Made by a program: the position numbers and the translations under genes. Below are positions 1-60,145 of a stretch of DNA of 60,145 bases, one piece after another. The DNA lies in contig JAFYNL010000015.1 in the NCBI GenBank assembly GCA_017548075.1, positions 1 to 60,145 on the forward strand, written 5' to 3'. The notes beneath the pieces are model-generated. The model was not told where the DNA came from. It saw only the letters and a list, made by a program, of their open reading frames with translations, and did not search any database. This DNA comes from Bacteroidaceae bacterium (GTDB lineage Bacteria > Bacteroidota > Bacteroidia > Bacteroidales > Bacteroidaceae). The stretch's first letter is position 1, and the number at the start of each line of letters is the position of its first letter.

Positions 1-33
1 CATCCTGAGCCAGGATCAAACTCTTCATCGTTA
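1..33 (-). rRNA. rrs: 16S ribosomal RNA, 5' end only
   Basis: Read on the minus strand, the first bases spell the universal 16S 5' region AGAGTTTGATCCTGGCTCAG. The gene runs off the left edge of the window, so only about 30 bases are present and the exact mature 5' end is approximate. An rRNA-type promoter lies upstream at 294-324, leaving a leader of about 250 nt. Confidence 0.93.
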
Positions 34-293
34 AGTATCTTTTGTGGCTGCACTTAAGCAGCTACTAATGTCTGTTTCAATGACGCTTGTCCCGGACTGC
101 TGTTTCTCTATCCTATTCGGATATTGACGGTTCTACATTCGACTGCTTGTGTTGCCACAAACAGTTGCTTACGTACTTGTTTCTTGTACTACAATCTCTG
201 TCTATGTAAATCTTTCAAAGAGCGTACTCCAAAAGGAGCGCATCAAAGGTCGGCCACCCCATCAGAGAGGCGGCTTCACCTCATTTGCGGCTG

Positions 294-324
294 CAAAGGT
301 ACGGCTTTTCCACAAACTGACAAA
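294..324 (-). promoter_or_regulatory. rRNA operon promoter
   Basis: On the minus strand a -33 TTTG (321-324) and a -7 TACCTTTG (294-301) are separated by exactly 19 bp, the Bacteroidetes sigma-ABfA arrangement. It points at the 16S gene. The bases between it and the 16S start (about 34-293) hold no convincing gene and are read as the rRNA leader. Confidence 0.8.
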
Positions 325-407
325 ACTTTCACAGACTTTTTTCAAAAAAAGATGAAATTTTGCCTCATATACATTATATATTATATACACGCGAGAAAGG
401 AAAGATG

Positions 408-442
408 AAAAAAGGCAGGTATGCCTTGATTGCATACCTGCC
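408..442 (-). terminator. Rho-independent terminator before the rRNA operon
   Basis: A perfect 11-bp inverted repeat (414-424 with 432-442, 7-nt loop) is followed on the minus strand by a run of T (plus-strand AAAAAA at 408-413). It would stop transcription coming from the BspA remnant and the 56-residue gene before it enters the rRNA promoter. Confidence 0.8.
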
Positions 443-486
443 ATAATATTCGTTCATTGCAGTTTCGAACCGCAACCTAAACTTTA

Positions 487-657
487 CTACCATTCATCGT
501 CCCACAGGTTTCGGTTATGTATTTCTTTCGTCAACGCTCCGCCTGGATCTTGCGGGTCATCTGTCCACACATCCTGACTTGTTGTGGATTCGGATACCAA
601 ATGTTTTGTCAGAATCTCTATCTGAATCATTTGGGGAGCCTTATATTTTAATTTCAT
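487..657 (-). CDS. Small 56-residue protein of Prevotella type
   Basis: This short frame opens with ATG at 657 and encodes 56 residues, starting MKLKYKAPQMIQIEIL and ending WDDEW. The MKxKYxAP...I.I start followed by an acidic, glycine/proline-containing tail resembles short uncharacterised proteins common in Prevotella and Bacteroides. It begins 8 bp after the stop of the BspA remnant, so it was probably the last gene of that transcript, with the terminator at 408-442 closing the unit. There is no signal peptide or membrane segment. The function is unknown. The start has an AT-rich upstream region, as is usual in this phylum. The insertion of the mobile element upstream may have cut it off from its native promoter. 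Confidence 0.6.
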   Translation of the reverse strand: MKLKYKAPQMIQIEILTKHLVSESTTSQDVWTDDPQDPGGALTKEIHNRNLWDDEW

Positions 658-665
658 AGTTAGTT

Positions 666-2048
666 TTATTTAACGATTACCTTCTTTCCATTTATGATAT
701 TAAGGCCTTTCTGTGCCGTGCTCAAACGCAGTCCAGCGATGTTGTAAATAGCCTCTTCTTCATTTGGACCGGCAGAAGTGATAGCTATGCCCGTAGGATC
801 ATCGTCCTCATCTTCAAAGAAAATCTTCAAAGCTTTGACACCAGCAACACTTTCCGTTGGCAATTGCAAGTATGCTTTGCCAGCTGCAAGAATGCCATCA
901 TTTGAGAGCGTGTAGAATGCGACGCCATGACTGCCATTGGAAAGAATGAAGTTCGTGTTGTCCTCTTCAGTTGGATAAATAGTAATGGCTGTTGTCACAC
1001 CTTTCAGCAGATTTGCGTAGAACATAGCTGTTGTTTTTTCAGGAATAATATACTCACCTGGTGTACCTACGATATAAAGTCCTTCGCCAACGGGTACTTC
1101 TGTTACCTGCGTGAGCACCAATTTGCCTGTTGTTGGATTAAAGCCACTGGCAATATATGCTTTGATACCAGTAATCCCAGAAAAGTCTAATGGCCTATAA
1201 GAACAGAATGTTGCAAAGCCCGTACTTCCTACTGTTACTAAATATGGATTAAGATTAGAATCGTGATAAGGAATTTCAACTATTCTTTTGAATTCCTTCC
1301 AATAATTCGCAGCTTTGTATGCAGCCTTACTTCCAACAGGAACATAAAGAGTCGCATTTGAGCGATTAGAGAAGGTGTTTTCCTCAATTTCAACAGGTGT
1401 CCCATTTTCTACAGTTACAGAGATTAGATTGCTGCAGCCATCAAAAGCCTTCCTGCCAATGCTCGTCACACTGTAAGGAATAGTAATAGAAGCTAAATCG
1501 CAACAATCTGCAAAAGCTTGAACGCCAATACTTGTCACATTGTTGGGAATGATAATAAAAGATAAACCAACACGTCCAAGGAATGCACCATTGGCAATGC
1601 TTGTTATTGCGTCCGGAATAATGGTATTAACACAGCCGGAAATAAGGGTGTTCGTTGCTGTTTCAATAATAGCATTGCAGTCGTCGCGAGAATCATATAT
1701 GTTATTTTCTGGTTCAACATTGATAGATGTTAGATTGCTGCAACGAGAAAAAACATGATTGCCTATGCTTGTCACACTGCTGGGAATTGTGAGTGAAGTC
1801 AAGTTGCTGCAACCATGAAAGGCTTGATTGCCAATGCTTGTGACGCTGCCAGGAATTATGATAGAAGTCATACTATTACAGCCCTGAAAGGCCGCATTGC
1901 CGATGCTCGTCACTGTTTCGGGTATGATAGTGTTTTTACACCCAACAATCAAACTATTTGTTGCTGTTTCAATTATTGCATTGCAGTTGTCGCGTGAATC
2001 AAACTTAGTGTTATCCTGATTCACAACAATAGAGGCTAAACCACTACA
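666..2048 (-). pseudogene. BspA-like leucine-rich repeat protein, C-terminal part, cut by the mobile element
   Basis: The frame encodes repeated BspA/TpLRR units (pattern TSIGxxAFxxCSxLTSIxIPxSV), then a non-repeat region and a C-terminal tail of the form GLRLSTAQKGLNIINGKK, typical of secreted Prevotella proteins. There is no signal peptide, and the open frame only begins inside the mobile element: a GTG at 2024 is the first possible start, and reading further upstream meets a TGA at about 2084 in element DNA. The missing N-terminus lies at 21453-21855 on the same strand. Joined at the common TGTA, the pieces give a continuous 593-residue frame with a normal repeat (AFLYCSGLASI) at the joint. 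BspA proteins are surface adhesion proteins. This copy is presumably inactive while the element is integrated, though element excision could restore it. Confidence 0.85.
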
Positions 2049-2058
2049 ATTAGAGTAT
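2045..2058. other. att: Attachment site junction, cargo side
   Basis: TACA (2045-2048, TGTA on the minus strand) is the crossover-region sequence shared with the other end, and TTAGAG (2050-2055) directly inside the element is one integrase-type arm. Left of it the BspA frame continues without a break. Confidence 0.65.
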
Positions 2059-2219
2059 TTGCAAGCTGCTTTATATCAACGACTTGCAAGTTAAATGGTA
2101 GAAAAGTGACGGCGAAGATTCTGGAAATATTGGAAAAAATGAAGATTTAACGTTTTTAACTTTTTATAACATGGTACGGAGTCAACAATCAAGTGCTATA
2201 CATACCATATATTTCATGT

Positions 2220-3740
2220 TTATGTGCCTTTTATTATCACCCAATGACCTTCTTTGCGACCTCCTTCACGGGTTAGAACGCCCAATGACTGGAGTTGAGA
2301 GATATATCGCTGAAGTGTACGAAACTTGACATCTATCTTTTGTGCTAATTCACTTGTCGTAATACTAGGAAACTTTTGTATCTCAGAAATGATAATCTCC
2401 TGAATTTCAGACAATTCTTTTACGCCATCTTTTACGCCATCTTTTACGCCATCTCTATTCAAAATGACCTTATCTACAACGAAATCGGGATGGCATGGAA
2501 TGTCTATCAAGAAGTAGGTTCTTTCTTCGTCCGTCTCAATAGTTGCTTGCGGCGAACCGTTTTCACGCAGTTCATCTTGTATGGTTGGTATGCCTGTAGC
2601 CCTTCCTTCAGTAAGATCCAACTCTTTTAAAAACTCACCGAGCCGACGATTACGATAACGACGAGAACGAAGCGACTGACCTATGCGAACGGCTTCCATC
2701 GGTATAGTATGGTTCGGGCCAGAGAAACTCAATATCGATATACGTTCTGGCTCAATGGTTATCTCCACAGGCTCTTGAATCGTCCAATCGCGATGATATA
2801 GACTATTCACAACAGCTTCTTCCAATGCCTGATAGGGATAGTTGTAGAACGTTATCGACTGTTCTCTGTCCTTGGGTTTGATAATCTGCTTTTTGATGAC
2901 ATTAGTACGCAGGTAACTTAGCGTCTCCCGTATCATGGTAGGCACACAGCCTCTGATAGGTTCCACCTCAATAAGGTTGTTGGGGTTCTTTTCGCGTCCC
3001 TCTGGAAAGAGTACGATTTCCACCTGTGCTTGTTTGAAGAAGCGGTCGGGATGCTCAGCAAACATCATAGCTGCTACATTCTTGATGCGATTCCCTTCTG
3101 GTACTGGTTCTAATAAGTCCATCTGCTCCAGAACATCTTCCATGTGGTCGGTCAGCGGAATGTCAGCAAGGCTGCTCTTCACCTTCACCAGATAGTCATG
3201 CAGGAGCAATGGAGATATGTCTGTCAGTTTGATGTCATCGTTGCCCCTGTCATCAAACGGCATACGGTTGGCAAGGTTAATTAGTTCCCGTTCATATTCG
3301 TCCTTGGGGACGATACTGCTGCTGTTGTAGCGGATGTAGTAGTTGTATGTCTTCTGTTTCGCCGTAATTTGGTCGGGTACCTTGTAGGGACGACGCTCAC
3401 CAGGCGACACCTTAATAACGAGTATGGTCTTGCCGTCCACCTCTTCCACGTATAGTCGTGGCTGATAGTACGGGCGTATCAGGTTGTTGAAGCCCACCAT
3501 CTCCTTCTCGATTGGCTCTATCTGGTCTGGGTTGATGCCAATCACAGGACGGATGGCACGACCGTTCTCCTCCTTTACGCCAACTACGATGTAACCGCCG
3601 CCAGTTTCGTCAAAGTCATTGGCGAACGCACAGATGGTGCGGTATATGGCATCGGGATTCCAGCCCGTCTTGTACTCCAAGCGGTCACCTTCCACGGCAC
3701 GACCGCTGAGCAGTTCTTCTATGTTAATCGGTAGTCTCAT
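2220..3740 (-). CDS. AlbA/Schlafen-type DNA-binding ATP-binding protein
   Basis: This 506-residue protein looks like the COG2865 family. An N-terminal AlbA_2 (Schlafen-like) domain spans about 15-150 (ExDRLEYK, GGGYIVVGVKEENG). A middle GHKL-like HATPase_c_4 segment spans about 290-400 (EEAVVNSLYHRDW, then a GRATGIPTI turn), and a C-terminal winged-helix segment about 440-505 (ITTSELAQKIDVKFRTLQRY). Before the winged helix, three in-frame DGVK repeats come from a 12-bp tandem repeat at about 2424-2455. Such proteins are annotated as transcriptional regulators but are also common in defence islands. It is the last cargo gene, about 160 bp inside the attachment site. Its cellular role here is unknown: it may regulate the element or act against phage. 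Confidence 0.75.
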   Translation of the reverse strand: MRLPINIEELLSGRAVEGDRLEYKTGWNPDAIYRTICAFANDFDETGGGYIVVGVKEENGRAIRPVIGINPDQIEPIEKEMVGFNNLIRPYYQPRLYVEEVDGKTILVIKVSPGERRPYKVPDQITAKQKTYNYYIRYNSSSIVPKDEYERELINLANRMPFDDRGNDDIKLTDISPLLLHDYLVKVKSSLADIPLTDHMEDVLEQMDLLEPVPEGNRIKNVAAMMFAEHPDRFFKQAQVEIVLFPEGREKNPNNLIEVEPIRGCVPTMIRETLSYLRTNVIKKQIIKPKDREQSITFYNYPYQALEEAVVNSLYHRDWTIQEPVEITIEPERISILSFSGPNHTIPMEAVRIGQSLRSRRYRNRRLGEFLKELDLTEGRATGIPTIQDELRENGSPQATIETDEERTYFLIDIPCHPDFVVDKVILNRDGVKDGVKDGVKELSEIQEIIISEIQKFPSITTSELAQKIDVKFRTLQRYISQLQSLGVLTREGGRKEGHWVIIKGT

Positions 3741-3829
3741 ATCTTGTAAACGTTTGGTTGACTTGTTCTATTGTCATTTTCACTGTCTATGCCTGATAAC
3801 TCTCCTTTGTCATTTTAGTTCCTCTACAC

Positions 3830-4717
3830 TCACTCTATCAATTTCTTCTCCAACAATCTTTTGTAAAAAGATGGTGACATCCCCCAACTCTCTATACTAT
3901 AGTTGAATAGGTCAACTATTTTATTTAATAACTGATTCGTAGAGAGATTTTTCCATGACTGTGTGAACTTATCGAGACAATCATTGGTATGTTCATTATT
4001 ATAGCCTATAATTATTTCAAGAGAATTCTTCTGAGGAATTATGTTTATAAAAAAACAGTCTATTATTTGGCCATTTTGAATTCCTTCTGTAAAATTTACA
4101 AAAGTATCGTCAAACATAAAATAAGTAGAGGTGCCTGATGCAAAAACAGGAATAAAAGGATATGTTAGATGTAGAAAGGTGAATTTGTTTTGTGGTTTAA
4201 CAATTTCTGTTTCAAACACCCCTTTGTAATACCTCAAATCTTCCAACCCTAATTTTTCACCTAATAACAATTCAAATTTGACATTGTCTTCGATCAAAGT
4301 CCCATTATATCTTTCTATATTAAATTCCTTTTTTCTAATTTCTGAACACAAGCTTCGATACGAAAATAAGAGTTGAGAATGATAATCGTCAAAGTCAATT
4401 AATTTCCCTTCGATAGGCTTGAATAGAGCACTATCATGTTCGCTACAAAAGAGAGGATATGAAATAGCTTGCCCTATCCCAACCTTTTTTATCTCTACAA
4501 TTTCATCATCATTTATCCGACGATAGACATCTTTTATTCGTGCTTCGTATAGATGCCCGTTCTCGGCAACATTATCTAAGATTCCATTCCTCTGGAGAAG
4601 ATGGCTATTGATAGCGGCTTTTTGGCAATTGGGACACAAACATGGCCACTTTTTCTTTTCAACAAACCGTTCTACTTCGTCGATTTTGTTTGCAATCTCC
4701 AAGTATTCGTTATCCAT
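3830..4717 (-). CDS. Hypothetical cargo protein with N-terminal cysteine/histidine cluster
   Basis: The 295-residue product is not recognised. Its N-terminus has CLCPNC followed by AINSH (about residues 26-39) and a later CSEHDS (about 93), which could bind a zinc ion. The CxxC...SH layout is reminiscent of zinc modules seen in nuclease-like defence proteins, but no HNH or other catalytic motif can be made out. There is no signal peptide or membrane helix. It lies 128 bp downstream of the HIRAN gene and 89 bp upstream of the AlbA-type gene, on the same strand. A possible -7 box (TAATTTTG, plus 4744-4751) suggests it may have its own promoter. Base composition is more AT-rich than the flanking chromosome. 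Confidence 0.6.
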   Translation of the reverse strand: MDNEYLEIANKIDEVERFVEKKKWPCLCPNCQKAAINSHLLQRNGILDNVAENGHLYEARIKDVYRRINDDEIVEIKKVGIGQAISYPLFCSEHDSALFKPIEGKLIDFDDYHSQLLFSYRSLCSEIRKKEFNIERYNGTLIEDNVKFELLLGEKLGLEDLRYYKGVFETEIVKPQNKFTFLHLTYPFIPVFASGTSTYFMFDDTFVNFTEGIQNGQIIDCFFINIIPQKNSLEIIIGYNNEHTNDCLDKFTQSWKNLSTNQLLNKIVDLFNYSIESWGMSPSFYKRLLEKKLIE

Positions 4718-4845
4718 ATGTATAGTTGCTTGTTTGATATTAACAAAATTATAAGATGTATTACTATTTAACCTTCATCAAGAAAGAACAAAATTATTGT
4801 ATCAGTCATGTTACAGAAAAGGGGTGGGCACAAATAATTGCTTTG

Positions 4846-5838
4846 TTACTCTTGAACAATAAGATTGATTTGAAAATACTCTTGTATGTATTTTATTAAA
4901 GATTCATATTGAGACCTTGTTTTCCTTTTTCCATTTAATTCATTCAGATCTTTTAATGTTATAACATATTCCTTTCCCCTTTCAAATTCTGTGAAGAAAG
5001 ATTTGAGACCTAAAACCAGTTTTTCATAACATTGGCGTGGTTTCAAGTCATCATAAACTATTTCGAACACAATTTGAATTTGTTTTTCATCTGTTATAGA
5101 GAATGATAGTAACTTGCCCTCAAGTGGACCATTCTGCTCAGCTCTTACATTTAAATACTTTGAGTTCAAACGGCCAAAGAATCTATGCCTTTTTGCTTCA
5201 CATTCCAATTGATTGTCATATCCACTTCTTAAAATAAAATCATGTCCAATAAGAGCATTTAAATACTCCGTGTATTTTTCAAATATTTCATTGGGAATAT
5301 TGGCTATAGCCTGTACAACAACATGATTACTGTATTCCATCTTCCTATCCACATGAACATGTGCTGACAACGTAGCATGAAGTGTATCAAATGGTTCTGA
5401 AGAAACAGAAAAATGATAATTTTCGCTCATACTCAATAATTCTAATACATCTTCCGTCTCACTCCGACTAATATACCCTACACATTTGTCTTGGAAAAAC
5501 ACGGCAATTGCATTATGGTCATGTGGATTGTCTGGTTCTTTAACTAATTCAAGTTTGTCGCCAACCTTTATTCCAACAGCTCTTTCTTGGAATGCATCAT
5601 AATAGTCATGATGTCTTAAGCCTACAACCCAAAATTCTTCTTCTAATATCTCTGTGTATGAGACTTCTATGCCTGAATCTTTTGAATTTGACATTTCTAC
5701 AATGTCAAATTCCACATCTGGAAGGTCGTCGAATATTTGATAAACTGTTCGATAGTAACCTCCGACGATTGTTCCTGGATAAAAAGATTTGAGATGCTTT
5801 TGAGTAAAAAAATCGTTTGCCATAATCAAATAAGACAT
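4846..5838 (-). CDS. HIRAN-domain protein, candidate Zorya accessory factor
   Basis: The 330-residue protein contains a HIRAN domain at about residues 60-150: VVGLRHHDY, then EPDNPHDHNAIAVFF and VGYISRSE. HIRAN domains bind DNA ends, single-stranded DNA or stalled forks, for example in the SNF2 protein HLTF. Here the domain is encoded apart from the SNF2 enzyme, in the gene directly after zorD. A TTG at 5847 overlaps the zorD stop, and the first ATGs in frame are at 5838 and 5823; 5838 is used here. The near-overlap implies co-transcription and probably translational coupling with zorD. The C-terminal ~180 residues match nothing I recognise. I infer that it helps the helicase or nuclease step find phage DNA. 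Confidence 0.75.
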   Translation of the reverse strand: MSYLIMANDFFTQKHLKSFYPGTIVGGYYRTVYQIFDDLPDVEFDIVEMSNSKDSGIEVSYTEILEEEFWVVGLRHHDYYDAFQERAVGIKVGDKLELVKEPDNPHDHNAIAVFFQDKCVGYISRSETEDVLELLSMSENYHFSVSSEPFDTLHATLSAHVHVDRKMEYSNHVVVQAIANIPNEIFEKYTEYLNALIGHDFILRSGYDNQLECEAKRHRFFGRLNSKYLNVRAEQNGPLEGKLLSFSITDEKQIQIVFEIVYDDLKPRQCYEKLVLGLKSFFTEFERGKEYVITLKDLNELNGKRKTRSQYESLIKYIQEYFQINLIVQE

Positions 5839-5843
5839 TAAAT

Positions 5844-8600
5844 TCAATTGATATTTGCCACTATGTTAAAAAGCCTCGCTCCCAATTCTTCCACCTTAAC
5901 TTCTGCCTTTTCTGTGGGATAGATAGTGGAAGTGGCCAAATGACTTTTGCGGGCAAGCAAATCATCAAGTGTCACATCAAAGGCTTGGAAGTTTGGGCTG
6001 ACGGCCATAGGATAATAGACATAGACATCCTTTGTCTGTCCTATTCTATAGGCACGGTCAGTTGCTTGCCCTTCCTTTGCAGGATTCCAATGGCGACTAT
6101 AATGAATTACATGGTTAGCCGCTGTGACATTGAGACCTGTGCCGGCAGCAATAGGCGACATAATGATGACGTTGAAGCCCTGTTTCTCCTTGAATGCGTC
6201 AACGCTTGCTTGACGCGAAAGATTGTTGACAGACTTCGTGCTTGCTGGAGTATCGCCATTGACAATCTTGGCAACAATCCCATATTGTTCCCACACAAGA
6301 CGTTGAAGCAGTCGTTGTATTTCCCTACGCTCAGAGAAAATGATTACTTTCTCATTACGCTGTTTTATGCGATTGAGGAAAGCAACCGTTACCTGCAATC
6401 GAGCTGAAGTATTGATAAGTTCCGGCAGTTCCCTGTCATGCAACGTAGAGTCGTAGAGATATGGATGTTCTGACACCTCGCGAATATCTTGGATTGTCAG
6501 GAGGATGTTCGGTTGAATACCATTAACATAGTCACTCACCACATGCTGATAGGTATCTTCTTGGACTTTGGGCATATCCCTCCTCTCTTTGATTTCTATC
6601 TTCTCTGGCAGGTCTCGCGCAACATCGCTTTTTACACGTCGCAAGAAATGCAGGCCCAACGTCTCGTGTATCTCATTGCCGATTGCCAGAAGGTCTGTAT
6701 CTTCGTTCCTTAACGGACTCTGGTATTTTGCAGCGAAAGCCTTTGCATTTCCTAGCAGCCCAGGTACGCAGAAATCCATGATGCACCATAAATCCAAGAG
6801 TGTGTTCTCAACAGGTGTTCCAGTCATCGCTATTTTGAAGGTACATTTTAAGGCCTTGGCTGCATTTGTCACCAACGTGCCAGGCGTTTTAATCTTCTGC
6901 GCTTCGTCCAACACAACGACCTCGAAATCCACAGCACAGAAGTTCAACTGTGAATTTCGCATCGTTTCATAACTGGTGAGAATCAGGCTCAAGTCCTGCA
7001 TGGCATTTATGACTTGCTGATTAAATTGGCGTGGAACATCAGAGGCCATTAGGCGTTGCACTTTCAAAGCTGGCTCAGCAAAGAATCGCTTGTATTCTGC
7101 TTCCCAATTCTCCAAAAGAGTGACTGGCGCAACAATCAAATAGGGCTTATGCCTCTCGTGGTTTCTTGCGTGCCAATCGAGGAAGTATAACACTTGCAGG
7201 GTCTTACCCAATCCCATATCATCTGCCAGAAGGCATCCGCCAGCATGATTCAAATACAGATGTTGCAGCCAAGCAATACCTTCCTGTTGATGTGGTTTCA
7301 GTTGGAAATCTGGAATGAGGTAGTTGTTTTTGTAAAGAGTGTAGCGTCCTTCGTCAACCAAGTTCGACCGTTCTTGCTTGTAACCAAGTTCTTCAGCATT
7401 CTCTTCAATGATCAACACCTCACGTCCGTTCCTGTTACGTTCGATGGGCTTGTCTGGGTGCGACAACTGTTCACGCGCCATTTGAGCAAGGAACTTTGCG
7501 TCATCCAAGCCTATCATAGCATCCTCGTATGAGAGTATATCCTTACCTTGTGATTCTGCTTCTTCAATGAGTTCTTCAAATTCTGCCAGTTCTTCCTCAT
7601 CCTCAAATTGAATATTCGTGGTGCCGTTCTCTGGTGTTTCCACCTGCGCCCCAGCCACCCATTGTGATTTATAAGGACTGATGAAGGGGTAGAACTTAGG
7701 TTTGTAAACACCTATTTCGATAACACGGTCGCTATAGAAGTCTGACAAGTCAAACTGTTCTGGGTCAAAGTATTCAGTTGGGTGTTCTATAACGTCCTTT
7801 ATCTCCTCTTTGGTGTGGAATCTGCATTTGCGTTGTTTCAGAGGTTCCAACTGTTTCTGCTGTTCGTCATTAAAGATGATTCTGGTTCTTTCGCCCGCCT
7901 CATTCTGAACAGGATAGACGGACATCATCCGACGTGACCGTTCAAATGTATTTTGAAAACTGTCATTCTGTGCCACATCCAATGACGGAAGCACCTTCAT
8001 CCCATCTTCTTCTCTTGAAACAGAGAGTTTGATGGTCTCTGGAGCATAGACGTTTTCGTTTTCCAAATAACTATCAAGAAGGCAACCACACGCTTTAGCT
8101 TGCTCCTTAATTATGGCAAAGTGCCTGAGGTTAAATGACAGGTCTTTTTGCTCACTACCAGCAGAGTTGAAATATTCTACAAGTTCGAACAACTTATACA
8201 GTGGTTCTTTCAATAAGTATCTGTCTTTCCCACATTCAACGACGTTTCCAGTTCTTTGGAAAGGAATGATATTACCATTAGGAAGAGAGGTGACGAGTTC
8301 CAGATGATATTTGAAGTTCTGTTCGTTCAACATTCCGTCGCCTTGAAGTCTAACACCTTTAGCGTAATACGATGGGATGCCAAGTAGCATTTGGTCAAAA
8401 TTACTTAGCAGGTAAATACAATCAAAAGGCACAATAATTTCATTTTCCTTGATGATTGCATTGCCATTGTCGGCCAACATGGAGAGGGGCAGATAATAGA
8501 TGCTGTCATCTGTCTCTTGCCATTGAGAGCAAGGGATAATCTTGCCATTATTTATGGAAGTGAAGGTAAAACCTGCTGAAGTAATAGTATTTGACAACAT
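5844..8600 (-). CDS. zorD: ZorD-like SNF2 helicase of a Zorya anti-phage system
   Basis: This 918-residue protein has a long N-terminal region (1-430) of unknown fold and a full SNF2 helicase module at about 435-880. Visible are the Q-like LKPHQQEGIAWL, Walker A DDMGLGKT near 460, DEAQ near 565, TGTPVEN for motif III, and motif VI ATDRAYRIGQ near 852. In type I Zorya, ZorD is the SNF2-type effector that acts on invading DNA once the ZorAB motor has sensed damage at the envelope. No Mrr-like or other nuclease motif is obvious after the helicase. The ATG at 8600 is preferred to the TTG at 8606. It sits 14 bp after zorC and overlaps the HIRAN gene's TTG. Confidence 0.82.
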   Translation of the reverse strand: MLSNTITSAGFTFTSINNGKIIPCSQWQETDDSIYYLPLSMLADNGNAIIKENEIIVPFDCIYLLSNFDQMLLGIPSYYAKGVRLQGDGMLNEQNFKYHLELVTSLPNGNIIPFQRTGNVVECGKDRYLLKEPLYKLFELVEYFNSAGSEQKDLSFNLRHFAIIKEQAKACGCLLDSYLENENVYAPETIKLSVSREEDGMKVLPSLDVAQNDSFQNTFERSRRMMSVYPVQNEAGERTRIIFNDEQQKQLEPLKQRKCRFHTKEEIKDVIEHPTEYFDPEQFDLSDFYSDRVIEIGVYKPKFYPFISPYKSQWVAGAQVETPENGTTNIQFEDEEELAEFEELIEEAESQGKDILSYEDAMIGLDDAKFLAQMAREQLSHPDKPIERNRNGREVLIIEENAEELGYKQERSNLVDEGRYTLYKNNYLIPDFQLKPHQQEGIAWLQHLYLNHAGGCLLADDMGLGKTLQVLYFLDWHARNHERHKPYLIVAPVTLLENWEAEYKRFFAEPALKVQRLMASDVPRQFNQQVINAMQDLSLILTSYETMRNSQLNFCAVDFEVVVLDEAQKIKTPGTLVTNAAKALKCTFKIAMTGTPVENTLLDLWCIMDFCVPGLLGNAKAFAAKYQSPLRNEDTDLLAIGNEIHETLGLHFLRRVKSDVARDLPEKIEIKERRDMPKVQEDTYQHVVSDYVNGIQPNILLTIQDIREVSEHPYLYDSTLHDRELPELINTSARLQVTVAFLNRIKQRNEKVIIFSERREIQRLLQRLVWEQYGIVAKIVNGDTPASTKSVNNLSRQASVDAFKEKQGFNVIIMSPIAAGTGLNVTAANHVIHYSRHWNPAKEGQATDRAYRIGQTKDVYVYYPMAVSPNFQAFDVTLDDLLARKSHLATSTIYPTEKAEVKVEELGARLFNIVANIN

Positions 8601-8614
8601 ACACAAATCGAAAA

Positions 8615-10441
8615 TTAGTCCAAAATAATCTCAATATTATCACCATGTAAAGGATAGAATATTATTTTCTTGTCAGAAAAATCCCAAAGAGATAGGAAAC
8701 CGAGATAATCGTCCTTTTCAGAGGTGTGGTAATACACTTCCTCATAATTTTTCTTTTTCTTAACCCATATACTGCCATTAGAAATATATTTCATGTCGGC
8801 TATGCGAGTCAATTTGTCTGAACTGCTAACACGCAAATAGACCCCATCACCAAAGGCCTCCACACGGCATATACCTCCAAATAGCAGCTTACTAATAGCC
8901 AACGGCTTCCCGTTGTGTCTTTTTGGCTTCTCCGTATACTCTGATTGATACGTCTCACATTGAGAAGCGGTAGGTAACTGTGAGAATTTATAATCTTGCG
9001 GTCTTTTGTAGTCAATTTTTATCTTTTGCCTCATCCAAGCATTGATTCTCTCTCGCCAGTAATCAGAATGTAATAAACGGCCTTCATCGTGATATTTAAT
9101 CCAGCTTTGAGATTCATATCCGTGATACCATTTGCCATCACCCTCAAATCCGTCAATGAGGAGGTTTATAGATGGTTGCTTTAAATCTTCCACTCCATCA
9201 ATCACAACATTATCCATAGTTATTCCACGAACTTTGGGGTGAGTACGATTATATATATACAAAGCCCCCTTATCCGAAAATTCCACAAAGACCTTGTTGC
9301 TGATATAAAGTACAAGTGCCGAAGTTTGCCTCTTTGCTGACCTTGTTGTGATATAATAGCTACCAATCAAATCACTTACTCTATCATCGCTCAGTAATTT
9401 GGTTTTCGTGGCTTTGGAACCTACAATTCGAAAATCATAGACGAAGGGGACATATTTTATCCATAGTTCTTTTCTCTTCGGATCTTGAACGCACAGTTCA
9501 AAGAATGTATTGATGGCTTTTCTGGCATTCCATTGATTAACCAACGCCTGAGACTTCCGCAATTTTTCAATCTCTTCTTGTGTAGCATTTGGGAAAGGTG
9601 CCCACGTACTCGATAGAGCAATGTCACCAAGTATTGCATGTGCGAATTTGCTTACTCGTGTTTGCATGGGTTCTTTGCCTTCTTTTTCTGCCTGCTCTAC
9701 CATCATTGCCAGAATAAGTTTCTTAGTTCTGTCTAATTGATGTTGTGCAAAGACTACTTCCAATAGGTCAACCTCAATAGTTCCACGGAGATTGAAATAA
9801 TGCAAGATGACATCAGAGAAATATGAGAATGACAGGGTAGATTCTTTATAATCAAATATCGTTGGGGCTTCCAAAACAGACTTTGATTGATGAACCAATA
9901 GCGTAGCCATCCGTAACGGCCCATTTGCATCAAGAAAGTTTGCGTGATTTTTCAAAGCCAGAAAGCGTTGATTGCTCCCATCATACATTTCCAGTTTTCT
10001 TTTTAGCAGGTTGCTGATACAGTCTTTATGAACTTGTTGAGGTGATAGCCAGTCATTCAGCAAACAGAATAACAAGCCATTGAAGAACATATTCCTCCAA
10101 TTTTGGTCAAGCAAATTGATAGCATAATCAAATGCTATTGTATCATTGTAAATTTGTCCTAAATTATACGATAAAATTCTTAGTTCTATAGGTGACCATT
10201 CATTGAAATTTGCACCAACTTTCTTGGAAAGCCTTTTTGCTTTGGCTATTACCTTGTCCACAGACTCTTTTGACGCAACGACCTCTCCACCGTCGGAAAA
10301 TCGTTCTGATATTCTTGACAGCTCTCGTATCCGCTTCTCTAACATACGCTGCATCTGCCCATCAACAACCAGATTTGCTTGCAAAGCAAAATTGTCGATG
10401 ATGTCAGGTGTCAAACCGAGGTGTTGATAAGCAGTCTTCAT
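8615..10441 (-). CDS. zorC: ZorC-like protein with EH-signature region
   Basis: The 608-residue soluble protein has, at about residues 270-340, the tryptophan/arginine-rich helical stretch (STWAPFP, then FFELCVQ and ELWIKYVPFVYDFRIVG) that fits the EH_signature region of ZorC. ZorC is thought to bind DNA or link the ZorAB motor to ZorD. Its position between zorB and zorD supports the call. The start ATG shares one base with the zorB stop (10441). A further ~200 residues at the C-terminus (from about 400) with many aromatic and lysine residues are not explained by the EH region. The assignment depends on context as much as on motif. Confidence 0.75.
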   Translation of the reverse strand: MKTAYQHLGLTPDIIDNFALQANLVVDGQMQRMLEKRIRELSRISERFSDGGEVVASKESVDKVIAKAKRLSKKVGANFNEWSPIELRILSYNLGQIYNDTIAFDYAINLLDQNWRNMFFNGLLFCLLNDWLSPQQVHKDCISNLLKRKLEMYDGSNQRFLALKNHANFLDANGPLRMATLLVHQSKSVLEAPTIFDYKESTLSFSYFSDVILHYFNLRGTIEVDLLEVVFAQHQLDRTKKLILAMMVEQAEKEGKEPMQTRVSKFAHAILGDIALSSTWAPFPNATQEEIEKLRKSQALVNQWNARKAINTFFELCVQDPKRKELWIKYVPFVYDFRIVGSKATKTKLLSDDRVSDLIGSYYITTRSAKRQTSALVLYISNKVFVEFSDKGALYIYNRTHPKVRGITMDNVVIDGVEDLKQPSINLLIDGFEGDGKWYHGYESQSWIKYHDEGRLLHSDYWRERINAWMRQKIKIDYKRPQDYKFSQLPTASQCETYQSEYTEKPKRHNGKPLAISKLLFGGICRVEAFGDGVYLRVSSSDKLTRIADMKYISNGSIWVKKKKNYEEVYYHTSEKDDYLGFLSLWDFSDKKIIFYPLHGDNIEIILD

Positions 10442-11127
10442 TACTCAATTGATCTTTTAGCGGCAATCTCTTCCAATTGTTTCTCTGCATTGGTGCGAAC
10501 ACGAAATTCAACGCGACGTGAGAGTTTCTTGTCTTCCTGACCATCTTTCATGATTAGATGGCTGGAGGACAGACCGTTGGCTGTTATCAGAGCTTTGGCC
10601 CATGCCATATCATCTTCTGGCATCATATTCAAACAGTATTGAAGAACGGCTCTTGTCCTGTTTTGCGACAGTTCCATGTTGGAGAAGTAACCGCCGTTGC
10701 TATTAGTGTGGCCCTCTATTCTTATTTCTTCAATATTGTCTTTATACTGTGGACGCATCAGTACTGCAATATAACGCGGGAAGAAATCATCGAGGATGCC
10801 CTTGAAATTCTGTTTCAGATTGTCGTCACCTTCATCAAAAAGCATAGACGGCTCTTGGAAGCGGACACATAAAGTAGAATCTATGGTTGCACGCCAAACG
10901 GTTAAGTCCTCTTTGAATTCTTCTTGTAAGTCAATATAGAGTTGCGTCTTTATCTGGTCATAGCGCTTGACAATCTCTTCGTCCTGTTCTGCTTTTTCCT
11001 GTACCTGCAGCATAGCACCCATGAGCAGGAGAATGAAGATAAACAAAAGGCCTGCCATGAGGTCACCAGTAGAAAGTGCAAATGCATTTTCCTCGTCGTT
11101 TTCTATGTCTCTGTTTCTTTTCTTCAT
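10441..11127 (-). CDS. zorB: ZorB-like MotB/OmpA-type motor stator protein
   Basis: The 228-residue protein begins with a short cytoplasmic segment and one membrane helix (about 21-40, GDLMAGLLFIFILLLMG). The aspartate at position 22 corresponds to the proton-carrying residue of MotB-type stators. The periplasmic part ends in an OmpA-like peptidoglycan-binding domain (about 135-220) with IEGHTNSNG and MELSQNRTRAVLQY. In Zorya, ZorB forms a proton-driven complex with ZorA in the inner membrane and anchors to the cell wall. Start ATG and the zorA stop overlap by 4 bp (ATGA), so the two are translationally coupled. There are no flagellar genes in the window, which rules against an ordinary MotB. 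Confidence 0.85.
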   Translation of the reverse strand: MKKRNRDIENDEENAFALSTGDLMAGLLFIFILLLMGAMLQVQEKAEQDEEIVKRYDQIKTQLYIDLQEEFKEDLTVWRATIDSTLCVRFQEPSMLFDEGDDNLKQNFKGILDDFFPRYIAVLMRPQYKDNIEEIRIEGHTNSNGGYFSNMELSQNRTRAVLQYCLNMMPEDDMAWAKALITANGLSSSHLIMKDGQEDKKLSRRVEFRVRTNAEKQLEEIAAKRSIE

Positions 11128-13100
11128 TTCTGCCTATGTTTGTCAAGTGCGTCAACAAATAATTCGGCTATATCACTTTGCCTTTCAATTGTGCCAGCTA
11201 ATGCATCTGTTGTTTTCGTCAGATTCATCGAATACTGTTCCAGGTATTTCTGCGTGCTGGCTTGCATGGTCTGACTGTATTCTGTCAGTCCCTTCTGAAT
11301 CTGTGCGAAGATTGCTGTCAGCCCATTCTTTATCGTTTCAAATTTTTCAACATAATCTTCTGAGAGTTGTCCAGAGTCATCCAACAATGTCACTACTGAA
11401 TCTATAGCTCGTTGCGTTTGTTTCTGCAATTCCGTCATGTTGCCAGTATATTCATTCTGTGCTTTGTGGAATACTTCCGTCGCAGTCTTCATGTCGTTGG
11501 TGATCATTTGCAAGTGTGCCGTGCTACCTGTGATTTGACCCTGTGCTTGTTGGAAGGTGTTCATTGTTCCAATAATGTACTCGTTCATCTTTTCCAGACG
11601 CTCCAATCCTGTATTGAATTGAGCCAACAGCTTTTCTGTTTCAGACATGGTGCTCTCTTGTAGAGCCATCAAGTCTGTTTGCTTGTCGCTGATGTCATCG
11701 GTGATAGATTTCATAGACGACTGAACCGACTCAGAGACATTTGCCATAACGCCATTTAAGAATGTGCCCATTTGCTCAGAAGCGGCAGACAACTTCGTAA
11801 TCATTTCCTGACTGCTTTGTTCAGACGTTTGGGTCAAGGAAGTCATAATCTCCTTCACCTCCGTCATCGCATTACCTATAGCGCCTGTTGCGAATGCTAT
11901 CTGTTCCTGCATTTGCTTCATGGCAGAAGCGTTAGTATTGGCAGACGTATTAGTGATTTCAGAAATAGCATCCTTCACTTCTGCTATTGTGACTTGCAGA
12001 ATAGATGTTACGTTCTCCATATTCTTGGGGAACATGCCCATCGACGTTGTTGCTTCGGAAAGAGATGCTACCAATTGCTCTAATTCGTGAGAGGCAGAAC
12101 TGGATATGTTGGAACGGAATTCTGTTATGAGCGAGCTCATGCTCTTCTTTAATTCGTCAATAACCGTACCAATCAAATCAGTTGCTGGTGTGGTGACAGT
12201 ATCTGCCATCTGGTCAACATGCTCTATAAGACTCTTGGTTGATGAATCAATATTCTCCATCAACGGAATAATCTTTGCCTGCATCTGACGTGACAGTATC
12301 TCGTCAAATCCGTCGTTGAGCTGCATGGCAAGGTCTGTAGAGAACGACTTTAGGGCCTTGGACTGTTGCTCGCTTTCTTTGAGAATGTCCCTTATGGCCA
12401 GGCTAACAGAAATTCTCTCACCAGATTCATTCACAAACGAGAGTTGAGGTTCTAAAAGTTTGAGCAACAACTGTTGGTCATCAATATAGAACTCGCTGTC
12501 GAGTCTCTCTGACAGGTCTGTGATAGAGCCTAGTAACAAATTTCTGTATCTCTTTTCTATTAATGTATAGACGATTGAAAAGCCCATGCCGAGCAGAGAT
12601 GTCAAAAAGGCTGTGCTCATACCATCAAGCAATGACTGAATACTGGATTGTATGTTCTGCACATTGGCGGTGTCAAAATTACGAACACCCAGAGTCAATC
12701 CTAAGAAAGTGCCAAGCAAACCAAGACCTACTAATGTGCCTGAAGCTGCATCGATGATTCGCAAGTTTAGGTTATTTATCCTTGTTATCTTACTAACTGA
12801 AAAGATTTCAGAAGATGGAATGTTTGTTTTCTTCAATCCATCAATGTTGTATGCCAGCGTCTTTTCATACTCATCCCAAAGGGTTGAAAGACTTGATGTT
12901 CTGATGCTTTCTATGATATTTTCATCATTCTTTACTTGACTGACGATACGGTAAGCACGATTCTCTATCCAGATATTCCATAAGGCATACAGGAAGAATG
13001 ATAGAATTACGACCAGACTGGCGGTTGTCACACCATTCAATAATAAGACAGCGGCCGCTGCAATAATTGTTAGGATAATCCAAAGTGTTGAGCGTATCAT
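11124..13100 (-). CDS. zorA: ZorA-like MotA/TolQ-type motor protein with long cytoplasmic tail
   Basis: The 658-residue protein has two N-terminal helices (about 5-45) and the MotA/ExbB pair at about 120-145 (LVGLGLLGTFLGLTLGV) and 160-190 (GMSTAFLTSLLGMGFSIVYTL). About 450 residues of helical, Ser/Thr/Gln-rich coiled coil follow. MotA itself has no such tail, but the long tail is the hallmark of ZorA, where it forms a cytoplasmic shaft that passes the signal to the effectors. ZorA pairs with ZorB in a proton-driven ring. It follows the HTH gene by 2 bp and overlaps zorB by 4 bp, so the whole cluster reads as one operon. Confidence 0.85.
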   Translation of the reverse strand: MIRSTLWIILTIIAAAAVLLLNGVTTASLVVILSFFLYALWNIWIENRAYRIVSQVKNDENIIESIRTSSLSTLWDEYEKTLAYNIDGLKKTNIPSSEIFSVSKITRINNLNLRIIDAASGTLVGLGLLGTFLGLTLGVRNFDTANVQNIQSSIQSLLDGMSTAFLTSLLGMGFSIVYTLIEKRYRNLLLGSITDLSERLDSEFYIDDQQLLLKLLEPQLSFVNESGERISVSLAIRDILKESEQQSKALKSFSTDLAMQLNDGFDEILSRQMQAKIIPLMENIDSSTKSLIEHVDQMADTVTTPATDLIGTVIDELKKSMSSLITEFRSNISSSASHELEQLVASLSEATTSMGMFPKNMENVTSILQVTIAEVKDAISEITNTSANTNASAMKQMQEQIAFATGAIGNAMTEVKEIMTSLTQTSEQSSQEMITKLSAASEQMGTFLNGVMANVSESVQSSMKSITDDISDKQTDLMALQESTMSETEKLLAQFNTGLERLEKMNEYIIGTMNTFQQAQGQITGSTAHLQMITNDMKTATEVFHKAQNEYTGNMTELQKQTQRAIDSVVTLLDDSGQLSEDYVEKFETIKNGLTAIFAQIQKGLTEYSQTMQASTQKYLEQYSMNLTKTTDALAGTIERQSDIAELFVDALDKHRQK

Positions 13101-13102
13101 AC

Positions 13103-13348
13103 TTAATTCTTGTGTTCTTTTGCGATTTCCAGTGACAAGAGATAGGACTTGTATTCCCGCACTATTAGTTCCTTGATGTCAACCTCCAATAAGTCGGCTA
13201 TCTTTAGCAGACTATTCAAGTCTGGCTGCGAAGAGTTGGTACACCATTTGGAAACCGTAGAGGGTGTAACCCCCATCTGCTCTGACAGCCATTTGTTGGT
13301 ACGTTTCTTTTCTACCAGCACCAATTTAATACGATTTATATCTTCCAT
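13103..13348 (-). CDS. XRE-type helix-turn-helix regulator of the Zorya operon
   Basis: The 81-residue protein is a compact Cro/C1-type HTH: MEDINRIKLVLVEKKRTNKW, then LSEQMGVTPSTVSKWCTN and LLKIADLLEVDIKELI. The ATG at 13348 is chosen because a -7 box TATCTTTG lies at 13368-13375 just upstream. A longer frame from 13390 would start upstream of that promoter. It is the first gene of the zor operon, 2 bp before zorA, so it probably controls its own and zor expression. Confidence 0.8.
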   Translation of the reverse strand: MEDINRIKLVLVEKKRTNKWLSEQMGVTPSTVSKWCTNSSQPDLNSLLKIADLLEVDIKELIVREYKSYLLSLEIAKEHKN

Positions 13349-13367
13349 ATAATTCGATTTTACGGCA

Positions 13368-13375
13368 CAAAGATA
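13368..13375 (-). promoter_or_regulatory. Promoter -7 box of the zor operon
   Basis: TATCTTTG on the minus strand, 19 bp before the HTH start codon, matches the Bacteroidetes -7 consensus. A clear -33 TTTG at the usual distance is not seen, which would suit a regulated promoter. Confidence 0.6.
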
Positions 13376-13487
13376 GTGAAATAAATTCAATTTTACGAAT
13401 TTCTTTTTGATGTCATATATTTTTTCTCGCTTTTTTATACTTTTTTACGAGTTTTGCCAAGTCAAAAGTTCATTTAATGATTTAATG

Positions 13488-14024
13488 TTACGTTATCCAG
13501 TGGAAATACACATAGAAAGCAACCTCTATTGCAATCGTTATGATTGAAAGTAGTGAAAGGGAGCCAACAATGTAGAACAGTTTCGTGGATATCCATACAC
13601 CCTCGTTATTCTTCACAATGTCAGTAAGTCGTTGGCTATGCTTCTGCCAAATCGCTTCTTGCTGCTTGTTGTGGTTGGCAAGTTTCTGTTCCTCCTGCCC
13701 CAGCCATTCGGCATGGATGTCTTGAAGCTTCTTCTGGCTCTCGTCATCAAGTTTTGTTTTTACGGGAGTCTCTTGTGCCTGGACTATGGCGTTGCAGATG
13801 CCCGTGATGGCATTCTCTGCACTTAGGGCGGCGGCATCAAGTCCCTTCTGTGTCGTTACACTACATTCTTTCGCCTCCTTGATTGCTTCAAGCAATTTCT
13901 GCAACAGGGTAAGTGCCTCCTTAATCTGTTCCAAGGTGGCATCAAAACGATTCTGTTCTTCTTTCTTTTCCTCATCTTCCTTGATGGCAGACATGAGGTC
14001 ATTGTATTTTTCTTTTTGTGACAT
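13488..14024 (-). CDS. Coiled-coil protein with C-terminal membrane anchor, next to relaxase
   Basis: The 178-residue product is largely charged helix (KEKYNDLMSAIKEDEEKKEE, then QIKEALTLLQKLLEAIKEAKE), with one membrane helix at about 148-172 (FYIVGSLSLLSIITIAIEVAF). It follows the relaxase gene by 36 bp. Small coiled-coil/TM proteins at this position are frequent in Bacteroidetes mobilizable elements and may assist the relaxosome or contact the helper's coupling protein. No specific family is recognised. Confidence 0.6.
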   Translation of the reverse strand: MSQKEKYNDLMSAIKEDEEKKEEQNRFDATLEQIKEALTLLQKLLEAIKEAKECSVTTQKGLDAAALSAENAITGICNAIVQAQETPVKTKLDDESQKKLQDIHAEWLGQEEQKLANHNKQQEAIWQKHSQRLTDIVKNNEGVWISTKLFYIVGSLSLLSIITIAIEVAFYVYFHWIT

Positions 14025-14060
14025 ATTATTGGTTTTACTTGTGTTGATAATCTGTTTGTA

Positions 14061-15293
14061 TTATTTACCTCGATTCCATCTTCTCGCCATCGGCTTGCAT
14101 AGCCAGTTGGCTTTCATGGCACAGCGTCTGGCCCATTCCAGTTCGTCCTCGTCCTTGTCCTTGCCCCAGCCAGTGCCAGTTCCACCTCCGCCTCCGTAAG
14201 ATTCTGACATGGCAGTGGCAGCATCGGCATAGTCCAAGAAAAGCAACATGGCAACTTTCAGAATGTCCTCATGTGTGGCATCGCTGTTCTCTGGAACCAC
14301 AATATTGCAGTCAAGTTCCTTGTATACTCTGTCAGGGATGCTGAGTTGTTTCTGCTCGCCATCGATGAAGAAGACTTGTTTGTAATCAGTGGATGGTGCG
14401 GTAGGCTTGGCTTTTGGTGATGAAGTCCGTGGCATTGGTAAACTATCGGCAATCGGTTTCTTGCTGTCCACAGATTTCAGGACTTGTACAGCTGTTTGTT
14501 TTTGGACAGGATGGAGCTTTCCCCATGTCGTTTCTATCTGCGACGGCATCAGTTTCCTACCTGTTCCAAGTTCCGAGGACTTATAAGAGGAGTTGCCCAT
14601 CTTGATGGAATAGCCTCTGACCACCTTCTCCTTGTCACGCTGTAGTTTGACCTTGTAGCCCCGCTTGGTCAGCATGGTTTCGTAATCCGCCCAATCGAAG
14701 CGTGGCAGCGATTTGAGTATATCCATGCAGTCATTGGTTATCTGTTGGAGGTGTTCTTCCCGTATCTCCATCGGGTCTTTCCAGCCGTGGCGTTGATTGA
14801 TGGCTTGGGCAGCTGCCACGGCTCTCTCTCCTATAAAGTGACAGTCATTGATGTTGCCATCCTTGTCAATGCGGTTCACCACCAGATGCAGGTGGGGAAT
14901 CCCTGACTTGGCATCATAGTGGAGAGCCGCGAAGTACTGCGAGTTCTTGATGTTCGTCCTGACAAGATTCTTGTGCTTGCCATCTGGTGTCTTGGTCACC
15001 TGATCGAGTTCATTCACGAACACTTCCGTGAAGCGTCGCCAGTCATCAAGTGTCCATCCATCGCTCTCGTTCATGGATGGGGAAACCTCGATGCGTATGG
15101 ACGTTTTGTCAATGGGCTTCCGTGCGAACTTCTGCTTGAAGCGGTTCATGTGGAGCACCATCTCGTCCCACATGCCTATCGGAGGCAGATCCTCTGTCAG
15201 GAGGTTCACCTTCACGATGTCGGCACGGAAGTCTTTAGTCGCATAGTTGGTCATGGCCTGGCCATGCTCTATAGGTCTTGCGGTTGCTATCAT
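14061..15293 (-). CDS. mobA: MobA/VirD2-type relaxase
   Basis: The 410-residue protein has the relaxase layout. Near the N-terminus are GQAMTNYATKDFRADIV and later SIRIEVSP. The metal-binding histidine motif PHLHLVVNRID lies at about 131-140. Relaxases nick oriT and stay bound to the DNA strand during mobilization. A short proline/serine-rich linker and a glycine-rich stretch (SYGGGGGTGTGWG) occur in the C-terminal third. It lies 19 bp after the mobC-like gene, so they form one mobilization unit. Together with the absence of transfer-apparatus genes, this makes the element mobilizable rather than self-transmissible. Confidence 0.85.
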   Translation of the reverse strand: MIATARPIEHGQAMTNYATKDFRADIVKVNLLTEDLPPIGMWDEMVLHMNRFKQKFARKPIDKTSIRIEVSPSMNESDGWTLDDWRRFTEVFVNELDQVTKTPDGKHKNLVRTNIKNSQYFAALHYDAKSGIPHLHLVVNRIDKDGNINDCHFIGERAVAAAQAINQRHGWKDPMEIREEHLQQITNDCMDILKSLPRFDWADYETMLTKRGYKVKLQRDKEKVVRGYSIKMGNSSYKSSELGTGRKLMPSQIETTWGKLHPVQKQTAVQVLKSVDSKKPIADSLPMPRTSSPKAKPTAPSTDYKQVFFIDGEQKQLSIPDRVYKELDCNIVVPENSDATHEDILKVAMLLFLDYADAATAMSESYGGGGGTGTGWGKDKDEDELEWARRCAMKANWLCKPMARRWNRGK

Positions 15294-15312
15294 AGTTGTC
15301 GTTCTTTATTTG

Positions 15313-15693
15313 TTATCCAATGAATTTCTCTCTAATCGCGTTCCATTGCCTGATAAGGTAGTTGATGCCTTCTATCCATGCCTCCATGAAACGCTCGTTT
15401 TTGAAATAACGCTTCCTCACCTCCTGCGGCAGTCCGTGAAGGGCATTGCGGATGCCGACGAGCTCCGACCTTGCAGCGGAGAGGTTTTTCAGTGCTTCCT
15501 CCTGTCCCTCGGTCATAAGTTGCTTAGGCTGGTGTCCAAGGACGGTGTTATGGACGTACAGGCTCTTGGGCATTCCACATTTGGCAGCATTGGCTACAAT
15601 CTGTTTGTATTCTTCTTCCGTGAAGCGGACATCAATATGGTGTCCCTTGTTCTGCCTCTTTTCTGAGGTCTTTGATTTTTTCTCAGTTGTCAT
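15313..15693 (-). CDS. mobC: MobC-like relaxosome accessory protein
   Basis: The 126-residue protein begins MTTEKKSKTSEKRQNKGHHI and has the ribbon-helix-helix-like segment IDVRFTEEEYKQIVANAAKCG, then an arginine-rich helical part (NLSAARSELVGIRNALHGLP). This matches the MobC/plasmid mobilization relaxosome family, which helps the relaxase open oriT. The ATG at 15693 is preferred; an extension to 15822 would add an unlikely leader. The upstream gap is where oriT is expected. Confidence 0.8.
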   Translation of the reverse strand: MTTEKKSKTSEKRQNKGHHIDVRFTEEEYKQIVANAAKCGMPKSLYVHNTVLGHQPKQLMTEGQEEALKNLSAARSELVGIRNALHGLPQEVRKRYFKNERFMEAWIEGINYLIRQWNAIREKFIG

Positions 15694-15904
15694 ATTTCTA
15701 TTTTGATTAAAGGTGGTTGTAAATGTATTGCTATTGAGAGATTGAAGTAAAAGCCTTGGACAACCCGGTGCGAGCCTGCGAGCGGCACAAGAACCCAGTG
15801 GAAGGACAGTGCAGCGGAGCAAATCTGTCAGACATTGGGACTTCTTGTTTAGACCTCAGAAAAAATCACTCTTCTTCGGGCTTGTCCGTGGCTTTATCCT
15901 TCTG
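15694..15904. other. oriT: Candidate origin of transfer region
   Basis: This 211-bp gap lies directly upstream of mobC-mobA, the usual place of oriT in such elements. It contains a GC-rich patch with a short direct repeat (GCGAGCCTGCGAGC, about 15770-15783) in otherwise AT-rich DNA. The nick site cannot be identified by eye. Confidence 0.35.
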
Positions 15905-16702
15905 TCAGTCGCTGCCATATTGATGGCTTTTGGTAGTGTCTGTTGTATCCTCAGCTGCGGCACTGGGAATTAGCGAGACTGGCGGGGCTGTCGAGCCTTC
16001 ATCAATATGGATGCCCTCTTGATTGTTGGGCATGGAAGGAGTGTTGCCTAATGCGACATCACTTGATGTGCTATATGGCTCATCAGCTTCTGGCGGCAGG
16101 TTGGCATAGTGCTCGTCAAGTTGCTCCAAGTAATCCTCTGGCAGCTGTCCATCCTCTCCGTATGGAGATAGTTTATTCTCTTCCCTTTCATCGTTGTTAG
16201 CATCAGCCAAAGATGAAACGGGATTATTAGAGGTAGGCGATTGAGGATGGCTGTTGCCATTATCATTAGAAGAGGATGAGTTGGCATTATCTTGGACAGC
16301 CAGTTTGGGAGTGACAGAATTCCTCTGATAATTCGGATTCTTGATGGGAGCATCCTGCCCGTCCACGAACCAGAAAGCCAGACAGTGAATAGTGTGGATG
16401 GTCGTGCGGTTGTTGGCTACGGATGTGAGAATCCCCACCTCGTTGAAAAGGTCTATCATCTTCTGTGCTGTCTTGCGGTCACAGTGCCAGAGTTCGGCGA
16501 GCTCCACTTTGGATATGGCAAACTGCCCGATGTCAAGGTCAGCTAAGAAGTTTTTCTTCTCATAGTGAAATGGCTCTATTGCCGCCAAAGAAAGAAACGT
16601 GTCAAGGGCTTTCATGCGGTGGAAACCCTGATTGTCATCTTTGAGGAAATCAAGCTGCTCTCTGGTCAGCAGGATTCCATACTTTACGTTTTTGTTTTTC
16701 AT
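15905..16702 (-). CDS. DNA-binding protein with winged-helix N-terminus and disordered tail
   Basis: The 265-residue protein has a conserved N-terminal ~120 residues (GILLTREQLDFL, then RMKALDTFLSLA and FAISKVELAELWHCDRKTAQ) that look like a winged-helix domain. A long, low-complexity Ser/Asn/Pro/Glu tail follows. Genes of this kind commonly precede mob genes in Bacteroidetes elements and may be replication-initiator-like or regulatory. It lies upstream of the candidate oriT and downstream of the small HTH gene. A GGGCTG/CAGCCC hairpin at about 16724-16744 sits just before it, but without a T run. Confidence 0.65.
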   Translation of the reverse strand: MKNKNVKYGILLTREQLDFLKDDNQGFHRMKALDTFLSLAAIEPFHYEKKNFLADLDIGQFAISKVELAELWHCDRKTAQKMIDLFNEVGILTSVANNRTTIHTIHCLAFWFVDGQDAPIKNPNYQRNSVTPKLAVQDNANSSSSNDNGNSHPQSPTSNNPVSSLADANNDEREENKLSPYGEDGQLPEDYLEQLDEHYANLPPEADEPYSTSSDVALGNTPSMPNNQEGIHIDEGSTAPPVSLIPSAAAEDTTDTTKSHQYGSD

Positions 16703-16789
16703 TGTTTCTTTTGTTAGTGATGAGGGCTGGCATTGGTCAGCCCCCCACCGTTGTTAATAATGTGATTTGAATGTGACTTGAAAACAGGG

Positions 16790-17194
16790 TTACATCGGAT
16801 TGATGTCAGTTTCGGTCTGCCAATCATGCTTGTCCGGCTTACGTTTGTGCGAGGCAAGGATGGCCTCGTTCACTTCTTCGGCTGTTAGTGGGACAGCATT
16901 CCTGCGCATGGTCTCCAGCCACTTGTCAAGCTCGTCCTGATACAGGATCCATCTTCTGCCTGGCTTGGTGGCTGGAATGGTGCCATCCTCCAGCTTCATG
17001 TACATAGTTCCCTTTGGGATGTGCGTGTACTCGATGGCCTCTTCCACAGTCATTGGCTTGTGGCGGTTCTCCTTTACTGGTTTGCTACTCTCTGCCTGCT
17101 GTCTTGACAGCATGGCTCTCATGCCCATTACCTCATCCCGAAGCTGGGCGACGACCTGCGGGAGGTCGTTGAATGTCAGATTTTCTTTTTGCAT
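16790..17194 (-). CDS. Excisionase-type HTH_17 protein
   Basis: The 134-residue protein has a central MerR/excisionase-like DNA-binding domain at about 45-100: MTVEEAIEYTHIPKGTMYMK, then GRRWILYQDELDKWLE. Such proteins act as recombination directionality factors or as regulators of mobilization genes in Bacteroidetes elements. Its upstream region carries a palindrome (17255-17271) that recurs in front of the integrase gene, so the two are probably co-regulated. Confidence 0.7.
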   Translation of the reverse strand: MQKENLTFNDLPQVVAQLRDEVMGMRAMLSRQQAESSKPVKENRHKPMTVEEAIEYTHIPKGTMYMKLEDGTIPATKPGRRWILYQDELDKWLETMRRNAVPLTAEEVNEAILASHKRKPDKHDWQTETDINPM

Positions 17195-17223
17195 AACTTA
17201 TCACTGTTTTGGTGAATCGGCTG

Positions 17224-17271
17224 CAAAGAAACTCAATGATGCCATGCTGATTCCGATTATTCACGATAATC
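17224..17271 (-). promoter_or_regulatory. Promoter with palindromic operator, copy 1
   Basis: A CAAAG (-7-like on the minus strand) at about 17224 is followed by a block ending in GATTAT-TCACG-ATAATC (17255-17271). Nearly the same ~55-bp block recurs at 20050-20098. The palindrome lies about where the -33 region should be, so a bound repressor or Xis-type protein would control the promoter. The rest of the gap to 17599 shows no gene. Confidence 0.55.
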
Positions 17272-17599
17272 AACGAATAATCAAATCAGTATGAAATAAT
17301 TGGGAAAAATGTGGGCTACGAGGGAAGATAGATAGGGGAAAAGGCTGAAATAGAGTGTGCATCAAGACTTGTCTGGTGCTCAGATAGAAGATACAAAACG
17401 GATAATGGGCGAAAACCGATGCAATGACATCAGCTTTCGCCCACTATCGGGATGTTGCCAAAAGAGGAAGGACGGGGTTAATGAATTTGAGTTTTTTCCA
17501 AAACGTGGAATTTATGCCAGTTTTGGAAAGGACTCAACCAACAGAGAATATAAAGAATAGGCATGAAATCGTTATTTAAGACCCATGCAACTTTGGCTT

Positions 17600-17646
17600 A
17601 AAAATCAGCGAAAAGGAGAAAATATTTTTGATTTTCGCTGATTTTT
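17600..17646 (-). terminator. Strong inverted repeat, likely terminator
   Basis: The 15-nt arms AAAAATCAGCGAAAA (17600-17614) and TTTTCGCTGATTTTT (17632-17646) are perfectly complementary, with a 17-nt loop. The repeat lies 11 bp after the stop of the membrane protein gene at 17658-18542 and would end its transcript. Its A/T tails allow it to work in both directions. Confidence 0.7.
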
Positions 17647-17657
17647 GAACAGAAAAT

Positions 17658-18542
17658 CTACTCGTAATGGAAGTGATAGTCACCCTTGTCCGGCTCGTCT
17701 ATCATGATGCTTCCAGTATCGGGCTGGAACTTGAAGTTGCGGATGCTGTCAAGTTCTATGTCCTTCATCACGTCGGGAAACATCCTTTTGATAAACATGG
17801 CACGTACTTCGCCCGTATAGTCTTTCTTGCTGCCCAACCTCTCGGCTATGTTCCAGACAAAGTGCCGTAGGTCAAGGGTGGTAAGGGTGGACTTCAGCCT
17901 GATGGGTACAGGTTTATGCTGCCAGTCATCAGCCCACTTTTTGATTTCATTGCACAGCTTTTCCAACTCCCCATTGTCATAGATGTATGGTGACATGGTA
18001 TGGGTCACATATTCCATAATGGCAGAGATGGTGTCCTGCCGTCTCTGTTCCTTTTCACGCTGAAACTCCTTGCAACGTAGGTCATACAAGTCAGGCTGCT
18101 CCATACTCGTCTCTGTCATATCGGAAGCCTCTACTGTCGGTTCTTGCAGTTCCTCAAACAAGGGTTCTTGTGCAGATTCGGTTGGAGAAGGAGTTTCCGT
18201 TATACATTCTTGGACTTGTTCAAGACTCTCATTGCCCGATGAGTCTTCTGGTACCACTTCCGATTCTTGGTCGGTCAGAAGCATAGTTTCTTCACGTTGT
18301 CTGTTCTGTACTTTAAGTGGCACCTCGACCAACACGGACTGGAAGAGATAGTAGATTGTCCCCAACAATCCGCTGGATATAACAAAGGTTACGAACTTGG
18401 CAAAGTTGTCTTGCCCGAAATCATTGCCCACCTTCAATGAAACGAAGAGGGAAATAGTGAGGATGACCAAGCCAGGGCATCCCCACAACAGGCAGTAGTC
18501 TCTCACTGCCATGTTTTCTGTCTTACATTTTACACTACTCAT
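17658..18542 (-). CDS. Membrane protein of unknown function in the mobile element
   Basis: The 294-residue protein has two membrane helices near the N-terminus (about 16-38, LLWGCPGLVILTISLFVSL, and 48-68). An acidic, Glu/Pro/Ser-rich linker (about 85-150) and a charged C-terminal domain (about 160-294) follow. No family is recognised. It has its own promoter region sharing the operator core and its own terminator. Similar proteins accompany integrases in Bacteroidetes elements, possibly for mobilization or entry exclusion; neither can be shown here. Confidence 0.6.
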   Translation of the reverse strand: MSSVKCKTENMAVRDYCLLWGCPGLVILTISLFVSLKVGNDFGQDNFAKFVTFVISSGLLGTIYYLFQSVLVEVPLKVQNRQREETMLLTDQESEVVPEDSSGNESLEQVQECITETPSPTESAQEPLFEELQEPTVEASDMTETSMEQPDLYDLRCKEFQREKEQRRQDTISAIMEYVTHTMSPYIYDNGELEKLCNEIKKWADDWQHKPVPIRLKSTLTTLDLRHFVWNIAERLGSKKDYTGEVRAMFIKRMFPDVMKDIELDSIRNFKFQPDTGSIMIDEPDKGDYHFHYE

Positions 18543-18853
18543 TTATTGTTCCTTTCTAATTTGTTGATTCGTACTTGATAGAATTGTCAGTATCTGTCAG
18601 CACTCGGCTGAGCGATTTCCGACGCAAAGTTACTCCGATTATTCCCGACAGCTCAATTTCTTCTCAAAAATCCACTCCGTTTTTACATTAGTTTAGAAAT
18701 TGGTCCTATCGAGTATGATTTTAGAACCAATAATCATACTATAAAGTGTTGAAGGATAATAACGAAATGGAAAGAAATAGGGAGAAGCAATGCCCCTCCC
18801 CAAAGATGACACATATATATATTATAGGTGTCCGATAGAACAAATGTAGGTCA
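18543..18853. promoter_or_regulatory. 311-bp gap with operator-like promoter, copy 3
   Basis: On the minus strand, TAACTTTG (plus 18625-18632) is a good -7 box. It is preceded by TCCGATTATTCCCGACA (18634-18650), which shares the CCGATTATT core with the operators at 17251 and 20081. The rest of the gap, including an AT-rich TATATATATATTATA-like stretch near 18812-18827, contains nothing I can name. Confidence 0.45.
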
Positions 18854-19999
18854 TTATTGCCCCACGACTTTTAGTTGCACCGTCTTCACAGGTCGAAGGG
18901 TGATACGGTTTACCGACTCACGTTTGCTCTCGTCAGCCATATTCGCATAGATCTGCGTGGTCGAGACGTTCTTGTGACCCAACATGTGCTGGACGGTATA
19001 GACGCTAGTTCCTGCATCCACCTGTAGGGAACCGAATGTATGTCGGCTGCAATGGAATGAAATCTTCTTGGTGATGCCAGCGGCTTTCAGCCAGTTCTTC
19101 AAGGGTGTCTGAGTAAGTTTGTCCGTGAAACCAGTGAAGACGATGCCAGTTCCTCTCTCTCCAATCAGCTCCAGTGCCTCGTCACTGATGGGATTGTTCA
19201 CAAGTTCCTTGGTCTTCTGCATTCTTAGCGTGACGTACATGCCTCCGTCACCGTAAGGCTGTATGTTCTCCCATGTAAGCTGTTTGATGTCGCTCTTTCT
19301 CAGTCCTGTCAGACAGGCAAAGAGGAAAGCAGTCTTTAGAACTGGATGGTCGCAAGGCGTGTTCGCCAGCTTTACAAGTTCATCCTTAGACAGATGTTCT
19401 TTCTCAGTCGGGATGGTGTCAATACGTTCCAGGAATCCGTTGGGATTCTCCATGATCTTGTGATCCCTATAGGCCGTATGGAGTACGGCACGGAAGGTTG
19501 ACCAGTAGCCAGCCACGCTGTTGATGTGCAGTTTGTGTTCTGTGTGGATGGTCTGCGGAGCGGTCATCAGATACTCACGGAACCTGTTGCAGAAGTCAAC
19601 ATTGATTTCATCGAAACGGCACTTATTGTTGCAGAATCGGGCGAAGTGCTTATAGACGTGCTGCCACTTGCAGTTCTTCTTGTCTGCCTTCATCTTGAAG
19701 TAAGCAAGGAAGTCGCCTTTCATCTTTTCCTTGTCAAAGAAATCGTAACGTTCATTCACGATACTCTCGTAGCGACGGCAACGGAGGGCTTCTGCCTTTT
19801 CACGCATACGGTCGTTGTAGTCCTTTTCTCTTTGGTTCTTAGGCTTTGCATAGATGTAGATGCCGAGCGATTCATGGCGCATGACCTTCATGGTGGACTC
19901 GTCCCGATAGCCAGGATAGTAGTCGAGATAGAAGGAAAGCTGTTCTCCGCCTTTGATTTTCCGTGTGCGGAGTGTCACGGTCTTGCAGATGTTACTCAT
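18854..19999 (-). CDS. int: Tyrosine recombinase (integrase) of the element
   Basis: The 381-residue protein has an N-terminal arm-binding segment, a SAM-like core-binding domain (about 100-190) and a C-terminal catalytic domain. Visible catalytic residues are Arg in TGLRKSDIKQL (about 235), HxxR in FHCSRHTFGSL (about 318), His in LGHKNVSTTQ (about 342) and the nucleophile Tyr in QIYANM (about 350). It catalyses insertion and excision of the element. The target is not a tRNA gene but a short site in a BspA-type gene. Its upstream region carries the operator palindrome. Confidence 0.92.
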   Translation of the reverse strand: MSNICKTVTLRTRKIKGGEQLSFYLDYYPGYRDESTMKVMRHESLGIYIYAKPKNQREKDYNDRMREKAEALRCRRYESIVNERYDFFDKEKMKGDFLAYFKMKADKKNCKWQHVYKHFARFCNNKCRFDEINVDFCNRFREYLMTAPQTIHTEHKLHINSVAGYWSTFRAVLHTAYRDHKIMENPNGFLERIDTIPTEKEHLSKDELVKLANTPCDHPVLKTAFLFACLTGLRKSDIKQLTWENIQPYGDGGMYVTLRMQKTKELVNNPISDEALELIGERGTGIVFTGFTDKLTQTPLKNWLKAAGITKKISFHCSRHTFGSLQVDAGTSVYTVQHMLGHKNVSTTQIYANMADESKRESVNRITLRPVKTVQLKVVGQ

Positions 20000-20049
20000 A
20001 CTTATATCTTTTATTGTTAGTAATCATGGTGGAGTGTTTCTCCACGGGT

Positions 20050-20098
20050 GCAAAAGAACTCAATGATGGGATGCTGATTCCGATTATTTCCAATAATC
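20050..20098 (-). promoter_or_regulatory. Promoter with palindromic operator, copy 2 (integrase)
   Basis: The block contains AACTCAATGATG, ATGCTGATTCCGATTAT and GATTAT-TTCCA-ATAATC (20082-20098), almost identical to the block at 17224-17271. CAAAAG at 20050 lies at the position of the -7 box. It is 50 bp upstream of the integrase start. Confidence 0.55.
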
Positions 20099-20126
20099 AA
20101 CGAAAAATCTGTCTGTATGGTAGAAA

Positions 20127-21098
20127 TCAGAATCCAACAGCCATCATTCCCAAAGTTTTCCTTTCTTCCATCACCCTTTCCACATCGGAACGGAGCAGGA
20201 GATTCAACCTTCCGACCTTTGTTTTTTCAATGTTCTTTACCTTGACGATATGGCAGATATTGGCCTTAGTCAGCCCATAGAGTTGCTGCACCTGCTCGAC
20301 GGTATAATAGTTCTCGTCCTCCAACAAGTCTGTTCGGCGGAGTTCATCAAAGTGGCATTGCGAGTAGTAGGTGTGTCCGTACGCTCGCTTGCTGGGAATC
20401 TTATGGCGATGTGCATAGGAGCGGACTGCCGTGAGGTTGATGCCATAACGGTCTGCAACCTCTTGGGGTGTCAGCCAATCGACAATAGAATCAAGGTCTA
20501 TGGTAGTTCCAAAGACGGCATCAATATGTTTCTTGCTGTAGTAGTTGCGTCCTGCGATGCGGCACATGGGGATCTGGTGACGCTTGGCAGAGGCATAGAG
20601 CCATGACTGCTTGACCTTGTAGGTCTGCATCACTTCCTCGCCAGAGTAGTATTCAAGGACTTCATCTGATGCCTGTGCCGCCTTTTCGGACTTTGCATCT
20701 TTCTTGGAAGATGTCTTTGCCTTCTTGCCAATAGATGGTTTCTGACAAGAGCCAGGGAGAACGCGGTTATATGGATTTGCAGTAAACATCTTCTCTATGT
20801 CGCTCCTGCGTACAAGAGCCATCCTACTGCTTAGACGAGAGGCTGGCAATTTCCCTTGCTCAACGAGTTTATAGACATACTGACGGGTACAACCTAATAG
20901 GATGGCTGCTTTGGAAAAGGTAAGGTACTCTTGTTGTTGGAGTTCCATCACTGGCTCAACAACCCGAAGGAAATCTCTCTGTCTTTTCTTCTTGGTCTCT
21001 TTTGCTGCCGTGGCACATTCCTCGGAGCAATACTTCTGCATTCCGCTGTTCGTTGCGAACACTTTGCCGCAATGGGCGCATTTTCTGGTCTTTGTCAT
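20127..21098 (-). CDS. Zinc-finger protein with tandem HTH_17-type domains
   Basis: From the ATG at 21098 the protein has 323 residues. It opens with a zinc ribbon (CAHCGKVF, then YCSEEC), followed by an excisionase-like HTH (YLTFSKAAILLGCTRQYVYK). Further degenerate copies of the same fold follow: YYSGEEVMQTYKVKQSWLY, WLTPQEVADRYGINLTAVRS and YYTVEQVQQLYGLTKANICH. Four HTH units in one chain is unusual and suggests binding to several spaced sites, as expected for a factor organising att DNA or the repeated operators. It lies next to the integrase and about 350 bp from the attachment site. A longer start at 21149 is possible. Confidence 0.65.
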   Translation of the reverse strand: MTKTRKCAHCGKVFATNSGMQKYCSEECATAAKETKKKRQRDFLRVVEPVMELQQQEYLTFSKAAILLGCTRQYVYKLVEQGKLPASRLSSRMALVRRSDIEKMFTANPYNRVLPGSCQKPSIGKKAKTSSKKDAKSEKAAQASDEVLEYYSGEEVMQTYKVKQSWLYASAKRHQIPMCRIAGRNYYSKKHIDAVFGTTIDLDSIVDWLTPQEVADRYGINLTAVRSYAHRHKIPSKRAYGHTYYSQCHFDELRRTDLLEDENYYTVEQVQQLYGLTKANICHIVKVKNIEKTKVGRLNLLLRSDVERVMEERKTLGMMAVGF

Positions 21099-21149
21099 GC
21101 TTGCTATATTTATGGGTTCAACATTTCTTTTTGTTGTACCTCTCCGCAA

Positions 21150-21445
21150 GTCATCACAGGTAAACTATTGACACCCCTTGTCGCTTTTCGCTACGATGTT
21201 TCGTTACTCAAAATCGGAGCAGGAATCTGTCAACTCTTGTAACCTGTCAGAAACCCTTGTCAACTCCGTTCACGATGTGGCAAAAATAAAGCTTCGTAAA
21301 TTCCCTGCGGTAGAAATACGTTGCAAATTTATAGGGAATTTCCGAAGCGACCAAAAACAGATTCTGAAGTGTTAAAATCTAAAAGTATCTGGAATACAAT
21401 GGTTTAAGTCTGGTTGGTTTTCGTTATTCATGGTTGTTTTAGTAT
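21150..21445. other. Non-coding end region of the element with TGTCAAC repeats
   Basis: This ~300-bp gap between the HTH gene and the attachment site contains repeated short motifs: CCTTGTCGC (about 21176), CTGTCAACTC (about 21227), CCTGTCAG (about 21243) and CCTTGTCAACTCC (about 21255). They could be integrase arm-type or Xis sites, given the position. No gene is seen. Confidence 0.4.
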
Positions 21446-21456
21446 CTCTAAATACA
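21446..21456. other. att: Attachment site junction, integrase side
   Basis: The arm CTCTAA (21446-21451) lies inside the element and TACA (21453-21456) is the crossover sequence shared with 2045-2048. Right of it the N-terminal BspA coding sequence runs on without interruption. Confidence 0.65.
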
Positions 21457-21855
21457 GTATAGAAACGCGTTAATTTGGATGACTCTAACTTTCTTAGGGA
21501 TGATGATGGAAGTCAAACCGCTGCAATCATAGAAAGCATAGGGACCGATAGTGGCCACATTGTCACCAATAATGACAGATGTTAGGCTGACACAATCTTG
21601 GAAGGCACTAGTACCAATTACTTGCACATTATGATTAGTGCCAGTTGATAGTGTAATCTTTGAGGGAATAACAACGGCACCAGAATAGGAATTATAGCTC
21701 TCATTCTTATAAGTTACTGTGGCATATGAAGTGGTACCAGAAGTAGTTAAATAGTAATACAAACCCTGATGTTGAAATGTTGAACCAGAATCTGCAAAAA
21801 TGTTAATGCTGACTATCATTGCCAACAAGGTAAAAATGTAATGTTTTGTTTTCAT
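21453..21855 (-). pseudogene. BspA-like protein, N-terminal part, cut by the mobile element
   Basis: The fragment has an ATG at 21855, a signal peptide (KHYIFTLLAMIVSINIFA), a short N-terminal domain and then BspA repeats (AFQDCVSLTSVIIG, AFYDCSGLTSIIIP). The frame meets a TAG at 21448 just inside the element, giving a 135-residue truncated product that ends INAFLYCI. The matching C-terminal part is at 666-2048. The summed length across the inferred joint is 1,782 nt, an exact multiple of three. The truncated product may still be secreted but is unlikely to function. Confidence 0.85.
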
Positions 21856-21879
21856 AATAATACTTATTTAATTAGTTAA

Positions 21880-22386
21880 TTAGTTAAAATACAAGTTTAA
21901 ACAAAGACCTAATAGAAACAGAAGAACCGTGAGGAGAATACTTATCACTCCTAAACGCATAGAAATGCGAGTGGCGTGGAACGGATGGTCCCAAAAGTAA
22001 AAGAATACGCTGCCCTTAGAAATAGTTACTTGGTCTATAAAATCCGCATTTTCATCGTTACCATTAAGTAAACGAATAGAATTATGAGATAAAGCTACAT
22101 GATTCTTGCAGAAACCTGGTACTCCTTTCTTCCCCAGATAGGCACGATGTATAGACTTTCCGTTTTTATATGTAATCTTTATAACGCCAAGTAATTTAAG
22201 GTTCTTGCCAGACTTATATCGAGGCACTTCAAACAAATCTTTGAAGACATCTCCATATAGGATGACCTTATCATCGAATTCGCTAGGCGAATAGTCAACC
22301 AATGACATTTCACCTGCATTTCGTGCAGAACTTATTACTTCATCTTTATTGCCCTTTGTTAATAACAACAAATCGAAAGACTTCAT
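21880..22386 (-). CDS. Hypothetical protein with C-terminal membrane helix
   Basis: The 168-residue protein begins MKSFDLLLLTKGNKDEV and ends in a hydrophobic helix (about 147-166, GVISILLTVLLFLLGLCLNL). The soluble part should face the cytoplasm and has no motif I recognise. It is 24 bp upstream of the interrupted BspA gene on the same strand and was probably co-transcribed with it. Confidence 0.6.
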   Translation of the reverse strand: MKSFDLLLLTKGNKDEVISSARNAGEMSLVDYSPSEFDDKVILYGDVFKDLFEVPRYKSGKNLKLLGVIKITYKNGKSIHRAYLGKKGVPGFCKNHVALSHNSIRLLNGNDENADFIDQVTISKGSVFFYFWDHPFHATRISMRLGVISILLTVLLFLLGLCLNLYFN

Positions 22387-22430
22387 ATCTATTCAAGCCT
22401 CTCAGTTCCAAAGAAGACATTTAGTTAATA

Positions 22431-22655
22431 TGCAGAAGCGTGGAACTGTATGTCCACTCTTCTAGATGAGGTCCTGAGAAACCCTGTTGCACGAATGGAA
22501 TAAACAGCCCACGCCTTAAGCGCGAACCATTATACTCTCTTGCGCAACTATCAGAAATTTCTCAGGTTTCATCTAGGCAAGCAAAGCATAACGCTTCGTT
22601 TTTTTCAATAAGATTTGAAAAGAGCACCTCCGCTGAGACATTTTATGCCCTTTCC
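22431..22655 (-). ncRNA. ssrS: Structured RNA resembling 6S / Bacteroidales-1 RNA
   Basis: On the minus strand a TATCTTTG promoter box (22660-22667) is followed by a long interrupted hairpin. CTAGATGA pairs with TCATCTAG (22462-22469 with 22569-22576) and CCTGAGAAA with TTTCTCAGG (22473-22481 with 22558-22566). Further paired segments inside (GTTGC/GCAAC, AATGG/CCATT) surround a large central bulge. A second hairpin (22434-22463) closes the 3' side. A single long stem with a central bulge, mimicking open promoter DNA, is how 6S RNA binds RNA polymerase, and Bacteroidales-1 RNA starts at this kind of promoter. No open frame fits. The family name is inferred from structure and phylum. Confidence 0.55.
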
Positions 22656-22659
22656 GCCG

Positions 22660-22667
22660 CAAAGATA
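22660..22667 (-). promoter_or_regulatory. Promoter -7 box of the 6S-like RNA
   Basis: TATCTTTG on the minus strand, with a T-rich upstream region; the -33 element is imperfect. The expected transcript start is around 22655. Confidence 0.6.
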
Positions 22668-22788
22668 CAATTTTTAATTGAAAAATGACAATTGTTCCGC
22701 ACAAAAAAAGTGCTCCTGGTGTTAAAACATCCAAGAAGATTGAAAATCACCATCAAGAATGCAACTTTTTTATTGTGAGAAAAATCAA

Positions 22789-22945
22789 AAACACTCATCA
22801 CTCGTCACCAACCCCTCTTAATGCGCTGATTCATAACGAAATATATGGGTGATGAGTGGATGATGAGTCGTCAGGCACTCATCACCTCGTTAGAGGGCTA
22901 ATAATCAACTGGTTAGAGGCAAAAGATGATGAGTGACGAGTGTTT
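22789..22945. repeat. Nested inverted repeat in an intergenic region
   Basis: The outer arms at 22789-22809 and 22925-22945 are complementary with a few mismatches and consist of interleaved CTCATCAC/CTCGTCAC units. An inner perfect hairpin pairs GGTGATGAGTG (22848-22858) with CACTCATCACC (22876-22886). No gene lies inside. A comparable element built from a different 9-mer is at 27926-28083. Confidence 0.65.
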
Positions 22946-22957
22946 CTGCAAAACTAC

Positions 22958-23098
22958 CTACAGGTAATTCCTCAAAGACCTTAAGGTAAATCGCCTGAGA
23001 CCTTAAGGTAATTCCCAAACGACCCACGTTAACTTGCCGAACTTAACTCGTTAAAATCGCAAACGTAACACGTTAAGTTTGGCAACGTAACTGGGGTT
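22958..23098. repeat. Tandem array of degenerate ~22-nt repeats, locus A
   Basis: About six units of 21-23 nt follow each other, such as CCTTAAGGTAAATCGCC... and AAACGTAACACGTTAAGTTT. The later units resemble arrays at 28154-28218, 43663-43742 and 50365-50470. The array ends in AACTGGGGTT, as does the one at 50 kb. Adjacent units vary, so this is not a CRISPR. Confidence 0.6.
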
Positions 23099-23160
23099 GT
23101 TTGAAAACGGCCCTTTTTAAATAAATCGGGGCAGGCTGCTTTTCTTTCAAAATTATTTTG

Positions 23161-23168
23161 TATCTTTG
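23161..23168 (+). promoter_or_regulatory. Promoter -7 box of the MscS gene
   Basis: TATCTTTG lies 20 bp before the ATG at 23189. It excludes the GTG at 23168 as a start, because that codon would lie upstream of the transcript start. Confidence 0.7.
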
Positions 23169-23188
23169 TGGTCGAAATAAGCACAAAT

Positions 23189-24061
23189 ATGATACAGTTA
23201 CTTGAAGCTGCGCCTTTGGAGGCGGGGAAAGGAGTTGTTGAAGCTGCGAAGAACGGACAAGTGGACCAGCTCATCAAGGAGGCCATTTCGATGGGAATGG
23301 AGGCTGGAAAGAGCATTCTGCTGGCAGTTGTTCTGGCTGTAATTGGTCGTTATGCCATCAAGTTCGTCAACAAGCTTGTGGCCCGGATGTTGGAGAGGCG
23401 AAATGTGGAGCCGACGGTCCAGTCGTTTCTGAAGAGTTTCGTCAACATTACCCTCATCACTCTGCTCATCATAACCGTTGTCGGCACTCTAGGCGTGAAT
23501 ACGACGAGCCTTGCGGCCTTGCTGGCTTCGGCTGGTTTGGCAATAGGTATGGCCTTTAGCGGGAACCTGCAGAACTTGGCTGGCGGCATCATCCTCCTGT
23601 TCCTGAAACCCTTCAAAATCGGCGATTTCATCGAGGTTCAAGGGGTGAGCGGCTTCGTGAAAGCCATCCAAATCTTCCACACCATTTTGACCACAACCGA
23701 CAACAAGGAGCTTTACATTCCGAATGGAGCGCTTTCGAGCGGCAACATAACGAACTATACGAAGAATGATCTGCGGCGAGTGGATTTCACGATAAGTGTG
23801 GAGTATGGTACTGAGACTGAGAAAGTTAAGGAGGTGACGCTGGAGCTCTTGAAGCAAGACAAGCGCATCATGCAAGACCCGGCTCCCTTCATTGCCGTGA
23901 AAGAACTGGCGGACAGTAGCGTGGACTTTGTTCTTCGAGTCTGGACGAAAGCCTCCGACTACTGGGACGTCTTCTTCGACACGAACGAGCGCATCTATTC
24001 GGAGTTCAACAAGCAAGGCATCGGGTTCCCGTTCCCGCAAATTCAAGTTCACCAATCATAG
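23189..24061 (+). CDS. MscS-type mechanosensitive channel
   Basis: The 290-residue protein has three membrane helices within the first ~125 residues, the last being the glycine/alanine-rich pore helix (LAALLASAGLAIGMAFSGNLQNLAGG). The MscS beta domain follows (FKIGDFIEVQGVSGFVKAI, then IPNGALSSGNITNYT) and a mixed C-terminal domain. It forms a homoheptameric inner-membrane valve that opens on osmotic downshock. Its size matches the short MscS class. The start at 23189 is fixed by the promoter box just upstream. The following mutarotase gene starts 9 bp after its stop, so it probably leads this operon. Confidence 0.9.
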   Translation: MIQLLEAAPLEAGKGVVEAAKNGQVDQLIKEAISMGMEAGKSILLAVVLAVIGRYAIKFVNKLVARMLERRNVEPTVQSFLKSFVNITLITLLIITVVGTLGVNTTSLAALLASAGLAIGMAFSGNLQNLAGGIILLFLKPFKIGDFIEVQGVSGFVKAIQIFHTILTTTDNKELYIPNGALSSGNITNYTKNDLRRVDFTISVEYGTETEKVKEVTLELLKQDKRIMQDPAPFIAVKELADSSVDFVLRVWTKASDYWDVFFDTNERIYSEFNKQGIGFPFPQIQVHQS

Positions 24062-24070
24062 CCCTCAATT

Positions 24071-24448
24071 ATGGAAGGATACATTCAAAAGCAGTTTCAA
24101 GGACCGACGAAGCGGTTTGTGCAGACTTTGACGCTCAAGTCCGGCGAAGAGGCCAGGCGCGAATACATCAAGTGGCATTCGCAGGAATACAACTGGAAGG
24201 AGGTTCGCGAAGGCATTCGCGAGGTCGGCATTCTCGAGATGGAAATCTACATCTTGGGCAATATGCTGGTCATGATTGTGGATGCTCCAGCCGATTTCAA
24301 CTGGAACGAAGCGATGGCTCGACTCGCCACTCTGCCCCGCCAAGCTGAATGGGAAGCCTTCGTCAGCCAGTTCCAAGGCTGCAGCAAAGAAGCCACAAGC
24401 GACGAGAAATGGCAGATGATGGAAAGAATGTTTTACCTTTATGATTAG
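24071..24448 (+). CDS. L-rhamnose mutarotase family protein (sugar anomerase)
   Basis: The 125-residue protein fits the RhaM/DUF718 family, small dimeric alpha-beta barrels that interconvert the anomers of L-rhamnose or related deoxysugars. Typical segments are the N-terminal FVQTLTLKSGEEARREYIKW with a following His (WHSQEYNW), the EVGILEMEIYILGNMLVMIV strand pair, and the C-terminal WQMMERMFYL. Its neighbour is a fucose-type permease, so L-fucose or a similar sugar is a likely substrate. Confidence 0.8.
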   Translation: MEGYIQKQFQGPTKRFVQTLTLKSGEEARREYIKWHSQEYNWKEVREGIREVGILEMEIYILGNMLVMIVDAPADFNWNEAMARLATLPRQAEWEAFVSQFQGCSKEATSDEKWQMMERMFYLYD

Positions 24449-24491
24449 ACAACGGACTACAGACAACTGACAACAGACAATTAATAGCCTC

Positions 24492-25679
24492 ATGAAAACT
24501 CTCGAAAAAAGATACCTTTTGCCGTTTGCGCTGGTCTCCATACTCTTTCTGTTATGGGGTTTGGCGAACAATATGACCGACACTTTGCTGGCGGCGTTCA
24601 AGAAAGTGATGAAGATGAGCGATACCGAGACTTCGTTCATCCAGTTTGCCTTCTACGGCTCTTACTTCTGCTTTGCGCTTCCGGCAGCCCTTTTCATCAG
24701 GAAAGTGTCCTACAAAGCCGGCATCATCTTGGGACTTCTGCTCTATGCAGGAGGCGCGATTCTCTTCTATCCCGCAGCTCTGACCGAGAGTTATCCGTTC
24801 TATCTGGTCGCCATTTACATCCTTGCTGGCGGCTGCTCTGTGCTCGAAACAACGGCCAATCCCTACATCCTCTCAATGGGAGCGCCTGAAACAGCCACTC
24901 GAAGGCTCAACATTGCCCAGTCGTTCAACCCAATCGGAAGTATTACAGGCATCCTCCTGAGCAAGCAATTCATCCTGAAAGACATTTCGCTGAACAGTAT
25001 TTCGGAGACTTATATGGGGCTCGGCTTTGTGCTCATCGCCATTATGATTGTGATGGCTTTCTCGAAGATGCCTGGAGGAAAGGACGCTGCAAAAGGTAGT
25101 GTGGGAGCCTCTTTTGCCCGACTGCTGAAGAACAAACGATATGTTTGGGGAGTTGTGGCGCAGTTCTTCTATGTGGGAGCCCAGATTTGTGTCTGGTCGT
25201 TCACTATCAGACTGGTGATGCAGGAACTCGGAATCGTAGAGGCAAGTGCGGCAACCTACTACTTGGCGAGCATTATTTGCTTCTGTGTGGCTCGCTTCTT
25301 CTTCACTTGGCTGATGAAATTCTTCCGTCCAGCCTTGCTGATGGCTTGGGCCGCAGCTCTGGATATCGTGCTCTGTCTCATTGTGATACTGATGAGCGGA
25401 AGTGGCATGATGGCCGTCGTAGCCCTCGTTTTGATCAGCTTCTTCATGTCGCTTCAGTTCCCCACCATCTACGGAATTGCCCTCGAAGGTGTGGGAGATG
25501 ATGCCAAGATAGGCGCTTCTGGACTCATTATGGCGATTCTCGGAGGCGCCCTTTTGACGCCGCTTCAAGGCTTTGTCAGCGATAAGTTCGGCATCTCGAA
25601 CTCTTATGTTGTGCCACTTATCTGCTTCGTAGTGGTGCTGAGTTATAGTGTTTATAGCCTAAAAAAGTGCAATGAATAA
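24492..25679 (+). CDS. fucP: Fucose/hexose-type MFS proton symporter
   Basis: The 395-residue protein has about 12 membrane helices and FucP-family signatures: LFLLWGLANNMTDTLLAAFK in helix 1, GGCSVLETTANPYILSMG in the loop after helix 4, and an RLNIAQSFNPIG segment. FucP imports L-fucose, and relatives take glucose/galactose. The mutarotase upstream and the sugar-nucleotide fusion gene downstream suggest a deoxysugar. The stop overlaps the next start by 8 bp (ATGAATAA), which couples their translation. Confidence 0.85.
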   Translation: MKTLEKRYLLPFALVSILFLLWGLANNMTDTLLAAFKKVMKMSDTETSFIQFAFYGSYFCFALPAALFIRKVSYKAGIILGLLLYAGGAILFYPAALTESYPFYLVAIYILAGGCSVLETTANPYILSMGAPETATRRLNIAQSFNPIGSITGILLSKQFILKDISLNSISETYMGLGFVLIAIMIVMAFSKMPGGKDAAKGSVGASFARLLKNKRYVWGVVAQFFYVGAQICVWSFTIRLVMQELGIVEASAATYYLASIICFCVARFFFTWLMKFFRPALLMAWAAALDIVLCLIVILMSGSGMMAVVALVLISFFMSLQFPTIYGIALEGVGDDAKIGASGLIMAILGGALLTPLQGFVSDKFGISNSYVVPLICFVVVLSYSVYSLKKCNE

Positions 25680-26838
25680 GAAGGTATTTGTGAGCGGTTG
25701 CTATGATTTGCTTCATAGCGGACACATTGAGTTCTTCAGGCAGGCTGCCCAATATGGCGACCTCTATGTCGGCATCGGGTCGGATGCTACGATATTGCAG
25801 TACAAGAACCACAAGACGCTCTACCCCGAGCAGGAACGCCTCTTCATGGTGCAGAGCATTCGATATGTGAAAGAAGCCTTCATCAACAAGGGTAGCGGAG
25901 TAATGGACTTTGTGCCGACGGTGGAATGGCTGAAGCCTGACCGATTTGTGGTGAATGCTGATGGAGCAAGCGAAGAAAAGCGCCGATTCTGTGAGGAGCG
26001 AGGCATAGAGTACATCGTGCTCGAAAGGACGCCTGCAGAAGGCCTTGATGCCCGCTCAAGCACAGGTCTGAAGACGCAGATTTGCGAGATTCCTACCCGA
26101 CTCGACCTTGCAGGTACTTGGATTGACCAGCCTTATGTAAGCTGCTTTGCTCCCGGCTGGGCACTCACCATCTCGCTTGTTCCCGACTTCGAAGTGAGGG
26201 AAAGGTGCGGCCTCTCGACCTCCACCAGAAAGCAGATTCAGAGGATTTGGCCTGTGAAGTTGCCCGATATGGATGCCGAAATGCTGGCCAAGCTCGTCTT
26301 CTGCTTCGAGAACGACCCAGAGAGGAGCGACGGCATCATTTCAGGAGCGCAAGACTCCATCGGAATCTGCGTGCCTGGCCTTTGCCGACACCATTATGAC
26401 GCCCGCTATTGGCCTGATAAGATAGAGCAATGTGGCGACGAAAAAGTGCTGAGCTGGCTGGAAAGTCATCTGTGTCTGGTGCCGATGTTCCCCAGAAGAC
26501 CAGGTTGTTCGGTGGTTGAAGGCAAGGACATTACAGAGCCGAAGGTAAAGGCGCTTGCAAAGGCTGCCGACGATTGTTGGGAAGCTATCATGAAGCTCGA
26601 CTTGCAAGGCTTCGCCAAAGCCTACAAAGCATCGTTCGAAGCTCAAATTTCCATGTTCCCAGCCATGATTCAGCCAGGAGTTCAGGACTACATCGACCGC
26701 TATTCTGCAATGGATGGAGTGCTGGCTTGGAAGATGCCAGGAGCAGGTGGCGGAGGCTACTTGGCTCTCGTCGTCGACGATGCCAAAACCTTCTGCAAAG
26801 CCCACCAAGAAGCCATTCCACTTACCATTCGCAGGTAA
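25672..26838 (+). CDS. Cytidylyltransferase-GHMP kinase fusion protein
   Basis: The 388-residue protein joins two enzymes. Residues 1-135 are a cytidylyltransferase-type nucleotidyltransferase (FVSGCYDLLHSGHIEFF, with the HxGH motif at 15-18). Residues about 140-388 resemble a GHMP sugar kinase, with the entry motif PTRLDLAGTWIDQP and the C-terminal KMPGAGGGGYLAL. The usual central phosphate loop PxxxGLGSSSA is not clear; a GLSTSTRK near 182 may stand in for it. A bifunctional enzyme that phosphorylates a sugar and transfers a nucleotide would parallel the Bacteroides fucokinase/GDP-fucose pyrophosphorylase Fkp, but with unrelated domains. The substrate is inferred from the fucP-like neighbour. 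Confidence 0.75.
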   Translation: MNKKVFVSGCYDLLHSGHIEFFRQAAQYGDLYVGIGSDATILQYKNHKTLYPEQERLFMVQSIRYVKEAFINKGSGVMDFVPTVEWLKPDRFVVNADGASEEKRRFCEERGIEYIVLERTPAEGLDARSSTGLKTQICEIPTRLDLAGTWIDQPYVSCFAPGWALTISLVPDFEVRERCGLSTSTRKQIQRIWPVKLPDMDAEMLAKLVFCFENDPERSDGIISGAQDSIGICVPGLCRHHYDARYWPDKIEQCGDEKVLSWLESHLCLVPMFPRRPGCSVVEGKDITEPKVKALAKAADDCWEAIMKLDLQGFAKAYKASFEAQISMFPAMIQPGVQDYIDRYSAMDGVLAWKMPGAGGGGYLALVVDDAKTFCKAHQEAIPLTIRR

Positions 26839-26847
26839 AAAAGAAAC

Positions 26848-27804
26848 ATGAAAATAGTTATTCTTGATGCTTTTACAGCCAATCCGGGCGATTTGTCGTG
26901 GGATGGGCTCAAAAAACTTGGCGAACTGACGGTTTTTGACCGCACAAAGCCTGAAGAATTGCTTGAAAGAGCCAACGGTGCTGAGGTTTTGCTGACGAAC
27001 AAGGTCATTATTGATGCAAAAACGATGGCTACCTTGCCCCAACTTCGTTACATCGGTGTCTTGGCGACGGGATACAATGTGGTGGACATCGAGGAGGCTC
27101 ACAAAAGAGGCATTGCGGTGACGAATATCCCTGCTTATAGCACGATGTCGGTGGCTCAAATGGTGATGGCGCACCTCCTGAACATCACAAATCAGGTGGC
27201 TCTTCATGCCGATGCAGTCAGAAATGGCGAATGGCAGCAGAGTCCCGACTTCTCTTTTACAAAATCTCCCCTAATCGAACTTGACGGGCTCACTTTCGGC
27301 ATTGTTGGAGTCGGAAATATCGGCAAGCAAGTGGCACGAATGGCGCAGTCTATGGGGATGAAAGTGATAGCGGTCAGCAGCAAGTCGGCAGAGATGCTTC
27401 GAGAGATGGGCATCGAGAAAGCAAGCAGCTACGAGCAACTTTTCAGCGAGGCAGATGTGGTGAGTCTGCATTGTCCGCTGACCGACGAGACACGCCATCT
27501 TGTTAATAGTGAGCGACTTGCGCTGATGAAGCCTTCTGCCATCCTCATCAATACTGGGCGCGGTCCTTTGCTCGATGAGCAGGCTGTTGCCGATGCACTT
27601 TCAGCAGGGAAGCTATATGCAGTTGGCGTCGATGTCTTGGAGGAAGAGCCACCCAGAGAGGGCAGTCCGCTCATTTCAGCCCCCAGATGCTTCATTACAC
27701 CCCATATTGCATGGGCTTCCGAGGCAGCTCGCCGCCGTCTAATCGACATAGCAACCCAAAATGTGGCTGCTTTCATGCAAGGAAAGTCGTTAAATCGCAT
27801 CTGA
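26848..27804 (+). CDS. D-2-hydroxyacid dehydrogenase
   Basis: The 318-residue protein is an NAD-dependent D-isomer 2-hydroxyacid dehydrogenase. The NAD-binding motif GIVGVGNIGKQVARMAQ lies at about 150-166. The catalytic Arg is in INTGRGPLLDE (about 234), with a Glu in DVLEEEPP and His in ITPHIAW (about 289). It resembles glycerate/hydroxypyruvate reductases of the HprA type. It begins 9 bp after the kinase fusion and is the last gene of the unit, perhaps handling a 2-hydroxyacid product of sugar breakdown. Confidence 0.85.
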   Translation: MKIVILDAFTANPGDLSWDGLKKLGELTVFDRTKPEELLERANGAEVLLTNKVIIDAKTMATLPQLRYIGVLATGYNVVDIEEAHKRGIAVTNIPAYSTMSVAQMVMAHLLNITNQVALHADAVRNGEWQQSPDFSFTKSPLIELDGLTFGIVGVGNIGKQVARMAQSMGMKVIAVSSKSAEMLREMGIEKASSYEQLFSEADVVSLHCPLTDETRHLVNSERLALMKPSAILINTGRGPLLDEQAVADALSAGKLYAVGVDVLEEEPPREGSPLISAPRCFITPHIAWASEAARRRLIDIATQNVAAFMQGKSLNRI

Positions 27805-27863
27805 AAAGCTGACTTTCCCCTTCAATTTGCGGTAGATTTCAGGGAACAGAAAGTGCAAAAATT

Positions 27864-27887
27864 GCCCATTTCATCGAGAAATTTGGC
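27864..27887. repeat. 24-bp repeat, copy 1
   Basis: These 24 bases recur exactly, in inverted orientation, at 43298-43321, over the 3' end of the endonuclease III gene. Flanking bases are also similar, with an A/T run on one side. Confidence 0.7.
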
Positions 27888-27925
27888 ATTTTCAGAGCGC
27901 CCCATTTTATTTGAAAAGCAACGAC

Positions 27926-28083
27926 CTCAACAACCTCAACAACCTCAACAAGCAAAAACGAGACGGATGCCGTTTCTTATATATAATATATCACCAATTA
28001 CATAATACTATTAATATAATAAATAATATATAGCCAGTCCCTTTCTCTCAAAAATCGTTGTTGAGTTTGTTGAGTTTGTTGAG
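27926..28083. repeat. Large inverted repeat built from TTGTTGAGx 9-mers
   Basis: The left arm 27926-27963 contains CTCAACAAC three times, then GCAAAAACGAGA. The right arm 28046-28083 is the complement with a few changes (TTGTTGAGT repeats). About 80 bp of very AT-rich DNA lie between. This sits in the 552-bp gap between the dehydrogenase and the cysteine-rich protein gene, in which no gene is seen. Confidence 0.7.
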
Positions 28084-28153
28084 CCCACCTGTCTTGTGTT
28101 GCGGTTGTTACGGTGGCAGACTAATGCAGGCTGGAGAAACGCCAAACGCAGGC

Positions 28154-28218
28154 AGTTAAGTTTGCAAAGATAACGTGTTATGTTCGTCATCGTAACACGT
28201 TAAAATCGAAATTAACCT
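28154..28218. repeat. Degenerate ~22-nt repeats, locus B
   Basis: Units such as GTTAAGTTTGCAAAGATAAC and CATCGTAACACGTTAAAATC relate to the arrays at 23, 43.7 and 50.4 kb. The stretch lies about 70 bp after the inverted repeat at 27926-28083, as the array at 22958 follows the one at 22789. Confidence 0.5.
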
Positions 28219-28289
28219 ACACTTACTTTCCTGCTGAAAAGAGGTAAAATCTCTTTTTTACATTATTAATGAATTTTTCTACTGAAAAA

Positions 28290-28321
28290 TTTGGAATCGC
28301 GCGAAAAATGTTGTATCTTTG
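28290..28321 (+). promoter_or_regulatory. Promoter of the cysteine-rich protein gene
   Basis: A -33 TTTG (28290-28293) and a -7 TATCTTTG (28314-28321), 20 bp apart, lie 35 bp before the ATG at 28357. Confidence 0.75.
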
Positions 28322-28356
28322 CAAAAGAAATAAATTGACTTTAAAACTACGCAAAT

Positions 28357-31300
28357 ATGACAAAGTATCAAACCATCGCGAGAATGATTATGGCACTGGC
28401 CATAGTAATGTTCCCATTGCTGCATGCCCATGCCTGGGACTGGGAATGGACCGACACTTGGGGCGAAGCCGTAGCCACTTGCGGCGAGTGTGGCGCCGAG
28501 TACACCATCTATGCCGAAAGCTCTGCCGAGGCTGAAGAGGCTGCCGCAGATCTGTTCTGCGACGATTGCGGCTCTTGCTTACAGGATGTAAATGCTGATT
28601 GCTATCGTGAGCATCACTGCCAGTATTGCAGTAATTGCATCGATAACGGCGAATATCACGAAGGCCTTTACAACAAATTCGACGAATACATCTGCTACGA
28701 TTGTGCTGACGAACTCATCGAAAGCGGCACCTTCACGGAGGCCTGCCGCTATTGTCACGAGATATTTGGTGAGGGCGCTGTAGAGTGCGACTGCGAATAT
28801 GACATGTTAGAGCATCACTGCAAAGACTGCAGCGAACTACAATGCTCGGTTTGCGGCATCTGTCTCGTCATCGACGGCGAAGACACTGAAGCTCTCGGGG
28901 GCGATGCTTGCGAAGACCATGCCATTTGTGGCAATTGCATGGCAGATGCCGCCGCCGAAGACCTCATTCACTGTCGCGAATGTTTTATGTGCGACGAGGA
29001 CATCTGCAGCGAATGCGGACTTTGCGAGAGTTGTGCTGAAGGCGAAGAACACTGCCCTGAATGCGGCCATTGCTTTGGCGACGAAGTCCAATGGTGCACA
29101 GACGGAGGCGACCACTGCATTTTCTGTTGCGAGGACAACGAATGGAAATGTGGGCAATGTGGCAAGTGTACCGAAGGCGCTGGCCTCGACCTTTGCGACG
29201 ACTGCGAACTTTGCGAGAGTTGCTGCCACGAAAACAGCGAGTCGGAAGGCTGCGGGCATGGCTACTGCATAGCTTCCGCCGACTATGAAGACCACCTCTG
29301 TCCTGAGTGCGAGCAATGTCCTGAGGATGAGGAGTGCGAGTATTGTGGACTGTGTGCAAGCTGCCAGGAAGACTATCATTGCGAACACGAACTCTGCCCC
29401 GATAGTCCGGACTTTGACGACCATGTCTGCCCCGATTGCGGCAATTGCTTCGACGAGGGCGAACTCTGCGAATACTGCGGACTCTGTCCTGACTGCCAAG
29501 AGCATTGCGAGCACGGCGTTTGTCCTGAGAACGACGATGACGGCGACCACTTCATCTGCGACCAGTGCGGCGATTGCTACGAAGGCGTTGACCGCTGCGA
29601 TTGCTGCGAACTCTGTCTCGATTGCTGCGCCGACAATACATCTTCAATGGGCTGCGACCACGACCTCTGCATAGAAAGCGACGAATTCGCCGAGCATTGG
29701 TGCTACGAAGACGACCAATGCCTCGAACTCTGCCAGCATGATGCAGAATGCGAGCACCAGAACGTCAGCTCGACATGGAGGATAGACGGCAATGCTCACT
29801 GGCTCGTCTGCGAAGACTGCGGCATTGCCCTCAACAAGGCCATCCACACAGAAGGAACACCCGTCACCTTGACTGCAGCCAACCCCTCCACTCACACAAA
29901 CGGAACGGCACAAGTCAACTGCGAGGTCTGCAACTATAAGATGGGAATCATCTCCATACCATACTATGAAGTTTCCGCCGACGGAAAGCCTTATATCATC
30001 ATTCAACCGACTGACTACACAGGCAAAACCAACACAACTGCATGGACAAACAACGATGATCCCTATGCCACATTCAAAGTGAAGGCAGGCGGCGAAGGCC
30101 TTTCCTATCAATGGTATGAACAGTACGGCACCGGCACTGCCCAACCGCTCACAGACTCGTGGAAGGCCGAGGGCGCACAGACTGCCACGCTGAAGGCTCT
30201 TGTCCTTACCGACGAGTGCGAAACGCAGAACTACCACAAGTACTACTGCGTCGTCAGCAATACCAATGGCAGCGTAACAAGCAATGTGGCCTATCTCAAT
30301 GCCCAGCATGTCTTTGGACGCTATATGGCAAAGGACAGCGAGACGCACGAAAATTGCTGCTATGGCGAGTGTGGCGTCGTTAAGAACACTTCCAAACATC
30401 GCTTTAGCGAGTGGACACTTGTCCGTCCTGCCACTTCCACAGAGACAGGCCTGCGCGAACAAACATGCCTGGACTGCTCCTACAAGAATACCGAGGTCAT
30501 TCCGAAAGTTGACCCGAATCATGTTCACAGCTTCGACATTGCTAAATACAGCATCACCCAGCATTGGTTCGTCTGCGTTTGCGGCCTCGCAAGTCCTGAC
30601 CCAGCCGTTGGCCACAACTTCGACCAGACCGAAGTCATCACAGAAGCCACCGAGAAGAAGCCAGGCGAGAACAAGGAAATCTGCTCTGCTTGCGGATACT
30701 CGAAGACAGTAAAGACAGACAAACTGCCGCACACCCACGACTGGTATTCGTTCAGCGAGATAGAAATCACCATAAACGGCCGTTATGTGCCAGACCCAGA
30801 GAAGGGTGGATGGGGTCCTGAGTCGCATCATGTTAAATGTAAGGTCTGCGACCAGATAAAGACCGAGAACCATGTATGGCCAATGTGGGAATGTACAAAG
30901 GATGCCAAGTCGGAAGACGAGCCCGGAAAGCTTGTGCGCTATTGCGAAGAGTGCGGTTACGAGCAAGTCCAGTACTTCCCCTACGGCACTTGGCCCATCA
31001 TGATAGAGGGCGGCACAGCCAACAAGGCCTATGCTAAGGCAGGAACGCAGATTCTCATTACCTTCGATCCCAAAGCTGCCAGGAAGATGACCAATCAGGA
31101 CAAGCCGGTCAAGTTCAAGAAATGGTACGACGGTACACAATGGACAGGTTATACAAATATACCATGGGACGGCGGCAGAAGCGACATTGACTTGCCTCGC
31201 ATAACATTCATGAAGCCATTTAATAAAGCCACCTTATTCATAATGCCAAACGGCCCTGCCACTGTATTTGCAGGTACCGAGGAGTGCGACCACACAGGCA

Positions 31301-32922
31301 ACACAAAACTGGGCAAGCGCGTAGAGCCTACTTGTGCAGGCTATGGCCACGAGCCAAACACACTCTGCTCGGATTGCGACGAGGTATTGGTTGAAGGCGC
31401 ACGCATCCCTGCCCTCGGTCACGACCTGCCCGACACACCGATTGCAGGCACGGAGGATATAGAGTATTGTACGATATGGAGCCAGTATGGTTATAATAAT
31501 GGAATACCTAACACCGCAACGCACGGCTGGAGCGGCGACTTCTTGTGCAACCGTTGCGGCAAGACGGTCAAGAGTGAGAAGACACCGCTCAGGCATGGTC
31601 TGTGGGACAAGAACAATCAGTATGGCCCAAATCCTGGAAAAATTTGGACGGATTATCAAAAATGGGAACCCTCTGCGAATCCCCCAACCTGCACTAGGGC
31701 TGGCCACGACGACAACCTTTATTGCAAGTACTGCAACAAGCTTGTCCAAAAGGGAGAGAGAGAAGAAGCTCTCGGCCACGAATGGGGTGAGTGGGAAACC
31801 ATTCGCGAAGCTACCACAAAGATAAAAGGCATGGAGCAGCGCGTCTGCGAGCGCGATGAGACGCATATTGAGACTCGCATCACCGACTACTCTGGTCCCG
31901 ACTATTCATTGAAGCCCGACAAGACGAAGCTCCGCTTCGAGTGGACCTATGGCCAGCAGCCTACACCACAGACCATCACCTTCAAGTCCACAGGTCGAGA
32001 CAACATCCAGACTCTCACCTATGCTATTGAGGAAAACGACTTGGCAGATGTGAACTTCGAGGGTTTGACACTCACCATCACACCGAAGAATATCGTGGAA
32101 GACTATGAGAGTGCCCTAACGTTTGATATAAGATCGCTCGACGAGAATGGTGAGACCATCTACCTCTCCTCACCTGAAATATCCCTGACCTGCATCGTCA
32201 AGAAGACGGAAGAGAAGTACACATTGACAGTGGAGGACGGTGTGGCCACGACTGGTACCCTTGTCGGAAACAACTATGTGCTCGACACGAACACGAGCAG
32301 CAAGCTGCAAGTGCGCGGCGGCGTACCCATACGACTGGAGCCTGAAGACCAGTGGAGAAAGGACTTCCTGCACTGGGAGGTCGTCGAAGATGCCAGCAAC
32401 CTGTTGCGCGACGAATACGACGTTGAACGAGCTGGCGGATGGGGCCCGTCGACTAGCCCAACATATGGGAACCGCTGGACATATATGTCGCCCAACAATG
32501 TAACTGTTCGCGCCATCTATAAGAAGAACGAGCCTACAATGGCATTCTCCGAGACGGCAGTAACAGCCAATATGGACATACCATTCATGGAGCCAAGGCT
32601 GCGGACAACTCCTGGAGGTCTGAAGGTCACCTACAGCAGTTCCAACGGATCGGTTGCCAATGTCAATCCCCAAACAGGCGAGATATCATTCCTGAAAGCA
32701 GGCATCACAACGATTACTGCCACCTTCGACGGCAATGCTCACTACTTGCCCGCGACAGCAACCTACACTCTGACTGTGCCTCAAGACTTTATCGACGGAG
32801 TCAGCAACGTAAACGCTAACGTTAACCTTAACGAAGGCACTTACAATCTTGCAGGACAAAGGGTTAGTGAGAAGTACAAGGGCATCGTTATCACAAACGG
32901 CAGAAAACTCCTGAAGAAGTAA
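28357..32922 (+). CDS. Giant secreted cysteine-rich multidomain protein
   Basis: The 1,521-residue protein has a signal peptide (about 1-26, MALAIVMFPLLHAHA). A region to about residue 470 follows with roughly 80 cysteines, mostly as CxxC or CxxCxxC pairs (ICSECGLCESC, CEYCGLCASCQ), and very rich in Asp/Glu. Next come segments with regularly spaced CxxC and IPALGH-type ends, as in some gut bacterial surface proteins. An Ig-like Big_2 region lies near 1390-1470 (VTYSSSNGSVANVNPQTGEI). The C-terminal tail GTYNLAGQRVSEKYKGIVI is of the Prevotella secreted type. The CxxC pairs would suit zinc or other metal ions, or disulfides once exported. No enzymatic motif is seen. It has its own promoter and a terminator at 32941-32970. 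Confidence 0.8.
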   Translation: MTKYQTIARMIMALAIVMFPLLHAHAWDWEWTDTWGEAVATCGECGAEYTIYAESSAEAEEAAADLFCDDCGSCLQDVNADCYREHHCQYCSNCIDNGEYHEGLYNKFDEYICYDCADELIESGTFTEACRYCHEIFGEGAVECDCEYDMLEHHCKDCSELQCSVCGICLVIDGEDTEALGGDACEDHAICGNCMADAAAEDLIHCRECFMCDEDICSECGLCESCAEGEEHCPECGHCFGDEVQWCTDGGDHCIFCCEDNEWKCGQCGKCTEGAGLDLCDDCELCESCCHENSESEGCGHGYCIASADYEDHLCPECEQCPEDEECEYCGLCASCQEDYHCEHELCPDSPDFDDHVCPDCGNCFDEGELCEYCGLCPDCQEHCEHGVCPENDDDGDHFICDQCGDCYEGVDRCDCCELCLDCCADNTSSMGCDHDLCIESDEFAEHWCYEDDQCLELCQHDAECEHQNVSSTWRIDGNAHWLVCEDCGIALNKAIHTEGTPVTLTAANPSTHTNGTAQVNCEVCNYKMGIISIPYYEVSADGKPYIIIQPTDYTGKTNTTAWTNNDDPYATFKVKAGGEGLSYQWYEQYGTGTAQPLTDSWKAEGAQTATLKALVLTDECETQNYHKYYCVVSNTNGSVTSNVAYLNAQHVFGRYMAKDSETHENCCYGECGVVKNTSKHRFSEWTLVRPATSTETGLREQTCLDCSYKNTEVIPKVDPNHVHSFDIAKYSITQHWFVCVCGLASPDPAVGHNFDQTEVITEATEKKPGENKEICSACGYSKTVKTDKLPHTHDWYSFSEIEITINGRYVPDPEKGGWGPESHHVKCKVCDQIKTENHVWPMWECTKDAKSEDEPGKLVRYCEECGYEQVQYFPYGTWPIMIEGGTANKAYAKAGTQILITFDPKAARKMTNQDKPVKFKKWYDGTQWTGYTNIPWDGGRSDIDLPRITFMKPFNKATLFIMPNGPATVFAGTEECDHTGNTKLGKRVEPTCAGYGHEPNTLCSDCDEVLVEGARIPALGHDLPDTPIAGTEDIEYCTIWSQYGYNNGIPNTATHGWSGDFLCNRCGKTVKSEKTPLRHGLWDKNNQYGPNPGKIWTDYQKWEPSANPPTCTRAGHDDNLYCKYCNKLVQKGEREEALGHEWGEWETIREATTKIKGMEQRVCERDETHIETRITDYSGPDYSLKPDKTKLRFEWTYGQQPTPQTITFKSTGRDNIQTLTYAIEENDLADVNFEGLTLTITPKNIVEDYESALTFDIRSLDENGETIYLSSPEISLTCIVKKTEEKYTLTVEDGVATTGTLVGNNYVLDTNTSSKLQVRGGVPIRLEPEDQWRKDFLHWEVVEDASNLLRDEYDVERAGGWGPSTSPTYGNRWTYMSPNNVTVRAIYKKNEPTMAFSETAVTANMDIPFMEPRLRTTPGGLKVTYSSSNGSVANVNPQTGEISFLKAGITTITATFDGNAHYLPATATYTLTVPQDFIDGVSNVNANVNLNEGTYNLAGQRVSEKYKGIVITNGRKLLKK

Positions 32923-32940
32923 CGAAACTCTCTTCTATAG

Positions 32941-32970
32941 AAGGGGCGCGCTTAGGTGCGTCCCTTTTTT
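32941..32970 (+). terminator. Terminator of the cysteine-rich protein gene
   Basis: AAGGGGCGC (32941-32949) pairs with GCGTCCCTT (32958-32966, with a G-T pair) and a run of six T follows. It lies 19 bp after the stop codon. Confidence 0.8.
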
Positions 32971-32989
32971 GTTACTAACACTAGTAAAG

Positions 32990-33038
32990 AAAAAAAAGAG
33001 AGCCGCACCTATCGGTACGGCTCTTTGCGTCTTTTTTT
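32990..33038 (-). terminator. Terminator of the small lipoprotein gene
   Basis: AGAGCCG (32999-33005) pairs with CGGCTCT (33018-33024). On the minus strand a long T run follows (A run at 32989-32997 on plus); T's on the other side may also make it work from the plus side. Confidence 0.65.
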
Positions 33039-33051
33039 GCTCGTCTGTTGA

Positions 33052-33231
33052 TTACTCAGCTACGGGGCAAGCGCAAGTGTCACATGCGCAAGTGTCGCAA
33101 GCGCAAGTGTCAACTGTCTCTTCAACAGCTACGCTGTCGCTATCGCAGCAGGTACCCTGCTCAGTCTTCTGACCACAAGATGCGAAAGATACAGCAACAA
33201 CAGCTGCGAACAAAAATGCTAACTTTTTCAT
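33052..33231 (-). CDS. Tiny cysteine-repeat lipoprotein
   Basis: The 59-residue protein begins MKKLAFLFAAVVAVSFASCG, a signal peptide with a lipobox cysteine at 19. The mature part contains CCDSD and a C-terminal triple repeat of CACDT (TCACDTCACDTCAC). Seven or more cysteines in about 40 mature residues suggest metal binding. The ATG at 33231 is chosen because it fits the signal peptide; an extended frame to 33327 would run over its promoter. The gene is monocistronic, with a promoter at 33286-33293 and a terminator at 32990-33038. It is convergent with the large cysteine-rich protein gene. Confidence 0.7.
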   Translation of the reverse strand: MKKLAFLFAAVVAVSFASCGQKTEQGTCCDSDSVAVEETVDTCACDTCACDTCACPVAE

Positions 33232-33285
33232 TTCTTTTTTGCTTTTTAAAACTTGTAAAACAATCAATTGTTCTTTAAAACGCTG

Positions 33286-33293
33286 CAAAGGTA
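33286..33293 (-). promoter_or_regulatory. Promoter -7 box of the tiny lipoprotein gene
   Basis: TACCTTTG on the minus strand, 55 bp before the start. A TTTG (plus 33316-33319) upstream is 22 bp away, slightly wider than usual. Confidence 0.6.
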
Positions 33294-33408
33294 CGGCGAT
33301 TTTTTGAATTACGTGCAAATTTTCCACGATTTTTTTTATATTTTTTTGTTATTTTTTTCTAAGTGCTTGAAAATCAATAGGGGCATTTCTTATCTTTTCT
33401 TAAAAGTT

Positions 33409-33439
33409 TTTGCGTTTTCGGGGAAAAGTTGTAACTTTG
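33409..33439 (+). promoter_or_regulatory. Promoter of mtaB and the following long operon
   Basis: TTTG (33409-33412), exactly 19 bp, TAACTTTG (33432-33439). The GTG start of mtaB begins at 33444, only 4 bp after the box, where the transcript itself should begin. Confidence 0.8.
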
Positions 33440-33443
33440 TGGC

Positions 33444-34748
33444 GTGAATGCGCTAAAAGGTAAAAAGGCGGTTTTCTACACTCTCGGATGTAAACTCAAC
33501 TTCGCAGAGACAAGTACCATTCAGCAGCAAATGAAGGCTGCAGGAGTAGAAATTGCCGCTAACGGAGAAATGGCAGACATCTGCATTGTGAATACTTGCA
33601 GCGTCACAGAGGTGGCCGATAGTAAATGCAGACAAGCCATAAGCCGACTCCATCGCAAACATCCGGAGGCTCTGATGGTGGTGACTGGCTGCTATGCACA
33701 GCTCAGGCCCAATCAGGTTGCAGCCCTCGAAGGCGTTGACCTCGTGGTAGGAGCTGAGCAGAAAGGGGAAATTGTGAATTTAATTCAAAATTCCGAACTC
33801 AAAGTTCAAAATTCATGCTTCTCCTCCCTTAAAGGTTTCTTCCCTGCTTGTGCTTGTGGAGAACGAACTCGTTTCTTCCTGAAGGTACAAGACGGCTGCG
33901 ATTACTTCTGCACTTACTGCACTATTCCTTTCGCAAGAGGAAGGAGCAGGAACGGCAGCATTTCTTCGCTTGTCAAGCAGGCAGAAGAGGCTGCTCAGCA
34001 AGGAGGTAAGGAAATTGTGCTGACTGGCGTCAACATCGGCGACTTCGGCAAGACGACTGGCGAGAAGTTCATCGACCTCTTGAAAGCCCTCGACAAAGTG
34101 GAAGGCATTGAACGCTATCGCATCAGCAGTATTGAGCCGAACCTGCTCACAGAGGAAATCATCCGTTTCTGTAGCGAGAGCCGAGCCTTCATGCCACACT
34201 TCCACATCCCTCTGCAAAGTGGAAGCGACGAAGTGCTCAAACTGATGCATCGCCGATACGACACAAAGTTCTTTGCAGAAAAGATTGCAGAGGTCAGGAA
34301 GTACATTCCGGATGCCTTCATCGGCGTGGATGTCATCGTTGGAATGAGAGGAGAAACAGACGAACTCTTTGCCGAAGCCTACAAATTCATGCAGAGTTTG
34401 CCCGTAAGTCAGTATCATGTATTCAGTTACAGCGAACGACCTGGCACGAAGGCTCTCCAGATACCTGACAAAGTGTCACCACAGAAGAAACATGAACGCA
34501 GTCAACAAATCCTGTCACTCAGCGACGAGAAACTGCGTACACATTATAATAATATATATAAAGGACAGACGCGACCAGTCCTGCTCGAGCACAGCAAGAA
34601 AGCTGGCATTCTGCATGGCTTTACCGACAACTACATCAGAGTTGAGGTGAAGGCCGACAAGCAGAAGCAGTTGGACAACACCATCGTTCAAGTTCGTTTA
34701 GGCGGATGGAACGAAAAAGGAGACGCGCTTGTAGGAACAATAGAATGA
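33444..34748 (+). CDS. mtaB: tRNA t6A37 methylthiotransferase (MtaB)
   Basis: The 434-residue protein has the MiaB/MtaB order. An N-terminal UPF0004 domain holds three iron-sulfur cysteines (YTLGCKLN, NTCSVTE, VTGCYAQ). The radical-SAM CxxxCxxC is in GCDYFCTYC at about 150, and a C-terminal TRAM-like region follows. YTLGCKLN at the N-terminus is typical of MtaB, which adds a methylthio group to t6A at tRNA position 37. No ATG is available near the start; GTG at 33444 keeps the conserved N-terminus and coincides with the expected transcription start. It overlaps the glycosyltransferase gene by 4 bp (ATGA). Confidence 0.9.
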   Translation: MNALKGKKAVFYTLGCKLNFAETSTIQQQMKAAGVEIAANGEMADICIVNTCSVTEVADSKCRQAISRLHRKHPEALMVVTGCYAQLRPNQVAALEGVDLVVGAEQKGEIVNLIQNSELKVQNSCFSSLKGFFPACACGERTRFFLKVQDGCDYFCTYCTIPFARGRSRNGSISSLVKQAEEAAQQGGKEIVLTGVNIGDFGKTTGEKFIDLLKALDKVEGIERYRISSIEPNLLTEEIIRFCSESRAFMPHFHIPLQSGSDEVLKLMHRRYDTKFFAEKIAEVRKYIPDAFIGVDVIVGMRGETDELFAEAYKFMQSLPVSQYHVFSYSERPGTKALQIPDKVSPQKKHERSQQILSLSDEKLRTHYNNIYKGQTRPVLLEHSKKAGILHGFTDNYIRVEVKADKQKQLDNTIVQVRLGGWNEKGDALVGTIE

Positions 34749-35758
34749 AACTGAGCATCGTCATACTCAACTGGAACGGAGCCGAAATGCTGCGCCGCTT
34801 CCTGCCTTCAGTCATCGAGCACTCGCCCGAGGCTGAAATCGTTGTGGCAGATAATGGCAGTACTGACGACTCCCTCAAGTTGCTTGCCGAGCAGTTCCCA
34901 AGCATTCGCACTCTCGTCTTTGACCACAACTATGGCTTTGCAGAAGGCTATAACAAAGCCATCGCTCAAGTGGAATGCAACCTTTGTCTTTTGCTCAATA
35001 GCGATGTCCGAGTTGAAGCAGGTTGGCTCAAGCCAATGCTCGACTATATGGAGCAACATCCAGAAGTCGCAGCCTGCCAGCCAAAGATTCGATGCGAATG
35101 GGCTCCAGAGATGTTGGAATATGCAGGAGCTTGTGGTGGCTACATCGACAAGTTGGGTTTCCCCTTCTGTAGAGGTCGCATTCTTGGTACAGTAGAGCGA
35201 GACGAAGGACAATACGACGACATTGCTTCTTTGGCATGGGCAACTGGAGCAGCCTTACTCATTCGTCGCGATATCTATTTAGAGGCAGGCGGATTGGATG
35301 CTCGTTTCTTTGCTCATCAAGAGGAGATTGACCTTTGTTGGCGACTCAGAAGTCGCGGCTATGGTCTCGTTTGCATCCCTCAAAGTGTGGTCTATCATGT
35401 CGGAGGTGGCACTCTGCCGAAAGAAAGTCCGCGAAAGGCTTACCTCAACTTCCGCAACAACTTGCTGCTTCTCTACAAGAACTTGCCTGAGAAGAAATTC
35501 CGCAAGGCCATGCATTGGCGCAGATTATTGGATGCAGCTGCAGCCCTCCACTTCCTTGTTGGCGGTCATTGGGCAGCTTGCAAAGCTGTTCTAAAAGCGC
35601 ATCTTGATTTCCGCCGCATACAAAAGGACTTCAAGGAAGATAGAGACAAGAATCTGGCTGCAACAGTCGTACCCGCTAACGAGATACTCTCTCCCATCAA
35701 CCTATTGTGGGAATACTATGGGAAGCGACACTATACATTTAAGAGTTTAAAAGTTTAA
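34745..35758 (+). CDS. Family 2 glycosyltransferase
   Basis: The 337-residue protein starts MKLSIVILNWNGAEML and has the GT-A fold markers VVADNGSTDDS (about 34-44), NSDVRVEAGW (about 87-96) and HQEEIDLCWRLRSRGY with the ED motif near 200. It transfers a sugar from a nucleotide donor, probably in polysaccharide, glycolipid or O-antigen assembly at the inner membrane. The rhamnosyltransferase-like GT2 class fits best, but the acceptor is unknown. Its ATG overlaps the mtaB stop. Confidence 0.88.
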   Translation: MKLSIVILNWNGAEMLRRFLPSVIEHSPEAEIVVADNGSTDDSLKLLAEQFPSIRTLVFDHNYGFAEGYNKAIAQVECNLCLLLNSDVRVEAGWLKPMLDYMEQHPEVAACQPKIRCEWAPEMLEYAGACGGYIDKLGFPFCRGRILGTVERDEGQYDDIASLAWATGAALLIRRDIYLEAGGLDARFFAHQEEIDLCWRLRSRGYGLVCIPQSVVYHVGGGTLPKESPRKAYLNFRNNLLLLYKNLPEKKFRKAMHWRRLLDAAAALHFLVGGHWAACKAVLKAHLDFRRIQKDFKEDRDKNLAATVVPANEILSPINLLWEYYGKRHYTFKSLKV

Positions 35759-35764
35759 GAAAAT

Positions 35765-37096
35765 ATGAGAATAAGAACTTTATTCCTTTTGATGCTTATC
35801 GCTGGAACAGGCTATGCTCAACAGGCTTGGACGCTGCAAGACTGCTTGGACTATGCGCTGGAGCATAACATCCAAGTGCAGAAGAATCGCATCAGTGAGG
35901 AGCGAGGTGAAGTAAGCCTCTGGCAAGACAAAGGCGCACTCTTCCCCAGCCTCAGTTTCAACACGAATCAAGGCTTGGGCTATCGTCCTTTCACTGAGGT
36001 TATCAATATTGTGCAAGGCGACCAAGTAACAAGCACCAGAAGCAATGTTACCTATCAAGGAACTTATGGCCTCAATGCCAATGTTACCCTCTGGAATGGC
36101 GGCATCAATCAGAAGAATATCAAGGAACAGGAACTGCAAAATCGCATCAATGCCCTCACCACAGAGCAGAGCGAACTCAGCATACAAGAACAGATTGCAC
36201 AACTTTATGTGCAAATCATGTACACTAAAGAAGCCAAGAAGGTCAACGAATTGCTTCTCTCTACTGCACAAAGCCAATACGACAGAGGTGTGGAGATGAT
36301 GAATCAAGGACAGATGGCAAGGGCAGATGTTGTGCAACTTGAGGCACAACTCAGTAGTGCTCAATACTCTGTGGTCAATTGCGAAACTCAACTTGCTAAC
36401 TACAAGCGCCAACTCAAGGCCCTCCTTGAACTTGACCTCAGCACTCCTTTTGATGTGGCAGGCAACATTCCTTCTGATGAGCAGGTTCTTGCTCTCGTTC
36501 CAAGTGCTCAGGAGGCTTACGAAAAGGCTCTTGAAACAAGACCTGAGATAAAGAGTGCTGAACTAAGCATCGAGGCAGCAGATATGCAGCTTGACATCGC
36601 TAAGCGAGGCTTCTATCCCACTATCGGAGCGAGTGCAAGTCTTGGTAGCAATCACTCATCAGGCAACAGGAATGGCTTTGGCGAACAGATGAAGACTAAC
36701 CTCAATATGAGTGCTGGCCTCAACTTCAGCGTACCCATCTTCGACAATCGTCGCAACCAATCGAATGTCAAGACTGCCAAACTGCAACAGCTCTCTTCCA
36801 AACTGGATCTGCAGGACAAGAAAAATACGCTATCAAGCACCATCGAGCAGTACTGGCTCAACGCCAACAATGGTCAGCAAAACTATATTGCAGCCAAAGC
36901 TCGCGTCAAGAGTCAGGAAGCAAGCTACGAACTCTTGAACGAACAATTCCAAAACGGATTAAAGAACACTGTTGATGTGCTGCAAGGTCGTGACAATGTC
37001 ATCAGTGCCGAGCAAGATCTGTTGCAAAGCAAGTATACGGCTCTGCTCAACATACAACTCCTCAAGTTCTACACAGGAGAAAAGATTGAATTGTAA
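35765..37096 (+). CDS. TolC-family outer membrane efflux protein
   Basis: The 443-residue protein has a signal peptide (1-18, LFLLMLIAGTGYAQ) and paired helical repeats characteristic of TolC: WTLQDCLDYALEHNIQVQKN at the start, and a second half with ALETRPEIKSAELSIEAADM and NVKTAKLQQLS. It forms a trimeric channel through the outer membrane. The next three genes encode the adaptor, ATPase and permease, giving a complete tripartite exporter. It follows the glycosyltransferase by 6 bp. Confidence 0.9.
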   Translation: MRIRTLFLLMLIAGTGYAQQAWTLQDCLDYALEHNIQVQKNRISEERGEVSLWQDKGALFPSLSFNTNQGLGYRPFTEVINIVQGDQVTSTRSNVTYQGTYGLNANVTLWNGGINQKNIKEQELQNRINALTTEQSELSIQEQIAQLYVQIMYTKEAKKVNELLLSTAQSQYDRGVEMMNQGQMARADVVQLEAQLSSAQYSVVNCETQLANYKRQLKALLELDLSTPFDVAGNIPSDEQVLALVPSAQEAYEKALETRPEIKSAELSIEAADMQLDIAKRGFYPTIGASASLGSNHSSGNRNGFGEQMKTNLNMSAGLNFSVPIFDNRRNQSNVKTAKLQQLSSKLDLQDKKNTLSSTIEQYWLNANNGQQNYIAAKARVKSQEASYELLNEQFQNGLKNTVDVLQGRDNVISAEQDLLQSKYTALLNIQLLKFYTGEKIEL

Positions 37097-37119
37097 ATAC
37101 ACATTATATATAATATAAG

Positions 37120-38298
37120 ATGAAACATCAAACAATCATCAAAGCAGCAATGCTTATAACTGTGGCAGCCATTGTGAGCAGTTGCCACAAGAAGATTGAA
37201 TTCACTTACACTGAGGCAGAAGCAGCAGTGCAGGATGTTACAACCAGTGTGACTGCGACAGGAACCATTGAACCTGTAACAAGTGTCGATGTCGGTACAC
37301 AGGTCAGCGGTATTGTAAGCAAGCTTTATGTTGATTATAATAGTGTGGTTAAGGCTGGGCAAATTATTGCCGAACTAGACCGCACCAACCTCATAAGCGA
37401 ACTTAGCAGTGCCCAGGCAAACTTGAAGAGTGCACAAAGTGATCTCGACTATCAGAAGACCAACTATGAGCGTTTCAAGGCATTACACGACAAAGGCCTC
37501 ATCTCCGCGAACGATTATGAGCAGGCTCGTCTCTCTTACATCAAGGCTCAGCAAACAGTAACGCATCAAAGAGAAAGCGTGAAGAAAGCACAAACCAATC
37601 TTGGCTATGCCACCATCACAAGTCCTATCGATGGCGTCGTGCTGAAGAAGGAAGTAGAAGAAGGACAAACTGTTGCCTCAAGCTTCAACACCCCTACCCT
37701 CTTCACGATTGCTAAGGACTTGACTGACATGCGAGTCATTGCTGATGTTGATGAAGCAGATATAGGCGAAGTGAAGGAAGGACAGCGCGTTAGCTTTACT
37801 GTCGATGCTTTTCCAAATGACACTTTCGAAGGAGCCGTGACTCAAGTTCGTCAGCAACCGACAACAGAGAGCAACGTCGTGACCTATCAGGTTGTTATCA
37901 GCGCCCCCAACCAAGACCTCAAACTCAAGCCAGGTCTCACCGCGAATGTCAACATCTACACACTCGAAATGCCTGGTGTTCTTGCAATTTCCAGCAAGGC
38001 TCTCCGCTTCAAACCAAGCGAGGCAATGCTCAATGATGGCGAGACAATCACCGATGTTGAGAGTCCCATGAAGGTTTGGACAAAGGACGGACCTAACCTC
38101 AAAGCCATCGCTGTGCAGACAGGCGTTACCAATGGAACCTTGACACAGATAACAAGTGGATTAACTCGTGGCACTAAGGTTATCGTTGATGTACAAACCA
38201 ATATGCCAGACCTTGAAGACGGAGCACAACAAAACAGTAATCCCTTCATGCCCAAGCCAAGGAACAGGAACCAAGACAAAGACAAGAAAAAACAATAA
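37120..38298 (+). CDS. Periplasmic adaptor (MacA/HlyD type) lipoprotein
   Basis: The 392-residue protein has an N-terminal lipobox (VAAIVSSC). A lipoyl-like beta region follows (VTATGTIEPVTSVDVGTQVS), then a coiled-coil hairpin (about 95-160) and a beta-barrel domain (ADIGEVKEGQRVSFTVDAF). Adaptors of this type connect the inner-membrane MacB pump with the TolC channel. The stop codon overlaps the next gene's start by 1 bp (TAATG). Confidence 0.9.
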   Translation: MKHQTIIKAAMLITVAAIVSSCHKKIEFTYTEAEAAVQDVTTSVTATGTIEPVTSVDVGTQVSGIVSKLYVDYNSVVKAGQIIAELDRTNLISELSSAQANLKSAQSDLDYQKTNYERFKALHDKGLISANDYEQARLSYIKAQQTVTHQRESVKKAQTNLGYATITSPIDGVVLKKEVEEGQTVASSFNTPTLFTIAKDLTDMRVIADVDEADIGEVKEGQRVSFTVDAFPNDTFEGAVTQVRQQPTTESNVVTYQVVISAPNQDLKLKPGLTANVNIYTLEMPGVLAISSKALRFKPSEAMLNDGETITDVESPMKVWTKDGPNLKAIAVQTGVTNGTLTQITSGLTRGTKVIVDVQTNMPDLEDGAQQNSNPFMPKPRNRNQDKDKKKQ

Positions 38299-39056
38299 TG
38301 GATAAGAACGACAGAAAGGTAGTCATCGAGTTGCAGGATGTCCGTCGTGATTTCCATGTAGGCAGCGAGGTGGTGAAGGCGCTTCGAGGTGTCAGTTTCA
38401 AGATACACGAAGGCGAGTTCGTCACCATTATGGGCACCTCTGGCTCAGGTAAGAGTACGTTGCTCAACCAGTTGGGCTGCCTCGATACTCCTACAAGTGG
38501 CGAGTACATCCTTGATGGTGTGCCTGTTCGTAAGATGCGCCGAAGCGAACGAGCCATCCTTCGCAACCGCAAGATAGGCTTCATCTTCCAGAACTACAAC
38601 CTGCTTGCAAAGACGACTGCAGTGGAGAATGTTGAGTTGCCGCTTATGTACAACAAGACATACAATGCTCGTCAGCGTAGAGAAGCAGCCATCAAGGCAC
38701 TACAGGCAGTAGGACTTGGCGACCGACTTGACCACAAGAGCAATCAGATGTCTGGTGGCCAGATGCAGCGAGTGGCCATTGCAAGGGCTTTGGTCAACAA
38801 TCCTGCAGTCATCCTTGCCGACGAAGCAACGGGTAACCTCGACACACACACCTCTTTCGAGATTTTGTGCCTCTTCCAAGAATTGCACAGGCAAGGTCGC
38901 ACCATCATCTTCGTCACCCACAACCCCGAGATAGCACAATACAGCAGCCGCAATATCAAACTGAGCGACGGTAAGATATGCGATGACACAGAGAATCCTC
39001 ATATTCTCGATGCCAGAGAAGCATTGGCTGCACTGCCTAACAATAACGACGATTAA
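38298..39056 (+). CDS. ABC transporter ATPase (MacB/LolD type)
   Basis: The 252-residue protein has Walker A GTSGSGKST (about 50), the Q-loop FQNYNLLAKTT, signature MSGGQMQRVAIARAL and Walker B VILADEATGNLD, with H-loop VTHNPE. It belongs to the MacB/LolD/FtsE class that powers substrate movement from the periplasm. In this cluster ATPase and permease are separate genes; in E. coli MacB they are fused. Confidence 0.92.
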   Translation: MDKNDRKVVIELQDVRRDFHVGSEVVKALRGVSFKIHEGEFVTIMGTSGSGKSTLLNQLGCLDTPTSGEYILDGVPVRKMRRSERAILRNRKIGFIFQNYNLLAKTTAVENVELPLMYNKTYNARQRREAAIKALQAVGLGDRLDHKSNQMSGGQMQRVAIARALVNNPAVILADEATGNLDTHTSFEILCLFQELHRQGRTIIFVTHNPEIAQYSSRNIKLSDGKICDDTENPHILDAREALAALPNNNDD

Positions 39057-39057
39057 C

Positions 39058-40281
39058 ATGAGCATAACGAACCTACTTAAAGTTGCCCTCACGGCCATTA
39101 TGAGCAACAAGTTTCGCTCTTTCCTGAGCATGCTTGGTATCATCATTGGTGTGGCTGCAGTCATCATCATGATGGCTATCGGTCAAGGCTCGAAGCAAAG
39201 CATTCGCGAAGACTTGAGCAAGATGGGCACGAACTTGCTGACCATTCGACCAGGTGCTGATATGCGAGGTGGCGTTCGTCAAGACCCATCGGCAATGCAG
39301 ACGCTCAAGATGGCTGACTACGAAAGCATCCTCAACGAAGCAACCCTCATCACTCATGTAAGTCCCGAAGTGACAAGCAGCGGGCAAGTCATTCATGGTT
39401 CCAAGAACACCACAAGTACTATGTATGGCGAGAGTCCCGACTACATGACCATTAAGCTTTGGGACATCAAGAGTGGCGATTGCTTTACAGAAGAAGATGT
39501 GATGAAGAGCGCCAAAGTTTGTATTGTGGGAACGACCATTGTTAAAGAACTCTTTGGCAGCGAGGATGCGGATTGTATCGGCAAGGTTGTCCGCTTCAAG
39601 AGCATTCCTTTCCGCATTGTCGGCGTACTGAAATCGAAAGGTTACAACAGTTGGGGCATGGATCAGGACAATGTCATGATTGCTCCTTACACTACCGTTA
39701 TGAAGCGCCTTGCCGCCCAGACCTTCTTCAGCAGTATTGTGATGAGTGCTTTGGCAGAAGAGTTGAGCGACGACGCTATCGAGGAAGTGACGCAAATTCT
39801 CCGCCGCAACCATAAGTTGAAGGATGATGCAGAGGACGACTTCACCATTCGTTCCCAAGCAGAATGGATGGAAACAATGTCCACCACAATGGACACCATC
39901 ACCCTCATTCTGGTCGTTGCTGCAGCCTTCTCGTTGCTTGTGGCAGGCATCGGCATCATGAACATCATGCTTGTGAGCGTGACTGAACGAACCAAAGAAA
40001 TTGGTCTTCGCATGAGTGTGGGTGCTCGAGGTATCGACATCATGAGCCAATTCCTCATCGAAAGTGTCATGATATCGTTGACGGGAGCCTTGCTTGGAGT
40101 GGCGCTTGGCTATGGAGGCAGTTGGCTAGCAAGCAATGTCTTTATGTTGCCAAGCAGTGTGCCCCTTTGGAGCGTCGGCCTGAGCTTCTGCATCTGTGCT
40201 TTCATCGGCATCTTCTTCGGCTATGTTCCTGCCCGAAAGGCCGCTCTCATGGACCCAATTGAAGCAATTAGATACGAATAA
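39058..40281 (+). CDS. MacB-type ABC permease
   Basis: The 407-residue protein has an N-terminal membrane helix (FLSMLGIIIGVAAVIIMMAIG), a large periplasmic MacB_PCD domain and three C-terminal FtsX helices (ILVVAAAFSLLVAGIGIMNI, then SVMISLTGALLGVALG and SVGLSFCICAFIGIFFGY). The ATG at 39058 lies 1 bp after the ATPase stop. The pump uses ATP to push compounds, peptides or lipoproteins out through TolC; the substrate is not evident. Confidence 0.9.
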   Translation: MSITNLLKVALTAIMSNKFRSFLSMLGIIIGVAAVIIMMAIGQGSKQSIREDLSKMGTNLLTIRPGADMRGGVRQDPSAMQTLKMADYESILNEATLITHVSPEVTSSGQVIHGSKNTTSTMYGESPDYMTIKLWDIKSGDCFTEEDVMKSAKVCIVGTTIVKELFGSEDADCIGKVVRFKSIPFRIVGVLKSKGYNSWGMDQDNVMIAPYTTVMKRLAAQTFFSSIVMSALAEELSDDAIEEVTQILRRNHKLKDDAEDDFTIRSQAEWMETMSTTMDTITLILVVAAAFSLLVAGIGIMNIMLVSVTERTKEIGLRMSVGARGIDIMSQFLIESVMISLTGALLGVALGYGGSWLASNVFMLPSSVPLWSVGLSFCICAFIGIFFGYVPARKAALMDPIEAIRYE

Positions 40282-40298
40282 ACATAAAACCAAATACA

Positions 40299-40922
40299 AT
40301 GAAAAAGAGCATCCTTTTTGCAGCACTCTTGTGCTTGCCCCTTTGCCTAATGGCAGGGAAAAGAGACTACATGAAAGACCCCAAGTATCTGCTTGGTGCA
40401 GTGCCTGAAGTGGAGGGCGTTGTCACATTCCAGAAGAACTTCAGCGTTACAGACAAAAACGAACAACAGATTTACAACATTCTGCTCGCTTACATCAACA
40501 ACTCTCTTATCGGCAATGCCATCCAAGACAAAAATCAGCCTTACACTCGCATCATCTCAGAGGATAAAGAGAACGGCACTATTGTGGCTCGAATCGAGGA
40601 GTACATGATCTTCCACAAGACGTTCTACGAACTGGACCGCACCCGCTTCCGTTACCTCATCAATGCAAATGTCAAGGGGCAAAAGGTAAGCCTCATCATT
40701 ACGCAGATTTCCTATTATTATAATGAGGATATGGATGGCAAGAACGGCGTCAACTACAAGGCCGAAGAGTGGATTACGGACAAGGTTGCCGTCAACAAGA
40801 AAGGCACGAAGCTCTATCCTCGCAGCGGCAAATTCCGCCGGATGACTGTCGACCGCACAGAAGAAATCTTCAAAGGCATCATGGATTCGTTTACCACAAA
40901 ACAAGGCGTGATTGAGAACTAA
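40299..40922 (+). CDS. DUF4468-type secreted protein
   Basis: The 207-residue protein has a signal peptide (LFAALLCLPLCLMAG). The mature part fits the DUF4468 (TBP-like fold) domain common in Bacteroidales, with VPEVEGVVTFQKNFSV and TRFRYLINANVKGQKVSLII. The function is unknown. It lies 17 bp after the permease gene. Confidence 0.7.
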   Translation: MKKSILFAALLCLPLCLMAGKRDYMKDPKYLLGAVPEVEGVVTFQKNFSVTDKNEQQIYNILLAYINNSLIGNAIQDKNQPYTRIISEDKENGTIVARIEEYMIFHKTFYELDRTRFRYLINANVKGQKVSLIITQISYYYNEDMDGKNGVNYKAEEWITDKVAVNKKGTKLYPRSGKFRRMTVDRTEEIFKGIMDSFTTKQGVIEN

Positions 40923-40932
40923 AATCCGCACC

Positions 40933-41649
40933 ATGAACAAGCATTTATTGATGCTGGCCTTATGTCTGCTGACCTCAATCACTATCTGTGGTCAATGCAG
41001 ATACTGCAAATCCTACGAGGACTTCCTCGAGGACAAGTGGGAGTCCTTGGACACCGTCTTTTGCAAAGAACAAAGCAAAGGACACGCGTTCATGTGGGGT
41101 TATAGCAACATCACGATGAAGACGGGGGACAAGAATCTCGACAAGAGAATCAACTATTCCGTATTCGCTGTGATGCAAGGCAAGGCACTGTATGTGAACA
41201 GCTACAACCTGCGGTTCGAGAAGTTGCGCTTCGGCAAAGGCTTCAGCAAGGCTGCCCGCATCGGAGAGAACGACCTGCTAGTAGTGAACAAACTGGTCGG
41301 CAAGGAAGCACAGAACGAACAACCGGGAGCTACAGGAGCTGCCATTGTAGGAGGTATGCTTTTCGGTATTGCAGGGGCAGCAATAGCAGGAGGCATCGTT
41401 GCTGGCGTGACTGCCAACAAGCAACTGAAGGGCAAAGTGTGCTATCTCCTTACCTCTGGCGCCGATGAAAAAGGGCGTTATGACATCACTTTATTCGAAG
41501 ACCAGATGATGGACAAACTGCTTCTGAGCCGCGACCTCATCGACTTGCACAATGCTTATTACGCTGAGAAAGACAAGAACAAACGTAGATTGGCCAGCCG
41601 CATCCTGCCAATCCTGATGGAAGCAGGCATCATAGAAGCGGAAGAATAA
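40933..41649 (+). CDS. Secreted protein with glycine-zipper-like segment
   Basis: The 238-residue protein has a signal peptide (LLMLALCLLTSITICG) and a middle glycine/alanine-rich hydrophobic stretch (about 143-168, TGAAIVGGMLFGIAGAAIAG) that could form a glycine zipper or membrane helix. The N-terminal part YKSYEDFLEDKWESLD resembles short Bacteroidales secreted families. No enzymatic motif is seen. It starts 10 bp after the previous gene, from ATG 40933; an upstream in-frame extension is unlikely. Confidence 0.65.
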   Translation: MNKHLLMLALCLLTSITICGQCRYCKSYEDFLEDKWESLDTVFCKEQSKGHAFMWGYSNITMKTGDKNLDKRINYSVFAVMQGKALYVNSYNLRFEKLRFGKGFSKAARIGENDLLVVNKLVGKEAQNEQPGATGAAIVGGMLFGIAGAAIAGGIVAGVTANKQLKGKVCYLLTSGADEKGRYDITLFEDQMMDKLLLSRDLIDLHNAYYAEKDKNKRRLASRILPILMEAGIIEAEE

Positions 41650-41680
41650 GGACAATACCTCCAACTCTAAACTTTAAACT

Positions 41681-42667
41681 ATGAATTACAAAGTTCTCCT
41701 CCTCACCCTTTGCTTGGGTTGCATCGTCACAGCGGCTGATGCGAAGAAGAAAAAGACCAGTGGCAATCCTATTTTCGAGGGCTGGTATGCCGATCCCGAA
41801 GGTGCAGTCTTGAACGGGAAATACTGGGTATTCCCGACATTTAGTGCTCCTTACGACGAGCAGTTGCACTTCGACGCTTTCTCGAGCAAAGACCTTGTGA
41901 ACTGGACGAAGCACGAGAACGTCATCACAAAGGCAGACATTCCTTGGTTGAGGAGAGCGCTTTGGGCTCCCGCTATCATCGAAGCGAACAACAAGTACTA
42001 CCTTTTCTTTGGTGGAAACGATGTGCATGAAGGTGAAGTTGGAGGCATTGGAGTAGCCGTCAGCGATAAGCCAGAAGGCCCTTACAAAGACGCTCTGGGC
42101 AAGCCGCTCATCAACGAGATTGTCAACGGAGCACAGCCCATCGACCAATTCGTTTTCCGCGATGATGACGGACAATACTATATGTTCTACGGCGGCTGGC
42201 GTCACTGCAACGTCTGCAAGCTGAGTCCCGACCTCCTTTCCATCGTACCTTGGGAAGACGGACAGAAGTTCCACGAGATTACTCCCAGCCGAGAATATGT
42301 GGAGGGACCTTTTATGCTGAAGCGAAACGGCAAGTACTACTTCATGTGGAGCCAAGGTGGTTGGACTGGTCCCGACTATTGCGTGGCTTACGCAATTGCC
42401 GACAGTCCCTTCGGTCCCTTCAAACTCAAGGGAAAGATACTGCAGAGGGACGAGAGCATTGCTCGTGGAGCAGGTCATCACAGCGTTATAAAAGTGCCTG
42501 GAAAGGACGAATACTACATCGTCTACCACCGCCGTCCGCTCGATGAAACCGATGGAAATCACCGAGTTACCTGCATTGACAAACTCATCTTCAATGAGGA
42601 CGGAACCATCCAGCCCGTTAAGATGACCTTCGAGGGCGTTGGGAAAAGCAAGATAAGGAAGAAGTGA
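41681..42667 (+). CDS. Glycoside hydrolase family 43-type enzyme
   Basis: The 328-residue protein has a signal peptide (LLTLCLGCIVTAADA) and a five-bladed beta-propeller pattern. Likely catalytic residues are Asp in GWYADPEG (about 38), Asp in PIDQFVF (about 153) and Glu in YVEGPFM (about 206). GH43 enzymes remove arabinose, xylose or galactose side units from plant polysaccharides. It would act in the periplasm or at the surface. The last codons overlap the next start (GTGA). Confidence 0.85.
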   Translation: MNYKVLLLTLCLGCIVTAADAKKKKTSGNPIFEGWYADPEGAVLNGKYWVFPTFSAPYDEQLHFDAFSSKDLVNWTKHENVITKADIPWLRRALWAPAIIEANNKYYLFFGGNDVHEGEVGGIGVAVSDKPEGPYKDALGKPLINEIVNGAQPIDQFVFRDDDGQYYMFYGGWRHCNVCKLSPDLLSIVPWEDGQKFHEITPSREYVEGPFMLKRNGKYYFMWSQGGWTGPDYCVAYAIADSPFGPFKLKGKILQRDESIARGAGHHSVIKVPGKDEYYIVYHRRPLDETDGNHRVTCIDKLIFNEDGTIQPVKMTFEGVGKSKIRKK

Positions 42668-43314
42668 CTCGGAAGCAACTTTATCGAGAGGTTGCGGCTT
42701 ACTTCAAGGAGGCAATGCCGGAGGCCAAGACGGAGTTGCATTACGACAATCCCTTCCAGTTGCTCGTGGCCGTCATTTTGAGTGCGCAATGTACCGACAA
42801 GCGCATCAATCAGGTCACACCCAAGCTTTTCGAGGACTACCCTACTGCCGAAGCAATGGCTTTGGCGACTCCAGAAGTCATTTTTGAGTACATAAAAAGC
42901 GTCTCCTACCCCAATAATAAGGCCAAACATCTTGTAGAAATGGCTCGAATGCTTTGGAAAAAGCATGGAGGAGAGGTGCCACAAGACCTGAAACAGTTGA
43001 CGGAACTGCCTGGAGTGGGCAGAAAAACGGCAAATGTGGTGCTGAGTGTAGTTTGGGGAGAGGCCAGAATGGCAGTTGATACGCATGTTTTTCGTGTCAG
43101 CCACAGATTAGGGCTTGTTCCCGAGTCGTGCAAGACGCCATTTAGTGTGGAAAAGATGCTCACAAAGCACTTTTTTGAAGAAGAAATCCCCGATGCGCAT
43201 CATTGGCTCATCCTTCACGGCCGTTATACCTGCACAGCTCTTCGTCCGAAATGCGAAAAATGTGGCCTCACTCACCTCTGCAAGACATTCCAACAAGGCC
43301 AAATTTCTCGATGA
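42664..43314 (+). CDS. nth: Endonuclease III
   Basis: The 216-residue protein has the HhH-GPD motif LPGVGRKTANVVL with catalytic Lys (about 119) and the catalytic Asp in VDTHVFRVSHRLG (about 137). The C-terminal iron-sulfur cluster has spacing C-x6-C-x2-C-x5-C (about 189-206). It removes oxidised pyrimidines from DNA. It starts with GTG overlapping the GH43 stop by 4 bp. Its last five codons and stop lie within a 24-bp sequence repeated at 27864. Confidence 0.92.
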   Translation: MTRKQLYREVAAYFKEAMPEAKTELHYDNPFQLLVAVILSAQCTDKRINQVTPKLFEDYPTAEAMALATPEVIFEYIKSVSYPNNKAKHLVEMARMLWKKHGGEVPQDLKQLTELPGVGRKTANVVLSVVWGEARMAVDTHVFRVSHRLGLVPESCKTPFSVEKMLTKHFFEEEIPDAHHWLILHGRYTCTALRPKCEKCGLTHLCKTFQQGQISR

Positions 43315-43321
43315 AATGGGC
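43298..43321. repeat. 24-bp repeat, copy 2, over the nth stop codon
   Basis: Exact inverted copy of 27864-27887. It covers the end of the nth coding sequence and is followed by a T run, so part of it may serve as a 3' end signal. Confidence 0.7.
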
Positions 43322-43662
43322 GTTTTTTGAATTTACGATAAATTCTAAAACTCGCGAGACGCGCAACTTGGAAATTTGCTTCATGGTTGCAGGTATCTGA
43401 TGCCGAAAAGTGTGACCATACTATAGAGAAGTGATTCTATTATTATATAATAATAATAGACCTAAATCTATGAGGTAGGGTCTGTGTTTTTGGTTGCATA
43501 ATTGTGCAACCGCAACCTTCCCTCCCCTCCTTTTCCCACTTGTTGAAAATCTTTCAAATTGCTGCTGAAAATCGGCTGAATTGGAGCGTTGAAATTTGGC
43601 AGCGTGCGAATTATGTCGTACCTTTGCAGTGTAATCAGAAATAACACACGCAGGTGCGCATG

Positions 43663-43742
43663 CCAACGTAACACGTTAAGTTATAGAACAACACACGTGA
43701 AGTTCATCAACATAACACTTCAAGTTAGGCAAGTTCACTGGC
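43663..43742. repeat. Degenerate ~22-nt repeats, locus C
   Basis: About three and a half units of 22 nt, such as CAACGTAACACGTTAAGTTA, ACAACACACGTGAAGTTCAT and ACATAACACTTCAAGTTAGG. They lie downstream of the promoter-like pair at 43595-43626. Confidence 0.55.
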
Positions 43743-43767
43743 GACGACAGGAAACTATGTGAAACAT

Positions 43768-43798
43768 TTTGCGATTTAAGAAATAAATCGTAAATTTG
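43768..43798 (+). promoter_or_regulatory. Promoter of the metalloprotease-like gene
   Basis: TTTG (43768-43771), exactly 19 bp, TAAATTTG (43791-43798). It lies 23 bp before the ATG. Confidence 0.8.
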
Positions 43799-43821
43799 CA
43801 CTCAGAATTAATTATACAACT

Positions 43822-46005
43822 ATGAAAAAAAATCTTATTTGCTTCATTCTTCTGCTCTCAGCGCTAAATCTGATGGCAGACACTAATGTTACTAACACCT
43901 ATGTGCAGAACCCCGACTTCGAAGCAAGGTTCGCAGGCTGGATTAACGACGGATTCTACTTCGTCACCAATTCCAGCTTCGGCCAGAAACAGGGCAAAAT
44001 CTATATGGAACGATGGGTTGGTTCAGGCGGTAAAATACCTAATGTGGAGATTTGTCAGGACCTCTATCTGCCCGCAGGAACCTACACACTGATGGCTGGT
44101 TGCCACAACATCCAACAGTCGGGCAGCATTCCCGAGTGCACAGGAGCAATGCTCTATGCAAACGATGAATCTGTCACAGTAACCGAAAGCAAGGATTACA
44201 GTCTAACCTTTACGGTCTTACAAGGAGTGACTCGCATCGGGTTCAAAGTGACCTCTACGAACGCCAACTGGGCTGCCATCGACAATGTGAAGCTTACACA
44301 ACTCGACACCAACCTGGAAGCAGAATATGCGGAGCTGCAGAAACTCATCACAAAGGCCGAGGAGGTGCTTGGCGAAGGCGAGGGGGCTACAGAACTGGCC
44401 GCTGCCATTAACGACGCCAAAGGTCTGATAGAGGGAGGCACGAACGAAGAGATCGGTTCAATAGCCAAGAGCCTCAGCGATGCCACGCTGAACTACCGCA
44501 TTCTGAACGCAACAGGAGCAACGCCCAAAATAACATCCCTCAACAAGTTTGTGGCAGCTGGCGCGACAATTCTTCTAGCACGCATGACGGCACAGCCAAC
44601 CACAGCATCTGCCGTTTTGGAAAAGGGATTCTGCTGGAGCACCAATCCAGAGCCAACCATCTTCGACAATCGCTCTACTCGCTACTTCTCGAGCAACGGA
44701 GAGATATATTGCATGGAAAAACTGCAGCCCGGCACAATGTACTATGTGCGGCCCTACATCATGACAAAAGGCTACAAACTTGCATACGGCGACATCATTA
44801 AAGTACCCACATTGCCTAAAGGCTCAGTGACTGCCGACTATGATAATAACGGCAACACAGAGGAAAACAATCGCATAGCCTCGGCCGTGGAGGAGATAAA
44901 ATGGCTCTACAACAACCTCTCTTATGTAAGGGGTGTTAACGTAAGCGTACATTATAGTTCAGGTACTCCTACAGCCGATTGCTCTTACGGAGGTTGGATG
45001 CGAGTTGGTTCAAACGAATCATATCAACAGACAGGAACCATTCTCCACGAAACCAATCACGGAGTAGGCGTCGGTACAAGCGATGTTTGGTGGAACGGCA
45101 ATTATCGAGCAGAGGGAGACAGAGGCAAGTGGCTGGGGCCGAGAGCTACACAGATGATTCAGTTCTTGAACAAGAATAACTCTGTCTATATGACGGGCGA
45201 CAACACACACATGTGGCCCACATCAGCAGTAAGCGGTTTCAATTACGGCATCAACGGCTCGTGGGAAGACAGCTACAACCCCGAGAACACCCTACTCTAC
45301 TATGGGAATGTGCTCATCACTCACGCTCTTCATCAAGACGGACTGGTCTGCTCTTCTTCAGTAGGTTTTGCTTCGCCAGCCTATACCTTTGCCCAAGACG
45401 ATGAAACGAAATACTACATCAAGACTACCGACGTTGACTGCGGCAACGAGACTGCCCTGCTCGGAGTAAAGGAGTCGGGAGCCTTGACTATGCAACCGAT
45501 GAACACGGAAATGGCTCAGGCCGACGACAACTTTGCCTGGAACATCCTTTATGAGCCCAAGACTGCCTACTATTATCTGCGCAATGTGGGCACAGGACGT
45601 CTGATGAGCTACTCAAGCCAACAATTCAGAACCACGCCCCGCACTTCGCCCTCCACAAACGAGCGTGTGCAACTGCTGCCATCGAGGTCAACCTACAAGA
45701 AAAGTACACTCAAAACTTCATCCTACTGGCTAACCATCAACAAGAACGCACTGACGGCCAAAAACGAGACGACCGTGGGCAGTGCCAGCTTTGATGCCAA
45801 CGACGGCAACACCAAGCAACACTGGCTGATACTTACTGAAAAGGAAATGGAGGTCTTCGATCAGTTCTGGACAGGGATTGACGAAATACAATCGACAATT
45901 GATAATGACGACGACACTTGGTACTCGCTGGATGGCAGACGCGTTGAGAAGAAGCAATTAAAACGTGGTATTTACATAAAGAACGGAAAAAAGATTCTCT
46001 TCTGA
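43822..46005 (+). CDS. Secreted putative zinc metalloprotease
   Basis: The 727-residue protein has a signal peptide (LICFILLLSALNLMA) and an N-terminal jelly-roll-like carbohydrate-binding region (about 20-155). A helical FIVAR-like stretch spans about 165-225, with a middle domain after it. At about 408 lies HETNHGVGVGT, an HExxH zinc site, though the third metal ligand is not at the classical metzincin spacing. The C-terminal part (about 520-690) looks like a ricin-type beta-trefoil (YYIKTTDVDCGNETALLGVK). It ends in the secreted-protein tail WYSLDGRRVEKKQLKRGIYI. It probably acts at the cell surface on glycoproteins; this is inference. Confidence 0.65.
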   Translation: MKKNLICFILLLSALNLMADTNVTNTYVQNPDFEARFAGWINDGFYFVTNSSFGQKQGKIYMERWVGSGGKIPNVEICQDLYLPAGTYTLMAGCHNIQQSGSIPECTGAMLYANDESVTVTESKDYSLTFTVLQGVTRIGFKVTSTNANWAAIDNVKLTQLDTNLEAEYAELQKLITKAEEVLGEGEGATELAAAINDAKGLIEGGTNEEIGSIAKSLSDATLNYRILNATGATPKITSLNKFVAAGATILLARMTAQPTTASAVLEKGFCWSTNPEPTIFDNRSTRYFSSNGEIYCMEKLQPGTMYYVRPYIMTKGYKLAYGDIIKVPTLPKGSVTADYDNNGNTEENNRIASAVEEIKWLYNNLSYVRGVNVSVHYSSGTPTADCSYGGWMRVGSNESYQQTGTILHETNHGVGVGTSDVWWNGNYRAEGDRGKWLGPRATQMIQFLNKNNSVYMTGDNTHMWPTSAVSGFNYGINGSWEDSYNPENTLLYYGNVLITHALHQDGLVCSSSVGFASPAYTFAQDDETKYYIKTTDVDCGNETALLGVKESGALTMQPMNTEMAQADDNFAWNILYEPKTAYYYLRNVGTGRLMSYSSQQFRTTPRTSPSTNERVQLLPSRSTYKKSTLKTSSYWLTINKNALTAKNETTVGSASFDANDGNTKQHWLILTEKEMEVFDQFWTGIDEIQSTIDNDDDTWYSLDGRRVEKKQLKRGIYIKNGKKILF

Positions 46006-46048
46006 CGGGAAAAAGAATAATTTTCTTTTTTAATTCACAATTATGTCG

Positions 46049-46056
46049 TAAATTTG
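46049..46056 (+). promoter_or_regulatory. Promoter -7 box of pgk
   Basis: TAAATTTG with a T-rich -33 region (46026-46029 TTTT) 19 bp upstream. It lies 40 bp before the pgk ATG. Confidence 0.65.
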
Positions 46057-46096
46057 CAGCGCAAAAGAAAATCAACCAACATAACACATTTACATT

Positions 46097-47365
46097 ATGA
46101 CTATTTCTGATTACAACTTTGCCGGCAAAAAGGCAATTGTGCGCGTTGACTTCAACGTGCCCCTGAACGAGAATGGCGAGATTACCGACGATACCCGTAT
46201 CCGTGGTGCGCTCCCCACACTGAAGAAGATTATCGCTGATGGTGGTGCTGCCATCATTATGAGCCACATGGGCAAACCCAAAGGTAAGGTGAACCCCAAA
46301 CTCTCTCTCGGCCAGATTCGTGGTGCCGTGGAGAAGGCTCTTGGTTGTCCCGTTGCATTTGCTCCTGATTGCGCTAAGGCTCAGGACGCAGCTAAGGCTT
46401 TGAAGATGGGTGAAGCTCTCATGCTCGAGAACCTCCGCTACTATCCTGAAGAGGAAGGCAAGCCCGTAGGTATCGACAAGGAAGACCCTGCTTACGAAGA
46501 GGCTAAAAAGGCAATGAAGGCAAGCCAAAAGGAGTTTGCAAAGACACTTGCAAGCTATGCTGACTGCTATGTGATGGATGCCTTTGGTACTGCTCACCGC
46601 AAGCATGCTTCTACTGCCGTTATCGCTGACTACTTCGATGCTGACAACAAGATGCTCGGCTTCCTGATGGAGAAAGAGGTAAAGGCTGTCGATAACGTTC
46701 TCTCTAACATCAAGCGCCCCTTCGTTGCCATCATGGGTGGCTCTAAGGTAAGCACAAAGATTGGTATCATCGAGAACCTGCTCGGCAAGGTGGACAAACT
46801 CATCCTCTGCGGTGGTATGACCTACACCTTCATGAAGGCTCATGGCGGCGAAATCGGCAATTCAATCGTTGAGTTGGACAAGCTCGATGTGGCTCTTGGC
46901 GTTGAAGAAATGGCTAAGAAGAACGGCGTTGAACTCGTTCTGGCTGAGGATAGCGTTTGTTGCACAGGTTATGACTTCGGTACATTCAGCGTTAAGCCCG
47001 GAGCTGAGGTTAAGACTTTCCCCAGCAATGCCATCGAAGATGGTTGGGACGGTCTCGATGTAGGTCCTAAGAGTCAGGCTAAGTTCGCAAAGGCAATCGA
47101 AGGTGCAAAGACGATTCTCTGGAATGGTCCTGCAGGTTGCTTCGAGTGTGATGATTTCTGCGCTGGCTCTCGTGCAGTAGGCGAAGCAGTAGCTAAGGCA
47201 ACTGCAGAAGGCGCTTTCTCTCTCATTGGTGGTGGTGACTCTGTTGCTTGCGTCCACAAGTTCGGTCTTGAGGATAAGGTCAGCTACATCTCTACTGGTG
47301 GTGGCGCTCTTCTCGAAGCCATCGAAGGTAAGGTTCTTCCTGGCGTTGCAGCCATCAAAGGTTAA
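46097..47365 (+). CDS. pgk: Phosphoglycerate kinase
   Basis: The 422-residue protein is a clear Pgk: [19 protein letters not shown] and SHMGKPKG in the N-domain, EPxxxx-type ATP site with [10 protein letters not shown] in the C-domain, and the C-terminal [13 protein letters not shown]. It makes ATP from 1,3-bisphosphoglycerate in glycolysis. It has its own promoter, and codon use is more biased (for example GCT, AAG) than in neighbours, as expected for a highly expressed gene. Confidence 0.97.
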
Positions 47366-47368
47366 GAT

Positions 47369-48268
47369 TTGAAACAAATTCTACTGGCAATTATAGCCAC
47401 AATCATGCTGGCCTCCTGCTCTCAGCGACAGGAGGCCACGCAGTTTAAGGCAGACAGTCTGGGCATCGACACTACTGTCCTTCGAGTAGCCGTTATGCCT
47501 GCAATGAACTGCTTGCCTGTCTATTATGCAGAATGGAGCGGGCTTGCCGATAGTCTGGGTTTGGAGATGGAACTCCTTCGCTATCAGGCACAAATGGATA
47601 TCGATACGGCCATCACCAATGGTCACGCAAACATTGCGTTTACCGACCTGATTCGTTTGGCCCGACTCTCAAAACAGGTTCCTCTCACGCCTTTTGCTTC
47701 CTGCAACGAGACGCTCTCGCTCATCTCGCTCAAGACGAAACGAGTGAAGCAAGTCAACCAAATGAAGGAGCAAATGATAGCTGTGACTCGCTTTTCTGCA
47801 ACGGACTTCTGGTGCGACCGTATGCTCGATAGCACTCGGACAAGCTACAACGACATCTATCGTCCGCAAGTCAACGATGTCAGGCTTCGTGCTGAGATGC
47901 TTCGGCTTGGACTCATCGATGCAGCTATGATGGGAGAGCCTTATGCCACTTGGATGACAATGCTCGGCCACAAACGCCTCTTCCAGACGACCAACAAGCA
48001 AACTCAACTCTATGCTTGGGCAGCCGATAGTACCGTTACGAGAACGCATTTGCAGACTTTCCGCAAGTTGTTGAATGAAGCCACAGAACGCCTGAGCAAA
48101 GCAAGCGAGGCAAGCCTTCTTCGCGACATCCTGAAGCAGGAATATCAAATACCCGCAGAAGTGGTCGACTCCATGGAACTCCAGCCTCTCACAAAGGTTT
48201 CCAATGTTCGTCAGGCCGACACAGAAGAAGCCGAAAAGTGGCTCAACAAAAAGAAGAAAATCAAGTAA
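47369..48268 (+). CDS. Periplasmic substrate-binding-like lipoprotein
   Basis: The 299-residue protein has a lipobox (ATIMLASC) and a type 2 periplasmic binding fold similar to NMT1/SsuA-type proteins: VLRVAVMPAMNCLPVYYAEW, then LEMELLRYQAQMDIDTAI and IDAAMMGEPYATWM. No ABC partner genes are next to it, so what it binds is unknown. The start is TTG at 47369, 3 bp after the pgk stop, so it may be read through from pgk. Its stop overlaps the next ATG by one base. Confidence 0.72.
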   Translation: MKQILLAIIATIMLASCSQRQEATQFKADSLGIDTTVLRVAVMPAMNCLPVYYAEWSGLADSLGLEMELLRYQAQMDIDTAITNGHANIAFTDLIRLARLSKQVPLTPFASCNETLSLISLKTKRVKQVNQMKEQMIAVTRFSATDFWCDRMLDSTRTSYNDIYRPQVNDVRLRAEMLRLGLIDAAMMGEPYATWMTMLGHKRLFQTTNKQTQLYAWAADSTVTRTHLQTFRKLLNEATERLSKASEASLLRDILKQEYQIPAEVVDSMELQPLTKVSNVRQADTEEAEKWLNKKKKIK

Positions 48269-50352
48269 TGATAGATTCCAAGACGCTTCGTCTCATCACC
48301 CAGAATGGCTTGCAGGCTTTTGCCCTTGGTCGCATTCTGGACGGGATTGCCGCTCTGCGCACTCTCCTGCCCTATTGTGCGACTGAGACGGTCATTTGTG
48401 CTGAAGCGGAGAGCCTCGAGAAGAACTATCACTATATGCTTTCGTTCCTTCGCAAAGGAGGTGACGACCAGAAGCGAAACGAGGTTCAGGCAAAGATTCA
48501 GAAGCAAGGAATTGCCCTCCTGGAACAAGCCAGTCGCTCTATTCGTCTCAGTTTGAACGAAGATCGATACAGTAAGGCTGCGACCACTTTGCAAGAGGGC
48601 GGGAAGGAAGATATTCTGAAGAAATGGAACAGTCTGCTCACGCCAGAAGAACTGGGCGAGGTTCAGGACGACCTTTTCGACCTGCTTTGGACTTCGCCGC
48701 TTTGGACGGCTCAAGATATGGCGCTTTGGTACGACTTTCTGCTTGGGCAAAGGGAAATGGTTCAGCAACACCTTGCAGGAGCGCTTTTCCTTTCTGCCTG
48801 GGAATATTTCGATGCCGAGAAGATGCAGTTGCTTGCGCTCCTCACCGATAGCGAGAGCCATCGGACTCGCCTTCAAGCCGCCACCTATCTGCTTCTGCTC
48901 AAGCTCCGTCACAAAGAGTTCGAGCCACTTATGCCGCCTTTGCCCGACCGCCTTCGTTCACGCAAAAACAGAGTCCCCGCTCAGGTTCAATATGAAATGC
49001 TCCTCATGCTCGTTTCAGAAAAGGATATGGAGCACGAACTGAAAGAAGCAGAGAGTCTTACGAACGATTTGCTCAACGGCAAAGAAAAGTTGAACGCCAA
49101 GAACATTAAAGGCATTATTGCGCTGAGAGGACGTTATCTGAGGAATCGTCTTCAACGAGGACTCGACCTCAATCTCTCCAAAGCGCCTCTACTCCACAGC
49201 TGCAAATACCTGAATCGCATCTCGCATTGGTTCCTGCCTTTCGACAAGAATCATCCGCTCTTCCAATCGGTCATGATTGACGAAAACGGCAACGAGAAGC
49301 AAAAGTTCTCCGTACTTATCGACCTCATCCTCGATTGCGATGTTGACAAACTCGCCACACTCTATCTTGTGGCAAATGATAGCGACTTCTCCAAAGCCGT
49401 TCAGCAGTTCGACGAGCAAGAGATTCCCGACCTCGAGAACGCCGTCATTCCAGAGTATTCGTTCCGCTTCATCATGCAGGACCTCTTCCGTTTCTTCGTG
49501 CATTCTCCCTTGAGTTCGCAGCTCTACAACCCTTTCCGAGGGAAAGATACGCTCCTCGACTTCCCTCAGCTCATCAGCCTCTTTACTGCTGACGACCTCA
49601 TAAGTTGTTGTCGCCTTTTGCTCGAGCTGGAGCGTTATCATGATGCCCTCGTTGCGGTAGACAACCTCATCAGTCGCGAAGGCGCCTCTGTTGCAGCCCT
49701 TCAGGTTAAAGCTCAAGCTCTCAGGCACTTGAAGCGATATTCTGAGGCTATCAATACTATGCGAAATGCTGAGATTCTGGAGCCTGAGAATAAAGAAGTC
49801 CTGCAATTTCTCGTCGAATGCTATGCCCTTCAAAATCGCTTTGAGGAAGAGCTGGAGTATCTGCAAAGACTCGCAGAACTCAATCCAGACGAGCGAACCT
49901 ATCGCCGACTCATTCCCATCGCCTTGGATAAGTTGGGCAGGAAAGAGGAAGCTCTTGGGCTCTTCTTCAAGCTTGACTACGAATCGACGGAAAATGACGA
50001 TGATTACGACACCATTATCTCCTGCATCGCCGATACAGCCCTCGATTTGGGCAAACTCGATGTGGCTAAGCGATACACAGAAAAGGAGTTGGAACTTTAC
50101 GACGGAAAGAATACGATTGCTCAGCTCAGAATGGGCCACATCAAACTCTTAGAAAGCGATTGGAAGGGTGGTCTCGACCATTATGAGCAATATGTCAACC
50201 TTTGTTGCGAGGAGTCGGGCAAGGACATCAAATATGCTTTGGCGCATTTCAAAGCCGAACAGGAACGACTTCTGGCTCTCGGCATCAAGCAAGAAGACCT
50301 TCTTCTCATCTACGACATCTTGCAATCTGCTTCCGAAAATCTCGAGGCATAA
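48268..50352 (+). CDS. TPR-repeat protein
   Basis: The 694-residue soluble protein is mostly helical. TPR-like pairs are clearest at about 474-565 (AALQVKAQALRHLKRYSEAI, then YALQNRFEEELEYLQRLAEL and ALDKLGRKEEALGLF). No catalytic motif is seen. TPR arrays hold protein complexes together. It starts at ATG 48268, overlapping the lipoprotein stop, so the pair is probably co-translated. Confidence 0.75.
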   Translation: MIDSKTLRLITQNGLQAFALGRILDGIAALRTLLPYCATETVICAEAESLEKNYHYMLSFLRKGGDDQKRNEVQAKIQKQGIALLEQASRSIRLSLNEDRYSKAATTLQEGGKEDILKKWNSLLTPEELGEVQDDLFDLLWTSPLWTAQDMALWYDFLLGQREMVQQHLAGALFLSAWEYFDAEKMQLLALLTDSESHRTRLQAATYLLLLKLRHKEFEPLMPPLPDRLRSRKNRVPAQVQYEMLLMLVSEKDMEHELKEAESLTNDLLNGKEKLNAKNIKGIIALRGRYLRNRLQRGLDLNLSKAPLLHSCKYLNRISHWFLPFDKNHPLFQSVMIDENGNEKQKFSVLIDLILDCDVDKLATLYLVANDSDFSKAVQQFDEQEIPDLENAVIPEYSFRFIMQDLFRFFVHSPLSSQLYNPFRGKDTLLDFPQLISLFTADDLISCCRLLLELERYHDALVAVDNLISREGASVAALQVKAQALRHLKRYSEAINTMRNAEILEPENKEVLQFLVECYALQNRFEEELEYLQRLAELNPDERTYRRLIPIALDKLGRKEEALGLFFKLDYESTENDDDYDTIISCIADTALDLGKLDVAKRYTEKELELYDGKNTIAQLRMGHIKLLESDWKGGLDHYEQYVNLCCEESGKDIKYALAHFKAEQERLLALGIKQEDLLLIYDILQSASENLEA

Positions 50353-50364
50353 AGCGAAGTTCGG

Positions 50365-50470
50365 CAACTTCACTCGTTAACTTTGTAAACTTCACCAGTT
50401 AACTTTGCAAACTTCACTCGTTACGTTTGCGATTAACCCACGTTATCTTTGCCATCATAACTGGGGTTAT
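50365..50470. repeat. Tandem ~22-nt repeats, locus D
   Basis: Four to five units between convergent genes, for example AACTTCACTCGTTAACTTTG and AAACTTCACCAGTTAACTTT. Each carries a TAnnTTTG-like box (TAACTTTG twice, TACGTTTG, TATCTTTG). The array ends in AACTGGGGTTA, overlapping the stop of the next gene. Confidence 0.65.
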
Positions 50471-51036
50471 CCGTTATTGATGATAAGCCTGTAATAATCA
50501 GGGATATAGTTGACTCTGTAGCGGAAAAGGTTGCGACCAACCGGACCATCAGAAACTATGCCGCAGTCGTTCAGATTATAGGTCCGACCACAATTGTAAC
50601 ACTTGGCATAGCCGCTCGGCTGAAGCACTAAATTCTTCGTAATATTGTAGGTCTGATAGCAATTGGAGCAAGCAAGGTCGAAACAAACGACTCGCTGCAC
50701 ATCCTCGCCCATCTCGGGAATTGTAAGCTTGCCCACAATGAAACCGCTCAATCCGAGATAGGGAGCACTATAACCCGCAATAGCAGTTATGTTGATGGAT
50801 GAAGTATGGTTCGAGGCATCGGTGAAAAGGAACTTTTGGCCGTCGCTCTTGATGGTGCAGTACTCGCCCATACTCTCGCAAGCGGTAAAGAGGACGGGGG
50901 CTTGAGTGACGTTCTCAATAGTCAGCCTCGCCCGCATATTGCAGTATTTGTTGTTCACCTCGCCTTCCCTACAGGAAAAGCAGACAAGGGAAAGCAGACA
51001 ACAGACAATTGCTCTTTGAACCTTGAATTTATTCAT
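50467..51036 (-). CDS. Lipoprotein with Rieske-like/zinc-ribbon cysteine pairs
   Basis: The 189-residue protein has a lipobox (LLSLVCFSC) and, near residues 120-155, two cysteine pairs in the order CFDLACSNC and YAKCYNCGRTYNL. The layout recalls a Rieske domain, but the histidines expected for a 2Fe-2S Rieske site are replaced by cysteines, so a zinc ribbon or rubredoxin-like site is more likely. The ATG overlaps the argH stop by 8 bp (ATGAATAA), so it is the last gene of that operon. Confidence 0.65.
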   Translation of the reverse strand: MNKFKVQRAIVCCLLSLVCFSCREGEVNNKYCNMRARLTIENVTQAPVLFTACESMGEYCTIKSDGQKFLFTDASNHTSSINITAIAGYSAPYLGLSGFIVGKLTIPEMGEDVQRVVCFDLACSNCYQTYNITKNLVLQPSGYAKCYNCGRTYNLNDCGIVSDGPVGRNLFRYRVNYIPDYYRLIINNG

Positions 51037-52369
51037 TTTGAATCAATTCTTTTTCCGCCGCTTCTGCCTTTTCGAAGTGGAAGCCGTCCCAAGTTTGTTC
51101 AAAGAGGGCTGCAATCTCCTTTGTACAGAGGTTTCCGATGCTGCCTTCATGAGTGTGATGAACTTCCTTCTTGGGAACGAACTTACCTGTCTCAATGTCA
51201 AGCCCGACCTTCTTGTAGGCATCGCGGAAAGGCATTCCTTCGCTTGCCAATCGGTTCACTTCCTCCACAGAGAACATAAGATCGTAACGGCTGTCATCAA
51301 GGATGTGCTCGTTGACCTCGAGCCGAGCAATGATGTAGGTCGCCATTTGAAGGCACTCTCTCAACTCCTGGAAGGCTGGCAGGAAGACTTCCTTGATAAT
51401 TTGCAAGTCGCGGAAGTAACCGCTTGGCAAGTTGTTCATGATGAGCGTAACTTGCTGAGGCAGAGCCTGAAGCTTGTTGCATTTGGCGCGAGTCAGCTCG
51501 AAGACATCTGGGTTCTTTTTGTGCGGCATAATGCTCGAGCCAGTCGTACATTCCTTGGGAAGTTTGATGAAGCCGAAGTTCTGACTATTGAAGAGGCAGG
51601 CATCGAAGGCAAGCTTGCTGACGGTTCCCGCAATTCCAGCCAAAGCAAAGGCCACATCTCTCTCCGTCTTGCCCCTTCCCATCTGGGCATAAACGACGTT
51701 GTAGTCGAGCGAATCAAAGCCCAACAACTCCGTCGTCATCGTCCTATTCAAGGGGAACGAAGAGCCGTAACCCGCGGCTGAACCGAGGGGATTGCGATTG
51801 GTGATGCGATAGGCGGCTTGCAGGAAAACGAGGTCGTCCACCAAACTCTCCGCATAAGCTCCCAACCAAAGGCCAAAGCTACTGGGCATTGCCACTTGCA
51901 GATGGGTGTAGCCAGGCATGAGAACGCCTTTGTAACGCTCGCTCTGCTTCTGCAACTCGTTGAAGAGACTGCGCACATCTTCTGCCACAAGACGCAATTG
52001 CTTGCGGATAAAGAGCTTCAAATCGACGAGCACTTGGTCGTTGCGGCTTCGCCCGGAATGAATCTTCTTGCCCACATCTCCCAATCGGCGAGTAAGCAGA
52101 AGTTCCACTTGCGAATGAACATCTTCTACGCCTTCCTCAATGACGAAACGACCTTCCTTGATTTCAGTCAGAATGTTTCGCATCTCAGCCAACAAAGTCG
52201 TGAGTTCGTTTTTCTCGAGCAACCCAATACTCTCGAGCATAGTGATGTGAGCCATCGAGCCAAGTACGTCTGCCTCAGCGAGATACATATCCATTTCGCG
52301 GTCACGACCAATGGTGAAGCGCTCTATTTCCGCCGTCACCTCATATCCTTTGTCCCAAAGCTTTGCCAT
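51029..52369 (-). CDS. argH: Argininosuccinate lyase
   Basis: The 446-residue protein has the fumarase/lyase signature GSSIMPHKKNP (about 272-282), HSGRSRNDQV near 98 and GYTHLQVAMP near 140. It cleaves argininosuccinate to arginine and fumarate in the last step of arginine synthesis. The start MAKLWDKGYEV at 52369 is preferred; an N-terminal extension would run into the upstream SRPBCC gene. It follows that gene by 5 bp. Confidence 0.95.
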   Translation of the reverse strand: MAKLWDKGYEVTAEIERFTIGRDREMDMYLAEADVLGSMAHITMLESIGLLEKNELTTLLAEMRNILTEIKEGRFVIEEGVEDVHSQVELLLTRRLGDVGKKIHSGRSRNDQVLVDLKLFIRKQLRLVAEDVRSLFNELQKQSERYKGVLMPGYTHLQVAMPSSFGLWLGAYAESLVDDLVFLQAAYRITNRNPLGSAAGYGSSFPLNRTMTTELLGFDSLDYNVVYAQMGRGKTERDVAFALAGIAGTVSKLAFDACLFNSQNFGFIKLPKECTTGSSIMPHKKNPDVFELTRAKCNKLQALPQQVTLIMNNLPSGYFRDLQIIKEVFLPAFQELRECLQMATYIIARLEVNEHILDDSRYDLMFSVEEVNRLASEGMPFRDAYKKVGLDIETGKFVPKKEVHHTHEGSIGNLCTKEIAALFEQTWDGFHFEKAEAAEKELIQNE

Positions 52370-52374
52370 AATAT

Positions 52375-52854
52375 TTAATAAGGTAAACTTGCCAACATTT
52401 GCGCCAAACCATCGACGCCTTGCTCGAGCTTCTTGCCAACCATTTGGCGGATGAAGAAGTTGAGGTCGGCCTTGAGAGTGAGACGCATTGCACACTCGCT
52501 TTCGCCGTTTGGCAAGAGCTGAATCCACATATTTGCAGCCACAGGAACGCCTTCGGCAGCGAACTTGATGGTCTTATCTGGCTCGCGTTCTATGATGCGA
52601 AGAGTGGCTGTTCCTATTGGAGTTTGGCCCGAGACAGAGTCGGTATCGAACTGCAACGAACGTAACTTCTCTACAACCTGTTCCAGTTGCTCGGGCGAAA
52701 CCTTATCGCCAGCCTGTTGCTTGATGCGCTCCATCGCCTCGGGATTGTCAAGCCCTTGCTGAATGACAGCCAAGTTGTTGAGGTCGGAAAGACGCTCATA
52801 CACTCGCTCTACAGGAGCGAATATCTTCTTTACTTCACTTTTGTATTCGGTCAT
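52375..52854 (-). CDS. SRPBCC-fold (START-like) protein
   Basis: The 159-residue protein starts MTEYKSEVKKIFAPVERVYE and has the segments typical of the small SRPBCC (polyketide cyclase/Bet v1-like) fold, including the C-terminal helix FIRQMVGKKLEQGVDGLAQM. Its ligand is unknown. It lies between pyrE (6 bp) and argH (5 bp), so it is co-transcribed with both. Confidence 0.75.
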   Translation of the reverse strand: MTEYKSEVKKIFAPVERVYERLSDLNNLAVIQQGLDNPEAMERIKQQAGDKVSPEQLEQVVEKLRSLQFDTDSVSGQTPIGTATLRIIEREPDKTIKFAAEGVPVAANMWIQLLPNGESECAMRLTLKADLNFFIRQMVGKKLEQGVDGLAQMLASLPY

Positions 52855-52860
52855 AATCTT

Positions 52861-53493
52861 CTATTTGTTCCAGTTTGCCGGGTCTTTGCGCCATTGGTTG
52901 AGCGTTTCAACTTCAGTCTCTTTGATGTAGCCAGTCTTGAGGGCTTCGGCTACGACAGCTTCATAGTTGGTGAGGGTCACGAGTTTCACATTTGCAGCCT
53001 TGAAAGCCTCTTCTGCAACGGGGAAGCCATAAGTGTAGGAAGCAACCATTCCGACAACCTCGCAATCAGCTTCTCTAAGAGCTTCAACGGCTTTGAGACT
53101 GCTGCCACCAGTACTGATGAGGTCTTCGACTACAACAACCTTCATGCCTGGCTTAAGTTCGCCTTCAATGAGGTTAGCGAGACCGTGGTCCTTAGGCTTG
53201 CTGCGAACGTAAGCAAAGGGCAGAGAAAGTGCGTCTGCCACCAAAGCGCCTTGAGCAATGGCTCCAGTTGCAACACCAGCAACGCCCTCAGCCTCAGGGA
53301 ATTGCTCCATAATGAGACGGGTGAGTTCCACCTTGACAAAAGAACGAAGGTCAGGGAAAGAGAGCGTCTTGCGATTGTCGCAATAGAAGGGACTCTTCCA
53401 TCCGCTTGCCCAAGTGAAAGGGTCGTTCGGTTGTAACTTGATGGCTTTGACATTCAGCAGTTTAGCTGCAAAGATTGATTCAACGTTTGTCAT
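52861..53493 (-). CDS. pyrE: Orotate phosphoribosyltransferase
   Basis: The 210-residue protein has the PRPP-binding loop VVVVEDLISTGGS (about 117-129) and the N-terminal FTWASGWKSPFYCDNR expected in PyrE. It makes OMP from orotate and PRPP. It starts 1 bp after the metallophosphatase stop. Confidence 0.95.
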   Translation of the reverse strand: MTNVESIFAAKLLNVKAIKLQPNDPFTWASGWKSPFYCDNRKTLSFPDLRSFVKVELTRLIMEQFPEAEGVAGVATGAIAQGALVADALSLPFAYVRSKPKDHGLANLIEGELKPGMKVVVVEDLISTGGSSLKAVEALREADCEVVGMVASYTYGFPVAEEAFKAANVKLVTLTNYEAVVAEALKTGYIKETEVETLNQWRKDPANWNK

Positions 53494-53494
53494 A

Positions 53495-54919
53495 TTATTT
53501 CTTATTTATCCAGTCAGTATAAATCGGCTTGCCTTTACCGCCGAAGCAATTGCATGGACGAATGGCAAAGCGATAGGCAAAGTCCTTTGGAAGCTCTCTT
53601 TCTCCGAAGACGCATATAACCTCGCCTTCTTCCTTGTTTTCTCCGAGATAGCATTTGGGCGAGAAGACGCGCTTGGTGCAGGCTATGTTCCGCACATCCA
53701 ACCAATCGTATTCCGCCTGAACCTCATAATCAAAGGCACGGACACCAGCGTTCTTCTTCAAGACTGTGGGGAAGTGAACTGTGACTTGCTCCTGCTCTAT
53801 TCCGTAGCGGTCCTTGCCTTTGCCTGTGGTAATCGTTGCCCTTGAATCAGCCGGGAACTGCGGAATGGGAGCCTTCTTGGCCCGGTTCTCGAATGAGAGC
53901 GGCTCTGTCGTAGAGATGGGCCAAGGCAATCGCCAAGCAGCCCCGACTATCTCGTCATAGACGAATTCGTACCTTGCAAAGGTGATGAGGTTGTCATAGA
54001 CGCGCATCAACAAACCTTGACGACCGTCTTGTGGGTCTATCTTGGGCATTTGCGAAGGTGGCTTTACTCCCCAATCATCCTGATAAGTATTCTCTCGAGC
54101 CGGCATTGGATAGAGGTATTTGAGCGATGAAGTTCCAATGCTGGTGAAGCTCCCTTGCCAAAGGTCTCTGTCGTCGTCGAGAGGCGAATGCGAATGCCCA
54201 GAGAAAGCGATGGCGTTGGGATAGTTGCTCAATAGCTTTGTGACCGTTCCATCGTCTCTTCCCCAAGCCCAAGCGCAGTTGCAAGTGTCCTTCGGATGCG
54301 CATGTTGAATATAGAAGAAAGGCTTTTCTCCAGTCAATTCGGCATTATGCTTTTCGAGAAACTCCTCGAGTCCAGGGACATTGTTCTGGTTTTGCCAATG
54401 TGCTCCTATGAAGTGATAGCCCTTGATTGTCTTCATCCAAATGGGCTGGTACGGCTCCTTGAAGCATTGCTTCCAAGCCTTTGCCCGCTGAGGTCCGATG
54501 CCTTGAGCCTCTGCTGTTTCTTTTCCGACGCTCTTGATTGTGCCTCCCCAAGTGTGAGCCTCTACATCATGATTGCCATAGACGAAGAGCGGCTCCGTTC
54601 GTTTGCCGTTGATACCTTTGTTCTTCGGAAAGACCTTGAACCAGGCATCCGCAACCGTTTGAAGCTGTGGAAGGAGTCCTTGGTCGGCCATATCGCCGGC
54701 AATGATGACACCATCCACCTCGAACCCACGGAAACGCTCAAGGGCATGGATGAACGTTCCAGCCGTATCTGCACCGCGAAGATGGATGTCGCTCACAATG
54801 CCGATGACGAGATTAGGCTTTTCCAAATCGGCAGTAAACTCATTGGCCAAACTTGGAGTGCCGAGATAAGCCGCACTCGCAAGGACGGTTGAGCGCTGAA
54901 GGAACTCTCTGCGATTCAT
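53495..54919 (-). CDS. Exported calcineurin-like metallophosphoesterase
   Basis: The 474-residue protein has an N-terminal MNRREFLQRSTVLASAAYLG, resembling a Tat signal. Phosphoesterase motifs are GIVSDIHLRG (about 40), GDMADQG (about 76), GNHDVE (about 118) and GHSHSP (about 240). It hydrolyses phosphoesters in the periplasm or at the surface; substrate unknown. It is the first gene of a five-gene unit and is preceded by a promoter at 54939-54970. Confidence 0.85.
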   Translation of the reverse strand: MNRREFLQRSTVLASAAYLGTPSLANEFTADLEKPNLVIGIVSDIHLRGADTAGTFIHALERFRGFEVDGVIIAGDMADQGLLPQLQTVADAWFKVFPKNKGINGKRTEPLFVYGNHDVEAHTWGGTIKSVGKETAEAQGIGPQRAKAWKQCFKEPYQPIWMKTIKGYHFIGAHWQNQNNVPGLEEFLEKHNAELTGEKPFFYIQHAHPKDTCNCAWAWGRDDGTVTKLLSNYPNAIAFSGHSHSPLDDDRDLWQGSFTSIGTSSLKYLYPMPARENTYQDDWGVKPPSQMPKIDPQDGRQGLLMRVYDNLITFARYEFVYDEIVGAAWRLPWPISTTEPLSFENRAKKAPIPQFPADSRATITTGKGKDRYGIEQEQVTVHFPTVLKKNAGVRAFDYEVQAEYDWLDVRNIACTKRVFSPKCYLGENKEEGEVICVFGERELPKDFAYRFAIRPCNCFGGKGKPIYTDWINKK

Positions 54920-54938
54920 AACTTATTTAATGTGTGTG

Positions 54939-54970
54939 CAAAGGTACGAAGAAACAAACAAATAGCCAAA
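54939..54970 (-). promoter_or_regulatory. Promoter of the metallophosphatase-pyrE-argH unit
   Basis: On the minus strand TTTG (54967-54970) and TACCTTTG (54939-54946), 20 bp apart, lie 19 bp before the start codon. Confidence 0.75.
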
Positions 54971-55002
54971 TTTATTTGAGTATTTCCAAAGGTAGTGATA
55001 AC

Positions 55003-56481
55003 TCACCTATTGAAATTGTCTGTTCGGAAAGGGATGACGGGCAGGCCGGAGTTTGCTTTCAGGTTGCCTGGCTGGAAGCTTTTGAAAGCGTAACGAACCG
55101 CGATGGGTTCGGAAACATCGTCGCTGCGGATAGTCACATGACTGCCATTTATGCCCGCCGAAGCTTTGTGCCAAATGCTGTCTGGGCCACACACCTCGAA
55201 GCCTTCAATACCGACATTGCGATTGAAGCCATCCTCTGCATTATCGAAACTGAGTCGCACTTGCTTTCCTCGCGAAGTCGCTTCAACTTCCATCGAGCGA
55301 TAGGTCGGATAACGATAGTCGATGCCTTTCATTGCATAAGTATCGCCCAGAGCCCAAAGGCATAGGCGCTCGCCCACCTCTTTCTTCATGCAAGGATGAA
55401 TCTGCCAATACTCGTAGTCCTTGACCAAGTCGTTCGTGCAGACCATACCCATATTGGGGAGCATCTCGCTTGCTCTATATTGAGCCTCTCGCATAAGGGC
55501 AGCCGTCGCTTTGTCCTTTGCCCAATAGTAATCGTAGGGACAAATCTCGACATAGTAGAACGGCAAATCGCCCAGTCCCCATCGCTCACGCCAACTTTGA
55601 ACCATACGGACAAAGCGCTCAGTATAAAGCCAAGGAGTATTGATATTTGCTTCGGCCTGATACCAAAGGAATCCGCGAATCGTATAAGGCTCGATGGGAT
55701 GAATCATGCCGTTGTAGAAGACGCAGGGCAAAGAGCGTTCAACGTTGTAGGCGGGGCGTACAAGATGAGCACCCAAATAAGCTTCGGAGTTGAGGTTCTC
55801 GCCTGGATAAGTGCTAACGATATCGCGAGGCGTCCAGCCTTCGACGCGCGTAGCTCCCAGCGAACTATTGATGATGCCGACGGGACAGCCCAAGGCTTCC
55901 GTAAGACGAATGCCGAAGAAATAACCTACAGCGCAAAAGTCGCGAGCGGTTGCCGGCACACAGTCTTGCCAGACTGCTGTCACCGTATCGACCTCTTCAG
56001 GATGAGGAGAGAAGGCAACGGTACAAAAGTGCAGCCGTCCTTTGTAGCGAATGGATTCAAGGATATGCTGAGCGCTATTCTCAACGGGGCAACCTGCAAA
56101 GCCATGAAGCGGCATCTCCATATTGCTCTGTCCGCTTGCCAGCCACACTTCCCCGATAAGGACATCGGAGAGCGTCTTCGTTTCGTTGCCGTCGCTTATG
56201 GTAATGGTTTGCGGCTCAAAAGAAGCTTTTGGAGTCGATACATGAAACTCCCATCGCCCCTTAGCATCAGCCTTGACCTTCATTTCGCCTTTGTTCCAAG
56301 AGGAGCGAAGCACAATGTTCGTGCCAGCCCCGTGGTCGGTCCAGCCCCACAGCTTAACTTCGGTTTGTTGTTGCAAAACCATATTGTCACCCACCAAAGG
56401 TCCGCAAATAATGCGAGCTCCACTGGAAAATGGAGCCACAAATGCCATCAACAGGACAATAATCTTTCCAATTCCTTTCAT
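55003..56481 (-). CDS. Sialate O-acetylesterase (SGNH fold)
   Basis: The 492-residue protein has a signal peptide (IIVLLMAFVAPFSSGA) and an N-terminal beta-sandwich. The SGNH block I LASGQSNMEMPLHGF lies at about 116-130. The third-motif GFLWYQAEANI (about 270) and the catalytic His in YWQIHPCMKKEVGERL (about 385) complete the set. It removes O-acetyl groups from sialic acids or similar sugars, allowing their release from host or dietary glycans. Confidence 0.88.
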   Translation of the reverse strand: MKGIGKIIVLLMAFVAPFSSGARIICGPLVGDNMVLQQQTEVKLWGWTDHGAGTNIVLRSSWNKGEMKVKADAKGRWEFHVSTPKASFEPQTITISDGNETKTLSDVLIGEVWLASGQSNMEMPLHGFAGCPVENSAQHILESIRYKGRLHFCTVAFSPHPEEVDTVTAVWQDCVPATARDFCAVGYFFGIRLTEALGCPVGIINSSLGATRVEGWTPRDIVSTYPGENLNSEAYLGAHLVRPAYNVERSLPCVFYNGMIHPIEPYTIRGFLWYQAEANINTPWLYTERFVRMVQSWRERWGLGDLPFYYVEICPYDYYWAKDKATAALMREAQYRASEMLPNMGMVCTNDLVKDYEYWQIHPCMKKEVGERLCLWALGDTYAMKGIDYRYPTYRSMEVEATSRGKQVRLSFDNAEDGFNRNVGIEGFEVCGPDSIWHKASAGINGSHVTIRSDDVSEPIAVRYAFKSFQPGNLKANSGLPVIPFRTDNFNR

Positions 56482-56501
56482 CGTTTTCCTAACTCCTTTC
56501 T

Positions 56502-56993
56502 CTATTCAATAGGTGCAAAGTCTCCATCGAAACTGATAGGGTCACGGTTCATCGAGCTAACACGGATATAGGCTTTGCCCGTATCGTACAAATCAATAAG
56601 ATAATGATAAGTGTCCTCCAATGTTTTTACATCCACCTCCATCTGTGTCTTATTGGGTTTTGGACGAATCTCCGAATATCGCAAGATGGGCGCCTCGAAG
56701 TTCAACCCTATCGACGTAGACCCCAGAGGAGTCTGATAAGCTTGCCCCCAATAGGGCAGATAGCTGCGTAGCGTATCGCCTCGCAACTCCAGGAAGTAGT
56801 CAGATGTTACAATCTTCGAACCATAGCGCAGCGTACTCATCGAACTGATGTCAATACGCAGTTGTCTTGCAGTGACAGCCAACGCTATTTCCAGCTGCAT
56901 CTTAGCCCGCCGTTCAGCCCGTTCCTGTTGAGTGGCACAACCGACAATCATCAGCAAAGCCAACATCCCGACAATTATTCTTCTTCGTTTCAT
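56502..56993 (-). CDS. DUF4251-type lipoprotein
   Basis: The 163-residue protein has a lipobox (LLMIVGCATQ) and fits the Bacteroidales DUF4251 family, with YFLELRGDTLRSYLPYWGQA and later DLYDTGKAYIRVSSMNRDPI. The function is unknown. It lies 12 bp after the ATP-grasp-like gene and 20 bp before the esterase. Confidence 0.75.
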   Translation of the reverse strand: MKRRRIIVGMLALLMIVGCATQQERAERRAKMQLEIALAVTARQLRIDISSMSTLRYGSKIVTSDYFLELRGDTLRSYLPYWGQAYQTPLGSTSIGLNFEAPILRYSEIRPKPNKTQMEVDVKTLEDTYHYLIDLYDTGKAYIRVSSMNRDPISFDGDFAPIE

Positions 56994-57005
56994 GTTGCAA
57001 AAAAC

Positions 57006-57965
57006 TTAACTAAATGCTTCTATTTCAGCGGAATAGTGTCCGTAGATAAACTCCACGACCAAGCGGCCAAAGCGACCTTGCTCGGCTGCGAGACAGGAAA
57101 CCAATCCCATCGTCCACCGCCAATTTACTTCGATGCAAGGACAAATGCCCTCCTGAGCCAACATCATATCAATGCCTACTGGTCCCGTATAGTCGAACTG
57201 CTTCAGCCGTTCTTCCCACCATTTCCTGATTTCTTGAAGGTATTGCAGGGGAATGTATTGTGCCAGCCAAGCGAGTTTCTGCCCTTCCTGAGCCACCCAA
57301 TTGCCCAGATAAGCCCCTCGCTCATTGGTGTAGAAGAGCGAAAGTCCGCGATATTCCACACCTCCCTTGCCATCGAGCCAGAACTCGAGTGCGAAGTCGG
57401 TTATTTTATGTAGGAGTCGTTCCACAACCACACTTCCCTGAGTCTTGATGATGCGCTTTGCCCAAGCCTGCCATTGCTCGCTACCGACCTTCATCAATCC
57501 TTTTCCGCTACTGCTCCAAGGTGCTTTCAGAAGGACTTCTTCGTGCTTGCCGACGGCCTCTTCCACTTCCTCGAAAGTGCGACAAAGTGTGCTCTCGCCA
57601 GCCAAATTTCCGTCGAGTGGAAGTTGTTCTCGAAGCTCTCCCAAAAGGGCGACTGCAGTTTGCCTGTGAGAGAGCTGCCTCAATTGCTCCAACTCCCTTG
57701 CTGAGGGCAAAAGCGAGTCCTGAACGCCAGACTGCTTTAACTGATGACAAAGGGCAGGACTCCAGCCCCAAGGCAAGATTTTCGTATCGTCTGGGAGGTT
57801 GAGTCGCTCTTCTCCGTTCCAAACAACATCTTCCTCTTCAGCCCACCACTGCGGCAACCACCAAAGTTCTTGCCGCATTTGCTGGATTTGCTGAGGCGGT
57901 GTATAGCCCGGCTTCCCATCAGCCAAAGCCATATCATTCTCGGGGTTGAAGATGTAAAGCGTCAT
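57006..57965 (-). CDS. ATP-grasp-like protein of unknown substrate
   Basis: The 319-residue protein has features of an ATP-grasp ligase: LLKAPWSSSGKGLMKV (about 142-157), VVERLLHKITDFALEFWLD (about 180), and GPVGIDMMLAQEG followed by EVNWRWTMGL (about 275-290) for metal binding. The substrate is not clear. It follows the DUF4922-SpoIID gene by 2 bp, implying joint function. Confidence 0.65.
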   Translation of the reverse strand: MTLYIFNPENDMALADGKPGYTPPQQIQQMRQELWWLPQWWAEEEDVVWNGEERLNLPDDTKILPWGWSPALCHQLKQSGVQDSLLPSARELEQLRQLSHRQTAVALLGELREQLPLDGNLAGESTLCRTFEEVEEAVGKHEEVLLKAPWSSSGKGLMKVGSEQWQAWAKRIIKTQGSVVVERLLHKITDFALEFWLDGKGGVEYRGLSLFYTNERGAYLGNWVAQEGQKLAWLAQYIPLQYLQEIRKWWEERLKQFDYTGPVGIDMMLAQEGICPCIEVNWRWTMGLVSCLAAEQGRFGRLVVEFIYGHYSAEIEAFS

Positions 57966-57967
57966 GC

Positions 57968-60124
57968 TTAGAGGCTCTTAATCTGTGCGCCAGTATAGTA
58001 ATGTTTGAGAATCTTCTTGTAGCTGTAACCTTGCTCGCCCATAACGGCAGCTCCGATTTGGCAGAGACCTACGCCGTGACCCCACCCGCGACCATGCAGA
58101 ACGAACCTCTGAGGCACGCCATTCCGCACATTTTTTACTTCGATTGTGAAGGCGCTACTCTTCAGATGCGAGGTGCTGAGCATGCGTCGAATCTCGAGTT
58201 CCTTGCCCACGACGAACGACTTCTCCTGCCCTACAATCCGCAGTTTGCTGATGTGTCCGCCTGGCCCTTTCTCCACAATCTCCATACCGAGGATTGGGCC
58301 GAGTTCCATCTTCAAATGCTTTGTGATGAAGTCGTGCGCCTCCTCTTGTGAAAGTTCTTCCGTCCATTCGTAGAAGTCGCGGGTTTCGAGGTCGTAGTCG
58401 TTGAGAACCTGACGCAAAATCTTCTTGTCGGAGGTATTGCAGAACGGATCTTTGACGGAGCGCAGATAGGGAACCTCGATGTTCTCCCAGCAATATTGAT
58501 ACTCGTTTGTCTGACCTCCGCAACACTTTCCAAATCGCGTATCGCAAATCTTTCCGTCGTACATCAGCACTTGTCCTCTGGTTGCGCTAACTGCCTCAGC
58601 CACTTGCGGATTGCTGGCCCTTGTGATGCCTTGATAGCGTTGGCAATGGTCGTCGGCACAAACGTCGAAAATGGTATGGTCTTCGCGGTCGTACCAACGG
58701 ATGCTCTCGCCTTCGCCTTTCACGAAAGTGAAGAATGGAGCTGGTTGCTCGGCATGCTCTTGTCGCCTTTGCATCTGGGCATAGAGCCAACTTCGAGAGA
58801 TGACGGCTGCGGCTTTCAGGAACTCGAGCGAGCAACTGCTCTTCATCTCGCTACTGATGACGCTTGTCAGGTAGTCCTCGACGGGCAAGATGTTGATGGC
58901 GACGATTTTGTCCTCATCGACCACGAGTTTGAGGATGCCTTGGAAGGTCTGCGATTCCTGACGCTCCCAATGGAACTTCTGACCGATGGTAACGCCATGA
59001 AGCGTGAAAGAAGATGCTCCCTCGTCTTGCGGCCTGAACGTCAGTTCCTGATAAACATTGTCTCGCCAACGAATGCCGCCGTCCGTATATTCCGCCACTT
59101 GCTCGCCCGTCACCTCCGTTCCTTTCGCATGATAAGGACTGTTCATGCAGAAGCGAATGACTGCATCTTTCATGATGCCGACGGAAACTTCCTGATCCAC
59201 GGATGGCAGGTTGTCCTGCTTCTTCTCGTCCTCAGGAACAGCCTCTTCTGGTTTGTCCGTCAGTTGAACGATAATGGGCTTCAGTTCCTCTTCGCTCAAG
59301 GTTACTTCCTGCAAGATGGCCTGGGCTTTTTCGGCCGTCAGAGCCTTGAAGTCCTGCTCCCTCGGCGTGATGAAGAGTCCGCACATATCGAGGGCTCCAG
59401 GACTTACGAGCAACTGCTCCTTGCCCTCGGCATAATAGCAATCTGGGCGATGTTTGCTGCGAGGGAAGATGAGCGTCACAATCTCGTCAGGCCTACTGGA
59501 AGTGCCTTCCTGACGCCAACAAACAATGTTCAGGCGAGGTTCCGATTCGTCGCCAACTATCGGCAAAGCCTTATAGACACGCTGACAGAGCAGACTGTCG
59601 CTCTCGGTTGGCATGCTGCGAATCACGAAGACTGGACAAGCATAACCCTCCAAGAGATAGAGTCCGCAACGACTGCCCACATTGCCTGCTTCTTCCATCG
59701 AAGCCGCCTGCTCGCCCGTCAAGGGATAGAGCTTGCGGAGGCCCTTCTCGTACATCGTCCAATCGCGTTCCAGAGGCACAATTCCCCTGCTTCCAGCCTG
59801 CAAATGCATGTGGTCAGGGCACGAAGCGCCGCAAAGCGGACCGTTGTAGAAGACGATGTGTTTGGGCATATCCCAAGCCATTTTCCTGAGGGTTCCAAAA
59901 CTGCCGTAGATGCTCTGAGGCGTGTGTCTGCGCATCGGAATAGTGAAGTGCTGAGGCAGGATGGGATAAGGGTTGACGAGAATCTGATAGTGCTTCTCCG
60001 TCATGAGTTTGTGCTGCTCCTTGGGGCGGTTGTTGTCGCAAAGGAAGCAAGGCCGTTCGCTGATGGTCTTCTTGTCGATGGAAGCGCCAGTACTTACGAT
60101 GCGAGCAGGATTCCATTGAGCCAT
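57968..60124 (-). CDS. DUF4922 (HIT/GalT-like)-SpoIID fusion protein
   Basis: At 718 residues it joins two parts. The N-terminal ~300 residues look like DUF4922, related to galactose-1-phosphate uridylyltransferase/HIT enzymes, with a CFLCDNNRP zinc pair and HMHLQAG (HxHxQ) near 105. From about 400 to 700 is a SpoIID/LytB domain (VEDYLTSVISSEMKSSCSLE, ending GWGHGVGLCQIGAAVMG), which acts on peptidoglycan or enhances amidases. There is no signal peptide. The frame stays open to the window edge, so the true N-terminus may lie further upstream; the ATG at 60124 is the first inside the window. Confidence 0.75.
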   Translation of the reverse strand: MAQWNPARIVSTGASIDKKTISERPCFLCDNNRPKEQHKLMTEKHYQILVNPYPILPQHFTIPMRRHTPQSIYGSFGTLRKMAWDMPKHIVFYNGPLCGASCPDHMHLQAGSRGIVPLERDWTMYEKGLRKLYPLTGEQAASMEEAGNVGSRCGLYLLEGYACPVFVIRSMPTESDSLLCQRVYKALPIVGDESEPRLNIVCWRQEGTSSRPDEIVTLIFPRSKHRPDCYYAEGKEQLLVSPGALDMCGLFITPREQDFKALTAEKAQAILQEVTLSEEELKPIIVQLTDKPEEAVPEDEKKQDNLPSVDQEVSVGIMKDAVIRFCMNSPYHAKGTEVTGEQVAEYTDGGIRWRDNVYQELTFRPQDEGASSFTLHGVTIGQKFHWERQESQTFQGILKLVVDEDKIVAINILPVEDYLTSVISSEMKSSCSLEFLKAAAVISRSWLYAQMQRRQEHAEQPAPFFTFVKGEGESIRWYDREDHTIFDVCADDHCQRYQGITRASNPQVAEAVSATRGQVLMYDGKICDTRFGKCCGGQTNEYQYCWENIEVPYLRSVKDPFCNTSDKKILRQVLNDYDLETRDFYEWTEELSQEEAHDFITKHLKMELGPILGMEIVEKGPGGHISKLRIVGQEKSFVVGKELEIRRMLSTSHLKSSAFTIEVKNVRNGVPQRFVLHGRGWGHGVGLCQIGAAVMGEQGYSYKKILKHYYTGAQIKSL

Positions 60125-60145
60125 GAGTGAAGAGTGAAGAGTGAA
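60123..60145. repeat. AGTGAAGAGTGA tandem repeat at the window edge
   Basis: A GTGAAGA unit repeats three times at the end of the window. Such repeats occur between genes in this group; here it is directly upstream of the fusion gene and may be coding or leader. Confidence 0.4.

Follow-up and report, generated by a model that had tools for sequence, protein, structure and literature searches.

The operon examined here raises the question of whether a HIRAN-domain gene directly behind zorD marks a new subtype of Zorya or is an extra gained locally. It lies in a window of 60,145 nucleotides, the whole stretch of DNA analysed (Bacteroidaceae bacterium, contig JAFYNL010000015.1). Open reading frames and profile searches place the genes on the - strand in the order HTH, zorA, zorB, zorC, zorD and HIRAN, as the preliminary description had proposed. 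The leading gene (13103..13390, likely ATG at 13348) encodes a Cro/C1-type HTH protein (Pfam HTH_3, 7.6e-10; HTH_26, 6e-10) and is the probable regulator of the operon; loci L051 and L054 also have a homologue immediately 5' of zorA, while a search at E 0.001 gave none in L052, L053 and L056. Behind it follow zorA (11124..13100), for a MotA/ExbB-like stator protein of 658 aa with a long tail, zorB (10441..11127), for a MotB/OmpA-like stator protein of 228 aa, zorC (8615..10441), for an EH_Signature protein of 608 aa, and zorD (5844..8606), for an SNF2-type helicase/translocase of 920 aa. The last gene (4846..5847, likely ATG 5823) encodes a HIRAN-domain protein of 333 aa as longest ORF, a probable accessory.

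The family assignments of the four Zor proteins are upheld by PADLOC and Pfam profiles, for ZorA and ZorB together with PDB matches. ZorA matches PADLOC ZorA1 (9.4e-28, with the ZorA2 model also matched), the ZorA of PDB entry 8qyk (7.7e-16) and Pfam MotA_ExbB (5.6e-6), while ZorB matches PADLOC ZorB2 (1e-75) and ZorB1 (1.1e-71), Pfam OmpA (3.7e-11) and PDB 8vvi (2.3e-40). The concern that zorC and zorD might belong to unrelated families is answered by matches of ZorC to Pfam EH_Signature (7.7e-18) and PADLOC ZorC1 (2.8e-12), and of ZorD to PADLOC ZorD1 (1100 bits) and Pfam SNF2-rel_dom (7.9e-55). The type I gene set is thus present, adjacent and on one strand. None of the proteins reaches its NCBIfam equivalog cut-off (ZorA1 60.6 of 750 bits, ZorB1 45.5 of 400, ZorC 23.5 of 490, ZorD 578.9 of 1500), cut-offs that are a naming rule and not a definition of Zorya type I, so ZorABCD are homologous to the named families but divergent. 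Judged from its sequence, the operon belongs to type I Zorya and is complete, though divergent.

Residues of the motor are conserved in all 20 loci aligned. Residues T131 and S168 of ZorA are identical in 20/20, and this Thr/Ser pair is, we presume, needed for Zorya. The transmembrane aspartate of ZorB (D22), likewise D in 20/20, corresponds in the alignment to residue 24 (D) of 8vvn chain B, which is taken to be the Shewanella ZorB of PMC11890865 because its ZorA also has 696 residues; that paper describes ZorB D24 as 'crucial for defense' in Zorya types I and II and has conserved Ser/Thr binding Na+. The zorABCD of an E. coli plasmid (L101) and of Shewanella (PMC11890865) share with the window the order A-B-C-D, a MotA/MotB-like ZorAB pair in which D, T and S are conserved, an EH_Signature ZorC and an SNF2 ZorD. 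The window differs from studied type I systems in its scores below the NCBIfam cut-offs, in a ZorB that matches type II ZorB models best, and in the HTH gene in front and the HIRAN gene behind. ZorD also has a shorter stretch ahead of its helicase than 8qy7 (the alignment starts at residue 286 in the window and 423 in 8qy7).

The ZorD tree groups the window with five other loci (support 100/100), giving six clade members found, two of which (L051 and L054) are near-identical; the nearest ZorD is that of L052. The helicase motifs DDMGLGKT and DEAQ are present in 20/20 loci and the ATPase residues are conserved. The window ZorD has no C-terminal Mrr_cat match (Pfam, E 0.1). The domain was found in 10 of the 18 ZorDs scanned, including 8 of 9 from other Bacteroidota/Fibrobacterota outside the clade, and the same Pfam scan gave no match in L051, L052, L053, L056, L071, L101 and L104; the L054 ZorD (915 aa, close to L051) was left out of the scan. 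Loci with a longer ZorD (L055, L057-L060, L070, L072, L075, L076) have homologous ZorABCD, with ZorD identities to the window of 32-49%, several measured across the N-terminal half only; unlike the window, they carry a C-terminal Mrr_cat (8/8 scanned, L060 left out) and a shorter ZorC. In the window ZorC has an extra C-terminal region at about residues 490-608, and ZorC measures 617-657 aa in the five other clade members and 358-483 aa in the other 10 Bacteroidota/Fibrobacterota loci. The hallmarks of the clade, as read from profiles and lengths, are a ZorD without the C-terminal Mrr domain and a ZorC with a predicted extra C-terminal domain, and the window is the type I Zorya of a Bacteroidales lineage with these features. 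If these operons work, then across the whole clade either ZorD can do without its Mrr domain or changes in ZorC make up for the loss, which bears on the question of which type I Zorya protein cuts DNA. A nuclease role for the ZorC extension was considered and set aside, the model being of low confidence (mean pLDDT 58.9) and giving no PDB match at E 0.001.

The HIRAN assignment of the gene behind zorD holds, since the profile (Pfam PF08797, 2.2e-10, above the gathering cut-off) and the fold, searched for residues 62-167, agree. The overlap with zorD first described stands, at 4 bp, if TTG at 5847 is the start, but not if translation begins at the ATG at 5823. The methionine encoded there (residue 9) is aligned in all four rows of an alignment of the window protein with three relatives, and one of the ORFs listed begins with it, which suggests a start at 5823 with a 20-bp gap behind zorD and no overlap. 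Co-expression of zorD and the HIRAN gene is likely, as they share a strand with hardly any space between them and the - strand shows no terminator-like site near the junction. The composition of the gene sets it apart from the zor genes: none of 1,190 slices of the same length from zorA, zorC and zorD (GC3 0.36-0.52) is as low as its GC3 of 0.25, and overall GC is 0.33 for HIRAN and the next gene compared with 0.39-0.44 for zorA, B, C and D. Inspection of the model by eye suggested another HIRAN-like domain at residues 184-268, which hhalign did not support (probability 0.1).

A conserved HIRAN neighbour was not found in other zorABCD loci. Of the 20 type I loci compared, the window alone has the gene behind zorD, and it is absent from that position in the 19 others, the five further clade members included, so that the new HIRAN-coupled subtype envisaged in the preliminary description finds no support. 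A clade of six members, two near-identical, is small enough for a rare HIRAN-bearing branch to be missed. The slot behind zorD is variable: L051 and L054 have a Fic/Bro-N gene there (gaps of 16 and 14 bp, respectively), L056 a flavin-reductase-like gene 61 bp away, L053 no same-strand gene directly behind, and L052 none within the 495 bp to the contig end. This variation (HIRAN, Fic/Bro-N or nothing) illustrates a way in which defence operons may pick up accessory genes. When 21 genomes or records that contain zor-like loci were searched with PF08797, two of them matched, both on other contigs, and one of 14 control genomes also matched.

A search of 295 genomes of the order with the HIRAN protein gave a match in 16 others (best 35.2 bits). 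Its nearest relatives, L092-L094, are free-standing proteins of the same genus that align from residue 70 to 330-332 (23-26% identity); these share the HIRAN domain with the window but, unlike the window, the flanking sequence fetched for them matched none of the zor queries. Relatives also occur in phages (12 records) and viral contigs (55 loci), where the matching part falls inside residues 39-161 and surrounds the HIRAN domain. Single-protein searches returned no match in plasmids (E 1e-5) and, as a pattern search, none in viral contigs, where the ZorD N-terminal alignment found no relative either. The word HIRAN does not occur in the Zorya paper PMC11890865 (0 occurrences) or in PMC8565338, a PADLOC survey covering 7,742 Zorya systems of types I and II, which names ZorF and ZorG as new associated genes. 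The portions seen of two papers on HIRAN and defence (PMC11706625, PMC11090510) do not mention Zorya, and in PMC12948488, a candidate report of HIRAN with Zorya, the word is an author name in the references seen. No link between HIRAN and Zorya was thus found in the open-licence papers searched, a scope that does not establish its absence from print.

We consider it probable, with good but not full confidence, that the window holds a complete type I Zorya, probably mobile-element cargo, and that the HIRAN gene is accessory or independent cargo rather than a core subunit. As it stands beside none of the other type I operons examined, it is probably a locally acquired extra and does not define a new subtype. 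If it works like its studied homologues, ZorAB would be a rotary stator, tethered to peptidoglycan and driven by ions, that detects phage entry, and the long ZorA tail would recruit ZorC and ZorD to act on DNA. The HIRAN gene, probably acquired separately, occupies the variable slot and is probably transcribed by read-through from the zor operon, its fold suggesting binding of DNA or DNA ends. Some observations point the other way: given the likely co-expression there may be a functional link, and the L052 genome, which has the ZorD nearest to that of the window, encodes a relative of the HIRAN family on another contig.

HLTF carries a HIRAN domain fused to its own SNF2 helicase, where the window has two separate proteins. 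That HIRAN is instead a fifth subunit, binding phage DNA ends and guiding or licensing the Mrr-less ZorD after the manner of HLTF, appears unlikely: its start at, or 20 bp behind, the zorD stop, the HIRAN fold and NPxDxNAI stretch common to it and HLTF, and the missing Mrr_cat would fit, but the 19 other loci and the GC3 mismatch argue against it, as does the E. coli plasmid (L101), whose ZorD also lacks a Pfam Mrr_cat match and which has no HIRAN match. Slightly more doubtful is a split HLTF-like pair in which the downstream DNA-end binder replaces in trans the lost nuclease or DNA-engagement domain; strict replacement is weakened by the seven Mrr-less loci listed above, none with HIRAN behind zorD. 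Were HIRAN to act with ZorD, the way in which ZorD finds phage DNA could be tested directly. The least probable reading is that the HIRAN gene and its downstream neighbour (3830-4717) were acquired as a unit of their own, for defence or regulation, that borrows zor transcription. Both are AT-rich and share a strand, with 128 bp between them, the HIRAN protein has its best PADLOC match in the candidate defence family PDC-M03B (2.6e-12), and phage-defence or antitoxin roles are predicted in PMC11706625 for bacterial HIRAN genes adjoining HipA genes; yet gene 3830-4717 has no match in Pfam (E 0.1), PADLOC (0.001) or NCBIfam (0.01) and no homologue beside L092-L094, and the scan of two downstream proteins showed no resemblance to HipA in either. 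Searches of the open-licence literature for PDC-M03 and for the HLTF residue returned no match.

The operon lies beside genes for mobility, also on the - strand: an MbpB-like relaxase (14061..15293; Pfam Relaxase 3.5e-8; NCBIfam MbpB 8.1e-24, 84.6 bits, below the cut-off of 400), a NikA-like mobilisation protein (15313..15822; Pfam 1.3e-10) and a tyrosine integrase (18854..19999; Pfam Phage_integrase 2e-22). These are probable parts of the carrier element, and the zor operon is probably the cargo of an integrative mobilisable element; type I Zorya gains a divergent Bacteroidales clade, here adjoining mobile-element genes. No terminal repeat match of at least 8 bases was found between the two junction stretches compared, and no tRNA genes in 1-30000. 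Related integrase modules were found in G1182 and G1230, where the 19.9 kb and 14 kb fetched gave no match to ZorD or HIRAN, and on a 3,472-base contig of the window's own genome.

Six genes are tightly packed on the minus strand of the window, as the preliminary description had them: an HTH gene (13103-13390), zorA (11124-13100), zorB (10441-11127), zorC (8615-10441), zorD (5844-8606) and a HIRAN gene (4846-5847). From these coordinates the HTH gene and zorA are 2 bp apart, zorA and zorB overlap by 4 bp and zorB and zorC by 1 bp, and zorC is separated from zorD by 8 bp with a TTG start or by 14 bp with the ATG at codon 3. A HIRAN start overlapping the zorD stop had also been proposed; a TTG start does give a 4-bp overlap, but an alignment with relatives places the methionine of HIRAN residue 9 (ATG at 5823) in one column in all four rows, and one relative's ORF has it as first residue, so that a 20-bp gap is likelier. 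The earlier family calls for zorC and zorD are upheld by PADLOC (matches to ZorA, ZorB, ZorC and ZorD, the last at 1100 bits) and by Pfam (MotA_ExbB, OmpA, EH_Signature, SNF2-rel_dom and HIRAN across the operon), and judged by these profiles the gene calls are sound.

By gene content the operon is type I Zorya, but divergent: none of the four Zor proteins reaches the NCBIfam equivalog cut-off for type I, and the models that ZorB matches best are those of type II ZorB. ZorA T131 and S168, ZorB D22 and the ZorD motifs DDMGLGKT and DEAQ are identical in 20 of 20 loci compared, and D22 aligns with residue 24 of PDB 8vvn, chain B; PMC11890865 reports that both type I and type II depend crucially on ZorB D24 for defence. 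In the window zorABCD is intact, its motifs are conserved and the HIRAN gene is packed close behind it. In the published model ZorAB is an ion-driven sensor stator and ZorC and ZorD are DNA-acting effectors (PMC11890865); by homology the window's ZorAB would form such a stator and its ZorC and ZorD would act on DNA, while the HIRAN gene would be co-transcribed with zor and its product may bind DNA.

The comparison set comprised 20 zorABCD loci: the window, L051-L060, L070-L072, L075 and L076 from Bacteroidota and Fibrobacterota, and plasmid loci L101-L104, taken from 70 matching records (36 Bradyrhizobium, 23 Klebsiella). ZorD searches returned one other near-full-length match in 295 genomes of the order (G066, 46%), the other matches there being shorter, helicase only and at most 247 bits, with three others in 151 genomes of the family, two in 395 of the class and four in 395 of the phylum (one found before, two weak). 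Scanning genome contigs with the ZorD N-terminal alignment gave L051-L060; L055, an Acetofilamentum (Bacteroidaceae) record, is taken to be the same locus as the G066 match and L057 as the G587 match, each counted once, and the weakly matching genomes G896 and G1139 were left out. Because L051/L054 and L059/L060 are near-identical pairs, the independent loci number fewer than 20. The order zorB-zorA-zorC-zorD, with B ahead of A, occurs in L057, L058 and L075.

Only in the window does HIRAN adjoin zorD (1 of 20 loci), and the HIRAN-coupled Zorya subtype proposed earlier, for which a conserved HIRAN neighbour was sought in related loci, is not borne out. Within the window's ZorD clade, L051 and L054 carry a gene with Fic and Bro-N domains (L051:12765-13637; L054:12763-13635) 16 and 14 bp behind zorD, respectively; their near-identical operons, in records named Barnesiella and Muribaculaceae, suggest recent transfer. 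L056 has a flavin-reductase-like gene 61 bp behind zorD, the following gene in L053 is on the opposite strand, and the 495 bp up to the contig end in L052 hold no long open frame. In L055 the contig stops just 92 bp past zorD, and the genome of L055 has no HIRAN match either. Among the fetched relative loci the sole match to the HIRAN query was a second HIRAN gene that the window's genome has on a different contig (L077; G000:C47:12651-12851). A search with the HIRAN family PF08797 in 21 genomes or records (G896, G1139 and the sources of the other 19 loci) matched in two: G1288, the genome of L052, on a contig other than that of zor, since its position exceeds the length of the zor contig, and G1139, under the cut-off and also on another contig. 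The L052 genome, which has the nearest ZorD, carries a relative of the window HIRAN protein on a different contig (L166:1273-2055).

HIRAN has a GC of 0.328. Its GC3 of 0.254 lies below that of every one of 1,190 slices, each 334 codons long, cut from zorA, zorC and zorD, which range from 0.356 to 0.518; zorB is not long enough for such a slice. This composition suggests separate acquisition. The next gene (3830-4717, minus strand) is AT-rich too (GC 0.33) and may have come together with HIRAN. Pfam, PADLOC and NCBIfam assign its 295-aa protein to no family; by eye it has a possible zinc-ribbon-like cysteine cluster. No second locus among those compared pairs HIRAN with zor, the gene's composition differs and its relatives are free-standing; on these grounds HIRAN is probably an accessory gene rather than a subtype mark, and a private functional coupling with Zorya in this one locus is a less likely possibility.

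In a ZorD tree of 20 rows the window, L051-L054 and L056 form a clade with support of 100/100; L103 sits on a long branch, and the composition of five rows, four from plasmids, deviates. A Pfam scan (E limits 0.01 to 0.1) of every ZorD except those of L054 and L060, 18 in all, found a C-terminal Mrr_cat in ten (L055, L057, L058, L059, L070, L072, L075, L076, L102, L103) and none in eight (the window, L051, L052, L053, L056, L071, L101, L104), the domain being absent from 5 of 5 scanned members of the window's clade. An Mrr-like nuclease domain is attributed to ZorD in print (PMC11890865), yet Pfam gave no Mrr_cat match for the ZorD of an E. coli plasmid (L101:6723-9971), which is annotated as type I. 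ZorC in the window's clade is 608-657 aa versus 358-483 aa in the other ten Bacteroidota and Fibrobacterota loci (a gene that is broken or misread may account for the 358 aa in L058), owing to a C-terminal extension common to the six-member Mrr-less clade (about residues 490-608 of the window's minus-strand zorC, 8615-10441). The extension is modelled with low confidence as an all-beta domain and has no PDB match at E 0.001. The four plasmid ZorCs are 560-606 aa, and a long ZorC is therefore not unique to the clade; nor are Mrr loss and extension strictly tied, because L071 has neither Mrr nor extension.

Upstream of the operon, on the same minus strand, are three genes of its probable carrier element: 14061-15293 encodes a relaxase, 15313-15822 a NikA-like protein and 18854-19999 a tyrosine integrase. 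Integrase modules related to this one are present in G1182, G1230 and a 3,472-base contig of the window's genome; neither ZorD nor HIRAN matched in the 19.9 kb (G1182) and 14 kb (G1230) fetched, and the short contig cannot reveal cargo. No terminal repeat of at least 8 bases was found between the two junction stretches compared. A BspA-type leucine-rich-repeat gene is apparently split, its signal-peptide-like end (21448-21855) and the rest (666-2024), both on the minus strand, flanking the zor/relaxase/integrase block, which suggests a ~19.4-kb element inserted between the two pieces. A Schlafen/AlbA-type ATPase gene also lies near zor in the window (2220-3740, minus strand), and relatives of it occur near zor in L070 (11484-13442) and L071 (10913-11944).
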